Shown piece by piece: positions 1 through 64,000 of a stretch of 64,000 nt of DNA. A program made the position numbers and the translations under genes. The notes under the pieces were generated by a model. The model was not told the origin of the DNA, ran no database searches, and worked only from the letters and a program-made list of their open reading frames with translations. Source of the DNA: Schizochytrium sp. TIO01 (taxonomy: Eukaryota; Sar; Bigyra; Thraustochytrida; Thraustochytriidae); NCBI GenBank assembly GCA_004764695.1, contig SMSO01000035.1, positions 246,001 to 310,000 on the forward strand. Direction: 5' to 3'. Numbering within the stretch: position 1 is the first letter of the stretch; each line of letters starts with the position of its first letter.

Positions 1-2492
1 AGGGACCAGAACCGCGTTGTTCTTGCGAACTTACCAGCGAAGCCAGATCGAGCTCGATCTCAAATCGGGCCCGTTCTCGAAGCGTTTCGCTTCGCCAGCG
101 CAGCGCCCAAGCCACAGAAAGACACACCCTGCAGCGCGATCAACAGCTGTTTCTGTGCCTTTGACTGACTCACTGACAGACCATATACGCCTCCTACTAC
201 GTAGATAGGTAGGCAGGCTCTTAGGTCGCCTAAGGTACTGCTACTGCGTACAGACAGAGCAGAGAGCGAGGCGCAGCGCTCGGTGCGCCGCTAGGGTGCT
301 GATTAGCGGTAACAGTAGCCGGGCCGGGATCAGCGGGAGCTGTACTTGTTCTAAGTAAGTGCTTACTTGAAGAAGAACGGTGTTGTAACTAAGTCGGTAA
401 GAAACATAGGTAGGGAATATACTAAGGGTTTGATTAGGATCAATAATGACTGAGTGATTGATTGATGTATTGATTGATGTACTGTTGTTGAGAGATCGTT
501 CGCTGCTTGGGAGGGAGGCGGGCTCAGAAGAGACTTGGGAGGGAGGCCTGCCTACGTATCGTTCGAGGAGGGGGAGGAGGTGGTTTTGGATTGGATTCCC
601 GTGTGGCTTTATAGAGCTCGAAGAAGCGGAGGCCTTTCCTGCCGCTGTTCCCGTCTTTAGCTATTGTGCCTCGCAAAAGGACCGTAATACCGCTTTCGTT
701 AGAAAGAAGGCCCTCTCGTGTTCTGTAAGCCGCGGTTTTTGTAAGAAGCGGTTGGAAGATTGGGGTTTTGTACCTTTTCCACCTTTTCGTTACCTTCCCA
801 TTATGACTATTTTTAATTTTATTTTAATGCTAAGTAAAAGAAATACAATTAAAAGAGAGTACGACTAAATAATTATTATCGCCTTCACTTTCGCTTTCAT
901 TTTCGTTTGCTTCGGTAGGGCGCTGGTAGCTGGTGCTAAGGAGAGACAGGAGTAAGAAGCTTTTCAAAGATTACCTTTGGGCCGAAAAGGAGACAGAGAA
1001 GCAGGGAGCCTCTAAGGGCAACTTAGACAGACGCTAAGAGTAAGCCACTCATCGCTCCTGCTCCTGAGGAGAGGCGGAAACAGGAACACTGAGGAATTGG
1101 TTGTTCTTTTGTTGATCTCCTTTGAAAGAAGGAAACTTGAAGAAAGCAAGAAAGAAAGAAGAAAGAAGAAAGAAATTATTAAGAAAGAAAGAAAAATAAA
1201 AGAATGGAAGAAAGAGGGAGGTGGCAAAAGAGTAGAGAAGAGTGTGATGGATTGGGAGAGAGAGTGTGAGGCCTGAAATCCTCGCGACGGCTCTCCCGCT
1301 TCGCCTCCTTATTTTATTCATTATTGATAACACAGGCCATCGCCATTTCTCTTTAATCATTTGTAAAGTATTGTTCTTCATCTACTTATGAGTAGAAGGA
1401 GCAATAAACATAGTTCTAAAAGATAATGAAAGAAGAAGGAGTTTAGTCTCTCCTCATTTCACTCGAGGTGCGTTGGAGTGAAGAGAGCAGAGGATGGATC
1501 GCAGTAAGAGTGGGTACGCTGCAGCTAGCGCTCGCGGCGCCGTGGAGTTTGAGAGAGAACCTCGTCATTGATGATATAATAATGTGACATGATGTGGTTT
1601 GATATGAGAGTATCTCAGAGATCAGAGGCGCTCGATCTGAGGCGATTGCTGCATCGTGCGATTAGCTCAAGAAGGGCCAACGAGAGGGCGTATCTTGAGC
1701 CAAATTCGAGGGCTTTGGGCATATTGAGTGATACTTATCAAGCTCATGCCTCGCTCGGAAAGGGCATCTCCTTTAGTTTACTTTATCTTTTATTTTGTCT
1801 TTTATTTTAAAATCAAATTTATTTTTAAGTTTGTTAGTCTGTTATTTTAAAGTTTAAGTTTGCTAATTTGTTAATTTGCAATTTCTGCTTCAGGCTTTCA
1901 TTCTGTATATATAAGAAACGCTTAGAGAGAGTTATTATGTTAGCTCCAGACAACAAACAAGAGACATGACTCCTGTCTCTTGCTTTGTGCTCATTCGTTT
2001 ATGATCGCTATCATCATTGGCTTTTATCGATGATTGTTCATTACCTTAAAAAAGAAACTCGAGGAAAGATGAATGATTTAAAACAACAGTAAGAACAGTG
2101 TGATTTATTCATGAGTCAGAGTAAGAAAGTAAATGGCTCGGGGAAGTGAGCTCGTGAAAGGAAGGCGCGAAAAAGAGAAATTGGGAATTTGGAACCAGAC
2201 TCCTAGGCAAATGGTTAGTGCCACGGCTACTGGGAGAAGAGTGATTCATTCATTTCTTCTTTCGCCAAGAAGTAATGAATGTTAGTTAGTTAGTTGATCT
2301 GTTGTTTTTATCTTGGAAATGGAGACTTTTGATCGATTGAAACTAAAACTACTGAGCGCCGCCCGTGGAAGACTTCCATCTCGCGCAACTTCCTGCAAGC
2401 GAGACAGCGTTCTGTATCGACGTTCTTCTTTGAGGCAATCAATCGACCTAACAAATAAAAATAAACAAATAAATTAACAAGGATAAGGACTT

Positions 2493-2544
2493 AAGAAAGA
2501 AAGAAAGAAAAAGAGAAAGAAAGAGAAAGAGAAAGAAAGAAACA
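2493..2544. repeat. GAAA-type purine microsatellite
   Basis: An imperfect run of AAGAAAG/GAGAAAG units, all purine on the + strand, about 560 bases upstream of the AP2 gene start. Such polypurine tracts are common in the non-coding parts of this window. Confidence 0.8.
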
Positions 2545-2945
2545 AACACATAATTGATTGACGAAGCGATCGATAAATTCATCGATCAACAGCATCTGAC
2601 GAGAAATAGTCGCTTGACAGCAAACAGCAAACCCGCAACGCAGGACCCGACCTGAACTCAAGTCAAACCTCAAAGCCCAAGCCTTCTGCATTTAGTTGCA
2701 TTCGCTCACGCAATAACATAGCACACACGTGTACTCAATCACTCACTCACTCAGCGAGAGCAGCAGACGTAGTAGAAGCAGAAGGAGACTTTACTTCTAG
2801 CGTTTATTCACGCACTATTAGGCATTGACGCCAAGACGAGCCCAGAAATCCTTGACCTTTGTTGAGCCAAAGCATCATTGAATTGAAGCAAATTCAATCC
2901 TGCATTACCACTAGACGAGCTCGACGCTTTGGTCTCATTCAGGAA

Positions 2946-2977
2946 ACCACCACCACCACCACAACAACAACAACAAC
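2946..2977. repeat. ACC/AAC trinucleotide run in the AP2 leader region
   Basis: About five ACC units followed by about five AAC units, about 130 bases before the ATG at 3106. It probably lies in the promoter or 5' untranslated region of the AP2-domain gene. Confidence 0.8.
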
Positions 2978-3105
2978 GGAAGGTATCGACAGCAGGCATA
3001 CCAACCTCAACAACCATTGCGTACAAATTTCTCAAGCTCAAGCATAAGCATAAGCACAAGTACAAGCCCGACTTCGAACAAGCACCTCTGGTCAAATAAA
3101 CAATC

Positions 3106-4266
3106 ATGGCAACGCCTGCGGCAACGATGCCGCACGCTCGGCGAGTAAAGCCCACGACCCCGCGGACAAGCAGCAGCGGCAGCGCCGTCTCCACCTCGGA
3201 GAGGTTAAAAACCCTTCTTACGGGAGAGCATGATGATGTCAACCATGTCATCATTGTTCACGTTCAGCACAAGCTAGATGATGGTTCGCTCGTGGATGAA
3301 ATCGTTCTTGGTGGCGGGTCTCCTGCCGCCAACAATGGTGGCGGCAGCACACAAACTCGCTCGGGCCCTGTGCGCCGTTTGAGCAGCCCTTACCGTGGTG
3401 TTTCGTTCCATTCCTGCACTCAACGCTGGCGTGGACGCATCAAGCACGGCACCAAAAGTGAGCATCTCGGATACTTCACATCTGACCTCGAGGCAGCAGC
3501 AGCGTACAACGTGGCTGCCCGTAAAATCCACGGTCAAGACGCCCAGGTCAACCGAAATGTTGAAGAGATCATGGCCCAGACTTTGGCATGCTCCAGCCGC
3601 GTCATTGAACGCAATGCAGTACCTTATGCCAACCGGGTGGCTTCAGGAGCCGCGCCTCAACCGCCTGCTCACAAGGCTGTTGTTCAACCAGCGCAGCCTC
3701 AACAACGCGAAACTGCACCAAGCTATGTAAAAATAGAACCTCACACTTCTCACGCTCCAATGGCGCCTCCACCTGTATATCCAATGAGCTCCATTAGTAG
3801 TGAGTCCCGTGAGTCCATGTATTCATACGAGGATTACAGCGACTGCTATCCCAGCCCGCACAGCGCTCAGCCGCAGCACGAGCAGGGCGAGTACTCCAGT
3901 AATTCTTCACATCACATCAACTCCTCCTTTCATGTGTCACCTAGCGTAGAAAAGGTCCACGAGAACAGCAGTGTCATGATCACCAATAACGATGACTTGC
4001 ACTACCACACGATCAAGGAGGAGCCTTCCGCACAAGCCACCACCTCCCTCTCTTGGGAGGATTATTTCGTGCAAATCTGGTTTGACGGGTCATCAACCGG
4101 ATGCCACGACACCCCAACACAAGTTGCGCCATCAAGCGCGTCTGAGAGTCTTCCTTTCGGGCCGTCGAGCTTGGACCTCGATGGTAACCGATGCTTCAAG
4201 CGTGCTGCTTATGACTACAGTCATCAGCCCGCTGTGGACTTTGACTGCAAGCGCATTCGCTGTTAG
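3106..4266 (+). CDS. AP2/ERF-domain transcription factor, single AP2 domain
   Basis: A 386-residue protein starting at an ATG in the context CAATCATGGC. Residues about 95-150 form one AP2/ERF DNA-binding domain: the YRGV start, the paired tryptophan/arginine strand (QRWRGRIK), the LGYF turn, and the AAAAYNVAARKIHG helix followed by a closing Asn. In the known family the three-stranded sheet reads a GC-rich site in the major groove, so this is probably a nuclear sequence-specific regulator. The rest is low complexity: a Ser/Thr-rich N-terminus, a Gly/Asn stretch before the domain, and a long Pro/Ser/His/Gln-rich C-terminal half with a possible acidic/aromatic activation patch (SWEDYFVQIWFDG). 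AP2 proteins outside plants occur in apicomplexans and stramenopiles, among others. Target genes cannot be told from the sequence. Confidence 0.93.
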   Translation: MATPAATMPHARRVKPTTPRTSSSGSAVSTSERLKTLLTGEHDDVNHVIIVHVQHKLDDGSLVDEIVLGGGSPAANNGGGSTQTRSGPVRRLSSPYRGVSFHSCTQRWRGRIKHGTKSEHLGYFTSDLEAAAAYNVAARKIHGQDAQVNRNVEEIMAQTLACSSRVIERNAVPYANRVASGAAPQPPAHKAVVQPAQPQQRETAPSYVKIEPHTSHAPMAPPPVYPMSSISSESRESMYSYEDYSDCYPSPHSAQPQHEQGEYSSNSSHHINSSFHVSPSVEKVHENSSVMITNNDDLHYHTIKEEPSAQATTSLSWEDYFVQIWFDGSSTGCHDTPTQVAPSSASESLPFGPSSLDLDGNRCFKRAAYDYSHQPAVDFDCKRIRC

Positions 4267-5178
4267 ATATTTCAACATCTTACATATCTCCTTTTCTTCT
4301 TTGTATATACCACCGACCTATTCGCTCTTCAAGTGCTGCCCGTTTTTCATGTATAGAGGCTGGCATTGAGCAATGTGATATTTTCTTCACCCCCGCCATT
4401 ATACCTGTAATTCGTTCAAATCTCATTTTTTTCAGCTCTGTTTCACCCCACGTTTCATGTTTTTTTGTTTGATACTTTTTTGGGACTGCAACGCGTGAGC
4501 ACCAAAATTTGGTTCGTGTTATTTGCAACACCCATTTTCTTTCTCTTGAATTCATCTCTACAGAGAAGACCTCAAATCAGGTATTAACCAAAGCACTTTA
4601 ATTGCCGCAACATGGTTAAAACACTAGGTAGCTATTTGCTGGGTCTCTTTCTGTTATAGGCGCCATGATCTTCTTCGCTCATCCACACTAAGTTATCGTT
4701 TTTACTATTCGTCAGGAAAGTCTGAGGATGTTGTAGGTTTGTGGTCTACAAATTTCCCCCGAAATCATCTGCTTCTGACATCGCATCATTGAAGAGGCTT
4801 CGTTCTGTTGTTTTCTTTGTTGAGCACTTCATTCCTCGTTGAATTTTCGACCTTGGCTTCGCAAGTTGTGTCGTTGTTGTTTATATCCCAAATCTCAAAT
4901 AAAGCCACCGACGTCATCTACGAGCTGGAGATATACCGCTTGAGTTTGAGGAATGTTGAGTTGGTTTTCTCCAACCGCAGCGTGCATTTCTTGACAAAGT
5001 TTCATAATAAATTACTTCTAGCTAGTAGTATCCAAGGAGGTACTAGGGCAGTAGTAGTAGTATTGATTATGATGAAGATTTGAAAGGCCATCCGAGTCAT
5101 AATGAGTCTCATCACAGGGGTCATACATTAATTACTTGTGATCAGCGATCGAACTTTGCCAGAACTTGAACGCCGTTA
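4267..5178. other. Intergenic region, AP2 gene to PDE12-like gene
   Basis: I see no credible gene. The first part is T-rich and probably the AP2 gene 3' untranslated region; the last part is the promoter of the PDE12-like gene. The open frame at 4808-5083 does not begin with ATG and resembles no family I know. Confidence 0.5.
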
Positions 5179-7344
5179 ATGTTGGCTTGTGGTCGATCGT
5201 GGCGCGTAGTAGCAAACTCTGGAGTGAGGTCCAGAGCTATGAGTAACTCCACTTCGCCACTCTGGCGTGCCGCCTTTGTGCATAAGCTCAACGAGGACAA
5301 TGCCCCGGGAGGAGCCAAAGATGCTGGCAAGCTCTCACTAAGTCTCGAGAAACTCGAGGTTGGTGCTGACAAAGCCACCAAAGAGTGTAAGCTCATGCGA
5401 AGCCCGAAGGAAGACATTTCAAAAACTCTAGGCCGTCTTGCCAAAACTCTGAGCAAAGGTCGAGAGGAGCCTGTCAATACTTGTATGGTCGAGCTTCATG
5501 AGTCTGGCCAAATTGACCACGGTCTCACAGCACAGCGAGCTCTCATGGAGAAGGGTGCTGCTATCGTTATCAATGGCAAAGAACGCTTTACGCTCTGTGT
5601 TGACAACCCACGTGTTCATGATATCAAAATGCGAGGTCTCCCCATGGTCAACTGTCCAATTGCACCATGGCCAGAGACGGAAATGGTTGAAGATCAAAAC
5701 ATCTTGAGGTGGAAATGGACCTATGCAGATGAAGAGGACGTTAGCAAAGCAGAAGCATTATCTACATCTCGCATTTATTCCCCTAGGGAAGAGGACATTG
5801 GTCGGAAACTCAGGGTTACCTGTACTGTGGATAGTGAATTTCCGGATCCAGTCTCCGTGTCAATGGAAAACGCTGTGCTTGCAAGTCCTCCTGAAAAAGA
5901 AGTGCTTGGTCGCCTTCCGCGTCACTCTACAGATGCAAACCTAGGCTCAGAGTCATCAGGTTCATCAAAAGAGGCAAACCATGTCCGAGTTATGACTTAC
6001 AACACCCTGGCCGATGCCTACAGCCACACGTGGGATGAAATGTATGCTTATTGTGACCCAAAACATCGCGATATTGAATATCGTGCACCGCTTTTGGCGA
6101 GGGAAATTCGTCACTACGCAGCAGACATTCTCTGTCTCCAAGAAGTTGATACAAAGATGGAGGAGTTCTGGAAAGCTCAGCTCGAGGAAGATTTCATCTG
6201 CTTTTACACCCCCAAAGATGGAGCTGGCATGGAAGGCTGTCTAATGGCTGTGCGCAAATCAAGATTTAAGATCGAAAGCTTTGAGTCGATCAGTTTTCGG
6301 GATCTTGTTGAACGTCGCCGAAAAGACGCCACCTGGCTCAACCACCTTCTTACGAATGTGGAGTCACTAGAGCACTCCATTTCTCGAGTCACAAGTATTG
6401 CCCAATTTGCTGTACTGCGTCTGATCAACCCAGAAGAGGGCAACCGGGCGGAATCTACAGAGATAGGTAACAAAACCTCAGTTTCGTCTGAGTTCGGACG
6501 TGTGATTGTTACAAACACTCATTCCTTTTTTCACCCAGGCGCTGGAAACATTCGTTGTATTCAAGCAAAGCTTCTGGCAGATTTGGTGGAGGCCAAGCGT
6601 CAAGACGATGACGCAGTGATTATGTGCGGTGACTGGAATGCACAATCCTATGATCTTTCTCTGCAGTTTCTTCTTTACGGCAAGGTTGCAGCAGATCACC
6701 CCGAGTGGGCTACAAGCAGCATCTTCAAGTATGAGAGCAAAGCAAACTTGGCCCGAGATGTCATTTATGAAGATGCAGGCTCGGAATCGCAACGCTACAT
6801 GGATATTCTGACACAAACCTCTCCGAGTGGACGTGCACTTTCTGTAGAACAGCTTCGCAAGCAAGTAGAGGAGATTGACAAGTCTTATAGTCTTGTTGAT
6901 AAGCTCAATGTCGTTGCTGAGCTGAAACGTGGACTCAGCTGGCACGATGATCCTGTAGACCAAGTTGCTATTCGTGATATGATTTCACTTATGCAGAGCC
7001 ATTTGCAAGAGTCCAAAGCACAACTTGTGGCTACGCAGCGGGCCAAAACAGAAGCCATAGGTGATGCCTATCCCAATACTGGTGTTGGTTGTGGTGCGCA
7101 TCTTTCTCACGATCTTGACCTCTTTAGTGTTTATGGTGAGCCGAAATTCACCAATTACGTTGGTAATTGGTACGGCGATCTGGACTGGATTCTCTGCTCG
7201 CGTGACACAGTAGAGGTCCAATCCTTGGCACCTATCCCTGAAGAGTCTACGCTACAGCAGGATACGGCCTTGCCTTCGAAGGAGTTTCCTTCTGATCACG
7301 TTTCCCTTTGTGCTGACCTCAAACTCAGGAAGTCCAGAGTATGA
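5179..7344 (+). CDS. PDE12-like 2',5'-phosphodiesterase (EEP nuclease family)
   Basis: A 721-residue protein of the exonuclease-endonuclease-phosphatase fold, closest in layout to PDE12, which trims 2',5'-linked oligoadenylate and poly(A) tails in mitochondria; CCR4 and Angel are the other relatives. Residues about 120-240 match the family's N-terminal accessory domain (YSPREEDIGRKLRV motif). The catalytic domain starts near residue 270 (MTYNTLADAYS). Active-site residues visible are E322 (LQEVD), D485 and N487 (GDWN), and D706/H707 (SDHV). About 120 residues with a coiled-coil feel are inserted between GDWN and the last catalytic block. The start is fixed by an in-frame TGA at 5167-5169; a second Met at residue 21 is possible. 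The N-terminus is Arg-rich and nearly acid-free, as expected of a mitochondrial presequence. CCR4-like deadenylation in the cytosol remains an alternative. Confidence 0.9.
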   Translation: MLACGRSWRVVANSGVRSRAMSNSTSPLWRAAFVHKLNEDNAPGGAKDAGKLSLSLEKLEVGADKATKECKLMRSPKEDISKTLGRLAKTLSKGREEPVNTCMVELHESGQIDHGLTAQRALMEKGAAIVINGKERFTLCVDNPRVHDIKMRGLPMVNCPIAPWPETEMVEDQNILRWKWTYADEEDVSKAEALSTSRIYSPREEDIGRKLRVTCTVDSEFPDPVSVSMENAVLASPPEKEVLGRLPRHSTDANLGSESSGSSKEANHVRVMTYNTLADAYSHTWDEMYAYCDPKHRDIEYRAPLLAREIRHYAADILCLQEVDTKMEEFWKAQLEEDFICFYTPKDGAGMEGCLMAVRKSRFKIESFESISFRDLVERRRKDATWLNHLLTNVESLEHSISRVTSIAQFAVLRLINPEEGNRAESTEIGNKTSVSSEFGRVIVTNTHSFFHPGAGNIRCIQAKLLADLVEAKRQDDDAVIMCGDWNAQSYDLSLQFLLYGKVAADHPEWATSSIFKYESKANLARDVIYEDAGSESQRYMDILTQTSPSGRALSVEQLRKQVEEIDKSYSLVDKLNVVAELKRGLSWHDDPVDQVAIRDMISLMQSHLQESKAQLVATQRAKTEAIGDAYPNTGVGCGAHLSHDLDLFSVYGEPKFTNYVGNWYGDLDWILCSRDTVEVQSLAPIPEESTLQQDTALPSKEFPSDHVSLCADLKLRKSRV

Positions 7345-8052
7345 ATTTTATATTCCTCCTTTGTACATATTACATCCCTGTGTATTTCTTTCTCTCTTTC
7401 TTTTTTTGGTTTGTTTCTTTGTTTGTTACAATCTTCTCCCACTTGCAGTGATTGATTACGATTCCATCTTATCCTGAGACGCTTGTAAGCACCTCGTATG
7501 GCTTAAGATGATTTGCATAATAGCGAAACTTTCGAAGAGAAAGCTGCAACAATCTCTCGGATTTAACTATGCAGTAGTTTCTAAATCCAAGATTGTTGCT
7601 AAGTATCACTCATTCGCAAAGGTCATTATGACTGAATTTAGCCGCCGCAATAACACCAAGCGTTTTTTAAACCGCGGCAGCCCTAATGCAGTCCCAAAAA
7701 TTAGTAGAGTAAAATTACAAATACAATTTTGGTCAAGATAATGAATGTTGAGCATATAAGCACATTTAACAACATTATTTCGCTAGAATGATCATCGAAG
7801 AGTTAAACCGTCATAAGAAGCGTAGTACTATGCATTATTTGTTTTTTAGGGGGGGATTTGCTCAGTGATATTTCACGAAATTTAACCGAAGAAGTGGAAG
7901 AGCTATGGCAGTATTAAAAATCTGTTATCATCGAGGTGCTAAACGGAAGACTTTGTTTGTAACAAAGACAAAAGCCTAATCAATAGTTATAATAAGAACG
8001 GAAACTTCACAAAACAAGGAGAAAACTAATCTGTGTAGGTAGTACTTCTAAA
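7345..8052. other. Intergenic region between two converging genes
   Basis: This holds the facing 3' ends of the PDE12-like gene (+) and the sterol reductase gene (-). A 77-codon ATG-started frame at 7508-7741 (+) is basic and matches nothing I know; I do not call it. No RNA gene is visible. Confidence 0.5.
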
Positions 8053-9489
8053 TTAGATAATGCCAGGAATCATCAGGTAAGGGACAAGCTTCTTGTACTC
8101 CTCCCACTTTTCGCCATACTTGTCGGCACAGCGAGCATCATCGCGCCATGCGCGGTCAATCAGGAGAATGAAAAGGAAGGCGAAATACGGGTATGCAAGG
8201 GCACAGAATGGGTGCGCAACAATGCAAGACCAGGTGAAGCCAGCGCAGAGCTCGAAGAAGTAGTTGATCTTGCGAGCCTTGCCCCACCAACCAGAGTAAA
8301 GAAGAAGAGAAGAGTGCTTCTTGCCATCACCCGTCTGGTAGTCAGCAACGAGGTACTCGGCGTCCTTACCCCAGATTTTCATCTTGCCGTCCTTGGCACG
8401 GAACTCCTGGCGCTGACGATCAATGTCATAGTTGAGGTAGATACTCACAAGACAGAAAACAAACATGCCGACAGCTACCCAGGTTGGGAAGTTGTACGGG
8501 TGCAGCACCAGAAAGGCGGGGGGGCAGCAGTACACAGACGGGACCCAGACGAGACAGCCCCAGCAAATGTAGTGACCAGCGCGGTCGTGCATGATATCAA
8601 TGGTAAACATGTAGCCACGCTCCCAAATATGGAACTTGGCAAGGTAAATGACCTGAAGGACAGCAGAGATGAGCATGCTGTTGCTAATCTCACCAAAACG
8701 CTCGTACTGGGCGCAAGCAAAAGATACACAAAGCAAGGCCCAGCCAGTCATGCCATAGCGGCAGTTGGTATAGACCTTGACGTCCCAGCCAAAAATGCGT
8801 GGGTAAAGCTCGGTGCCCCAGTAGTAGTCGAAAGGAAAGTTGCCAGACAGACCAGAGTCAGTGCTAGAGGGAGCCACAGCACCCTTGACATAGAGGATGG
8901 AGCAGAGGATAATAGCAACAATATTCATCGTGGCGACCCACTCATGAAAGTGGTCAAAGACCACACCACCATTGTAAAGGCCAAAGTACATGCCAAGGCC
9001 GTAGAGAACAAACGACGCTACATAGCAGGCAAACGCGTTATCTTTGTAGATGGGAACGTTTCCCATGGGGCTCTTTGGGCCCTCGTATATCTCACCGGGC
9101 ATGAAGCGCATGAGCAAAAGCTGCACTAGGCAGTAAAGGCCAATCATCTTCCACACGTAAGGGTTCATGGCGTCGCGAGTATAAGTGGCAATTAGACCAG
9201 TGTCAATGATCTCCTGGATCACTTCCTGGCCCATACTGAGAAAACCAACATTAGGGTCGGTAGACGTGACGGCGCGACCAAGAATGATGCTAGTCAACGG
9301 TGTGGCCAGGACCAAAAATGCCGGGAGAAAGGCTGTGCGAATCCACAAAGGGCCAATGCCAACACTCTCCGAGGAGTTCTCACCTGACCACATACCGCCT
9401 GTGCTAGATGATGATTTGCTGCTAAGCTTCTTGGTTGGGGCAGTGCCTGACGCCCCCACAGCAGGCGCTGCCTTTGATTTGGGCGCCAT
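8053..9489 (-). CDS. DHCR7: 7-dehydrocholesterol reductase-like sterol delta-7 reductase
   Basis: A 478-residue polytopic membrane protein of the sterol reductase family (DHCR7, ERG24/TM7SF2, lamin B receptor). It should reduce the C7-C8 double bond of sterols with NADPH in the ER. Diagnostic blocks are TIDIMHDRAGHY near residue 295, LLYSGWWGKARKINY near 390-405, the RDDARCADKYGEKWEEYKKL block near the end, and the terminal VPYLMIPGII. The NCRYGMTGWAL segment and the YQTGDGKKH stretch before LLYSGWWG fit DHCR7 better than the delta-14 reductases. Length is normal for DHCR7 (about 430-475) plus a Ser/Lys-rich N-terminus of about 40 residues. ATG at 9487-9489, stop TAA at 8053-8055. An alternating Pu-Py tract lies about 190 bases upstream. 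Confidence 0.93.
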   Translation of the reverse strand: MAPKSKAAPAVGASGTAPTKKLSSKSSSSTGGMWSGENSSESVGIGPLWIRTAFLPAFLVLATPLTSIILGRAVTSTDPNVGFLSMGQEVIQEIIDTGLIATYTRDAMNPYVWKMIGLYCLVQLLLMRFMPGEIYEGPKSPMGNVPIYKDNAFACYVASFVLYGLGMYFGLYNGGVVFDHFHEWVATMNIVAIILCSILYVKGAVAPSSTDSGLSGNFPFDYYWGTELYPRIFGWDVKVYTNCRYGMTGWALLCVSFACAQYERFGEISNSMLISAVLQVIYLAKFHIWERGYMFTIDIMHDRAGHYICWGCLVWVPSVYCCPPAFLVLHPYNFPTWVAVGMFVFCLVSIYLNYDIDRQRQEFRAKDGKMKIWGKDAEYLVADYQTGDGKKHSSLLLYSGWWGKARKINYFFELCAGFTWSCIVAHPFCALAYPYFAFLFILLIDRAWRDDARCADKYGEKWEEYKKLVPYLMIPGII

Positions 9490-9677
9490 TTCGGGTGAAA
9501 ATTCTATAATATCAAAATAAATTCACCCCATCGTGTACGCGTATAAAACGACAACAACCGTAGTATTCATTTTGCACCACAAGTCAGAGTTGTCAAGAAT
9601 TTATTTTATTTGCAGGTAAATTTTCATTTCTGTCAGTCATTTTGTTCAGGAATCCTTACCTAACTCTGCAAAACACT

Positions 9678-9714
9678 CGCGCGCACACGCGCACACGCAC
9701 GCACACACGCGCGC
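9678..9714. repeat. Alternating CG/CA purine-pyrimidine tract
   Basis: A near-perfect alternation of pyrimidine and purine (CGCGCGCACACG type) over about 37 bases, lying 189-225 bases upstream of the sterol reductase start codon. Such tracts can adopt left-handed Z-DNA under torsional stress; whether this one does is inference. Confidence 0.8.
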
Positions 9715-10337
9715 CCCAACAACACTAAGGATAGCACCATATAAAATATACTCGAGAACAACGCTCCACTTGCCTGCACAGGAATCCTGCGTTAAAGGCC
9801 CACGCTCTAATGCCGTAGTCCTTGCTCTGTCCCATCTTTACACTCGTTGACATGGTCAAATCGCTTTCTCTTCCTCTCTGACGGACGCTAGATTCAGGTT
9901 GCCTTCTCTCCAAACGCACATGTTCAAGTATTGTCGCCTAGTGCAGATCATGAAACAACAATTTTGGCCCCTACCTACTCCTTGAGCAAAAGCAGCAATG
10001 ACATATCCTTGTGGCGGCAAAGTGCTTGAAATGCGCTACTCCAAGCACCCTCAAAGCTCAGCTGAAGCAAAAGAATAAATGCGACCGATATATTTATGGT
10101 TGCATATTTCTCTTTTTCCTTCAGCTATGGACTTGGCGACTGACTACGCCTGTGTCAGCGTTACCCGTCGCGCGACGGATGTTTCAAACTCTCCTTCTAA
10201 GATCCTCACGGCCTTGTTCTTGTCAAACTCTCTGCTATTTAACCCTTCCCATCGCGACGCCTGGGATCTTGCTTTTCCGCAAGCTTCTATCTCTCATGCG
10301 CCATCCATTGACGTTGTTCTCCATGTACAGTCGTCTT

Positions 10338-10366
10338 CAAGCAAGCAAGCAAGCAGGCAAGCAAGC
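10338..10366. repeat. AAGC tetranucleotide array
   Basis: Seven or so AAGC units with one G substitution. The same unit recurs at 11984-12008. Confidence 0.8.
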
Positions 10367-11983
10367 TCTATCTTGCCATCTTGTTCCCAACGGTGACAGA
10401 CCGACCGGGTGCCTGACATCTGCTCCTCTCTCTCGCTCTGCCCTTCCAGCCCTTGCGTCTCCACGTCTCCTCCAACGTACCGTCTTCTGAGCACCTCGAA
10501 CCTGGCTCTTGCCGATGGACTCGAGTCAGGTTTGCATTCATCGTCGCATTTCTCTTTCTTCTTCGAATTCAATCCAAATCACCAAAAAACGAGAAATTCA
10601 AAGAAACCAAAATCGAAACGAAATTTTCTTTTTCTTCCTCTTTCCTCTCTTCCTCTGTGGGTACCCAGCCTAATCACTCCTACTCCTACCTACCCCCACA
10701 TCGACGACAGTGGCAGGCATTCACTACAGTAAGCGCTAGCTAAGCACTAGGCCATCAAAGTGACAGTGGTATCAAAAACAAAGCCAGACGAATCTGACAC
10801 CATGCTATTGGCCTCGTAAGGTATACCGTAGTACTGCCTTCGTCTGTTCTGTTTCTTTCTTTCTTTGTTATTGTTCTTTCACGTTTTTTTTTGTTTTTTT
10901 TGCATATCTGTTCATAATCGTTCGGTTGAATGCAATGAAATTCTCCCTTCGAATTCGACCAATAAGCCCTTGCCTTCTTTGCGAGGAGCTGGCGACGAGA
11001 GGAGGGGTCTCCAGCATCCTCTCAGGAGGCCGTCTGCGAGAGGAAATCGATCGAAGTGCTCCCATCAGCGAGGCAGAGGCAGCGAGTGGTTCACCTTTTT
11101 CTTCGCTTTCTTGGCCCCCTTGGTGCCCTGTAGTCTAGTTAAACTCGTATTTGCGGCACAGATGCACAAACTTTTTAGCATTCTCAATAACTAACTAAGT
11201 GCTCTTCGCAGTAGGACTCAAACAGCGGCAGTTAGCGCCGGCAAAGAGTGCATCGGAGCAAAAGAAAGTGATCGATCAGAGGCACGTGCGTATTACGGGA
11301 CCCAATAATATCTCATCTTTGACTTAACTAGGTTGACTCGGGGTCCTGTGACACGTGCGTGCGGGTTTGCGTACTTTAAGATTCCATGATTCTAGGCTGT
11401 TAGAGAAAAGAAAGTTGGAAACTCAGGAGGTGATTCAACATAAAGTCACGAACTCTGTTGCTTTCTCGCTTGTTCTTCTGCACGCACACACAGATGGATT
11501 CGAGATGCCTTTTCCCTTTGTCTTCACGATTACTGTAGGCATTCTGTTCTTCATGTCTTCTACATTTCTCCCTTTTTTCGTTTCTTTTCTTTTCTTATTC
11601 TATACCAATGACCAATCTAATTACTAAGTAAGTAGCAGTAACAACTAACTAACTACCTAACTGTCGAGGACAACGTGGCGCACATTGGGAATCAAATTCA
11701 TCGATCGAGAAATCGCCACTCAAACAGTGCACCTCTGTTCTATTCAGAACGGTCAGAACCCGCGGTTCCAGGCACCCTTGCAAGTCTTGAATCACACGCG
11801 CAAGGCATGAGTCGATCTACAGTTTCACGATGGCAGCCCATGCACAAGCCAAGCGAGAGCAAGAATCGAATACACTTCCACACTGTCACTCACTGCTCTT
11901 CATTGTCATCTTTTCTAAAGTGCCTTCTTCGAGTGGGTTCTTTTATCCCGACCTCCTGCCAACTTGTCGATCGGCCGCAATCT

Positions 11984-12008
11984 GAGCAAGCAAGCAAGCA
12001 AGCAAGCA
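11984..12008. repeat. AAGC tetranucleotide array, second copy
   Basis: About six uninterrupted AAGC units, the same motif as at 10338-10366, in unrelated flanking sequence. Confidence 0.8.
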
Positions 12009-12100
12009 GTCTGACTCTCTGCCAGTTGCCCTTCGTTTCCCTGAAAGGCCCTCGCTCAGATCCCGCTCCGTTTTGCAAGACGGTCTCAAGCTTTCCAGCG

Positions 12101-12164
12101 TTGCATTGCATTGTATTTCATTGCATTGCATTTCATTGCATTGCATTTCATTGCATTGCGTTTC
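12101..12164. repeat. 15-base tandem repeat of TTGCA/TTTCA pentamers
   Basis: About four copies of a compound unit TTGCATTGCATTTCA, itself built of three related pentamers. Read backwards it is a relative of the GCAAA/GCAAT family found elsewhere in this region. Confidence 0.85.
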
Positions 12165-12334
12165 GTGCAAAGTCCCCCAAATGAAAACAACACAAAACGC
12201 GCTAACCCTCTCCCGTGCCCTTCTAACCAAAACTGTAGGCTTCCCTGGCGCACCCGGCGCGCTCCTCTTTGTCCCTGAATGAAGGCGAGTCAAAGCTCAC
12301 GTTGGTCTTCAAGTTCGTCCGCGTGGAATAAACA

Positions 12335-12364
12335 ATCGATCGATCGATTGATCGATCGATCGAT
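12335..12364. repeat. ATCG tetranucleotide array
   Basis: Seven or so ATCG units with one GATT interruption. The array is self-complementary, so it can form a cruciform. Confidence 0.8.
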
Positions 12365-12464
12365 AGATTCATGATCTATCTCAGTCAGGCTGCAGTGCAT
12401 GCGTGCCTTAGACTCGGGTTGGCGGGCGAGCGGTCGCCTTGGAGGCCTTTCTGCTGGAGGTCGC

Positions 12465-12465
<1 letters not shown>

Positions 12466-12495
<30 letters not shown>
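12466..12495. repeat. CTTA tetranucleotide array
   Basis: Seven uninterrupted CTTA units. Confidence 0.85.
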
Positions 12496-12574
12496 GCTGC
12501 CTGGCCTCTGTATGACGCCATCAGGCCATGATCGCGCAAATCTATCTATCCGTCACTCAAACAAAGCATCTTGA

Positions 12575-12655
12575 AGCAAGCAAAGCAAAGCAAAGCAAAG
12601 CAACGCAAAGCAAAGCAAAACAAAGCAACGCAAAGCAAAGCAAAACAAAGCAAGC
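12575..12655. repeat. GCAAA pentanucleotide array
   Basis: About sixteen GCAAA units with scattered GCAAC and AACAA variants. The same pentamer forms a second array at 28954-28990, next to the ATP-grasp gene. Confidence 0.85.
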
Positions 12656-12760
12656 ATGAGCAGCGGTCGTACCTTCTTCCGCATTGCGCTCGCTCAAGTT
12701 CCACCCCGTTGAGAGGAGTGAAGAAGAAGTCTTGAAGAGAATCACGGCGGAGTCACTCAC

Positions 12761-12761
<1 letters not shown>

Positions 12762-12832
<71 letters not shown>
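12762..12832. repeat. TCAA tetranucleotide array, about 71 bases
   Basis: About 17 uninterrupted TCAA units, the longest perfect microsatellite in the window. Confidence 0.9.
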
Positions 12833-12833
<1 letters not shown>

Positions 12834-15033
12834 TCATTAATTTGATGTCATGGTCATGCCACGAATCATGAATCGTGGATGGCGATGATGGTGGCGATGA
12901 TGATGTCGTGCAGCGCAGCGCAGCCGATCTTGGGAAGGAACCAAGCGACCTTTGAGGCTTGAAAGTGCGGCGAGTGTAGGAACTGCCATGTGGTCGGAGT
13001 AGGGACTTTCTTTGGGCACGGCGCTGAATGGCGTCTCAACTTGAGCGTGCGATCACTTCGCTAACGCCACGTGGCACCTGCCGCTGCCTCGAATAAAAGT
13101 TGACACCCTCCTTCAAGATACACCACACCATTCATTCGTCCGTTCATGCCACTCCAAATATCCTGAGGCCTGGCGAGGAGCGAGCGAACTCGTTCTGTTG
13201 ACCTGCGTGTCTTCGACGTCAACTCCAGCTCCAATCCTGCAGCGCGTGACCCTGCGAAGTCAGAAATTGCGCGAGGACTCAGAATAAGTAAAATATCTCG
13301 AGCATCGCATGCATCATCTCGATGGTCGCATTGAAGAAATAAATCCGCTCCGCCTCAACGCAGCTGGCAGACAGCATTGCCAGCTCTTACCAACGTCGTG
13401 CAGGCACCGCTTCGCGAGCACAATGCCACGCCAGGTAGCCTTCAAGACTTTGAACGACGGCATCTCATCGTGCAATCTGTCAACAAAGGAGAACCCTCTG
13501 ACTTGAGCCAATTCCTTCAACAATCTCATCGAAGGTGGTACGTACTAGCAACTACTATTATCCATAGTATGCTTCGTGCTAGCAGGCCCTACTTACCAGT
13601 AACTGAAAGCTACCCCACAGTGGATGTACCAGTGGTGAAGGCGCAGGCGAAATGACTAGGGTTTAGGTTATGAGGGAGGTACTTCGGATAGTTTCCCCAC
13701 TACGAAGCAGGTGCCTGTGGACAGCCTGTGCAATAACAATTGGTTGTACTCGTACAATGTAGGACGGACTCCATCCATGCTTGCAATGTTCAGGTCTTCA
13801 GGGCAGGAGATGGAGCGTAATTTGTGACATTTTTGCATACGCAGTCTCTGGGAAGCAAGAGGAGCGAGACAATCTTGTGATGTAAGATCAATTGGAGTAG
13901 TCGGAGAAAATTTTTCCAGCGGAGATGGTTGTAGATTGGTTGTGGCTCGGTTTTCATGGTGGGCACACGCTCTTCTTTTAGAACCTGGCTCGAAAGTAGA
14001 AACTCAGGCAGCTCCCATAATACAGTGCTACGGCTTACGACCTGAGTCTCCCATGGTACTTGCATCGGAGCTGGTCATGATTATGGAAACGAACATACTA
14101 CGTTGAATATTTGGCAGCTTTCGCCGGTTGGAGGGCACTGTCTTGAGTCACGAAACTGCAGCAGTCGAAATTTATTCAAGGTTTCAAAGCCATCCATCCT
14201 GTATCCACTTCGTTGACTAGATCAGAAAGAAGTGGAAGTAGAAGAAGAATTTGTAGCAGTAGCGGCGATAGTCATAGAAGATGCTTGGCAACGCTACCGG
14301 GTACTTGATTTTGAGTGTTATGCAATAATGAGGAGCGAGGAGTGAGGATAAGCCCAGATTGAGGTTTCATCTATGACTCGAGCGAGACTCTGTCAAGACC
14401 CGAGGGAAACTTTTGGTGATTTTTCGCATAGCACAGTGAAAGTGTTGATGTAGTATATACGACATGTTGTCGTATATTACTTATTTCTTTATAGCCAATA
14501 CCAGCAAATTCCTCCCAGAAATTGGAATGATGATTAGATAATACGCATCAACATCTCAAGAAGACGATAGAGTTGGGTAGAACATTAGACTTGGCGTGAC
14601 AAAAGCTGTTCTCTACCTCTTTGCAACTCCATGACGCGGTGTTTGATTTTGACCTTTTTGTTAATGAAATTATGAACTATTGAAGTAATATCCAGCAATG
14701 TGCCCAACCTGGCTCTCCTGTTCGACACCTCCTGTCTATTGGACTGACACAGTACATTCATCCTGCCTGCATCCAGACCCGAAACCCGAGAATTGAAATA
14801 TGATCCTCTTTTTCTTTCTCCTGAGTTCGCCATCCTTGTCAGACTACCTCTACACGCTCCACAGCACAAGCTACTCTGCAATATGAACTAAAGCATCTTC
14901 GAGATGCAAAGGAGAACAACCACTGTAGGACAGGCACGCATATGGCTGCATTTTCTTTGAGTAAAAGTCAATACATCATGCGACCCTATCGAGCTATGGG
15001 TATTGTGCTCTTGCGGCCAAGCTCAAGGGCGGC

Positions 15034-15174
15034 TTAATAAAGATACACCTCTTCATAATATATAAGCCTTTCAAGATATTCTCCAGCTCCAGTTGATCTC
15101 CACAACGTCGCAAGCTCCCACTCCGTGCACGTAAGTCCCTCGGTCCATGCAAAGTTCTTGAGGTTTGGCAACAC
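15034..15174 (-). other. Possible terminal exon of an LRR-like gene or pseudogene
   Basis: On the minus strand an acceptor-like TTGCTTGCACAG is followed by 46 open codons to TAA at 15034-15036. The translation begins VLPNLKNFAWTEGLTC and ends EEVYLY, which reads like the last repeat of a leucine-rich protein. No convincing upstream exon was found: every candidate donor within 350 bases gives a stop or poor coding sequence. It may be a remnant of a decayed gene, or chance. Confidence 0.25.
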
Positions 15175-18100
15175 CTGTGCAAGCAAACCCAAACTTGCAT
15201 TACATTAATGCATTGCCTCGTTTGAATTCTGCAATGCTTTTACCAAGGCCAGCTGCGTACCTAACTTTAATATGAGGATGCCAATTCGCCTTGGTTGTGT
15301 CCACCGGACCTTTCTGTAAACAAAGTCTACTACTGCATATCGAGACCTGTGATCTGCTTGGATTCAGCAAAGCTCTCGTTCTATTGTCTAGCTTCCCACA
15401 AGTTTCGTGTACATGCCATGCGTTGTAGTGCAGTAGAATGACAAAAGGTTTTGATTTCTAGCTTTATTATCTGTATACAGAAACAACTTGAAGCGAACAA
15501 AGAACAGTCACTGACTTGAAGGGCGAGACTCTTGGAAAGCAGAGGCGTGTGATACAAAGGTTATGTTCTGAGTTTCCAGGAAAGAGCAGCAGTGACAGGG
15601 AATATGCCTTCTTGAGAGTTAGCACATGGCAACGCTTGATGGGAGATGAGTAAAATATAGACTAAGTACGGTAATAAATGGATGTCAGGAGCAGTGTTTT
15701 CAAGGATTAATTCAGGTTAAGATTAGGCCTCTTCTTCCACCCTGGAATGCTGCTTGCCTGTCACTAGCAACTCTCGCCATCGCCTTGTCCTCCGGCTTAA
15801 AGGTTTGATTATTGAGGTTCGGTGTTTGCATGCGAGCCGTGAGTAGATTGGGGTTTTACCACCTGCAGTCATATACCTTATGAGCATGACTTCGACAAAG
15901 AATCCAGAAGTACGTATTAGGCACCAGGCTTCTCTCTGCTACTCTGTCGTGCATTGGGGTTTTATCCCCCGCTGGCATCCACCTTAGGGAGGGCCCAAGT
16001 ATAAAGCCGCTTGTGTACTTTCACTTGTACATTACACCACAGAAGCTACAACAAAGGAAACTCAAAGCAAAGAACAAAGCTACTTTCTAGGTGCATTCTT
16101 TATTGATTTAAGCGGCAAATCCTGCTCGGTTTCCGACAAGTGAAATGCCGTACCTAGTCCCTCGATATCCAACAATACGCACACCATCAGACTGAGTAGA
16201 TATAATCTTGTTTCTATTGATTATAAACATATGAAGCTACTTCAATAATACATCTTCATGTGCGTATACATTCAGTAGGACTACCACAGATTGCAGGCAA
16301 CACTATATCAACGCTCGCTTGATCTGTGTTTCAAAGCCTTCATGTGCGTACTACTATTAGTAATATTAAAAAAAATTGTCTCCTGTGTGTGTTCACTGAG
16401 ATCTTATTTATCCCTGTGCTTTGGTCTTTATCAGAGTGTAACCATTTCTGATTCGCTCAGAATGCGCCGTTCATTAAACCATTGTAGGGAACCTGGAGCT
16501 ATTGAAAGATTGTTAAAAACTCAAGCTAAAATATCCAAGCTTAATATGGTTTAGGTGAGTGAATCAATGAATAAATTGGAGCCTGCAAAGCCAGCTTGGA
16601 CTCCTGCCGTCGCTAGGGAGTATTCATCCATGAGCCGCTGCTTCGCTATTGTGCGTGCACCTTGTGCTTCTTTCTTCACTGCTTACTGCTTGCGATCTTG
16701 GAAGTGGCAGTTGGTTATTTCATTGGAGTAAACTGGAAGTGGAATTCGTAAGCGCTCGCTTCTTTGGAATTGGCTTCAGTTTTTGTCGCCTCGATGAAAC
16801 GAATCGACCCGTTAGCCAACCACTGGTAGGTCTGCAGGACCTTTTGGGGTGCTGACCATCGAGTGACGATCTGTTACATTGCTTGCTTGCACTCGAGGAG
16901 GTTCTCCATGCAGACGTTTTGTCATGAGTCGTGGCCATGATCGACTGGTCCCATTCGGAGCTAGCTAGGTCCACAATGTTCAAGGTGGTCTTGATGGACA
17001 ACCACCACAGAATCGAAGAGTCCGTTTTCTTGATCAGAGTCAATTAAAAACTAGAGTGGCTCGATAGTCTCGAAATGAGCTGCTTCCTAGCCATTCGCAG
17101 TTTGGGCCAGGGACGAGGGCCTCGCGATGGTCCGCCTACGAACGACTTATCGCCATCCACGCTCTATGTATGGCCGGCCACCCGACCATAAATCTTGATG
17201 ATGATGATGATGATGATCTTCGATATCCACGACATCACTCACCTCGCTACATGCATCGATTATGAATCATGAATGATCAATGACCAAGACGTATGTATCG
17301 GAAGCGATCAACGAGAAGATCCATCACCAAGTGAAAACCGAACACCGATCTTCGAGCGAGACCGCGCTGATCGTAGCTTCGCAAAGGCAGCATAAGCGGC
17401 AAGCAATTCATTCAAGATGATCAGGAACCTCGCCCGCCTCTTTGGGCTCCACGTGGCACCTTGTGCTTGGTACTTGAGTGAACCATAGCGAACCGAAGCT
17501 TCGCCTTCAAGCTGTTGGAATCGCTGTCCATTGCTCATTCAATCAACCCAGATCTTCCTCACGCCGCTCGCCCAGTTCCCCGTGGCCACATTGTAGCACA
17601 GCTTGCGCGATATGGAACATCATCCATCACCAAAGCTCCTCCATTTCGATTTGCTTTCCATTTCCACGACGTCGTCGTGGGAGGCTGCCTTACTGGTTAC
17701 ACTTGTAATTGTAATTTCCTCGTCCTCGTCCTCGTCCTCCTCCTCGTGAAGATCATTCACTCCAGACGCCTGTGCGATCTGCGTCAGACTTGGAGCAAAA
17801 GGCTCTCCGCTGCCGGCCTGAAGCGGCTTTGGACTCCAGGATTTCGCGAGGTCCTGATGAATTAATTTAGCTTTACATGGCGAAGATTCTCGCGCGTAGG
17901 ATATCTATCTTCTTTGGTTTGAGCAAGTATCTTTATCCACAAGTATATGGGTAGTTTCAAGTAATGTTAGAGCACTTCGAAGTACTTTGTAACATTTTAG
18001 AGTGCTGATTAAATTAAATTGAAGTAAAAATCAGAAATTAGAAATTAGAAGAAAGTACATTGACGAAGTCTTCGAGATCACTCCAAAGATACGATCGATG

Positions 18101-18277
18101 ATACATACTTGAATAACACCGCTGCGGCTCCTTCAAGTCAGCACTGCTAACGCTCCTGACACCCAGCCAGCTAGTATCTCCGTGGCAAGTAAGTAGGTCA
18201 GTAAGTCAGCAAGTCAGTCCAACTAGCTAGCTAACTAACCAGAAAAGTACCTTTCACCATATGTATGATATGTGGTC

Positions 18278-18278
<1 letters not shown>

Positions 18279-18336
<58 letters not shown>

Positions 18337-18344
18337 GAGAAAGT
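18279..18344. repeat. GAAA tetranucleotide array
   Basis: About 14 perfect GAAA units followed by a short GAGA variant tail. Confidence 0.85.
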
Positions 18345-18607
18345 AAAATGGTATTCTATTGACGAACAAACAGCCTTGCGCAAAACCAATGCCAAAGCAG
18401 TTCCCTCTCTCGCAAAAGCTGGCTGCCTCTGCCTTTGGGTGGGTACCCGAGAGGACGCTTATCCTCTCTGCACAGGCGATGGCAGTCAGATTTCTACAGC
18501 CAATCAGGCCCCGGATCAGGTTTCCTGAGCGGGAGAATCATCACTCACCCTGAGACTCAGGCATATTTAGGGGCGGCCCATTCCGATTAAATTAAACTTT
18601 ATTTAAT

Positions 18608-18657
18608 AAAACAAACAAAACAAAACAAAACAAAACAAAACAAAACAAAACAAAAAA
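18608..18657. repeat. AAAAC pentanucleotide array
   Basis: Nine or so AAAAC units ending in a homopolymer A run. Confidence 0.85.
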
Positions 18658-21125
18658 GCTTTCATTGATGGTATTTTATTTTCTGTTTTTAAGAAGACAC
18701 TCTTGAAAGGAAACTTGACGCCCACAGGGGAATGCCCGGCAGGAGACAGAGCTGATGGGTCTCCCAACGGCTGGTTGAGGTTTTCGAATCTTTGTTCTTT
18801 TAAGGCTTGGAAAGGGAAGCTTCTTCGTCTATGGTAAAATGCTTCTTTCACTGGTGTATGCGTTGTTTTTGTCAGAGTTATCATTATAGTTTTAAAAGAT
18901 GTAATTTGAAAAAGATGCGAAAATGCTTACGTACGTACGTACCTACCGCATAAAGCAGTACCACCGCAATAATAATTATTCTTTTATTTTATTTTATTTT
19001 ATAAAAACTAAAATAAGTAGATAGATAAATAGATAGATATAATAAAAGAAAAGAGCAGCGTGAAAAAAGCGATGTCATCTCATACGTAATACGCAATGTA
19101 AAGTAAGCGGCAGAGCAGCACTGCGAATGGATTCCTTTCCCTTCGAAGCCTTCGCAGTGCTCTGAGCCTGTTTGGGCGTCCTCAGAGCCGTTCTTCGCGC
19201 CGCCACGAGAGGGAGAGAGGCTGCTTCTCCCTTGCTTTGCTTCTCTTCTTCGTGGCTGCTCGGCTCCAGAAAAGGGTTCCTTCTTTCTTTCTCGCATTCC
19301 TTGAGAGCTCCGGCGCGAGGAAAAGTCTTCTGCTATTGTTATTATGGCTTGAAGATTATAATAGAGAAAAGAACAGTGATGGAAGGGACTTTGAGCGCAG
19401 ACTGAGCATTTATTTTGTGGCTCTGCAGTCGAGTTTGATTATGGGTGGCGAGGAGTGCTCCACTCATTTATGTGTCCTGAGACCACGAAACCGTTGGGAG
19501 GGAGGGAGGGAGGCTATTTGTTTGTTTGCTTGTTTGTTTGTGTGTTGGTAAGTAATAGTCGATGAGTATTCAATTACTGATATTATTTTGACTTATCTTT
19601 ATACTTTTCGAGGCAAATTACATTCATGTAATCTATGGTTGAGCATTATGAGGTACTAAAAGCAAAACTCTTGGTTCTTTCTACTTTACCCAAAGTAAGT
19701 TCTTTTCGATTTAAAAAGAAAAGGGAAAAAAATGAAATCGTAAAATAAAAAGCGAAGTAAAAAGTAGCGAAAGAGCCCTTCCGTTCAAAGATGAAGAAAA
19801 CGAAAGAATCATCACGCAGCCATGCGCGCGCAAAAACAAAAACAAACCTCCTTTGAAAATTTTAATTTTTTAAGTTTATTTTTAAAGCTGATAGTGAGAA
19901 AGCTTAAGTTATTATAGCACTCGGAAGTTATTACTTTCCTGAAAGGGTTTGAGACCCGAAAGAGAAGAGAAGTTCTGCTTTCTGTGTGGCACTTGTTCCT
20001 GCTAGTCTGTAAGTACTTCAAAGCAGTCTTTACAACGCTCAATTCTCAGCTTCCGTAGCACCGACCCCATCCAAGGCCTGACTGCACCAACTAACGGACG
20101 GCTAAAGGCAGCCTCTTGAAGCTGTAGGTCTCCACGCTCGAGGGCTCCGGCAGAATATCGAAGAAAAGTTTAGGCTGATGAGATTGCGATGACCCAGAGT
20201 GTGTTTTAATCGCATCGATGGTCATGGGTGACTTATAAGCTGCGATCGATCGATCGATCTCTTCATTCTTCTCTTCGCTCGTAGGGACTGCACAATTGTG
20301 AATTTCATGTTCGAAATGTTAAGCTCACTCCGGCCATCGCCGCTCTGCGAATAGTAAAGTTATTTATCGCGGCAAGTTTGCCTCGTGCCTGGCGAGAGAG
20401 CATTTGCCTGAGTGTGTCATGATTACAGTGTGCAATCAATCGTCGGGTGCCTGGTGGGGAAGTGACGAGGAGCTTCGCCCCCTTTAATCGTGCAAAGAAA
20501 CGAAGCCTACTTTGTTGTTTATATTTTTGTTCTCGCGACTATAACTAGGCGCCTACTAGCGAGTACTAAACCCAGTTCGAGCAGAAACTTGAGACTTGTT
20601 GTCGATTCTGTGGCGACATGAAGGGATGCCAGGTTTTAGACCTAAGCACACGCAGGAGAGCAAGTGGTGGGCTTTTGGTGACGGTGAGGATCTGTGTTCA
20701 CGTAATCGGAATAAAAAAGGTTTTCAAAGAATGCCCAGCAATTGCTTGCGAACCGTCAGTCGGCTTCTTTGTAATAACTATATGTACATTATTTTGAGGA
20801 GGAGCTCAACCGTTTTGGCGGTCGTCGGACATCAGTGGTTTGGTCACAAGACCTTGGGCTGCTGAGGAAATCTCCTTGCAAACATCGGGGAAATGCGTAT
20901 TGTAGTACATATACTTGATTGCTTGTTTCTGTAAATGAACAGTAAAGTGATTTGTAGATCAGTTGAAGTTACTTATCCATCTCACAGGTCTCTCTGTGTC
21001 ACTATACTCATCAGTGAGGACTAGGGGGCTCTGATCCCAATGCCTGTGAAAGTCATACAACATTTCGCATACCCAACATTAACGCCGTCAGTTTCCACAA
21101 TATAGCGGCGCGAAGTAGCGATCTC

Positions 21126-21288
21126 TTACAAGACGAAGTATTCATCACAGAGCATAGCCGACCTGACCAGAGCAAATCGTTCACCGAGGAAACATAACTC
21201 AACAGAAGTCAGATACACTGTCTGACTGGCCGAGAAGTCCCACAGAAGATTGGGGTACGATCGTAGCAACCTTAAGAACACATAAAAC
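21126..21288 (-). other. Second possible LRR-like terminal exon
   Basis: A minus-strand open frame after an acceptor-like CTTCAGGCAG, ending in TAA at 21126-21128. The translation contains LRLLRSYPNLLWDFSA and ends CDEYFVL. It shares a PNL motif and an acidic-aromatic end, at a similar distance from the stop, with the candidate at 15034-15174. The resemblance is weak and by eye; no upstream exon was recognised. Confidence 0.2.
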
Positions 21289-22209
21289 CTGCCTGAAGTT
21301 CGGCCACCCCATTTTGTTAGCACCAATGGTTATTCAATTTTAATTTCAATTGACTCGTTTTTCTGAAAAGAAAATTTACTCATGTCATTTGCTTCACTGG
21401 CTGGCCTTCTGAAGATCGATATGGCGAAAACTTGATCGCTCCGTTGAGGATCGACGATCAATTTCGAGGGATGCAAATATATACATACATGCTGAGTTGG
21501 CAGAAAGAGCAGGTGCAATCATCGGCAGAACTCGGTCTGGAATCAGCGTGCGGAGCTTCGCGGGCCGATCCATCCATCCATCCACGAAGCGTCTCTTCCG
21601 TAAGGTGTTTGAAGAATTACAGCCGAGTGTGCCTTCCTCGGCAGAACTGGAAGTGGTAGGACAACTAACTAACTGCATGCCCACCTGGTAACATACTACC
21701 TTTTAAAATAAAAATTACTGGCTGGTTCCAAGGGTGCCGAAAGGGCTCATGGCGCACGCTTCCTCGCACAAATCTTGACTGGCCAGTCTTTCGTTAGTCG
21801 AAGCTTCCATTCTTGTTTCGCTCAAGTTACGTCCTCAACGATTAATCAGCACATCGTCACTGTTCGAAGTTCTTTTGGGTCTTCGCCCAAAGGCTTTGAG
21901 CTCAACAAAGGCCATTCATTGCCAAGTGCTTTTCTTCAAGGGACCTCCCTTTTACAGAGTCTCTTCTGCTGCTTTTTTGAGGCATTAGAATAAGTGTCTC
22001 GTGGACCTGCATCCCGTCAGTTGATTAAAGTTTGGCTGTTTGTTTTTACAGAATTGCGCTCTTAGGTGTCGCGACGCAGGACGGGTTTGGCATCTGTGCT
22101 ACCGAGAACAAGTTGGCAGTTGGTAATCAATCAGGAAGCACTTCCTATTTGTTTCTCCACTCGTAGTAGTACCTACTTCATCATAAATAATTAATTCATG
22201 ATGGTCTTG

Positions 22210-22212
<3 letters not shown>

Positions 22213-22250
<38 letters not shown>
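22213..22250. repeat. CTG trinucleotide array
   Basis: Between 12 and 13 perfect CTG units in non-coding sequence. CTG/CAG arrays are prone to expansion and hairpin formation. Confidence 0.9.
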
Positions 22251-22252
<2 letters not shown>

Positions 22253-22866
22253 ACAGCCAGTTCTTGCGCACCTTCCTGAATCTTTAGCCACCCAATGCCA
22301 ACTAACAGCCGTGCTAGCAGTGCCCTAGTAGGTTTCCTACTTCGAAGTGTCACTCAAGAACGTGAACAAGTCAAACAAAGCACAGCCAACTAAAAACTTC
22401 CCTAAGCGTGCTTAAAAACCCATTAGCTATCTATCTACAGAGGTGCTCTTAGGTACAACTTGCTTGCTTCAAAGAAATCTATACATCTATAAAATCGGTG
22501 CTGTGTCGATCGTCATTATCAGCTTCACGGAGACGGACACTCATCGATGTGTATTCTTTGCTGCAAGAGCACCAGCAAGAGCTTGTTGTCTTGCCGTCTT
22601 GGAGGCGGGCGTGGTGGCGATGTCCGCTCTTCTAACTTGGTCCGCACAGTTGTCATTTTTCTTATGCTCGTTCCAATGGGAATGAATGCCCTCTCTTCAC
22701 AGTTTATGTGCGCTCCTTCATCACAGCTGCACCAAATCAAAACACAGCAGGATTGCAGTTCCCAGAGTTTGTTTTCATGCATTCGTCCATCTCCTCCTCG
22801 TCTCCAGGTTCCCCGCCTACACCTTCCCGAGCCGCACGAAGAGCTCGAGCGAGCCCACGATGGCAA

Positions 22867-22920
22867 TGATATGCTATGATATCACATGATATCATATGAT
22901 ATGATATGATATGATATAAT
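22867..22920. repeat. ATGAT/ATGATATC satellite-like array
   Basis: An imperfect array of ATGAT pentamers with palindromic ATGATATCA-type interruptions over about 54 bases. Confidence 0.8.
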
Positions 22921-24076
22921 CTTGAGACCCTTGGGCCTCGAAAACTGCACTTCGTAAGACACCAATCAATCGCAAATGAAAGCTCGCACGCGTACACAAA
23001 TATGCATTAAAAGCTCCGACGTCTCCACAAAACAAACCTTTGGCATCTTGAAGGCACACACACACACGCACGTACAAACTCCGCTTGCAATTCCAGCGAT
23101 TCTGGGCAAACTCTGAGAGCTGCTTGCGCCAAGGAAACGACTGGTGCACAAACAATGGCAGCGGCCAAAGAGGTCAAACGACGACAGAGCAAGGCCAATC
23201 GTCGCCACCGCCACCGAGCGAGCGAGCGAGTTAGCTTTCTTCGAGGCTTTCTTCGAGGCTTTCAACGCAGTTTTGAGCGCACGCACGTCTAACTCTGCGA
23301 AGAGTCCAGCTCAGCTCAGCTCTGCTCTGCTCTGCTCAGGCACAGCCACCGAATAATCGAAGAGTCTCGACGTACTGCCGAAAACGTCGTTACCATCACC
23401 GTCGCCGCCGTCATCGTCGCCGTCGTCCTCGGTGTCGAGCAAGAGAGAGAACTTTGCGGCAAGAGAGGACGCGCAGAACTCTTCGAGGTCGGCCGCGAGG
23501 TACCTCATGTCCTGTGGATCAGCGACTCACTCACTCACTCATTGATTGATTGACGCTTTCAGTAGATGGATAGATATTATTTTTATTTTCACTTTTCACT
23601 TTTAATTTGGCGGAAGAAGAAATGGGTTTCGCAGCATATCCATCCAATCAATCCGCTTTTGTCAAGAATTTGAAGCCTTGAGTGAGCAAAGTTTTAGTCT
23701 CAAGTACATACATTCATCTCTCTCTGCTGTCATTCCTTCAAAACCTTACGTAACCTTTCTCTAAAGTATAAGAGGAATGATAATTTATTATTAGTTTTAA
23801 TTAGTTTTAAATGTTATTTTAAAAAACAAATTTAAAAAACAAAAACAAAAAAAACTCCGATTGTTGTTATCATGGCACGATAAAAATTTAGCCTCGGTGC
23901 AGCAAGTGAAACTTCAATAACTTGGACCTGTGCGAAACTTAGGTTTGCGCATGGCGGCAGCCATGACCAAGTGCTCGGGCTATGACTGAGCAGAGGATGG
24001 CGGTTTCGCAGTATTTTCGAAAGGTTCTTTGCGGCCAACCAAACAAACAGCCCACCTCCTGTCAGCCAACCAACCA

Positions 24077-24225
24077 ACCAAACAAGCAAACAAACAAACA
24101 AACAAACAACGACCGGCCCACCACTAAAAGAGGGGAAAGAAAAACAAAGAAAAACAAAGAGAAACAAAGAAAATCAAAAGAAAAACAAAAGAGAAACAAA
24201 AGAAAACAAGAAAAACAAAGAAAGA
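24077..24225. repeat. CAAA/GAAAAACAAA low-complexity tract
   Basis: An uninterrupted CAAA array to about 24109, then after a short unique spacer a degenerate decamer-like GAAAAACAAA tract. The + strand is almost free of T. Confidence 0.75.
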
Positions 24226-24380
24226 AGCAAATTACGTTGTTAAATAAGGGCAAAGCGGCCGCCAGGTCAGCGCGTGCGATGTGCCAGCGCAGACCTCTTC
24301 TGCATACATACATCTTGGTCTGGAACTTATGCCTAAGCGGATTCCTAAAATCAATTCGTGGACCTAGCTACAGAACCAGG

Positions 24381-24416
24381 TCTTCTTCTTCTTATTATTA
24401 TTATTATTATTATTAT
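24381..24416. repeat. CTT then ATT trinucleotide array
   Basis: About four CTT units passing directly into about eight ATT units. Confidence 0.8.
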
Positions 24417-27219
24417 CGAGCACGTCCCATCTTCAGAACTTGAACCTCTCCGGGTCTTCTTCGAGTTCTTGAAAGCGATTTGAGTCAGCCTTTTGAGGTT
24501 CAGGTTTCTCGCTTTCGGCACCGCTCCCCGGCAGGAGTAAAGGATGGGTAACCTGTAGGAGCTCCTAGCCTCAAGATCCCGCCAGGGTACCACGCACTAA
24601 GATTCCTCTACCACTGCATAGTACCAATTTAATTTTAAGAATTGTTCTGCTTTTTTGGTTTTTAATTAATTAGAATACAAGAGTTAGTTAGTTTCTTTTA
24701 TTTTTTTATTTTTTTATTTTTTAAGTACATCTTCTCTTTAAAATTAAAAGTAGAGCTACCATTTTAAAAATGAACGAGCAAGTAAAAACACCTAACATTT
24801 TAGGTATTTTTTTAATTTAATTTTAAATGTTTTTTTATTGTTTTGTTTTTACAGTAATAGAAATCGCGAGAAGTGGAACAAAAGTAGGTAGTCAGTCGTA
24901 ATAAGCAGGTGAAAGATGAGTGGATATGAACTCAGAACAAGCAGAGGGGAAGAGCAGGGCCGGCTCTCCTTCGCCTATTTTTGATGCTCTCATATACCCT
25001 TTGTACGTATCTACCTATACAAGAAGAGCTCGTTTGTTGGAGTTTCGGTTCAACAACTCATGCCACATAAAAAAGTACTCACTCGGCAGCATTCTCTTTG
25101 GAGAATCGATCAGAGTGTAATTCGGATACTCCGTTATTATAGGAAAACCACTTTTAATTATTGTTTTCTGTAGCACGTACTAATTTAATTTAAAAAAAAT
25201 ACAAAATAAAAACAGAGACGAAGCCTCACTGCAATGAATTAAATAAAAACTATATTGCGTCAAACTGGGATTTCCGATGGTCGCACCGACAGAGGAAAAC
25301 CAACCTCAAGATTCGTGAACGATGAGCTTTCTGCAAGTGAAGTGGCACCTTAATTTGTCCAAGTTAAGAACCTCCGTCAGCTTTAAAGCCCTTCTTCATT
25401 TCAACTTTCCTGCAAACAAACAAACATACAACTCGAACCCGAGTTCGTTCTTTCAAAACTAAGAACGTGGAAAGAAAAGGGTGGACCTACGAGTTGGCAT
25501 ATTCACGTTGATATGGCGGCGCGTTGGGCTCGCGTTTGGCGGGCGTTCGTAAGCTCTTGACCTGAGTGAGCGATGGCTCTTCTGTGCCGTGAATTGTGCA
25601 ATGCTTCGAAGATTGTGCAAGCTTTGATGGAAAGGCCAAAGTTCTCTGCAATTGAAGCCTTTTCGTGCAAGTTTAGGTCCAGAGCCGTGGCTTTTCTGCG
25701 CTTATCTTGAGTCAAATGGCTGGCCATCCGGAAAAGTTCGACACAGCAGTCAGACCCCCCTTTTGAGTGCCAGTATGAGGGATCGACAGAGGGTCACCTC
25801 GGGGCCCTGCAGTGACACCCAAGGATTTCTTGCGTCTCGCCTCGATTCTGCATGTGCGTGTTCTGAGCGTCGGCGTGCGAAGAAGCGTTTGAGAAGGCTG
25901 TCGTGGCGTTCACAGAGGTTCCTTCCAATGAATTTGCTCGAAATCTGACCTATATCTAAGCTGCTTCACAGCATGAGCTCTAAAGTTGACGCAAAGAGAT
26001 GAAAGTGGCCAGGTCTTGCGTAACTATGTTTGGAGAATAGAGACGCACGCCTTGTAGATATACTACCTTTGGAAAAGAGCACTGCCGGTTCTACTTTTAA
26101 AGGCTCGCAATATTGGCTTGCGCGAACAGTGTACTTTCTGCGTAGGGGTGCAAGCAGGGGCACGGGAGAGCATTTTGCGATCGTGCCCTGATACAAGTTT
26201 ACTCTGTGTGCTGGCTTCCGCCAGTGAAAATGTCGCCGATCTCCAAGCAAGCAAAAGCGGTGGTTCCAGGTTATCAAAGCTGAAGAACCGAACAGATTCG
26301 ATCAGCCAACCCACCGGCATTTGCGGAAACCCCCGCCCCCCCTGCGCAAGCATTCGCTGGCCTCTTGATCGGCGGGCCGCAGTGAACCTTCAAGTTCTCC
26401 AGAGACTGCCCGTCTGGCCAACCAATTATCATAAATATATAACTATATACATAAATATCTGCTGTCATATTGGATTGTTTATGAATCTAAAAGGTAATGC
26501 AAAGTAGGCGCATAAGCATTGTTAGCACGTTGGAGATGAGAGAGAACTAATGTGGGACTGTCATATGATTGGTTTGTTGTTTAGTTCGATGGATGGCTTG
26601 GACGAGACAAAAATCTAAACCGTGAGCCGCTGCCAAACCAACCTTCCGCCAATGCAGCAGAAGAAAGAACTCGCGTGGAGATCGGAGACAGTCGCCGCGG
26701 TCCCTGAATTTATGGGAGGCAGTTTACAGCAACGGTACCTGCGACTTTGCAGACGAAAGACTTTTCCATCGAAGAAAAATCTTTCACAATGTCCGCTCTA
26801 TCTATAGATGCAAATAACAATGACTGGCAGAGCGTGCTCCTCCACTGAAGCTTCTTCTGCCAATACACCGCGTTTTGTAACACCAGATGCGATATACGTC
26901 ACTGAACTGGATATCTAGTATTGATGCATTGCCTTACCAGACCACGCGTAATTGTTAGAAGCCGTCTCGAAGCACTGTGGACACCGTGAGCTGCCATTTC
27001 TTCGATTGATTGTTGACGTTGCGTTTTTCGATTTGAGGTGGAGAAAAGCTTGGCCGTATTGGCTCCAACGTCTAAAGTGGGTTGGACAAACGAAGAGAAT
27101 TGGCGTCGAATGGTTGGCTGTCCTGAGTTATGAAGCGAGGCATGCCTCGGAGCCAACTCGTGTCTTCTTTCTTCGTAACATTGCTGGTCTCGAGTTTCTA
27201 TCGCTTATTCTGCACTTTG

Positions 27220-27280
27220 CATTACATTGTATTACATTGTATTACATTGTATTTATTGCATTGCATTGCATTATCTGCTG
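27220..27280. repeat. ATTACATTGT decamer array with TTGCA tail
   Basis: Three copies of ATTACATTGT followed by several TTGCA pentamers, echoing the pentamer family seen at 12101-12164. Confidence 0.8.
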
Positions 27281-28738
27281 CCTCCAGTGGCAAAAGAAAA
27301 GAAAGCAGGGCTGACAGGCAAAGCTTTGCATAATTGAATGGCCGTAAAGGCCGCCGTTTTGCGGTCGTGAGACTTGAAGGGAATGCGAAGGTTTGGTCGA
27401 ACCACGTCGATTGATTCTAATTACACTGCGCGCATATGTCTTCTTCTTCCTGGATACAGAACCGAAGAAAATAATGCTTTCCGTTTCTTCATCCTCTTTT
27501 CAACTTTATTTTATTACTGCTTTGAGGGAGGAAAAAAGAACTTTTCACCTGCAAATGATAGTCGTCCAATCAAACTCTTTTTAGCTTTAAAAAGGAAACT
27601 GATTCCGGCTTAAAGCAAGGACCCTTATCATCATTACTATTTACCTAAATTATTATATTGTTTTACTAATTTAAAGTAGTACATACTGGAGCGAAGTGAA
27701 GGAGTTTTTGCTGAGGACGCTGTGAAGGCCAGTGCCGACGCTGCTCTGACGCGGCTTCTGACTCTAATGTCGCCTTCGCCGGTCCAATCGAATCAACTTT
27801 AAAACGCGATTCCACAGAGCGAAAAGAGAATCAGGCGCCCTCAGAGCCTAGAAAACCGCCTGCTGGCGCCGGGAAAACTATTTTCCCGACGCCACTAAAA
27901 AGAAGGAAAAGGGTAAACAGGAAAGGAAACGAAAGAGAATGAAGAAACAAACAATAAACAGATAAACAAATAAGTAGATAGATATAAGAATAGATGCAGT
28001 CAAGGAAAGGAAGGACATGAGCGAAAGAAAGAAAGCAAGCTGCGGAGTAAATGAATGAGGGAACTGCGAGTGGCGAACAAAGAGATAACCAACCATCGAA
28101 GCTTAATAAGTCATGGTGAACGCCGGATATTGGCAGCATGGTAGCAGTTTTGCATGTCTACAGTAAAGAGTTTTAATGATTGTGTGTCAGTTTACTCATT
28201 TAGAGAAAGAAGGTTTAGTACTTTTGGTAATTTAACTTAATTGAAAGCTTGTTTCGGCCTGTTCATCCTCGTGTATCTCTTCTTTTTCATATCTTTTTAA
28301 TTAAAAATATAATCGAAAAGGTGCCTTCACTTCCTCGCGCTTCATGCAAAGAAATATGCACACGTAGCACCTTTGATTCACATGTTGACAATCAGAAATG
28401 GCCCTTCATAACATTTGGCTTCGGACTCCCTCGTTTCCGAATAGCAATGGCTTAAAAGACGCGCTTCCTTTTCTTTGGTCGCGCTCAGATTATTTTTCAT
28501 CTCTTTTTCTTTTTACCATTGAAACTTTTTTCTTCTTTCTTTGGCAAATAAATAGATAAATAAATACATAAATAAATACATAAATATTACCTGCCTCTTT
28601 TGCGAACTGATATTGAAAATATTTTGTTCCGGTTTCCGCATTCAAATATCTCCTCTCACTTGGAATGATGGTCTTGTTAGCGAGAAGAGGATACTTTGGA
28701 GGAAGATAAGTACTCTTTCAATGACTAAACTTAAAAGA

Positions 28739-28764
28739 GCGAGCGAGCGAGCGAGTGAGCGAGC
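28739..28764. repeat. GAGC tetranucleotide array
   Basis: About six GAGC units with one T substitution. Confidence 0.75.
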
Positions 28765-28953
28765 ATATTTAGCATTTACTAACAAACTAACTAACTATCT
28801 TTTTATTAAATTATTTTCTCTCTTCTTCTTCTTCAAGTTCTTCTCTTTAATTTCTTTTTATTTTAAGTTAGAAAGAAAACTAAAAGACGTCCTCATCATC
28901 GCTGATCCTCATAAGTCTAACTACTGAGACTGGCAAGGTCAAAGAAAGCAAGA

Positions 28954-28990
28954 AAGCAAAGCAAAGCAAAGCAAAGCAAAGCGAAGCAAA
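28954..28990. repeat. GCAAA pentanucleotide array near the ATP-grasp gene
   Basis: Seven GCAAA units with one GCGAA variant, about 180 bases upstream of the ATP-grasp start codon. It is the same unit as at 12575-12655 and lies within the likely promoter. Confidence 0.85.
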
Positions 28991-29172
28991 CCCCAAACGC
29001 AGCGGCTCCCACCCAGCCCTTCCAGTATTGATCGGTGCTGCTTCTGTTGAACAACCTGTATCCTTTGCTCTTGGACGACAACGTTGCCAAGACCAAGCAA
29101 GACAGAATCAGCACGTCATCAATTTAATTGATTAATTAGCGCAAGTAGCAGCAGCACCTTCAGAAAGCCATC

Positions 29173-30570
29173 ATGCAGCACAATGACATGACCGCCTCGG
29201 AGTCCAACGTGACATCCTCCATGGCCGCCATGAGCGTGTCCGAACACCGCTCCCCGCACGTGAACAAGGACTCCGCCATCGCCGTCGTCTGCCCTTTCTC
29301 CTCTGGCGAGCTCCTCGCCGAGCGTATCCGTGAGCTCGGCTACAAGCTCGTACTCGTGTTCCTGTGCAAGAAGGCCGAAGACGGTGTGCTCAGCTGCGTG
29401 GTTGAGGGTGACTACGAGGTCTTCTTCACTGGAGACTACTCGCAGACCGTTCAGCTCCTCCGTGAGCTGCCCTGCAAGGTTGAGCTCATCATCCCCGGTG
29501 CCGAGAACGGAGTCATTGTCGCAGACCACCTCGCCGCCACAATGGGCCTCGTCCACAACCCCACAGAATACAGCGTTGCTCGCCGCAGCAAGTACCTCAT
29601 GGGCGAGACCATCAGAGCCGCTGGAGTGCGTGCTGTAAAGCAGACAATTGCAACCGAATGGGAGCACATTGAGAGCTTCATCCTGGACTGGAACCCGAAT
29701 CCTTTCAAGGTCATCGTGAAGCCTAACGCCTCTGCTGGATCTGATGATGTGTTTCTCTGCAAGAACATTGACGAAGTCCGTGCTGCGTTTGACTGCATCA
29801 ACGGCGCCATTAACGAGTTTGGTGAGGTGAACGAGGGTGTGCTCGTACAGGAGTTCTTGGAGGGAACCGAGTTTGTTGTTGACTCAGTCAGCCGCAATGG
29901 AGAGCACAAGGTCATTGCCATCTGGCAGTACGACAAGCGTTCTTTGAACGGACAATTCAACAACTACTTCGGTATGCAGCTCCGTGCCGTTACCACGGAG
30001 CTTGAGGAGGCGCTTGTTGCTTACAACGCCGAGGTTCTCGACGCTCTTCACATTAACCACGGACCCTCCCACGCCGAGATCTTCGTCACTCGCGACGATA
30101 TCGTCCTTGTCGAAGTCGGTGCTCGTATCCACGGTGGCCACGGCACATGGAAGCCCCTGGCCCAAGCTGCTTACGGCTACAACCAGATCGACGAGACCGT
30201 CAACGCCTACATGCGTCCTGACCTCTTCGAAGCCCTCCCGCCATACCCCATGGAGCTCCGTGTCCATGCTCGCGAAGTCTTCCTCGTGAACCGCTTCGAT
30301 GGAATCCTCCGCAGCCTTGACGGCATGGAGCGTGTCCGCAGCCTCAACTCCTTCCTCAAGGAGGACCTTTCTGTGCGCCCTGGCTCGCGTATGACCAAGA
30401 CCATTGACCTCTTTACCATGCCCGGCCGTGTCCAGCTTCTGCACCACGATGCCGAGCAGGTCAAGCAAGACTACATTCGCATCCACGAGATGCTTCTCGA
30501 TGGCGATGTGTTCGAAATTGTCCACGATGACAAGTCCATCGAGGCCAATGCTGGTCCTGCCGAGGAGTAA
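29173..30570 (+). CDS. ATP-grasp ligase, carnosine-synthase/BacD-like
   Basis: A 465-residue ATP-grasp enzyme. The family joins a carboxylate to an amine or similar nucleophile through an acyl-phosphate, using ATP. Order: a pre-ATP-grasp Rossmann-like domain at about residues 35-150, the ATP-binding strand and glycine-rich loop near 180-190 (VIVKPNASAGSDDV), the nucleotide-binding VQEFLEGTEFVVDS block near 225, the metal-binding VEVGARIHGGHG block near 314, and a C-terminal lobe. The layout fits stand-alone amino-acid ligases rather than the large purine or carbamoyl-phosphate enzymes. The substrate cannot be read from sequence. The gene is strongly biased to C- or G-ending codons (AAG, CTC, GTC, GAG), unlike its neighbours, suggesting high expression. 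The ATG lies in GCCATCATGC; the next Met codons at residues 6, 17 and 20 are alternatives. Confidence 0.85.
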   Translation: MQHNDMTASESNVTSSMAAMSVSEHRSPHVNKDSAIAVVCPFSSGELLAERIRELGYKLVLVFLCKKAEDGVLSCVVEGDYEVFFTGDYSQTVQLLRELPCKVELIIPGAENGVIVADHLAATMGLVHNPTEYSVARRSKYLMGETIRAAGVRAVKQTIATEWEHIESFILDWNPNPFKVIVKPNASAGSDDVFLCKNIDEVRAAFDCINGAINEFGEVNEGVLVQEFLEGTEFVVDSVSRNGEHKVIAIWQYDKRSLNGQFNNYFGMQLRAVTTELEEALVAYNAEVLDALHINHGPSHAEIFVTRDDIVLVEVGARIHGGHGTWKPLAQAAYGYNQIDETVNAYMRPDLFEALPPYPMELRVHAREVFLVNRFDGILRSLDGMERVRSLNSFLKEDLSVRPGSRMTKTIDLFTMPGRVQLLHHDAEQVKQDYIRIHEMLLDGDVFEIVHDDKSIEANAGPAEE

Positions 30571-31583
30571 ACTCTCGCACGCTGTGTTTTGCCGTAATCC
30601 CTTATCATACTGTCCCGCCTACGCGCTCTGCTTCGCGATGAGTACTTTAGTTTCGACCCGTATCTGATACCAACCCATCTTGTGTGATTGTCTGTTTTCA
30701 TATGTTTGCTTTTCTTGCGGTGCAGTTCTTTGTACTCCTCACATTTCGTTGTTGATCTTGCCCTCGCCCGATGCATTAAATCTTGCAACAGCTCTTCCGA
30801 ATAACAAACTATTTTCCAAGGTATTTAAAATGCTCAATACATTCATTATTTTTATGTCTTCTCGTCCATAGGAAAGCTCATTTGATCAATCACTATGCTT
30901 GTGATGAAGAGTGAGTGCCCTTGCGTACATCATTGTTTGTGTTGCTCATTTGTGCTGCTTTGGCTCCCGTGTGGTCTATCTCTGACAACCGCAGCTACTG
31001 GGCTAAAATAAAATCATGTGGCTAGACAATCATTATTGTGCAACATCGATTTATTGAATCTAGATCTAACATGGCTCTGCTGAACCATAAAAGAGATCAC
31101 GCTTTCGTATTCTTCCTACACTTCAAGATGAGACCCCATTCTCCATTACAATTACATTACCCTACTAGTGCCTACATTACCCTACTAGTGCCTACTTATG
31201 AACCTGATCGTTGTAAAGAATAGCCAAGAATTTTCGTCGAGAGGAATTGAAGTTGGTATGTAAGGACTGGACCAAATTATACAACTTGCTCATGGACCAT
31301 TAGAAATAAAGTTGAATACTTGAAGCCAAAGACCTGCCTTTCCCGAAGTTCCCTGATGTGTCGTCACACTCGCGAACGTCAACGACCGTGGAAATAACTG
31401 ATGACGTTTTTTAATGAACAAAGTGTCACTCTGTTATAGGCGCAGTAGGAGTTGAACAAAATGATGATACTCTGATCTTCTACGTGTTAAGTAAGTGCGA
31501 TCAAGGAATGCAATAACAGCAAACCCGATTGCGAGGCAGGTTGGAGCAGAACCACAGAGGCTTTGGAGGTCATAGACGGGATC
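30571..31583. other. Intergenic region, ATP-grasp gene to selenoprotein gene
   Basis: No gene is visible. A 20-base unit occurs twice in tandem at 31153-31192. The final part is presumably the promoter of the selenoprotein W-like gene. Confidence 0.5.
31153..31192. repeat. Tandem duplication of a 20-base unit
   Basis: TACATTACCCTACTAGTGCC occurs twice head to tail without mismatch, followed by the first three bases of a third copy. It lies about 390 bases upstream of the selenoprotein W-like start codon. Confidence 0.9.
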
Positions 31584-32009
31584 ATGGTTGCGACGATCAA
31601 GGTGCAGTACTGTGGAGGGTGAGGTAAGTATGGCTTGTTTGTTTTTAATTAGAGGCAACTTCGTGCGGAGTATTCTGGTGTTAAAAAAGTTGAGGCTAAC
31701 TTTCTTGATTCTTGGCGTCGCATGCAATCTCAATCTAATTGATCTGCTGCGTGCTTGCATGGTGGTGACGGTTAGGCTACGCTCGCCATTTCCTTCGGCT
31801 CAAGAATGAGCTTTATGAGGAATTTGGCGAGGACGTCAAGGTTGTGGGTGCGGAGGATCCCGGCACGACAGGAAACTTCGAGGTAACCCTCGTCGAGACC
31901 GGTGCGCTACTTCACTCCAAGACGAATCGTGGCCAAGGGAAAATGTCAGTCCCCTGCTGAAGTTCAGGCTATCGTGGACCAGATTCAGGATTACCTCGAT
32001 AGCAAATAG
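31584..32009 (+). CDS. SELENOW: Selenoprotein W-like (Rdx family), Sec-UGA, one intron, one frame break
   Basis: Exon 1 is 31584-31623 and reads MVATIKVQYCGG, then TGA, then the first base of a Gly codon. A GTAAGT donor follows at 31624 and a GGTTAG acceptor ends at 31775. Exon 2 continues GYARHFLRLKNELYEEFG, and further on has GTTGNFEVTLVETGALLHSK. This is the SelW pattern: a CxxU redox motif followed by GY, then the GxxxVTL-ETG-L-HSK core. The TGA at 31620-31622 sits exactly where selenocysteine occurs. After a GQGK stretch the frame breaks at an A4 run (31940-31943): frame one stops at 31958, while a one-base shift continues CQSPAEVQAIVDQIQDYLDSK, a normal family C-terminus, to TAG at 32007. 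The break may be a sequence error or real damage. Length about 90 residues, normal for SelW. I could not find a convincing SECIS element. Confidence 0.85.
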
Positions 32010-32205
32010 ATATGGGGACATTCGTCTCGTGGTGAGGTGCGCTTTTATGCACCTCTTGCCCATTCGACAGCACTGCCACTGCAATAAGAGACCAAACACC
32101 AATGCTCTTCATTTTACCGAATTCCGCTTTATCTTTTTTCGCCATTGCAAAGTTCATCTCTTATGCTTCTTCTTTAAGAGAAGAGGGCGTCTTGTCACAA
32201 CATTG

Positions 32206-32268
32206 TTTTGCAAGCCTTTGGTTGATGTACTCTGAGACAAGCCCAATATGAAGAACCAAGGCTCAAAG
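32206..32268 (+). promoter_or_regulatory. Long hairpin in the selenoprotein 3' region
   Basis: TTTTG-CA-AGCCTTTGGTT at 32206-32223 pairs with AACCAAGGCT-CAAAG at 32254-32268, giving about 15 base pairs with a two-base and a one-base bulge around a 30-base loop. It starts about 200 bases after the expected stop, a normal distance for a SECIS. However, the SECIS hallmarks (AUGA at the foot of the 5' strand, GA opposite, AA in the apical loop) are not in the right places. Its function is unknown. Confidence 0.4.
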
Positions 32269-32944
32269 TATACTACGGCTCTTCCACTGTAGGGGTCTTG
32301 CCTGTTCCGACTCTGGGTTATATTTTGCTCTGTTGTTTCAATGTTTCTATTAATCAACTTACAACATGTTGCCTTTTCATTCATCCTTGGTGCTTCTCCA
32401 CTCCTCCGTTTGATCGATTCGTTAGGTGCTTAAATTAAGCCAACGTATTAGTAGAGCACATTTAATTTTATTCTAGACACGGCAGAATTGTTGAATAGCC
32501 CCGGAATCACATCTGATTAACTAATATTTAGTTGTTTAATTTATCCGAGAGCAAGGGCAGATAAGCAATTGAACTTATCTTCAAATACATAATTGCAACG
32601 GCAACTAGCCAAGGCAACTTGCCTGACCAATACAAAGAAGTCTTGCCTTTTTTAACCAATTTAAAAGAAACAAAACTTTGGAAATTAAAATCCGTTCTCG
32701 TAAATATTCAAAATGATAGACAATAAGAACAGAGTCTTCAAATTATTTTATTTTCTAGATAGCCTTTTCTTCGCCTAGAGATGCACCCTTCGTGATGCCA
32801 ACCCAACTCAGCAGCTATATTAAAGGGGGGTTGAGTAAATATGCTTTCCCCCATCTCTGGCTGATATATATGCGCAAGGGACTTCCAAACTTTGTTAGTG
32901 ATGTTTTTTGAAGGGAAAATAACAAGGGCTAATAGCTAAACCCA

Positions 32945-32976
32945 GACTTGGTGATCATCGGACTTGGTGATCATCG
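32945..32976. repeat. Tandem duplication of a 16-base unit
   Basis: GACTTGGTGATCATCG occurs twice head to tail without mismatch. Confidence 0.9.
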
Positions 32977-33385
32977 CCGCCCTGGACGAGTAATTAATCC
33001 TTAGCAACCATCGTTTCATCTGAAACCACAGAGGAGATCAAAGAGATGGCGAATGAGTGGATCCACCTGCCTGATTCTTAAGTACATTTAAAATGTATCA
33101 AAATCACAGCGTGTTCCGAACGTAAGGTGTAATAAAACCTCTCATAGGTGGTATCAACCATGCCAAGAACGAATCCATTTGTTTTCAATGCTGTTGCTAC
33201 TGCTGCTGTTATGGCTGTTGTCAAATGTTGGGACTGTAACGGAAGTTCCGCGACGGTCCCGCACAAAAATCGATTCAAACGAGTTGATCGTAAGCAAAAA
33301 CAAAGAAATGAGACTAGAAACAATACCAAGGATGTTGAAACTTCAAACGTCCAAGGTTTTAAAGTGTGTGTTAATCCCGTTCTGC

Positions 33386-35641
33386 TTAAGCCAAATATTT
33401 GTATTCGCTCTTGGGAGGAGGCGAGGACCGCTCAAGATATTCACGGTCAATGAGGCTGGCAATGCGTTGCTTGATGAGAGGTACAGTGGCTGGGAAGCGA
33501 AGCTGGCGGAAAAGTTCTTCAATTAACGCCTCGTGGCCAAGAGTCTTGCGCGCCTTCATAATACGAACGATAGCAGCATCAACTTGGTACTGACGATCCT
33601 GCTGGACACGTTCGTGAGTTTCTTTGTTTTCTGTGGATGTTTCTTTGATCTGAATAGAATTGATCTTAATGCGGATGCGATCCGACTTAAAGGCCGTGTT
33701 GATTGCGAAAGTGTCCGTCGGCTTGATCGGATCGCGAACACTAGCCTTCGGCTCACGAAGCAAAATACGGGCCTGCGGGCTGCCAAGAGAAAGCAAGGTA
33801 CGGTGAAGCTCGCCGTCCTCCATTCCGGTACGTTCCTTGAGTACAGCTGCAGTGAGCTCCTGAGCTCCAGGCATGTCATTGTACAGAACGAGCACGACGG
33901 CCTGGTAAATAGAAACCTCAAGCTCCTTACGGCCCAAGGGAAGGTCAGCACGCAGGATGCAATGACCAAGAGAGTGTTGCCATGTGAGACGACGGCCCTT
34001 GAACATGCCTTCGGCGCCTGAGTAGAACTTCTCAAAAGCTGCTTCGCACTGAACCATGCGCTCAGGAAGACGTAATGACTTCATCACAGGGTAGACGGGC
34101 CAGTTGCTTGTACTGAGAACGTTGACATGAATCTCAGTGTCAAAGCCGCGCTGAAGGTAAGCTGGACTCTTCTCGAATTGAGTCATGTTATCGCGTGAGA
34201 TATCCATATCCTTGAACATGCCCTCGAGACGATTTGTAAAACGTGATCCGCATTCTGTCTTGAGCTTGGTAATCATAGAGCGCTCCAAATCGGTGGAAGC
34301 AGAACGACCGAGCAACAAGCGCTTTGCGAGATCCTTCTTGTAAAAGGCTTCAAAAACATCCTTCGCACTGAGGAAACGAAAGAGTACCACGACCTTTTCT
34401 AGAAGAGCCTCGATGGCTTCATCTCCACCGGCACCCTTGACACCAGAGCGAAGTTGACGGTCGATGTATTTCGCGATGAGCTCGGCAGGGCGGTTTCCAC
34501 GCGAGTTAAGAAACGTCTCGAAGGCGTCCCGAATGGTGCGATCAAAGTCCTCGTTGCCCTGCATAGCAGTACGCTGAAGCTCCATAAGATCCTCCATGAG
34601 TTGCAAGAGTGCGGGGACCATTTCCTTTTCCTTTGCGGCATCTTGGTTCTGTACAATCTGCTCACCGCGACGCTTCACGTACTCCGATAGCGCTGCACGC
34701 ATCTTGACAAGAGCGTCTACACGCTTGAAGAGAACAAACATACGTCCAAGATCCTCTGTACGTTTTTCGCGCATGAGCGTGTCGAAGCCCTTCTCCAGAA
34801 GAACCGGCACATGCTCGTTTACGAGCTCCTGCTCGCAGACTCTGACAAGCGGAATGCGAGTCTGTGGGTCCAAGTACCTTGCCACGCGCTGCTTTTCCTC
34901 GTCGAGACGACGGTCCACGTGCCGAAGGTAGTCAGGCACCTGCGATTGCTCCAGCAGTGAGCTACTTTCGGCTCTGTAAAAGGTGCGACTTTCGTCGAGC
35001 AGAACCTTCTCAAACTTGGACTCGTACAGGTCCAAAGCCACCAGCATACGCACCACGCACGTGCCGGTGGACTGGTTAACGGACTCTCCAGAACGTTCGC
35101 GGGCAATGAGGTCCAGAAATCCTCGAATAACCTTTGACTCAACTTCGGGGGCATTTCCAAGGTCTTTGCGGAACATGCGCAAGCCAATATCCCAGAGCGA
35201 TCTGAGCGATGGCTCGCCGATAATGTAAGAACGATCGAGGTAGAGGAAAATGCTGCGGATAGAGTGCATCTGCTGACAGTAGTTCTGCCACATATCGGTA
35301 ACGAGCTCAAGGAAGGCGGCGTGATCAGGAGTTTGGCCTACAAGTGACCGCAAGGAGGCCTTGATGTGACGCTCGAGAACAGTTTCAAGACGTCTGCAAA
35401 GTTCTTCAGCTTGTTTATGCATGCAGAGACCCTCAACCATATGGTAGAGCTCCTCACGAGATTGCTCTACAGGACGGCGTTCTTGGATGGCGCGAACAGC
35501 AGCCTCGAGCGCATTCCAGCTGGATTCGAGGAAATCTGCAGGTAGAGAAGGCTTTGCCTTGCGAAGAGTAATCTTCAGACGTTTAGCAGGACCTCCAGGG
35601 CCTCCCCGAGCCCCACCAGCTCCACTGCGATGTCCAATCAT
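33386..35641 (-). CDS. CUL4: Cullin-4-type ubiquitin ligase scaffold
   Basis: A 751-residue cullin, full length for the CUL4 class. N-terminal cullin repeats carry the MRSIFLYLDR-type block, here HSIRSIFLYLDRSYI. The cullin homology domain has PAELIAKYIDRQLRSG, the conserved KDVFEAFYKKDLAKRLLLG motif and the EGMFKDMDIS block. The C-terminal winged-helix region has RQYQVDAAIVRIMKARKTLG, with the expected NEDD8-accepting Lys at residue 696, and the protein ends EYKYLA. In other eukaryotes CUL4 holds RBX1 and DDB1 to build CRL4 ligases in nucleus and cytosol, acting in DNA repair and replication control. CUL4 fits better than CUL1 or CUL3 from the N-terminal and LGHCILRADL segments. I use the ATG at 35639-35641; the frame is open upstream but has no other ATG. 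Confidence 0.95.
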   Translation of the reverse strand: MIGHRSGAGGARGGPGGPAKRLKITLRKAKPSLPADFLESSWNALEAAVRAIQERRPVEQSREELYHMVEGLCMHKQAEELCRRLETVLERHIKASLRSLVGQTPDHAAFLELVTDMWQNYCQQMHSIRSIFLYLDRSYIIGEPSLRSLWDIGLRMFRKDLGNAPEVESKVIRGFLDLIARERSGESVNQSTGTCVVRMLVALDLYESKFEKVLLDESRTFYRAESSSLLEQSQVPDYLRHVDRRLDEEKQRVARYLDPQTRIPLVRVCEQELVNEHVPVLLEKGFDTLMREKRTEDLGRMFVLFKRVDALVKMRAALSEYVKRRGEQIVQNQDAAKEKEMVPALLQLMEDLMELQRTAMQGNEDFDRTIRDAFETFLNSRGNRPAELIAKYIDRQLRSGVKGAGGDEAIEALLEKVVVLFRFLSAKDVFEAFYKKDLAKRLLLGRSASTDLERSMITKLKTECGSRFTNRLEGMFKDMDISRDNMTQFEKSPAYLQRGFDTEIHVNVLSTSNWPVYPVMKSLRLPERMVQCEAAFEKFYSGAEGMFKGRRLTWQHSLGHCILRADLPLGRKELEVSIYQAVVLVLYNDMPGAQELTAAVLKERTGMEDGELHRTLLSLGSPQARILLREPKASVRDPIKPTDTFAINTAFKSDRIRIKINSIQIKETSTENKETHERVQQDRQYQVDAAIVRIMKARKTLGHEALIEELFRQLRFPATVPLIKQRIASLIDREYLERSSPPPKSEYKYLA

Positions 35642-35761
35642 TATGCCCGAATCAATAGAATATAACACAAAGATACTAAGCTCCGACGTCAAGTATCAAT
35701 CTGTCAAAATGTATGAGTACGAAGAAGATCAAAATAATGATCACGAAAAGCAATATAATGA

Positions 35762-35929
35762 ATGCGAAAGATTAATCAAACGCCACGATATGACTCAAAA
35801 GATATCCAAGACGAACACAGCAGTGCACGAGAAGAGATCTACAAAGCTTGGCGAAACACCTGCAAAGACTATACAGAGACCGAGCGAGACGCGACGCAAG
35901 TAAGCAAAAGCGAAGCTTTGTCAAAGTAA
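35762..35929 (+). CDS. Possible small protein or first exon, 55 codons
   Basis: An ATG-started frame of 55 codons diverging from cullin-4, about 120 bases from its start. The translation is hydrophilic and protein-like (for example AREEIYKAWRNTCKDY) and contains a good donor site (CAA followed by GTAAGC at 35900), so it may be a first exon. I recognise no family. It may also be chance. Confidence 0.25.
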   Translation: MRKINQTPRYDSKDIQDEHSSAREEIYKAWRNTCKDYTETERDATQVSKSEALSK

Positions 35930-37029
35930 CGAATGAACGACCAGACAAAAGAATGGAATAATATGGTTGGGTCAGTGCCCAAAGGAAAGCAACTTTTCAC
36001 AGGACTAGCGAGGCTGCGGCGGTCGCTGCTCGCGCTAGGAGCTTATCTCTTGCGATGCTCGCTTCCGCCGCGGACGACGTAGCAGCCGCCTCGCTCGCCG
36101 CTACAGACGCGCTAGATAGGGTCTGGTGGCCTCCATGAGCGAAAGCAGTCTCCACTGAGAAATTCCAACGAAAATAGATTCAGATGAAATATTTAGACGA
36201 ATTTCTTCATACAAATCTGATAAGAAGCAAACGAAACTTTGAGCTTTTTTCTGTTAAGACCCAGCAATTGCCCCAAAGAAACTCCCAGATATGCCCCAGG
36301 TCTTCAGGTTAGGGACTAGAGCGAAGTACTGGAGCACCTGCAGGCAAGAACCTCAGTCGGTTAGATCCTTGCGAAAACTCGAAAGCTTGCAAGCGATTTC
36401 TTTTGCTGCTGTTAAGAACCAAAGTGAGGTGGTGGTTAGCTTTATTACGAAGATGGAAAAAAGATTCACCTTAATACATCTCACAACCGCAATATCAGAA
36501 TAAGGTGTATGAGCTGGAGTTCATCATTCACCATCGCAGGGAGCTTAGCTATATTTTCGACCGCCAAAGTGCAATGAGCAAGCTGATAAATCGCAAACAT
36601 TGAATGAGGATGCATACCTCTGCAAGCGTTGCTGGTTTTACATGCATTGCGCATTTTGACACCACAGTGATTGGAGCTGTGTAGCCAGCCACGTTCTACA
36701 TCATTCGCACGTTTGCATAAATTCATGCGTACTTGCGACAAGGTTTGGAGAAGGTTTGTCTATGCGTGCGAGCTCAGCAGCATACTTCTATTAGGTGGGA
36801 TGCATCATAATCGAATGTAAAGTCATCATCAAAACAACCTTGTTTGGTACCAGTTTGACAATAATACACTGGATTTTAGTGATCAGCATCAGCTTCTGAA
36901 GCTTTTGCTCAACTATTTCCACCGTTCTCGTAGACGATACAACGTACATGAGTCAGTGCCATACTATGGTAGCAATGCCTCACGGCATAATCCCTGCCTC
37001 CAATTTCTTTTGTCTTTGGTACTCCAGCT

Positions 37030-37242
37030 TCACATCACAGTCTTGCGACTCTTGCGGCGTCTAAAGCTCTTCAAACGGACCAACCGCACAGTGCTATCAT
37101 CGTGCGCAATTATGCCCAAGTTGGGTTGGAGATTATCATGAATTCCAGGATTCACAGCACCTTGCGAAAGCCTCCAAGAATAAGTGGCGCCGTCCTTTGA
37201 CCCTCCAAAAGCAAAGCCACTCAAATAAGAATATGCACCCAT
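37030..37242 (-). CDS. Possible small protein, 70 codons, WD-like ending
   Basis: An ATG-started frame with an in-frame TAG 9 bases upstream. The translation contains GGSKDGATYSWRL and AHDDSTVRLVRL, spaced like two blades of a WD40 repeat, and ends in a basic stretch. It is too short for a propeller, and I found no further exons, so it may be a gene fragment or chance. Confidence 0.2.
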   Translation of the reverse strand: MGAYSYLSGFAFGGSKDGATYSWRLSQGAVNPGIHDNLQPNLGIIAHDDSTVRLVRLKSFRRRKSRKTVM

Positions 37243-37908
37243 AGTTATCTATCCTGTAGCCAGCTTTGCGCAGACGCTTTGAACGCGTTACTTTGCACAC
37301 ATCGGCGCTATCGTGTTCACAATCTTCAAAGTCTTTACAGGTTCACGTCAGGCGCAAGAAACCCAACAAAAGCAGAAGGTGTACGAAGAGTATTAAAATG
37401 CATTGAATTCCTGGTGGCTGCGGCTATTGCATGTCTAAGATGTGCTATGAAGGAATAAGGAAGCTGGCTGCGAAGCCGTAGAAAGCAATGATCGTAGCGT
37501 TTGTTGACCAAACCAAATGATTTACTTGCACATTGGTTGCCTCATTGCTGAATTTGTTGATGAAACCTCACTTCACGTTCATTCATTCGTGTGTTTGTGA
37601 ATGAGTGAGAAGTCTTCGCTATTCGCTATTCAATCTCATTGGCCTATTACGAAATTTATTAGTTCATTAATTGAATTGCAAGTTCACTAATTTTCTGATA
37701 AAGAGTTTGATTGTCAGAAATCACCACCTTTGGCAGAGAGACAAGCAAACCAGTCTCGACACGCATCCCACCACCGGTAAAGCCTGGGGGGAATCCAGTC
37801 TTCGATAGCTTCTCAACCTGCAGCGTTGACCTCGCGTTACTCGAGCCCTCCTTGGCCACGTTTTCGTCGTGTGTAGTGCTAGATTGCTTTAACTCACTTT
37901 TCATCAAG

Positions 37909-38865
37909 ATGCAGGCCTTCTCGCGCCGCATGGCTTCCACTGCGCTGCTCCAGACCCGCCGCAGCTTGTCCACAGCAAGCAAGCCTTCCTCGGCGCCCTC
38001 CTTCGGATCTCGCTCTGTCGCAGGTCTTGTGAGTGGCGGTGCTTTTCTCGCCACATCTGCGGCTTATCTTGGCAACAGCACTGCTGCCAGAAGCCTCGCG
38101 ACCTCTGCGGTGCCCTCACTCGCAGCTGGCCTTGAGGAGCCTGTCAAGTTGTATCAGTACGACGTGTGCCCGTTTTGCAACAAAGTTCAGGCATTTTTGG
38201 AATATCATGGTGTGCCGTACGAAAAGGTCGAAGTGAACCCTTTGACAAAGGCTGAGATTAAGTTTTCCGACTACAAAATGGTGCCCTTTGCCAAGGTTGG
38301 CGACCGCCAGATCAACGGCTCCGCTGCCATTATCGAGAGCTTTCTCGGTGAGAGCAGCTCAAAGCTTTCTGAGGACGAGAAGAAGTGGTTTTCATGGGTC
38401 GATGACCACCTCGTTCACGTACTGCCGGTGAATATTTACCGTACTCCTGGTGAGGCACTTCAGTCGTTTGACTACATTACGAGCAACAGCAACTTCAGCG
38501 CATGGCAAAAGTTCTCCATCAGGGTCTCAGGAGCTGCAATCATGTTCCTGATTGCCAAGCGGTCTATGAAGAAGTACAACCTTGGAGATGATCCTCGCAA
38601 GGCGCTCTTTGATGCAGTCGAAAAGTGGGCAGATGAGGGCCTTGATGGCAAACTCTTTCACTCCGGGCAAGACACTCCCGATACTGCTGATCTTGCAGTA
38701 TACGGCGTCCTTCGCTCTATTGAGGGCAACTACGGTACCTGGAGCGACCTCACAGATGCTGACCTCCCGCACAAGGATGCTTTCTGGGCGTGGTACAAGG
38801 CAACCAAGTCGCTCGTGGACGCTAATCGCTCGAAGACCCAGGTCACATCCGCTGCGCAAGAGTAA
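37909..38865 (+). CDS. PTGES2: PTGES2-like (membrane prostaglandin E synthase 2 family) protein
   Basis: A 318-residue protein with a glutaredoxin-like domain followed by a GST-like helical domain. The redox motif is CPFC at residues 87-90, in LYQYDVCPFCNKVQAFLEYH, followed by a cis-Pro motif (MVPFAK) and a glutathione-type NGSAAII segment. The C-terminal half has the FSWVDDHLVHVLPVNIYRT block and a late SIEGNYGTW block typical of this family. Family members isomerise PGH2 to PGE2 in animals, but in protists the real substrate is unknown; a haem- or glutathione-linked role is possible. The first 60 residues are rich in Ser, Arg and Ala without acidic residues, fitting mitochondrial import. 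The frame is open upstream of 37909 but contains no earlier ATG. Confidence 0.9.
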   Translation: MQAFSRRMASTALLQTRRSLSTASKPSSAPSFGSRSVAGLVSGGAFLATSAAYLGNSTAARSLATSAVPSLAAGLEEPVKLYQYDVCPFCNKVQAFLEYHGVPYEKVEVNPLTKAEIKFSDYKMVPFAKVGDRQINGSAAIIESFLGESSSKLSEDEKKWFSWVDDHLVHVLPVNIYRTPGEALQSFDYITSNSNFSAWQKFSIRVSGAAIMFLIAKRSMKKYNLGDDPRKALFDAVEKWADEGLDGKLFHSGQDTPDTADLAVYGVLRSIEGNYGTWSDLTDADLPHKDAFWAWYKATKSLVDANRSKTQVTSAAQE

Positions 38866-40025
38866 AAAAATATCGCACGTCCCAATATCAATTAGTAAAA
38901 CACTAAAATTGATTCCTTTCCTCGCGCGAAAAGAAGCAGCGTCAAGGAAGCTTGTGACAGTTCCGCCGTGAATGCGTAGGATCACAAGAATTCCTTCCCA
39001 GGTTTGTTGATCGTACATGACTGAAATTACACATTGAGCAGCGTGGGTTAGATTGTAAAACTGCCATATTTCTACCACAAATGATATAATTCGTGGCAGT
39101 CTGTCCAGTTTTAACTCTAGCCGCTTCGTCGCAAACCAAGGCGCGAGACACTGTTTGCACAATCGGTACTTAGTCTGTTTATCCTCTGTAGGCAAAGAAA
39201 CCATTTATCAAAATATAAAGGCTAATGCGAGTGTTTTTTCTGCCAGTATGGAAGTCACTCCGACATATATGCTAACTACAATTTCCTAATTGAAGGTTTT
39301 CCCATCTTGCCCTCTCTTTTGTGCAGCATATTTTCTTTAAGGAAAGCTTCTATAAATAATGATCACTGTTTTTGATATAAGTTGGAGAGGCCAACTCATT
39401 TAAGAAAGATTAATTTCTTACACCTAACTAAAACTGCAACACGAAATACACATGGATCTTTTTAAAAAGTGATTACAATTACCACCACTCGACACTTATT
39501 TTATTAAAATAGTTTGTTAACATGTCCTCAGGCTGCTTGGACACACTTTGTTCAAGAGCTCTTGTCTCATATCAAAAGCAAAACGACATATGGCTACCTT
39601 CGTGGATAAATAGATAATCTGCCCTTTGTTAAACACAGGAGTCGAGAGGGAAAGTAAACTGAAACACAATTCTAACGATCTACAACAAACAACTTCTTGA
39701 TTTATTCTTTTTATTAAAACTATCCATGAATATACGATGTACGTACCCATGGTAACACGCATATAGTTGTCAAATGAATGAAATGAGGGAAGTATGTAAC
39801 GTAAGAACAAGTGACAAAATGAAACAAGAGAAAATGCGATGCTGTTGCTTGCTTACTTACAAGCACCATAGAACAGACAAAAGTTCTACACAAACGAATT
39901 GTGATCCTAGCATCGTTTGGCCCCGTCAAGAAAAATTATAAATGAAACGAGGAAATGAACAACAAATGAAAACACAAATAATAAGCAAAGGAAGACCTAC
40001 GCCAAAATCATCCACCAGTTTCCAG
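38866..40025. other. Intergenic region between two converging genes
   Basis: AT-rich sequence with the 3' ends of the PTGES2-like gene (+) and of the phosphatase gene (-). I see no gene, repeat array or RNA. Confidence 0.5.
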
Positions 40026-42788
40026 TTAGGGAACAGTCACCGGTGTACTTCCTTGACGCTCCATCTTCTTGATGTTACCCAGAACCTGGTTGTACTGTTT
40101 CACAAGCCAGCGCTCCTTGTTCCTTGCAGCAAAGACAAGGTAATCCTCAAAGCCAATTTTGCCATCGCGGTCTGCATCAACATACTCAAGACAGAGATCA
40201 GCTTCTGACCGAGGAACAGCATAGCCATCCTCCGCAGACCACTGAACAAGGTCCTCGCGAGTGATAAAACCCTTGTCGCTGTGATCAATTACCAAAAACA
40301 GGAGCTGCAAAGATACCAACTCGTTCGCCGAAAATGAAATGGAGTTTTCGTTGGCACTTTTCTTCTTGTTTTTTTGTCTGCGACTCTTCTTCGCAGGGGA
40401 CTTCTTACGAATAAGACTCTCATGACCATTACCTTCCTTCACACGAATTTGTTCGGGAAGATGTAAAGTGTCCGGGTCCAATTTAACTTGTGCCTGCTTC
40501 ATCTTATCTTGCACTACAAGAGGATTGAGCTCGTTAATTCCATCTTGCTGAGCGGCCTCTTCGAACTTTTTGTTCTTCTTCTTCTTCTTTTTGGGAGAAG
40601 GAGGAGGCTTGCTGTAAGGACCAGCAGCTTGCACGCCACCAGGATCGTCAAAACCAAGCAATGCTGCGGCCTTCCAGTTTTTACGAGGTGATGAGGGAGG
40701 CTTATTGTCTTCATTATCAGACTCTTGATGATCACTGACTTTACGGGGAGGGAGCGGCGGTGGCAAATCGGACATAGCTTTCTCCTTTCTAATTTCACGC
40801 GCATCCTTCAGCGAAGAGCGCATTGCTTCGCGATTAATACTACGCCTAGCCTCCTCTTCGCCAAATTCAATCGCACGCGTGATGAAGGCATGGAATGTGG
40901 TCGGCATATACGGGCAGGTTGTCTCAAGGCGCACAGTTTGTTTCTGCTGTTCGTTCTCTACGAAGCGAGGATCTGGGTGAGGCACTGCAGTGTATTGGAT
41001 GGGCTCGACCAATTGCATGGGACGAACATTTGACTTGCGACCAAAACGACGTCCGGGTACCTTGTGATGCATGCGCATGATTGCTGCCTTGTTACCATAA
41101 CGACCTGTGTAGTTGGGCGCAGAGAAGACAGTAATCACAGGAGGTGTAACCTGGCCTGGATTATTACTGTTCGCACCCTGGAGATCCACGTAGTGATAGA
41201 AGTAGCCTTCTTCCTGAACCTCGTGAGCACGGATGAGTCCTACTAGACCATTGACAGCTAGGAAAGACACAACTGCACGGAAACCATACCGGTACGAGCA
41301 TCCACGCTGCGGATTTGGCAGAAAGTCAATAGAAAGAAAGTCTGCCATGCTTGTGATAACACCATCCTCATGAGTATCCTTGACCGGATCAGCCCAAAGA
41401 ATGTCACACAGAAATCCGTTCATGGCAGGCTCGGCAAAACGATCAAATTCGATGAACTGATCGAGGGTCTGTACATTCGGAGATATACCGCCATGCAAGC
41501 ATAGCCATTTACCAGCAGGGGTCTCCACAGTAGCTGCGATGGGCAGAGCCTGGAACATTTCAGCAAAACGATTGAAGACAGCTAGACCATACTTACGCTC
41601 GCATTCTTCCTTGAAACCAAAGTAAGAAGAAACCGTACGGGCCTCGTGGTTACCACGAACGAGCCAAACGTGGGCTGGGAACTTAATTTTAAGTGCCAGC
41701 AAATACAGCATTACCTCGCAGCTCCAATCGCCACGATCGACAAAGTCTCCAAGGAAGAGAAACGTGGTTTTGCCCTTACCCTTACCAGGCTGACCTGCCA
41801 TCTTGAACATTTGTCTCATGTCATAATATTGGCCATGGATGTCACCGACAATGGTAATGCTTGTGGAAGTTGCTGTTGTAAGTTGGATCAGGTTCGGTTC
41901 CTCGCGTAGCATGTTGTCCGCACGCTTGATAATACTCAGTGCCTCTTCGGAGGAGAGAATCTCCTGCTCCTCGAATCGGCGGCCCAAATCTTCTGGGTCA
42001 AGCTTGTTTGGGTTGATTACAGCCTGCTTCGCCTTCCATTGCTCACGGAAGGCGCCAATGTTAGCCTTGGAAACCGTGAGACGGGTTTTCTCCTCGCGAT
42101 CCGTTTCCTCGAAGCGCTGCTTTGCATACAAATATCCCCTATCCAAGGAGCGACGACGTTGCATCTTCTTTGCCTCCCGAGCCCCATCTGCCACAGGATC
42201 GGGCTCAGAGTGCTCATCCGAGGTGGTCCGATTAAGTGCAGTGGGTAACATCATACTCCGAGGACGCGCGCGTACATCCCCAGCAACAGAGGCGGCAGAA
42301 GAACCGGCGCCATACTGGTGAGGAACATCACCCGAGGCTTGCAAGAATGCTTGCAATTTATTACGCGGGGGAGCTTCGGGCTTTTTCTTGTCCTCCTGCT
42401 TTTTAGCCGCATCACGCTTCGCTTTCTCCTGCGGGGCGAGGCCGCCGCTTTCCTCAGCATTGTCGGGAGGCAAATAGCTGTCATCTGTCTCGTAGCCGTC
42501 TTCCTCCTCTTCGCCAAGGTCGGGAACGGTGTTCATGTCAAATTCCTTTACACCCTTGAAGACAAGCTTTTTCTCAGCAAACAATGCTTGGCCTACTTCA
42601 ACTCGGTCGGGAGCGCCAGCTTCTTGCAATTCATGGTCCAGATCCATAAGCCATTCAATGGCATCATCCGCAGAAGGGCGCATGAGGCCGCATGGGTGAA
42701 ATACACTGAGCACACAGCTCAATAAGGGAGCCAGGAACATCAGTTCCTGCAGCGAAGAGAAGACCACGAACCTCAGCATCAACCCCAT
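40026..42788 (-). CDS. PP2B/calcineurin-type phosphatase with C-terminal EF-hands (3' part of a fusion gene)
   Basis: An ATG-started frame of 920 residues. The PPP Ser/Thr phosphatase domain runs from about residue 285 to 600, with GDIHG at 315-319, GDFVDRG, RGNHE at 378-382 and CLHGG. It resembles calcineurin A in NPQRGCSYRYGF, the LIRAHEVQEEGY segment and the SAPNYTGRYGNKAAI end. A Lys- and Pro-rich linker (PPPLPPRK and a KKKKKK run) leads to two canonical EF-hand loops at 835-846 (DHSDKGFITRED) and 871-882 (DADRDGKIGFED). So the catalytic and Ca2+-sensing parts that calcineurin keeps in two subunits lie in one chain. The first 35 residues look like a shadow of the kinase frame; real sequence resumes at RPSADDAIEWLMDLDHEL, which is the last helix of a kinase fold. 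The protein most likely begins at 43971. PPEF-type phosphatases are the known phosphatase/EF-hand relatives. Confidence 0.9.
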   Translation of the reverse strand: MGLMLRFVVFSSLQELMFLAPLLSCVLSVFHPCGLMRPSADDAIEWLMDLDHELQEAGAPDRVEVGQALFAEKKLVFKGVKEFDMNTVPDLGEEEEDGYETDDSYLPPDNAEESGGLAPQEKAKRDAAKKQEDKKKPEAPPRNKLQAFLQASGDVPHQYGAGSSAASVAGDVRARPRSMMLPTALNRTTSDEHSEPDPVADGAREAKKMQRRRSLDRGYLYAKQRFEETDREEKTRLTVSKANIGAFREQWKAKQAVINPNKLDPEDLGRRFEEQEILSSEEALSIIKRADNMLREEPNLIQLTTATSTSITIVGDIHGQYYDMRQMFKMAGQPGKGKGKTTFLFLGDFVDRGDWSCEVMLYLLALKIKFPAHVWLVRGNHEARTVSSYFGFKEECERKYGLAVFNRFAEMFQALPIAATVETPAGKWLCLHGGISPNVQTLDQFIEFDRFAEPAMNGFLCDILWADPVKDTHEDGVITSMADFLSIDFLPNPQRGCSYRYGFRAVVSFLAVNGLVGLIRAHEVQEEGYFYHYVDLQGANSNNPGQVTPPVITVFSAPNYTGRYGNKAAIMRMHHKVPGRRFGRKSNVRPMQLVEPIQYTAVPHPDPRFVENEQQKQTVRLETTCPYMPTTFHAFITRAIEFGEEEARRSINREAMRSSLKDAREIRKEKAMSDLPPPLPPRKVSDHQESDNEDNKPPSSPRKNWKAAALLGFDDPGGVQAAGPYSKPPPSPKKKKKKNKKFEEAAQQDGINELNPLVVQDKMKQAQVKLDPDTLHLPEQIRVKEGNGHESLIRKKSPAKKSRRQKNKKKSANENSISFSANELVSLQLLFLVIDHSDKGFITREDLVQWSAEDGYAVPRSEADLCLEYVDADRDGKIGFEDYLVFAARNKERWLVKQYNQVLGNIKKMERQGSTPVTVP

Positions 42789-43971
42789 CTGCTAACTCAT
42801 CAAGCTTTTCATATCGGCCCTTTTCCTCAAGCTTCACAGCGGACTTGAGCTTTGGACAAGAGATCTGAGCGAATGTCTTTCCAAGAATGAGTTCCATAAT
42901 GACGATACCAAGGCCAAGAATGTCCAACTGTTCAAGTCCCTTGCGTTGATCGCTGCGAAATTCAGCCTTGTTCAAAGTGCGGATTGTCTTAATCACCTTA
43001 ACATGGACACCGAGGCGCTGACTCAGAAGGAAACTATCTGAGCGCACCGTGCCATGGATATAGCCACCTTGATGAAATTTACCGATACGTTTCGCCACTT
43101 CGAGCAGGATTTCAACACGGTTAGCGTATGCTATGTTAAGCTTTTGCTCCTGAACAATCAGGTCTGTCAAATTACAAAACGTCTTGATGGGCACACCGTT
43201 CTCGTCCTGGTTAGGGATCTCATAAAATCCTTTCAGTTTGCGGCGTTTTTGTGTCTCAATGAGCATTGACCTGCGATTCCAGAAGCTCGGAGCTGTACTG
43301 GGCGGGGACTTTTTGTTCAGCTGCTCTAAAACATAAAGCTTGCGAGCAATCTCTTCAGTAGTCCCGCCTTTGCTCAACACATCAAAAACAGCCTCCTTTT
43401 GAGCACTGGCGTCAGCCCATCCGCTCGGATTTGAAAACTCAAAGTCGCTCTCGTCCTCATCACCATTCTGAAAAACTTTACGTCCATACATGGTTTCGAA
43501 TGAGGTTTGGCTTAAACCAGTGAAATCTGAGTCTACAGAGTCTTCCTCATCAAGAAAGTCTTTTTCGTCATCATCGGATGAAGACGATGATGAAAAGACA
43601 GAACCTGGGTTGGTACCGCGGCCACTTTTAGTTGTGCTGCGCTTGTCACTTTTGCTTGATCTTGTTGAGCGAATGCTCAGTTTGGCTTTGAGAGATATAC
43701 GGCTTTTGCTCTTTGATTTTGACGTTGAGCGAGAGGTGGATTTGGCCGTAGACCTAGCTGAACCAGGACCCTTTTTAGAGCTTCGTCTAGCCAGGTCGTC
43801 CTCAAAGGCCTCCCAGCCAGCTTCGATGCTGTCATCCTCAGCATTTGACTGGCGCCCATTGAATAAGTCGTCATAACTGACAAAGGAACTTTGTGATTGA
43901 TCCTCGCCAATATTCACATCTGCGTAAGGATCTGCTTTTGTTGAGGTCCTCGACCGATTGAGACGTCTCAT
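42664..43971 (-). CDS. Pseudokinase domain, 5' part of the kinase-phosphatase fusion gene
   Basis: A 435-residue frame with an ATG at 43969-43971. The first 200 residues are acidic and Ser/Lys-rich, with SR-like runs. From about residue 240 a kinase-like fold follows: a helix like subdomain VIa (ILLEVAKRIGKFHQGGYIHG), then H306-G-T-V-R-S-D-S where active kinases have HRDLKxxN, no DFG at the expected place, and a good subdomain IX (QLDILGLGIVIMELILGK). With the catalytic Asp, Lys, Asn and DFG missing, this is a pseudokinase. It runs into the final lobe (LIELCAQCISPMRPHA) and then hits TGA at 42664-42666. The expected RPS motif and last helix continue in the other frame, which is the phosphatase frame. 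A two-base gain in the GCGC run (42676-42681) would restore one chain of about 1,310 residues. Confidence 0.75.
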   Translation of the reverse strand: MRRLNRSRTSTKADPYADVNIGEDQSQSSFVSYDDLFNGRQSNAEDDSIEAGWEAFEDDLARRSSKKGPGSARSTAKSTSRSTSKSKSKSRISLKAKLSIRSTRSSKSDKRSTTKSGRGTNPGSVFSSSSSSDDDEKDFLDEEDSVDSDFTGLSQTSFETMYGRKVFQNGDEDESDFEFSNPSGWADASAQKEAVFDVLSKGGTTEEIARKLYVLEQLNKKSPPSTAPSFWNRRSMLIETQKRRKLKGFYEIPNQDENGVPIKTFCNLTDLIVQEQKLNIAYANRVEILLEVAKRIGKFHQGGYIHGTVRSDSFLLSQRLGVHVKVIKTIRTLNKAEFRSDQRKGLEQLDILGLGIVIMELILGKTFAQISCPKLKSAVKLEEKGRYEKLDELADGVDAEVRGLLFAAGTDVPGSLIELCAQCISPMRPHAPFCG

Positions 43972-45737
43972 CGCTGCTTACTCAATTCCTAATCTCCGTG
44001 AAAGCCTCGAGTTTTGCATGCACTACTTCAAGACGGTACTTCTTAGTGCCGTAAGCACCTGATACAATGCACGGAAATCACTCTCCGAGCACTGCCAAGT
44101 TACGACCACGTCGCCCAAACCCAGAACTTGAAGAGGTTCTGCAGAGCACCAGGAAAGTACACGTGCGAGGGATCAATGTCGCTTTACCTCGAGAGCTGAT
44201 TTTCCAATTCAAGTTAACCTTTCAGGACTCAGCCACCCCGCCCGAAATAAGAGTTCCTCGCACAAAACCCCTGCAATCCAATGCCTCGAGGGAAGCTCTT
44301 CCCGGGCCGGAAACCGCGGCAATGGGTCCTTCGGCTACCTCTTGGCGCTTTGCAGTAGGTGCTGTGCACCGCCACGAAGAGCGACCGATCGATTACTTCT
44401 TTCGTAATATAAATTGTAACTTTTTATAAAATTCTCCTTTTAAAGTTGTGTAAGCGAGAAAGTGAACGTGCCAGCCTCAGCTTTTACTCCAATTCAAGCG
44501 GCTTCAGAACAGAAGAAACTGGCACAGGTTGCCAAGCCAAACAGCCTTGCAAGCGACCAGAGAAGCAAAAGCCAAAGAGAGTGTAAGAGCACGCCACCGC
44601 TACGTATTTGCCTACCTAGATTGTATTCCGAAAACCAAACAAACCACACACAATAAATTACGATTCCACTCTTTATGATGAAACTATCTACTAGTACTAT
44701 CTATATGATAGCTAGGTACCTACTACGCTATAATAATGATTGATTTTGTTTATCTATTAGGCTACCTACGCAATCCTCTAAGACTGCCTGTGTAGCGTAT
44801 AACGAGACGAGAAAAACCCTCTCCCGGTCAATCTGCACCCTCCTTCGCGGGTGTGGACAGAGGCAGAAGCAGCTGCTTAAGCCGCTAGAACCTGCCAAGA
44901 TACCTGCCACAGTTGATCACTACCCTGTCTCTGTCAATCGCCCCTGGCTGTACCTAATAGCCTGCTATCACTGCGCGGGCGTGAGCGCTGAGAATCGCTT
45001 GCAGCACGTAAATTGCAATTGATACTACCGCGCCGCAGACTCCTTTTATACCCCCCATGGCACGCTTAAACCCACTGTTGCCGTGCACGCGCGCATGGTA
45101 CCCCCCAAACCCCCTCTTTCCGCACACACGCACACTCTCTCATACAAACACTTGCTGCTGGATTTTCTCGAGACGGGCCGCCTCTGCTGCTCCATGGGAG
45201 GCGTGGCGACCGCGGAGACTGCCAGAGAGGCTTGCTCGATAGTGGCCGCTAGCCCGAATACGCCGAGGCCCAGCCCGCTGCCTGGAAGCTACCGGCAGCC
45301 GCCACACGCGAGGTCTTCTCAGCAGCGCGCGAAATTCAAGGTGCCTGAGAGGGCGCACGCGCGTGCACAAAGGCTGAGATCACTGAGGGGTCCCAAGGTT
45401 CCATGCTGCACAAGGTTAGGTCTCTTTATCTCTTTACTTTTATTTTCTTAAAGGTTCAACACACATCATAGAGAAAGCTGCGATTGAAGATTAAGTTTGG
45501 AAATTGGGAAGCTAGGCTAGGTGAGACAATATGGCATGACTTGAGTGCAAATGTTGACACTTCAAACTCGCATGCTCGATTCTTTTTAGCGATCATAAGT
45601 TTTACTAAATACTCCATAAGACGTGGTGCTCTATCCAATGAGAGCGAGCCTTGGCTGTACTTGAGTTTCGATCTGAATTAAAGCATTGCACATAGACTCT
45701 GGCTAGTGCAAGCGTCGGTCACTTATGAAGGGAAAGC
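43972..45737. other. Intergenic region with an uncertain 120-codon frame
   Basis: It holds the divergent promoter of the kinase-phosphatase gene and the downstream region of the tetraspanin-like gene. A 120-codon ATG-started frame at 44067-44429 (+), 95 bases from the fusion gene start, translates to a basic Pro-rich peptide with no family I recognise. A C-rich stretch at 45045-45180 contains short CA-type runs. I see nothing else. Confidence 0.4.
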
Positions 45738-47037
45738 TTAAATTTTGTCATCAATGTCCCGCACAGGTGAGACTACCACAAAGGAGTCCCCTGGTGGGAG
45801 GCGAGCGCTGGACCTGTCAAAGCTGTGCATCCGAGTCTGAAAATCATCAGCGCTACTGGAGTTCCCTTGGCTACTGTGGTCTTTGGTCATGTAAGCATTC
45901 CAAAAGTCAAGGGACATGCTTTGGTCTCCATCTGTAGGTCCCAGACACAATGAGCCAAAACCTACCAAGCAAAGGAAGATTGAAATTGACCCGGTGCTAA
46001 TCATAGCAATGGCTACTGGACGACACGAGGTAAGAATCCAAGCATACATCACAAACTGAAAGGCGCTGATTTTGCCTCCGCCACAGCCAAAGGTAGGTTC
46101 AGATGCGTCACCAACAATAGGGATCTTTGTTGTTGGCTCTGTTAGCTGTTCAATAGAAAAGCTCCCAATACTCAAGCCACTAATATCCACCACAGTAGAG
46201 TTAATTGTCCCACATATGAAGTCAGTGACCGCAAGATCGAACCATTGAACATGTCCGTAGCTACCGACACAAGTATCCAGCAGCTTTTCCATTGTTGAAA
46301 GCTTGTTATAATACGCAGCTGTATAAAATGTTTCGCAGGTTTCCAAGTTGTCCCAACTGAATTGTAAATCGTGCATGTAATAATCATTTAATCAAAGCCA
46401 GTTGCCAAAGTTAGTTTTCGAAATGCACAAGACATATATATTAACCAAACAGATACACAACATACCGTTCATCATCAATAGCAATGCCAAGTCTGGTTAT
46501 GGCTGCATCTGAGTGGACAAGACCAGCAACACGACAACATTGGTCGTACATGGCAACTGAAAAGTCTAGCAACTGGCGTGTTGTGCTATTTTCAAAGTCG
46601 CTAGTATCTGTGACAGTAGAGTCTAAGCCTGAGATCGTGGAAAGGATGATAGCGCCTCCCGCAACATTTGAAACTGCTCCAAGCAGCACAAGACCAAGAC
46701 AAAAGGTCATGAGACGCTTAATGTTGAAGACAGTTACTAGGTACAGGATCGTGCATAAAACAAAGCTCAAACACCCAGCTACATATGAAACCTCAACTAA
46801 TTTCTTGAATTGGTTTTCTTGAATATCCATTACGTGCACCACATAGCCTGCGAAGGTGCTGAAGTCATCCTCTTTCAGTTTATGCGCAAAGAATACAATC
46901 AATGCGTTGGCAGCTCCAATGGCTATACTGCTAAATAGCAAGAGAAGACTCAAGCGATGGGGCTGCGCATTCTCTAGGCTCTTGATCTCGCTACGTATGC
47001 TCCTCTGAATGCTATGAGGTCGAGTCTCCTCGCTCAT
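45738..47037 (-). CDS. Tetraspanin-like four-span membrane protein, two exons
   Basis: Exon 1 is 46466-47037 and exon 2 is 45738-46356. The 109-base intron (46357-46465) has a GTATGT donor and a TTTACAATTCAG acceptor; splicing joins DDE to RWDNLETC through a split CGT codon. The product is about 396 residues. Four hydrophobic segments are visible: LSLLLLFSSIAIGAANALIV, then VAGCLSFVLCTILYLVTV, then FCLGLVLLGAVSNVAGGAII, and, after a large loop of about 180 residues, AIAMISTGSISIFLCLVGFG. The large loop contains a CC pair (DQCCRVA) and further Cys, and the spacing of TM1-3 fits the tetraspanin plan, but the CCG motif is not exact. The likely place is the plasma membrane or endosome. The start is the ATG at 47035-47037; an upstream exon cannot be excluded. 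Confidence 0.6.
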
Positions 47038-47796
47038 GGGTCTGTCAATTGAAGGACGATTGAATGAGTTCCCAGCTCTTGAGCGATCAGCACATTTAGA
47101 AGGTTCGGAACCTGCCAGGCCAAAGAAGAATGACAAAGCAAATAGGGCCTAGCTTAAGAAAAAAGGCTGTCCGAAAGAACGTTGTAGTGCAGCTGCAGCG
47201 TTCTCATCAGGTTTTGCAGTAGCACCGGACCTGAAAACTAAATCTACCAGTCCACGGATCGTCAACAGGGTTACAGATGATTACTTCTGTTTCTGTTTTA
47301 AAAGTTTAAAAGTTTTATTTTTTAAAGCAGGGGGTAAGTACAATGCAACAAGCTCGTTTCTGCATTTCTGTCTTCAATCCATTTGTTGTTTGCGACTCAA
47401 TTTCAAGACGTTTGTTTAAAGGTCGAAGTTTGGGTCTTGATAAAAGGTTTGTGTTCCGTGCAAAGTTGATTTTTACTTTTGTTTTAGCATAACTCCATGA
47501 GTATGCAGGATTAAGCCTAACGAAAAGGCAAAATTTATTTTGTCGCTTAGGGTTGCCCTTTCTCAATTCAAGTACCTACCTTCTTGCTAAAATAGGACAA
47601 GGCAGCTTCGGCACGTAGTGATTAAATGGCAGGTTCTTTAGCCAGCACGATGTTACCTTTGACTTGAATAGCACAGTATTTAGACTATAGAGTCACATCT
47701 AAATTATGACTTTAAAGTCTAAGTATACACTCACATTAGAGGATATTATCAACATTTTTGCTTTTGAGTTACTGGAGTATTTGTTGTCTTAAAGGT
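47038..47796. other. Intergenic region upstream of the tetraspanin-like gene
   Basis: It contains the promoter of the tetraspanin-like gene and the 3' end of the HEAT-protein gene, both on the minus strand. The open frame of the tetraspanin gene runs upstream to 47136 without another ATG. No repeat or other gene is visible. Confidence 0.5.
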
Positions 47797-50700
47797 TCAA
47801 AGCCGATCAAGACCAAGGCCTACGTGAAGAACCTTTTCCCGTTGAGGGTCTGGGAAGGCGAACTTTCGTATGAGAGAATCGAGCACACCCCGGGCACGAT
47901 CACAGTGAAAGCGAACAACCTTGTCTGTATCTTGATCTCCAATATCATTAATAATGTGCATGGCCTCACGAAGCTCGTGCGGAATTTCATGAAGTCCACG
48001 AGCATCTTCCATAGACGCTGCGCCTTCAATCATCTTCAGTAAGACATAAGCTGCGGCACGACGTGCAGAAACCTGTTTATCAAACGTCAAAGTACCCTTC
48101 GCAAGCGCAACTACACTGCTTGCGTACTTGAACGCAGCCCATGGGGCCTGAGCACTGACATCAGCCAAATTTGACAGACAACTCGTACGAAACATGGTCA
48201 AAAGCTCCTCTGGGGGTTTGATTTTTGCACTGGCTTTACGCTGCGCTGGGGTTCGATAGCGTCCCTGTTCGTCCACCTTGACGTTGGCAATGTTGTCAGA
48301 ACGGCCAGAAGCCCCATTGCAAAATGCAAGAATAAGTTGAGGCGCAAAAACAGGTAGCAGCTGCCCGGCACGTCGTGCAGAACTGGCTAAAGCCTCGCCA
48401 ATTCGAATCCGCACATTGATTGGTACCGACTCATCAAGGAAAAGGTTGATAAGTCTAGGAAACATTTGTTGTGGAAAACGTTCGCAAGCAAAACTTAACG
48501 CCTTCACGCAAATCAAATATACATACGAATCTTCGTCTTGAAGTGTCGAGACCAAAATATCCACAATCTCAATAAAATGAGCATCAGTCGGTTGCAAGAT
48601 CCCAGACAGGACACCACGGAGTTTGTCTAAGCCCATTGCACGGATTGGCGGATCCTTGCTGCGTAAATCTTGCTCAGCATCCGAAATTTTGTCACCCAAC
48701 GGATCAAATATATCAATGTCCTTATTGCCCTCTGCGAGCTGTTGGCGCCTTTCTTCACGTGCGTGTAAGAGTGACCATCGGGAAGCATCATTGCTTTGGT
48801 TTTGCTGTTCTGGATTAGTCAGAATTGCAACTCGCACAGCCGAAGCAAGTTCAGCAATTTCACTTGCCATACCTTGAATGGCCCCCTTTGCCTTGTTAAG
48901 GTAAACCTCAGTTGCTTCGTTGGCAGCCAGTGCTTGAGAATCAATAATTTGAGCGATAACAGTTTCATCATCCATTCGGCTAAGTGCCGAAAGCGGCGTC
49001 AAGAGCCGTTCAAGGACTTTGTAACGCGAAGGACCGTCCTTAGCGGACCACAAGTCTGCATTTGCTTCGCTCGATGCCAGACTAGCAGCCATAGCCAAAG
49101 CAACAGGTGCGAGGTCTAAGGCAAAAGCCCCACGAGCGCTTGCCTTCCCGGTCACAGGCTGCTCTGCCTCGTGCCGCCATAACCCGAGTGCTTGTGCACA
49201 ACCACTGAGCAGCTCACTAATACCATTAACTACAGCCTCGACATCAATGTATTGCTTCGAGAGGGCAAAATTAGCTTGGTTCTCTAAGAGACCCTGAATG
49301 AGCACTACGTCCGCCGCAACTTGCGGGTCAAGCTGACTTGATTCCCTTTCGAGGATGTGAGCCACGCCACGCAGAGCCTGTGCAAAAAGATGGTTTTGTA
49401 GTAAACGGGAGTTTTGATGATTTCGGACAAGCTTGATCACATAAGAAGACCGGTCCTCGGGATTCAAGTCTAAATATGCACTTTCAGCATCCTTGTCAAG
49501 ATTAAGCATCGGATCTCTGCTCTCACTTTGCGCGCTTGGCTCTCCCAAACTCTCTAAAAGGGATGGCCCACCGTCTTCACTTTTCCGCAATTTTAAACGA
49601 ATGCCATTTGGTCGTGCCGTCCAGCCAGGAGGTCCTGTAAAGGACGCAAATTTGCGAAGCAATTTGACCCCCACATCTGGGTCTGTGTGATCAAGCCAAA
49701 GCCTCACCAAAGCTTGGGTTTCGCCTTCCCCTCGACAGCTTTTCATAGACGTAAACCACCACAACTCAAGAATTAGCGGGATTACATCCGCGATGATTTG
49801 AACAAACTTGGGATCAGGAGGAGCTGCAGCAAGAAGAATTCGTACAAATTCCACAGCCTGAAGAATTGCAGTTTCATTCGCAGGTTCGCTCAATGTCTTG
49901 ACAAAAGGTTGCAGCACATGCTCGCGAACGATGTTTTCGTCTTCAACTACCAAGGAATTTACAGTCATAACAGCTGAGCGTCGTACTAATGCTCCTCTTT
50001 GCGTGTCGGCGTCTCGAAGACTTTCTCGAATGAGATCCACTAGTTGGTCGGCAATAGCCTTACGTCCTTCTGGCTTTTGAATGAGCAATTTAGACACTTG
50101 CTGAAACGCTTGGATGTTGCCGTGAGGTACATTGGTAAGCATTGTGGTCATCACGGCGAGGACTCCGCCTCGACGAGTCACTAGCTCGGAGAGTCTGCGT
50201 CCGAGTTTCGAACGCACCTCCCTTTGACGAACTGTTGTCACACCGTGCGTCTTAAGTGCCTGAGCATAACGAGCCTGGAGCTGTAATGCCCGAAGCATGC
50301 CCGAAACATGGTCTCGCGTGCTTTTCATGTCTGGCAAAATAGTTTCGTTCAGGGCCTCTGATATGAGGCATCTGTCTCCGAGGTACCGATCTTGCAAGAA
50401 ATGAGCAAATGCTCTGCACGTGCACAGGCCCTCCAACACTGCATGAGCTCCTCGTGCGAGGCTTTCATCGCAGAGCTTGACTTGAAAACCTTGATTCTTT
50501 ATACTGTCCTCTAAGCGAAGAGATTTCGCAGAATCCCTTGCCATAGACCAATCCCGGCATTTGGGTTTAGCTCCGAAGATTTCTTGCCCAGATCCCAGGG
50601 CAAGGTAAGGGTATACTACCCAGCACAAGAGACATTCCAAGACTATTTGTACATTAAGTTGATGCGCAACGCTCACCATGGTGGCTGGGTCTGGGGGCCT

Positions 50701-50913
50701 TTCAGGCCCTGATTGGGCAACACGTTTTTCTGCGGTGTCGGAGTGCCCTTGTCCATCACCATTTTCACCATCTTTACTAGGCTCGGTCTCAAGCGAATTG
50801 CGAAGGTCGATTTCTTCCCGCAGTAGTTTAATGAACTCAGCACAGTGGCTATGAAGGTCTTCCAAAGAAGCGTAAGCCGCCTCTGTGCGCACGAAGGAGA
50901 TAGCAGACTCCAT
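47797..50913 (-). CDS. TANGO6: TANGO6/RTP1-like HEAT-repeat protein
   Basis: A 1038-residue, largely helical protein with HEAT-like repeats. The C-terminal third matches the RTP1_C1/C2 region: IRAMGLDKLRGVLSGI at about residue 755, then the LQDEDSYVYLICVKALSFAC block, the RIRIGEALASSARRAGQLLP block, and FRTSCLSNLADVS. In yeast RTP1 helps assembly and nuclear import of RNA polymerase II; animal TANGO6 is linked to Golgi organisation and to vesicle trafficking. A middle segment (residues about 250-400) carries more HEAT-type helices, and residues 45-75 are acidic and disordered. ATG at 50911-50913. The assignment rests on the C-terminal motifs and general layout; another HEAT family is possible for the N-terminal half. 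Confidence 0.72.
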   Translation of the reverse strand: MESAISFVRTEAAYASLEDLHSHCAEFIKLLREEIDLRNSLETEPSKDGENGDGQGHSDTAEKRVAQSGPERPPDPATMVSVAHQLNVQIVLECLLCWVVYPYLALGSGQEIFGAKPKCRDWSMARDSAKSLRLEDSIKNQGFQVKLCDESLARGAHAVLEGLCTCRAFAHFLQDRYLGDRCLISEALNETILPDMKSTRDHVSGMLRALQLQARYAQALKTHGVTTVRQREVRSKLGRRLSELVTRRGGVLAVMTTMLTNVPHGNIQAFQQVSKLLIQKPEGRKAIADQLVDLIRESLRDADTQRGALVRRSAVMTVNSLVVEDENIVREHVLQPFVKTLSEPANETAILQAVEFVRILLAAAPPDPKFVQIIADVIPLILELWWFTSMKSCRGEGETQALVRLWLDHTDPDVGVKLLRKFASFTGPPGWTARPNGIRLKLRKSEDGGPSLLESLGEPSAQSESRDPMLNLDKDAESAYLDLNPEDRSSYVIKLVRNHQNSRLLQNHLFAQALRGVAHILERESSQLDPQVAADVVLIQGLLENQANFALSKQYIDVEAVVNGISELLSGCAQALGLWRHEAEQPVTGKASARGAFALDLAPVALAMAASLASSEANADLWSAKDGPSRYKVLERLLTPLSALSRMDDETVIAQIIDSQALAANEATEVYLNKAKGAIQGMASEIAELASAVRVAILTNPEQQNQSNDASRWSLLHAREERRQQLAEGNKDIDIFDPLGDKISDAEQDLRSKDPPIRAMGLDKLRGVLSGILQPTDAHFIEIVDILVSTLQDEDSYVYLICVKALSFACERFPQQMFPRLINLFLDESVPINVRIRIGEALASSARRAGQLLPVFAPQLILAFCNGASGRSDNIANVKVDEQGRYRTPAQRKASAKIKPPEELLTMFRTSCLSNLADVSAQAPWAAFKYASSVVALAKGTLTFDKQVSARRAAAYVLLKMIEGAASMEDARGLHEIPHELREAMHIINDIGDQDTDKVVRFHCDRARGVLDSLIRKFAFPDPQREKVLHVGLGLDRL

Positions 50914-51426
50914 CGCGAGTTTCGGGTCTGCTGTGCTCTATTCCCTTTTTTTTTTTTTCCTTTTTTTTTCTTTTCTTGTTAGTGGTTAGAAGGAGATGGA
51001 GATTCTCGAATATCGATATTCCTTGATAAAATCAGGAGCTTTGCTCATCTGCTAGAGCATGGAATAAATCAAAACGAGTTCATGACGGTACACAAGGATA
51101 CTTCGGATAAAGACTGGATTTCTGAGTTTGGGAGGAGATAGATATCATATAGATATAGCAAGGATAATTTTTACTCGGGAAGGGAAATAATTATTTTGTG
51201 TTAGTCCGGAACAAGGTTGGACGATGATCGGTATGCTTGAAGATGCATCTCCGAAAATCTATCTAACAAGCAGATTGAGGATTTGATGTTCGTCTCATTT
51301 GTCGCATGTATGAGATTAAAAGGATGCAAAGCCTAGATTACTAAACTTATTTTAAAAAAAAAAAGGATTCAGTGACACGAAGTTTGTAAATTTCATTCTT
51401 TGAGGACATGCATGGCACGGTTTACG
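50914..51426. other. Intergenic region with a poly-T tract
   Basis: A pyrimidine run at 50940-50975 (a purine-rich leader on the minus strand) sits just upstream of the TANGO6-like start. The rest is AT-rich, with the 3' end of the next minus-strand gene. No gene is visible. Confidence 0.5.
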
Positions 51427-52716
51427 CTATTTCTTTCGATCTGCACGCTTGCGTGCAAGACCATCATGAAGGCGCTGGGCAAGCTTTCCTTTGTGCGTTG
51501 ATTGGAAAGAAGTAGTGCCTATAATGTTTTCAACCTGTACTGTGTTCTGGCCGAAGAACTTGCGTGTTTCTTTAGGTGTATCAAAAACCTCGAAAGCTCG
51601 CCAGCTTGGGTGAGAATGTTGCACAAATGCAAATGTTTTGCGAGAGATGATGTGGTGGTCAGCCCGGAACTCTAATATAGATCGAGTTGCCATGTCGACA
51701 TGTAGAGTGCGTTGAGCTAAAGACTGTAAAAAGTAGCAGTAGTTGTTTTCATCAAGTTTGGAAACGAACATGTCCGCAAGAAGGAACAATGAAGCTGCAA
51801 GCTTAGCAAACTGCAATGTATCCTCACCTTGAGCATCAATCTCCCAGTCCCGTTCGGCAAGCTCGTAACCGTAGCCATCGTCAAAATGGCCCAGGACGGC
51901 AATCTGCAATTTCCGATTGAGAAGTAGATATCCGTCTCGCGTCAAAGTGTTATTGTCATCAATATCGGCAGCTAGCCAGAAGAGTGTCACCAAGGCGTTA
52001 AAACGGGGTGATGTGCGAATGGACTCCCGAGTCAAGATAGCCCGATCAGACGAGTAGGCTTTGCTAAGCGGAGCCCGTTTTTCTTTTAGCAGGTGCTCAT
52101 TCTCTTGAACAAAGTGTTGGATTACCTGCTGAACGACCCTGATACGAGGGCGGGAACCAAATAGAGCAAGAACATCACTATCGAACGTTTGGTCATGCTG
52201 TTTCAGATCCTCAAATGTAAGTTTCTTTTTGGGGGATTTTATAAAATCTGCGTTTAATGATGCTAGCCATTCTGGAGCTTCTCTACTTGGTGCGCTCCCA
52301 TTGGCATCCACATCAAGACGCAAGAGGTCTGCAAACTCAAGCCCTAATACGCTTCGTCGCGTTAGGAAGGGCTCCCACTCACTTTCTCCACTTTGCAGTC
52401 TTGGTAAAGTCGGTTTAAGCTCAAAGAGGCCACACAAGCTACCCTGGCGCAATTGCTTCTCCATTTGCTTGCGTCTAGCCTCGGCAGCACGCCTTGCGTT
52501 CTCCTCTTCCTGCTCCTTGGCAGCTTTGCTCGATGCCAAAACAGCAGCTTTTCGAGCTGTTGTTGTGCGCAGAAACAGAGCTGTCGGCCCGAGTTCCTCG
52601 TAAATCTCCTGCGGACTTTTGTCCATTCCTTTGGACTCCTCGTCACCGTCGAAACTATCCTCATGGCGGCTCATGTTGCGGAGGAGACCCCCACCAGACG
52701 CAAAAGCATCAGCCAT
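51427..52716 (-). CDS. Conserved-looking protein of unknown role with an EF-hand-like loop
   Basis: A 429-residue soluble protein. An acidic N-terminus is followed by a charged coiled-coil helix at about residues 55-95 (AAKEQEEENARRAAEARRKQ). The C-terminal half holds an EF-hand-like loop with its exiting helix, DIDDNNTLTRDGYLLLNRKL, near residue 260, then AERDWEIDAQGEDTLQFAKL and FLLADMFVSKLDE. That arrangement, an EF-hand followed by a D-W-x-x-D segment and a hydrophobic L-A-D helix, reminds me of Ca2+-binding modules in protist flagellar and signalling proteins, but I cannot name the family. The loop lacks the usual Gly at position 6 and Glu at position 12, so Ca2+ binding is doubtful. ATG at 52714-52716; no membrane segment or signal peptide. 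Confidence 0.65.
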   Translation of the reverse strand: MADAFASGGGLLRNMSRHEDSFDGDEESKGMDKSPQEIYEELGPTALFLRTTTARKAAVLASSKAAKEQEEENARRAAEARRKQMEKQLRQGSLCGLFELKPTLPRLQSGESEWEPFLTRRSVLGLEFADLLRLDVDANGSAPSREAPEWLASLNADFIKSPKKKLTFEDLKQHDQTFDSDVLALFGSRPRIRVVQQVIQHFVQENEHLLKEKRAPLSKAYSSDRAILTRESIRTSPRFNALVTLFWLAADIDDNNTLTRDGYLLLNRKLQIAVLGHFDDGYGYELAERDWEIDAQGEDTLQFAKLAASLFLLADMFVSKLDENNYCYFLQSLAQRTLHVDMATRSILEFRADHHIISRKTFAFVQHSHPSWRAFEVFDTPKETRKFFGQNTVQVENIIGTTSFQSTHKGKLAQRLHDGLARKRADRKK

Positions 52717-53483
52717 GATCGTGTTTTAAGATTCCCACAAGTACGAACCTCAGACACGTGGCTCTAACTTGCGTACCTTGAGCAAGCTACCAAGCAAGCA
52801 GTATCCCCCTTCTCCAAGCGTTTTTTACCGTGCAGCTCGCAGCACGTTTTCCAACTTCGTGCAAACCTTCTTGGCACTGACAGTGTCGTCCCTGCTAAGC
52901 TAACTCCACCTCAACAAGTCTGCCAATCTCAGCGAAAATATCGACCTCGATTATGTCAAGGTCCAGCTCTGCAGAACTCCGCGCAGCAAGAACTTAGCTC
53001 TGGAGTCCATATCCGTAAACCACCATCGTCCTCCGCGCGGTACACACTCTTATACTGGGGACTACATGAGGACTTGGTGAGGACTCTATGTCTAGGGAAC
53101 CCGCACCACCTTAATTATGTTTCGAGAGATTAAGGAGGGTTTTCTAGCCACCCAGACTCTGAGGTCTTCCTTCACGCCAGTCCTGTGTCAGAGCCGTGTT
53201 CGGAGCACGCGAGACTCAGCGCCTGGGTTTGCTTGGCGCTAGTCAAGCTGGTTTGGGGTTTGACTTGATCCTTTCTTGGCGATTCGTTTCGATTCGTCTC
53301 TCCGAAGCTCCCTGCATTTGTCTGGTTTGAGTTGTTCTGCGAATTGAACGCGTAGAGCACTTCGTTCGAGAGGCCATATACTACTGCGCCTCCACGCCTG
53401 AAGGCTTGAGACAAAACATCTTTTATTCTATTGGGGTGACTCGTGTAACTTGGTGAGGCAACTTTGAATTGATTACTTTCAAC
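52717..53483. other. Divergent promoter region
   Basis: About 770 bases between divergent genes. A minus-strand open frame at 53172-53414 begins with TTG rather than ATG and is not called. No TATA box is clear. Confidence 0.5.
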
Positions 53484-54328
53484 ATGGGTCGTGTTAGTAG
53501 GTACAAACGTGAAAAGAAGACGTTCGATGTGGACAACCTCTTCTCAAACAACAGCTCTCGGGACGACCCTCTGAGCAAAAAATCAACGCGCCTTCGAGGC
53601 AAAGATGCCAAAGCTGCTCGTGGCAAGCTTCTTCGCAAGTTTGATGCGGATGGAAAGCAAATCGATCCCCCTAAGAAGCGTGAAAATGAGGCTTCAGGTG
53701 CAGCGACGTCCAAGAAACGCAAGAGCCCTAGCGATGCCAACGAAACGGCAAAGACGGAAAGACTGAGATGGATCGCGCAGGATTTAAGATTGATGGTCGT
53801 CGTGCTGGCGAATCTTACAAAGATTTTATCGGCCGCGTAAACAGAGAAACTCAAGAAGAGCTGACTCGGCAGCGCAAAAGCTCATCGAAGACGGCTGCTA
53901 AAGGCAAGGCTTATTTGCGTCGTCGTAAAGAGAAGGAACGCGAAAAGAAGGAGGCTAAGCGCCGTGAACGTGAAGGCGATATGGAGGATAAGGAACGTGA
54001 AATTTACAAGCAGGATGACCGTAACAAGCGTCGCAGAGTTAACGATGTTGCCGATGCCCCCCCTGAGTTTGAGGCTGCGCATGAACTTCGGAAGCGCAAG
54101 TCCAACCCTTCAACCAACCGTGATCGATTCGCTAAGCTCAGCTTTTCAGTGCCGTCAGCTTCTGGCTCAAGTAGTACTAGCAGTGGAGCTGGTGCTGGCA
54201 ACGGATCGAAGAGCGACCGCCAGAGATCTGACTATGAGAAGCTCCAATTGCAGCAGATGAGGGAGCAAGTGCAAGCACGGTACAGTGAGATTCGTCAGCG
54301 TCGCCGGGATGCCTCGAGCCTGAAATAA
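53484..54328 (+). CDS. CCDC137: CCDC137-like basic nucleolar protein, interrupted by a frame break
   Basis: A basic, coiled-coil-rich protein in two overlapping frames. The first starts at ATG 53484 (MGRVSRYKREKKTFDVDNLF) and is Lys/Arg-rich. The second is open across 53768-54328 and contains FKIDGRRAGESYKDFIGRVN, matching the CCDC137 core (a basic FK motif, then GES-Y-RV/M), then a long KEKEREKKEAKRRER helix, and ends with a Gln/Arg-rich coiled coil (QLQQMREQVQARYSEIRQRR). Frames 1 and 2 meet near 53756-53770 (KTE then RLRW in one, MDRAGFK in the other); one extra base, or two fewer, would join them into about 280 residues. No donor/acceptor pair there looks like the introns elsewhere. In other eukaryotes CCDC137 is a nucleolar protein. 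It may also be another small ribosome-biogenesis factor. Confidence 0.6.
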
Positions 54329-56135
54329 GGCACAGCTTTCTATTTCGTAGACGTTGCGTAGGACCTCACATTTCCTTCAATATCTGCATCATAGTCCTCT
54401 ACTCCAAAAACAATAGCGACGACACCTTTCTCTTACTTCCGCATAACAACCACAATCATAGGTTTAAAGACCTATAGGGGAGAATCAAGCATGCTTTTCA
54501 TTAATAACTTCGTTCCCTGCAATACCTATTTTAGGTTATTTGTCAGAATCCCGTTCTACGCATCTTTAGCTTTCCCCAAACAAGCGAGTTAATGCTTCAC
54601 ATGAGTAGCGCGATAATTACTTGTTCAGTCAAAAACAGCCAATTCCCCGTGTGCTTAATTATTGGTTTGCAGTATTTTATTGTCCCATGGGTACATGTGT
54701 TTGGTTATCAAGCTGGTTACATTGGTACGTGCAAGGTCTGCATCCTCTCCTAATATTCATGTATTTTCCAAATTCGTCTCACCAGCGATTCTTCTATCAT
54801 GCGTTGATTCGTCCCCCCATTAATCATTCAAGTTCATTTACAGCTTTTAGTTTGAATTGTTTGGTTTTGCTACTCATAAAAAAGTGATAAACAACTATTC
54901 TTCAAATCTTTTTGCAAGAGCCTTTAAAGGGTTGAATTCCCCTCCTGATAATGCACATGTGGCCTAATCTCGGTTGTGGCTCTTTACTCCCCGCAGAATT
55001 GCTATGCTCATTTGTAAAATAAATGGCACGTACTGCATACTGTGCACGAGCATGGCGTCGTGCATTGCGGCAACCCTCACGGCTTGGAATCAGTTAATCC
55101 TGTTGAATGACTCTAGTTTGGCGAAGCACAAGACAAGCTAAGTGCACTAGACCACGCGCCTTTTCAAGGTGGATTTGCATTCATGCAATATTAGCATCGC
55201 TTAAGCTAAGAAATACTCTCAAATGCTACAGACCCGTCACATCTAACGTGTCTTGCTGATTCTTCTCTCTGGGACTGAATTCCTGAGTACTTGAGTGCCT
55301 TTCCTCAGAAACCGATTGTCTGTCTCCATGGTTTGACACTATTTCCGCTGCGTCTGCAGCGACAATTTTTCCTATGCCACGGCAGGAGAATTGGAAACGT
55401 GTATTGCCCTGAGCTGCAGCGCTGCATCTCTCGCCAGGCATGCCTTCAGAATGCTAATTAGAAGATCTCTGTGCTTTCCTCTTACTATTTACTACCTACT
55501 GCTTCTTCCGCTTAGTCTCCATATTGCGTGCAACTTTCAACGACTTTGACAGACCGCATCTACGGCCCTCAGACCTGTGAATCTTGCCCAATAATGGGTC
55601 CTTTCCTGATATTTCAAAAGCATCATCTCGCAGACACTCTTTTCTCTGCATTTATCCCTTCTCCTTCAGCTTTGCGCGCTTACAAACCATTCTGGGCAGC
55701 TTCTTCGCGTGCATTCCACTCCGGCTTTTGCATCTTGGCCCTCCGCTTGAAACGCTCAGGCCATATTACCCGACCCGGGGTACGGTAAAATTAAGTATGC
55801 ATTCAATACAGAGGTATCGTACACGTGGTCTGGTGGGATAGGAATGCGAGGTCTATTTCTGGCCAGTGAGCAGAGACAAAAATGAAAAGCGATCATCCAA
55901 CAAGACACCAAAAGGCGATCAATCGCTCCAGCGACAGCGCCCACGATCGACCAGTCGCTGCCCGGGCTGGGGACCGCTCCGCTGGTCACCCAGGAACTCA
56001 AGGAGCCCAGGAGAACCCTCGGGGGCCCGCGCAGCGCTCTCCGCGGCCGCGACCGAGGCCAAGACGCAAGACCTGCGAGGCCGGGTCCGAGACCTTGCTT
56101 GGCCACCTTCATTTCTTTCATTTCTTTCATTTCAT

Positions 56136-56175
<40 letters not shown>

Positions 56176-56403
56176 TCACTTATATATATATAATATAAGG
56201 GAGGAAGGAGAAGTAGATAGACCTCATAGTAGAGTGTAATTGGCGGTCATTTGGGCTCCACTGGCCAGCGTCGTGTTGGGCTTTGTGGATCGCGTGGGCT
56301 TGCAAGAAGGTCGAGTTTTGTGGCGTGAGGATAAAACAGTTACTGTCGTTGGCGGCGTGGTGGTGGTGATTGCAGACATTTTGCACAAGGCTCTGGTGCC
56401 GAG
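54329..56403. other. Intergenic region upstream of the OTU gene
   Basis: I see no gene. Open frames here are short and lack family resemblance, and several run through a CTTT array at 56134-56177. A GC-rich segment lies at 55930-56100. The last few hundred bases presumably contain the OTU gene promoter and leader. Confidence 0.5.
56134..56177. repeat. CTTT tetranucleotide array
   Basis: Ten or so perfect CTTT units preceded by imperfect CATTT units, about 230 bases before the OTU gene start; the complement of the GAAA arrays elsewhere. Confidence 0.85.
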
Positions 56404-58443
56404 ATGGAGGTGTCTGGAGAGCTCGAGTGCTCCAGGTGCGCTGTGTTGAGGCCCCGGAGCAGCTATTCGAAGACGCAGCTTAAGAAACGCGACGAAAGAA
56501 AATGCAGGCAGTGCGTGCAGACGACCGCTGTGGAAAACTTAGAGTCAAGCAAGCAGCTTTCTGTTGTTAAGCAGCAAAAACCTTTGGCGGAGTCCAACAA
56601 GAGCTCGGAGGCTAAGACGGAAAAATTGGAGGTCAAGAAAAATACCAAGAACAAAAAGGCGCAGGCAAACGCTGACGTCGAAGACTCCCCTGTGTCCACG
56701 AGCCAGACCCAAGACTTTGATTCGGACTCTTCACTTTCAGCTTCTGAAAACAAGCCCACGCTGATTGCGAAAGTTCACCTCGCCAAAACAACGCCGGCTG
56801 CAGCTGCTCATGGAGAAGAAGACCAAAGCGAGAAGATAAAGGTAAAGGCATCTTCTTCTACAGCCCCGACTTTGGGCAAAACTGGTTCTGTTACTAAACA
56901 AGGTGCAGCCAAGAACACTCTTTCGACCACTGCGAAAGAGACTGCAAGAGATGAGAAAGGTAGCTCTTCTGGGGCAGATGAACTTGCACTTCGCAAAAAA
57001 ATCTACCGAGGTATTATTGAGACACACGGGCCGAATTTGGATAAGTTAGCACGACTCAAATTAAAAAAGTTTGCAGCCACGCTCACCACGGAAAAACTGA
57101 TGCTGTTTGCTCGAAAATTGAACGCAAATTCCTTCGAAGACGCCGAAGATGGCGAAAATGAAAAGCCAATCTCAAAAAGTGATACCAGAACGTCAAGCAA
57201 GACCGGTGGAGAGAGGAAAATGGGTTCTAGCGGCAACAATTCCACTGAAGCGCCTACGATAAAAATGAAAAAAGACATGGAGAAGACAAGGACAACCCAA
57301 TCAAAGGAAGGCCAAGGAAAGAACCCTCCTGCAGACTCTGAGATCACAGAAGAGAGTAAGGATGCAAAGCCCACGCTCAGATCACAAGCCATCAAGCTAC
57401 TAAAGGAGAGCGGGTTTTCTAAAACAGAACGTCTAAGGCTTCTTACCAAATATAAAGGACAATCGCGAAAATTAATACGTAAGCTGCAAGCCGGAAAGAC
57501 CGGAAGTGGAGAGGAAGCACACAAGAAAGAAAACAAGAAGTCGTCTACAAAGCCTACCAAAAGCATGGAACCAGACCAAAGCGAGGAGGAGGAGGAATCT
57601 GAAGAAGAGATGGAGCTTTCCCGCAAACAGCTTAAGAAACTAAAACAAAAGCAAGCTGCGCTTGAAAAAGAAAAGTCAGCCAAGTCTCAGCCGTTGATTT
57701 GTGATAAATGTGATGGCAAACATGAAACCTCCTCATGCCCTCATTACAAGAAGCCCCGTGAGAAGCACCCCGATGCCCAACGCCGCAAGGCCATGGCTGG
57801 CCTAGGTGGAGCTGGTGGAAATATGTTTGTTTCACAAAAGGATGCACGAGTATATCCCCAGCCTGGCGATGGAAGTTGTCTCTACCATTCGATGTTTAGA
57901 GGCCTGCGCGGGAAAGGCCCCTCCTCCACGCATGCACTTCGACAAGCCTTGGCTCGCTGGGTACGCAATAACGCTCACGTCAAGATTGCTGATACTCCTG
58001 TAAACGAATGGGTTCGTTGGGATGCTCAATGCTCAGTGGAAGCCTATTGCCGACGAATGCAGAGTTTTGCTTGGGGCGGAGGTATTGAGATGGCTGCATT
58101 CTCTCGACTTTTTAATATCCAAGTAGATGTTTACGAGCGTACGCGCGGCGGCTACAAGCGCATTTCATGCTTTTTGGCACCAGGCAAACCTGAACGTTGC
58201 ATCAGCGTGCTTTACTGTGGAGGTATCCACTATGATGCGATCGAAATCACTGGTGCGAAACAAAAGCTACCTAGCTCCTCCTCAATGATGACCTCTACAA
58301 AGTCGTCCAGAATGGATATCGCACCTCGCCAATTGAAACACAAGCTGAAGAGCGATCAACATGATCGCTTCAAGAAGATGAAAACTTTTGGTGGTGCGAA
58401 CAAGAATCGCGGCAACATCCGTGGCCGCCGCTCGAAATGGTAA
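56404..58443 (+). CDS. OTU-family deubiquitinase with two zinc-binding motifs
   Basis: A 679-residue cysteine protease of the OTU family, which removes ubiquitin or ubiquitin-like chains. Residues 9-37 form a CxxC...CxxC finger (C9, C12, C34, C37). A long disordered Lys/Ser/Glu-rich region follows, with two similar helical segments near 200-240 and 320-365 (GIIETHGPNLDKLARLKLKK and LLKESGFSKTERLRLLTKYK). A zinc knuckle C433-x2-C436-x3-H440-x4-C445 (CDKCDGKHETSSC) precedes the catalytic OTU domain: D489-G-S-C492 (PQPGDGSCLYHSM) and H609 (GGIHYDAIEI). All three active-site residues are present. The protein ends in a basic RG-rich tail (GNIRGRRSKW), which with the Lys tract suggests a nuclear or RNA-bound protein. 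The ATG at 56404 puts the zinc finger at once after the start. Confidence 0.9.
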   Translation: MEVSGELECSRCAVLRPRSSYSKTQLKKRDERKCRQCVQTTAVENLESSKQLSVVKQQKPLAESNKSSEAKTEKLEVKKNTKNKKAQANADVEDSPVSTSQTQDFDSDSSLSASENKPTLIAKVHLAKTTPAAAAHGEEDQSEKIKVKASSSTAPTLGKTGSVTKQGAAKNTLSTTAKETARDEKGSSSGADELALRKKIYRGIIETHGPNLDKLARLKLKKFAATLTTEKLMLFARKLNANSFEDAEDGENEKPISKSDTRTSSKTGGERKMGSSGNNSTEAPTIKMKKDMEKTRTTQSKEGQGKNPPADSEITEESKDAKPTLRSQAIKLLKESGFSKTERLRLLTKYKGQSRKLIRKLQAGKTGSGEEAHKKENKKSSTKPTKSMEPDQSEEEEESEEEMELSRKQLKKLKQKQAALEKEKSAKSQPLICDKCDGKHETSSCPHYKKPREKHPDAQRRKAMAGLGGAGGNMFVSQKDARVYPQPGDGSCLYHSMFRGLRGKGPSSTHALRQALARWVRNNAHVKIADTPVNEWVRWDAQCSVEAYCRRMQSFAWGGGIEMAAFSRLFNIQVDVYERTRGGYKRISCFLAPGKPERCISVLYCGGIHYDAIEITGAKQKLPSSSSMMTSTKSSRMDIAPRQLKHKLKSDQHDRFKKMKTFGGANKNRGNIRGRRSKW

Positions 58444-59104
58444 AAACCTGTCGTAATTGACAGTAAACCTGTGGCACCCTTTTTTAGGTTAGCTCTGATG
58501 AACTAGTTTTGCAACCCTTGCTTAACCATACTTGAGCGTCGACGAAATGTCAACGAACAAAAAACACAAAAAACTGAAGAATTGTCAGTCTTTCTAGTAT
58601 GTCTTCGACACAATAGTATGAATTGCATGCTTCCAAATGCGAGCAAGTCACCAACTTCTTGTTCTGTAAGCGAGAATAAATTGAGGATATAGCCAACCCA
58701 TGGTTTGTGTGCGAGTGGTGGCTTTTGTAAAAGGCATTCTTTTTCAACTCGAAAGAGAATACCAAAAGTTGTTGCATTTTACAACACTGACGGTCCTGCT
58801 AGAAAATGAAACTTATAAGTAAACTTGATAAAACACCGCGCTCGAACACTTGCTAGTGAAGTGAATGATGGTGCATTTAGACGATATTTTATTTCCCGTG
58901 CGAGTCTAGAACCTCGCTCGTCACGCTAGATTCTAAAAAGCAGGGCCACTACGGAGGATTATGTTCACTGTACCACAAGGCTGTTATTGTATTGTTCACT
59001 AGTCATGACGATTTATGTTCTACCCATTAAACTGTAAGGGCAAGCAATCACTTTCATACGAAAGTAAAATAATTTTTTTAGGAAAAATAGAAAGTGCTTG
59101 ATAA

Positions 59105-59106
<2 letters not shown>

Positions 59107-59136
<30 letters not shown>
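59107..59136. repeat. AT dinucleotide array
   Basis: About 14 uninterrupted AT units, directly followed by the candidate exons at 59164 onward. Confidence 0.9.
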
Positions 59137-59163
59137 GACTACGAACTAAATCTGGTGTCACAC

Positions 59164-60324
59164 ATGGTGAGTGTAGCGCTACCTTGTATCATATCAATCA
59201 TGAAAGAGTGAAGTCAACGTCTAAACAGAATCATGACGATATTGAGATGATCCAGCTCGCTGGTCTCTTCAATGCCAAGATAAAAGATGAAGTTTGCGAG
59301 GTTGGTGATAATGCAGCTGTCAAGTGAGTTGGTGAAAAGAATAGTATTACCTTTTTAGCGTTGTGTTCTCTTTTACAGCTTCAAGTTCTTTCCTTTCCCG
59401 CGCGCACCTACATCAAACTTCTCTCTTTCTTTCCCGGTTTCTTCATTTTAAATGTATAGTCTATTTAGTTTAAAGTTAGTCTCGATTCCAAGGCTTATTT
59501 CGCTTTTTTTGTTCGACACATGACATCTTGCACATGCACTCCGCTCTGCAATTAACTTTTTATGGATTTATCATGAGCTCCTATTTCTTGCACACGGTCA
59601 TAGGGAAGCGGGGGCGACAAGAGAGCGCAGCACCTTAGAGACTGAAGAAATATTACAAGCCTAAATCGCGATTCGTCTTCAAGTTGTCTTGTGAGCAAGT
59701 CAAGTACCTTTTCGTCACTCTGTTTCAAGTTTGGACACATGACGAAAAAGCTGAATCATTTTTAATGAGTGTCTTGAATTCTCACTTTACTTTGATATTC
59801 AGCCCTCTGCTCTCTTTTGTCATACGCACGCTGATGGAGCGGTGGTACACTCTTCCGCTTGAGCTTTAGTAGATTTTAATTAGAAAGCGATAGTACTCAC
59901 TTCTTGTGGTGTTAAGATCCACGTATTTTCGAGCGCTCAGAATATTTCTTGCTATGTTGACGAACTCATTGAGCAGCTTTTAGTTGGCATCTCCGTCATT
60001 GAAGCCGACCCTCCTCCTTCTTACCTTGAATCTGCTTATCATCATGATACTTAAAAGGTCTGAATGTAGTGGTGTCAGTGGGCGAGAATTCGTTTTTATT
60101 CTCGATACTGAGTTGTGTTGTTGCTTCATGTTTAATTTCTTCTTTTAAGACAATCTTGCGAATGCTATGATAGGGGCAATTGCAATGTTCTCACGAAGAA
60201 TATAGTCCTAGTCATAGCCGTGACGGTTAATGACGCTACCTTCAACTCCTTCGCTCGCATTGGCTTTTGTTTGGACTTCGACGCCTATCCATACAATTTT
60301 CATATGCGTGGTTATGGGAGTTAG
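59164..60324 (+). pseudogene. Candidate intron-rich or decayed gene (unidentified)
   Basis: Several protein-like segments in series on the + strand, each flanked by splice-like signals. An ATG at 59164 is followed at once by GTGAGT; an acceptor at 59228 opens NHDDIEMIQLAGLFNAKIKD; a second GTGAGT at 59324 and a TTCTCTTTTACAG acceptor at 59378 continue the frame through a split Asn codon. Further segments follow at 59654-59869 (RFVFKLSCEQVKYLFVTLFQ), 59884-60054 (CYVDELIEQLLVGISVIEAD, then PPPSYLESAYHHD, a PPxY motif) and 60151-60324. The last pieces lack clear joins. I recognise no family; arrestin-like proteins also carry PPxY tails, but nothing else supports that. It could be one gene, a decayed copy, or partly chance. 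Confidence 0.3.
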
Positions 60325-60956
60325 TGAATATGTCTATAGCCATTTTGATTATTTTTGGAGAGGTCAATGTCGCGGGCACCAATAACTCAGGTATAAACTG
60401 TTATGGATAGACTCTGCTCTAGCCTTGAAATACCCTGAAAAGCGATGGAAATAGAAAAGGCACGGAAATGAAATGAAATGAAATAGTAGGTACCAGGTAG
60501 TATCTAGGTAGGACGTTATTTATAACAAAGGACAAAATACAAATTCCGTTCGCACGGCCTGGAGCGCTTTCTTTTACAAACCGAGTTTATTGTATGCAAA
60601 CGCTATTTTAAGGATGCACTCCTCCCTGCAAGATGCTCGTGATAGGATTGAGTCCTCGTTTCTGCTGTATGTAGGTACCTAGTAGATTATGGCCGTGAAA
60701 GTGTAAATTTGGGTCACTTTATACCCACCTATCGAACTATCTGAAGTCAGTGGAGTTCTTGATTCGTTCGTTCGTTCAATCCCGATCTTTTATTTGTTTT
60801 GCGGTACAAAGCCATGGCAATGCGCAAATCATCAAGGTAGCAGCCAAGCTTTGAGGTTGCGCAATCCACACCTCGACCTGGCGTCGATATTTCGACTGGG
60901 CTGGGCGAAGGCCTACTTGTTTTGCGTTGTTTGGGAGGCGAGCAGCTTGATTCCTG

Positions 60957-63461
60957 ATGGCAAGGAACATGGGGCTTGCAGTACTTCTGCAGCTCGTGGT
61001 GTTGCTCATAGTAGCAACTGGTGGCTTCAGTGCTGTTGCGGAGCAGACTTCATCAATCTGTAGTGGACCTCGTTTTCCGAATGATATTGTTCGTGAGAAC
61101 TGTCTTCAAGGATCACCTTCCTCCGAATGGGATGTTAACGGTGCCGGTGATGTAGAAATCCAAGGTTTTGCTGTCCCGTTCGGCGTCTCTCCTGGTGGTA
61201 CAGTGTATTTCAAGGTCAAGAGTGTTTCCGACAAGTATAGAGTAGATATCTACAGACTTGGTTATTATAAAGGTCTCGGAGCTCGACTTGTGGGCAGCGT
61301 TCGACCGCATGTTAACCTTCCCCAAGAACAGCCGGAATGCTTCAGAGACAACAACACGCACATGTACGATTGTGGCACATGGCACGTCAGTGCCCGCTGG
61401 GACGTCCCAGCCAATGTCACATCTGGCATGTATGTGGGCCGCCTGACGCGGGAAGACGACTTGCCTCCAAACCCAGTTGGAGCAGGCTGGCGCACTGATT
61501 ACTCTCAGGAGGGCCTTGACATAATGTTTGCTCGCCCTCGTGCCGATCTGGAGCCTGATGATCCATCTGAGCTGAAGAGTAGTTATGGCCAGCAGAAACG
61601 TGCTCGAGGCGAGAAGAATCTTCACACGGCTCTACGCGAGCCTCGCGCAAGTCATATTTACTTTGTGGTAAGGAACTTGGACTCCAAAGCTGAGGTCTTG
61701 TTCCAAACCTCAGATACTACTTGGCAAGCTTACAATCGCTACGGTGGTACTTCGTTATACGGATCCTACAGGGAGGGGTTCCCAAAGCCACGCACCTATG
61801 TTGCAAGCTACAATAGACCATTTGAAAACCGCGCTTATCGCGCTGTTAACCTTGTCTTTGCCAATGAATATCCCGCAATTCGCTTCTTCGAAAGGAATGG
61901 TTTTGACCTGGCATACATGTCAGGTCTAGACGTTCACCGATTCGGAGAGAAAATCACGCAGCACAAAGTTTACCTTTCTGTTGGCCACGACGAGTATTGG
62001 TCTCTTCAGCAGCGGCGCCATGTTGAGGCCGCACGAGATGCTGGAGTGCATATGATGTTTCTAAGCGGCAATGAGGCATTTTGGGGAATCCGCTGGGAAA
62101 GCACTCCGACCTATACGTCAGGAAAAGCAAGCGTGGAATTGCGGAACGAAATGGACAATATTGCACTTGAGGAACCTAGGTCTATGGTGTGTTACAAGGA
62201 GACTCAGGATATTCAAAAGATTGATCCACATCCAACATTGTGGACGGGAACCTTCCGCGATTCTCGCCCAATTAATCCGCAAGGAAGTCTGCCAGAGAAT
62301 TCTTTGACTGGCCAGATATTTACAGTAAATGCTTGGCGGAATGATGTTCTTACAGTGCCTCGCCGATTTGCGCGTCTTCCAATTTGGTCTAACGCACACG
62401 CAGTGACAAAGCTCTTGGATGAACCACCTTTGCGCCTTGCTTCGGACTACACCTACCTAGGAACCCAACCTGTGATCGGTCGCGGATGGGTAGAGCCTTG
62501 GTCTATCCTTAAACAGGGTCTTTTAGGTCACGAGTGGGATGAAGATCTGGACAATGGCTATCGTCCTTCAGGAATGATTCGAATGAGTGAGACTCATGCG
62601 GACAATGTTCAGTATATTCAGGATTCAGGCGCAACTTATGACACTGGTTCTGCAACACATCGGCTTACATTTTATCGAGCAGGGTTCTCACAGCAGCGAG
62701 AGCAACAGCCGTCGAACGGAAAAGAAAACGAGTGTGATTCAATTAGCGGTTCTGAGTTCAATAACTCTTCTGCCATTGTTTTCGGTGCTGGAACGGTACA
62801 ATGGACTTGGGGTTTAGACCCAATGCGTGATGATGAGAGCGCGCTAATCTCGCAGGTTCAGAACTCCTATGACACTCGAGTAGGGCTCGATCTTGCTGGT
62901 CCTGACCGGGCAGTTCAACAAGCAACCATTAATATTTTCAGCCTCATGGGTGTTCAACCAGCTACGATGGAAAATGGCTTAATGCCAGGGCCAGCCCAGC
63001 CGAAACTTACGGACGAGTGGCTCACTGGCGTGAGTTGCGAGGTCACCGAATTTGCACCAAGTAGTCCAACCACAAGAGGAATTGTGGAAACACCTGGTCA
63101 AGGCCGGGTCGTACGAGTTCGTGTGAATGCGCCGATGGGGATCCTCATTGCAGGAGTTGAAGTTCGAGGTTTTGAAGATGATGATTCAAGCTACGGAAGT
63201 GAGGAGAGCAATTTATCCAGTCCAGAAGACGATGTATCGTGGTGGCGGGCCGGAAGTCATGACTTGGCCTATTTTGCACAGTTAATGTCGACTGCGGACT
63301 TATCAACGATGATAGCGTTCGATTTGGACCCATCTTGGGGTCGCCGCTGGACCGTCGCATGGTTGGCCAAATCATCGCCCCGAAAATTTGCTTGCCGCGT
63401 AACTAACGAGCACCTGCAAACTTCGCCCGCCTTTTACACGTCTTTACCATCCCTGAGTTAA
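60957..63461 (+). CDS. Secreted N,N-dimethylformamidase-like protein
   Basis: An 834-residue protein beginning with a hydrophobic signal peptide (MGLAVLLQLVVLLIVATGGF from Met5). The rest matches the large-subunit fold of N,N-dimethylformamidase and its many uncharacterised relatives: a beta-sandwich start (VDIYRLGYYKGLGARLVG), the FQTSDTTWQAYNRYGGTSLY block near residue 245, AYMSGLDVHRFG, and VYLSVGHDEYW with H344-D-E346. In the bacterial amidase a His-x-Glu pair and a Tyr bind the catalytic iron; the pair is present here, the Tyr is not assigned. Late blocks include GTVQWTWGLD and a C-terminal Ser-rich extension of about 130 residues, absent from the short bacterial enzymes. The predicted place is outside the cell or in the secretory path; the substrate is unknown. 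An in-frame TGA at 60948-60950 fixes the start. Confidence 0.88.
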   Translation: MARNMGLAVLLQLVVLLIVATGGFSAVAEQTSSICSGPRFPNDIVRENCLQGSPSSEWDVNGAGDVEIQGFAVPFGVSPGGTVYFKVKSVSDKYRVDIYRLGYYKGLGARLVGSVRPHVNLPQEQPECFRDNNTHMYDCGTWHVSARWDVPANVTSGMYVGRLTREDDLPPNPVGAGWRTDYSQEGLDIMFARPRADLEPDDPSELKSSYGQQKRARGEKNLHTALREPRASHIYFVVRNLDSKAEVLFQTSDTTWQAYNRYGGTSLYGSYREGFPKPRTYVASYNRPFENRAYRAVNLVFANEYPAIRFFERNGFDLAYMSGLDVHRFGEKITQHKVYLSVGHDEYWSLQQRRHVEAARDAGVHMMFLSGNEAFWGIRWESTPTYTSGKASVELRNEMDNIALEEPRSMVCYKETQDIQKIDPHPTLWTGTFRDSRPINPQGSLPENSLTGQIFTVNAWRNDVLTVPRRFARLPIWSNAHAVTKLLDEPPLRLASDYTYLGTQPVIGRGWVEPWSILKQGLLGHEWDEDLDNGYRPSGMIRMSETHADNVQYIQDSGATYDTGSATHRLTFYRAGFSQQREQQPSNGKENECDSISGSEFNNSSAIVFGAGTVQWTWGLDPMRDDESALISQVQNSYDTRVGLDLAGPDRAVQQATINIFSLMGVQPATMENGLMPGPAQPKLTDEWLTGVSCEVTEFAPSSPTTRGIVETPGQGRVVRVRVNAPMGILIAGVEVRGFEDDDSSYGSEESNLSSPEDDVSWWRAGSHDLAYFAQLMSTADLSTMIAFDLDPSWGRRWTVAWLAKSSPRKFACRVTNEHLQTSPAFYTSLPSLS

Positions 63462-64000
63462 TAGCAGGGCGCCTGAGTGTTACAACTTTTGCACTTAGAA
63501 GTACCCTTCCAAGTTTTCTTTAAATCATTCAAATCACAGCAGCGGATGATAAAATCTGTAACCAACCTGTTTAGGCGCCATTTGAAAAAGGATCTTATTT
63601 GGTGGTCCACAGTAGGTCTATGATTAAAGGGGAACAGGAATAATAAAAATTAAAAAATAAAGTACAGCATTTGCTTGAAGAACTGAAAACAACACAAGAA
63701 ACAGGAAGAAGAGGTTATTGCTGGCGAATTTCTTCGTTGCTGCAGTATATATGGTCTTGTCGGAAAAGGCATACGATTGCAAAGTTTTGTTGAGACTATA
63801 ATAGTCAAGGGCGAAAGTTCACCACCCCGTGTGGTACTGGGAGTTGGTTTTGATAGAAACAGGACAAAGGTTAAAGAGAAACACTGAGATAATAAGTGAT
63901 TCCCCTAGCCTGGAAGAGAGGTAGATAGAAGACGTCTTGGTACTCTGGTCTAGAGCGAATCCTCTGAGAAAGTAGGACTCCATGGCAAGATGGAAAGTAC
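63462..64000. other. 3' end of the window, no gene seen
   Basis: Downstream region of the dimethylformamidase-like gene. No open frame, repeat or RNA gene that I can defend before the window ends. Confidence 0.5.

Follow-up and report, generated by a model that had tools for sequence, protein, structure and literature searches.

A putative pseudokinase–PP2B-type phosphatase–EF-hand protein read across a one-base frame break in Schizochytrium sp. TIO01

Introduction

Calcineurin is usually regarded as a heterodimer. In the PPEF/RdgC phosphatases, a PPP catalytic domain is followed by C-terminal EF-hands on one chain, and the PPEF enzymes belong with PP5 (PMC8249667). Fusions of inactive kinases with phosphatases have also been described. 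Proteins of plants and of P. infestans (PITG_08304 and PITG_09375) combine an inactive kinase with a protein phosphatase and a cNMP-binding domain, and the authors suggest that the kinase-like domain of such fusions may bind substrates (PMC3019232). The trypanosomatid “kinatases” combine a dual-specificity phosphatase with leucine-rich repeats and a pair of pseudokinases, and proteins with both a kinase and a phosphatase are noted also in Giardia, Tetrahymena, and Dictyostelium (PMC2175518). Pseudokinase–phosphatase fusions built on other phosphatase folds and EF-hand-containing PPPs are thus each known separately.

Here, we analyzed a locus in a 64-kb stretch of the Schizochytrium sp. TIO01 genome, referred to as the window. 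The G+C content of the window is approximately 46%, and the genome comprises 64 Mb. The reading that we favor, with a probability of about 0.7, is that a single gene encodes a protein of approximately 1314 residues, predicted to consist of a disordered N-terminal segment, a dead kinase, a PP2B-type metallophosphatase, a long tail, and an EF-hand pair, and that the frame break within this gene is most likely a sequence error.

Results

Locus and predicted architecture

Two frames, A (kinase-like) and B (phosphatase/EF-hand), were found on the minus strand between 43971 and 40026, at the coordinates previously assigned to them. The features are as follows, with the type of evidence in parentheses.

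43971–42664, minus: frame A, kinase-like
43405..43971, minus: Ser/Lys/Asp-rich N-terminal segment, frame A residues 1–189 (translation)
42639..43404, minus: pseudokinase domain, lying mostly in frame A and continuing past the break into the initial residues of frame B (profile matches; N-lobe boundary approximate)
43024..43077, minus: catalytic-loop equivalent FHQGGYIHGTVRSDSFLL, with HRD replaced by HGT and the catalytic Asn by Ser (motif check and hhalign)
42967..43002, minus: DFG-site equivalent KTI and start of a shortened activation segment (motif check and hhalign)
42684..42718, minus: change of coding from A to B, net one extra base (25 best switch points and kinase spacing)
42664..42666, minus: TGA terminating frame A
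42791–40026, minus: frame B, phosphatase/EF-hand
41955..42638, minus: linker, first acidic and later Arg/Lys-rich (translation of frame B)
41052..41954, minus: PP2B-type PPP phosphatase with GDIHG, GDFVDRG, GNHE, LHGG, RAHE, and SAPNY (Pfam, PDB matches, motifs, tree)
40824..40922, minus: faint likeness to the calcineurin-B-binding helix (72 of 2000 shuffles do as well)
40137..40310, minus: EF-hand pair, loops 40286–40251 and 40178–40143 (Pfam and motif check)

As deposited, the assembly does not give frames A and B as one open chain, whereas a one-base shift at the A/B switch yields an open reading of 1314 amino acids from start to stop. Residues 1–189 of frame A are, judging by their composition, probably disordered. 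A Pfam search of the two frames and of a trimmed reading gave matches above the cut-offs for Metallophos and EF-hand_7 only; of the domains expected from the preliminary description, the phosphatase and the EF-hand pair were recovered, whereas all kinase models remained below cut-off. Searches for relatives of both frames among viral contigs, and of the kinase-plus-junction reading among genome contigs, found none. These collections consist of viral or prokaryotic records, and the result therefore has no bearing on conservation among eukaryotes.

The kinase-like domain

The values for the kinase models were E = 0.012 (Kdo) and 0.27 (PK_Tyr_Ser-Thr) for the untrimmed sequence and 0.0071 (Kdo), 0.11 (PK_Tyr_Ser-Thr), and 0.18 (Pkinase) for the trimmed reading; for the N-lobe, a weak Pfam hit is the sole support. 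We compared the domain with a profile built from 22 kinases of this genome, obtained by fetching 30 of 142 matches, eight of which failed a motif and stop filter. With hmmsearch, the joined reading scored 12.9 bits against this profile, compared with at most 0.7 for shuffled sequences (n = 200, of which 110 gave any hit), and with hhalign, it scored 46.8 (88.2%), compared with at most 24.9 for fully shuffled sequences (none of 100 reaching 46.8). In these profile comparisons, the resemblance to kinases exceeds chance. Two weak matches to the kinase half were found elsewhere in the genome (E = 0.08 and 0.48), lying mostly or wholly ahead of the kinase domain.

The sites described earlier as lacking HRD, DFG, and the catalytic Asn indeed carry HGT, KTI, and Ser, respectively. 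In the hhalign alignment to the kinase profile, the activation segment is interrupted by a gap of 16 residues, and the αF Asp is located 22 residues past the DFG site. Because DFG, the Asp of HRD, and the catalytic Asn are absent and a good part of the activation segment is gone, the domain is predicted to be catalytically dead.

The earlier proposal that a helix at the start of frame B completes the kinase C-lobe was borne out. Joining the frame-B tail raised the hhalign score from 35.5 to 46.8, whereas shuffled tails scored at most 39.0 (0 of 100 reaching 46.8), and the match to the SymRK kinase rose from 14.0 to 23.7 bits, the second query also lacking the first 150 residues. In plain hmmsearch, the joined tail added nothing (frame A alone, 13.7 bits; joined, 12.9 bits), and a profile of the C-terminal 45 kinase columns alone was uninformative, the sequence scoring −2.7 bits and its shuffles as much as 1.8.

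The break between frames A and B

Codon usage places the switch from A to B inside a 35-base interval (42718–42684), frame B being not coding-like upstream of about 42700. A one-base joining restores a Cys-x7-Arg-Pro spacing that is present in 16 of the 22 kinases of this genome. The pfaA gene of the same genome, whose PUFA synthase scores above its family cut-off, as would suit a thraustochytrid, has an equivalent frame break that requires a shift in the same sense. We consider an assembly error the probable cause of the one-base break, ahead of splicing or programmed frameshifting, because pfaA is broken equivalently and because no donor resembling those of two other genes was found among 29 candidate introns. 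An imperfect 10-base tandem repeat at the junction, seen by eye, was considered as the origin of the break and set aside, since a net single base suits the kinase spacing better. The inference that both frames make up one protein is supported by the last kinase helix in frame B, but it has to bridge a one-base break in the assembly.

The break could also be real, in which case the locus would be a pseudogene or disabled allele producing only a shortened kinase half and, possibly, a phosphatase half with a start of its own. It is, after all, present in the assembly, its junction sequence occurs once in the genome, and ATGs are available upstream in frame B. We nevertheless consider this distinctly unlikely, given that the coding signal persists in both halves beside the break, that the phosphatase motifs are retained with no second break over 3.9 kb, and that the same defect affects pfaA, which the organism would be expected to need.

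It is very unlikely that a spliceosomal intron links A and B, even though 29 GT–AG candidates of 18 to 399 bases, all beginning no farther upstream than about 43071, would join the frames with the frame-B helix retained. A 25-base candidate with a pyrimidine-rich 3′ end reached an hhalign score of 40.9, above the best of 100 shuffled tails (39.0), because the reading that it yields ends in the same frame-B helix. With 46.8, the one-base reading outscores this candidate and agrees with the kinase spacing, and the GTAAGT or GTATGT donors seen in two other genes, the only two inspected, occur in none of the 29 candidates.

That the final kinase helix is readable in frame B alone, together with the lack of coding character upstream in that frame, makes it highly improbable that the stop codon between the halves in the assembly separates two adjacent genes, one for a kinase-like protein and the other for a PP2B/EF-hand phosphatase started independently in frame B. 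Programmed +1 ribosomal frameshifting, by which a minority of ribosomes would make the phosphatase, has the right geometry (a forward one-base shift just ahead of the stop) and would fit the same-sense shift in pfaA, but it is extremely improbable, as the two switch points share no common motif by eye (unscored) and ordinary assembly error accounts for both breaks.

The phosphatase domain

The PP2B-like assignment in the preliminary description of this domain (PF00149, E = 1.4e-34) is supported. Its top PDB matches are calcineurin A; the best single-copy chain scored 251 bits, compared with 175 or less for other classes and 174 for the best PP5-type chain. In a 13-row tree, which includes a single calcineurin row, the window phosphatase groups with calcineurin A at 94/92 (unstarred), and a PPEF-like sequence (L013) groups with PP5 (L012) at 100/99. 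The genome encodes separate PPEF and PP5 genes, and the PPEF-like gene carries a CAP-Gly domain and more EF-hands than the window gene. Membership of the PPEF family, with which the window gene shares a PPP catalytic domain followed by EF-hands on one chain, was rejected, the catalytic domain being of the PP2B type. With calcineurin A, the domain shares the RGCSY, RAHE, and SAPNY...NKAA motifs and the DRF-EP...CDILW-DP stretch; its motifs being intact, the phosphatase is predicted to be active.

In contrast to calcineurin A/B, the window gene has EF-hands on the same chain, a dead kinase ahead of the phosphatase, and no confirmed B-binding helix. When 40824..40922 was compared with a calcineurin-B-binding helix sequence, 72 of 2000 shuffles did as well, and the best 60 of 86 matches at E up to 10 included none to this helix. 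A canonical calcineurin A was not found in the genome by an exon-by-exon search, a procedure that limits this absence. No clear calcineurin B was found either; the best of 64 matches has 36% identity (107.6 bits) and may belong to another EF-hand family.

The EF-hand pair

A genuine EF-hand pair is present (PF13499, 35.5 bits; cut-off, 30), but calling both hands canonical was too strong. The loops, DHSDKGFITRED and DADRDGKIGFED, both have Asp at position 12, and the first has Lys at position 5. Asp at position 12 of an EF-loop usually weakens Ca2+ binding, and tight binding is therefore disfavored in both loops.

Discussion

In the one-gene reading that we favor, the pseudokinase might dock substrates or kinases awaiting dephosphorylation, much as has been suggested for the P. 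infestans proteins, and the EF-hand pair in cis would do the job of calcineurin B and calmodulin in trans. Ca2+ or Mg2+ on the pair could then alter the activity of the phosphatase or the position of the tail. A bolder reading, which we consider rather unlikely, is that the calcineurin heterodimer has collapsed to one chain in this lineage. The genome's only PP2B-type domain would then be joined to an EF-hand sensor and to a pseudokinase docking surface, giving a self-contained Ca2+-gated phosphatase that works without calcineurin B or calmodulin.

The P. infestans and plant fusions share with this gene a dead kinase, a protein phosphatase, and a second-messenger sensor. They differ in that the phosphatase listed with such kinases is PP2C and the sensor is one for cyclic nucleotides; neither PP2C nor cyclic-nucleotide-binding domains were found in the window reading by Pfam at E-values up to 10. 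The trypanosomatid kinatases are likewise protist pseudokinase–phosphatase fusions, and neither a dual-specificity phosphatase nor leucine-rich repeats exceeded the Pfam cut-offs in the window reading. Literature searches did not find the combination of a pseudokinase, a PP2B-type phosphatase, and EF-hands. The view that this is not an established family would stand for the combination, but not for pseudokinase–phosphatase fusions as such, which are known with other folds. The dead kinase described here would carry these fusions over to the PPP fold. If true, a PP2B domain that carries an EF-hand pair on the same chain, in a genome that also has a distinct PPEF-like gene, would represent an independent route to a Ca2+-linked phosphatase. 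Single-base assembly errors can conceal such architectures from automatic annotation.

A likeness to MLKL, which has no phosphatase, is limited to the catalytic loop (HGN-ISSSSFLV in MLKL and HGTVRSDSFLL in the window) and is weak (E = 0.039).

Two overlapping frames of one coding unit

The gene under study lies on the minus strand, in an assembly of 64.06 Mb and 37 contigs, and consists of two open frames that overlap by 128 bases:

43971–42664, minus: frame A, kinase-like, from the ATG at 43971 to the TGA at 42664
42791–40026, minus: frame B, phosphatase and EF-hands, open from 42791 to the stop at 40026

Codon log-odds were modelled on 12 long open stretches of the window, among them two outer parts of the studied gene itself (40029–42400 and 42900–43971), and the model preferred frame A down to approximately 42720 and frame B from approximately 42690. 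The 25 best points for a switch from A to B all fell within 42718–42684, and a single frame-moving step inside this interval gives a stop-free reading of 1314 residues. Codon usage and the profile comparison described below show that the two frames are one coding unit. The proposal in the preliminary description that both encode one protein is supported at this level, although, as assembled, the TGA at 42664 closes frame A.

The kinase-like domain

The kinase profile combines 22 kinase domains from this genome; of 142 matches, 30 were fetched, and a filter removed 8 of these 30. Using hhalign, the joined reading aligned up to column 252 of 253 with a probability of 88.2% and a score of 46.8, compared with 54.9% and 35.5 for frame A alone. 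The best score was 39.0 when only the frame-B tail was shuffled (n = 100) and 24.9 for fully shuffled sequences (n = 100), and controls comprising a reversed sequence, three shuffles, and the gene's own linker gave probabilities of at most 0.5%. These scores confirm the earlier suggestion that the kinase C-lobe ends in the start of frame B. In the PDB, the SymRK kinase matched frame A at 14.0 bits (E = 0.23) and the joined reading, here also shortened by its first 150 residues, at 23.7 bits (E = 2.4e-4). The joined reading has a Cys-x7-Arg-Pro spacing that recurs in 16 of the 22 kinases. Against this ending in frame B, plain hmmsearch showed no gain from the frame-B tail (13.7 bits for frame A alone, 12.9 joined), and a profile of the last 45 kinase columns detected no reading above shuffles.

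The domain had been described as lacking HRD, DFG, and the catalytic Asn, and in the profile alignment these sites indeed read HGT, KTI, and Ser, and the activation segment contains a gap of 16 residues. The domain retains the alpha-F Asp. Neither a Gly-rich loop nor the VAIK Lys is recognisable by eye, and no Pfam kinase model matched at or above its cut-off. Elsewhere in the genome, a kinase match (G000:C13:877408-878292) lies inside an open frame whose reported length is 23480 residues.

Origin of the frame break

The frame break is probably an assembly error, because pfaA in the same assembly is likewise interrupted, by one base and in the same direction. The genome encodes this PUFA synthase, whose presence points to a thraustochytrid and which is normally one long frame; here (G000:C4:607800-617500), it appears as two overlapping frames offset by one base, with the best switch points around positions 3237–3245 of that stretch, suggesting occasional single-base assembly errors. 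Such breaks would be only occasional, since other long frames are intact, in the window among others those of a cullin (769 aa) and an ERG4/ERG24-like protein (489 aa). The junction sequence occurs once in the genome.

That a GT-AG intron joins the frames is very unlikely: 29 such introns could do so, but none starts with GTAAGT or GTATGT. These donors come from a small sample of two introns, one of approximately 390 bases in a PP1-like paralogue and a probable one close to window position 46465. A reading with a 25-base intron, which ends in the same kinase helix, scored 40.9 in hhalign, also above the best shuffled tail.

The phosphatase and EF-hands

Frame B matches PF00149 with E = 1.4e-34. 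Calcineurin A headed the best 60 of 100 PDB matches, its top single-copy chain scoring 251.2 bits and a chain that was matched twice 353.3; next came FAP15, a PP5-type chain, PP2A, and PP1, with scores of 168–175 bits. In a 13-row tree of the genome's own PPPs and one calcineurin A, the window gene pairs with calcineurin A (support 94/92, not starred), in agreement with its original assignment as PP2B-like. Querying the genome with calcineurin A gave 16 matches, in which the window gene was second (45% identity) to L005 (49%), a gene that groups in the tree with four others whose motifs we take to be PP2A-like. No canonical calcineurin A was evident among these 16 matches of an exon-by-exon search, and the best match to calcineurin B had 36% identity.

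A PPEF-like phosphatase (L013, G000:C30:3022500-3029000), which pairs with the PP5 gene L012 (support 100/99), carries three EF-hand_7 stretches and an N-terminal CAP-Gly domain that suggests microtubule targeting.

The window gene has one EF-hand pair, with the CDPK3 sensor domain as best PDB match (41.8 bits). The pair itself is as previously described, but the label "canonical" is too strong: position 12 is Asp instead of Glu in both loops, and position 5 of loop 1 is Lys. Asp12 usually reduces Ca2+ affinity and favours Mg2+. A 3267-residue open frame around G000:C13:6758442-6767453 contains many successive EF-hand matches.

The phosphatase motifs are intact, the kinase motifs are lost, and the EF-hand pair is present. 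Judged from sequence, the phosphatase would be active, the EF-hand pair may respond in cis to Ca2+ or Mg2+, and the pseudokinase may act in docking.

Related proteins

Published work describes several kinase–phosphatase combinations: Phytophthora infestans and plant proteins joining an inactive kinase, a phosphatase, and a cNMP-binding domain (PMC3019232); five oomycete PPMs with kinase domains, each reported with a single transcript (PMC10925823); and trypanosomatid kinatases pairing pseudokinases with DSP, in a paper that also mentions kinase–phosphatase proteins of Giardia, Tetrahymena, and Dictyostelium (PMC2175518). Among PPPs with EF-hands are PPEF/RdgC and certain Bsu1-type enzymes, including one from the stramenopile Nannochloropsis (PMC8249667), as well as Plasmodium falciparum PF14_0224, which needs Ca2+ in both EF-hands for full activity (PMC2559854). 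A pseudokinase–PP2B–EF-hand protein was not found in the literature searched, mostly openly accessible papers available in part.

Other observations in the window

A minus-strand gene at 45741–47148, split by the probable intron with the GTATGT donor, has several hydrophobic stretches and appears tetraspanin-like by eye; its first part has no Pfam match. A weak AP2 domain match at 3100–4263 (plus strand, E = 2.1e-5) is under the curated cut-off. The open frame at 60951–63458 (plus strand) strongly matches, at E = 4.8e-82, the N,N-dimethylformamidase beta subunit-like C-terminal domain. This family is associated with bacteria, and lateral transfer of the frame is possible.
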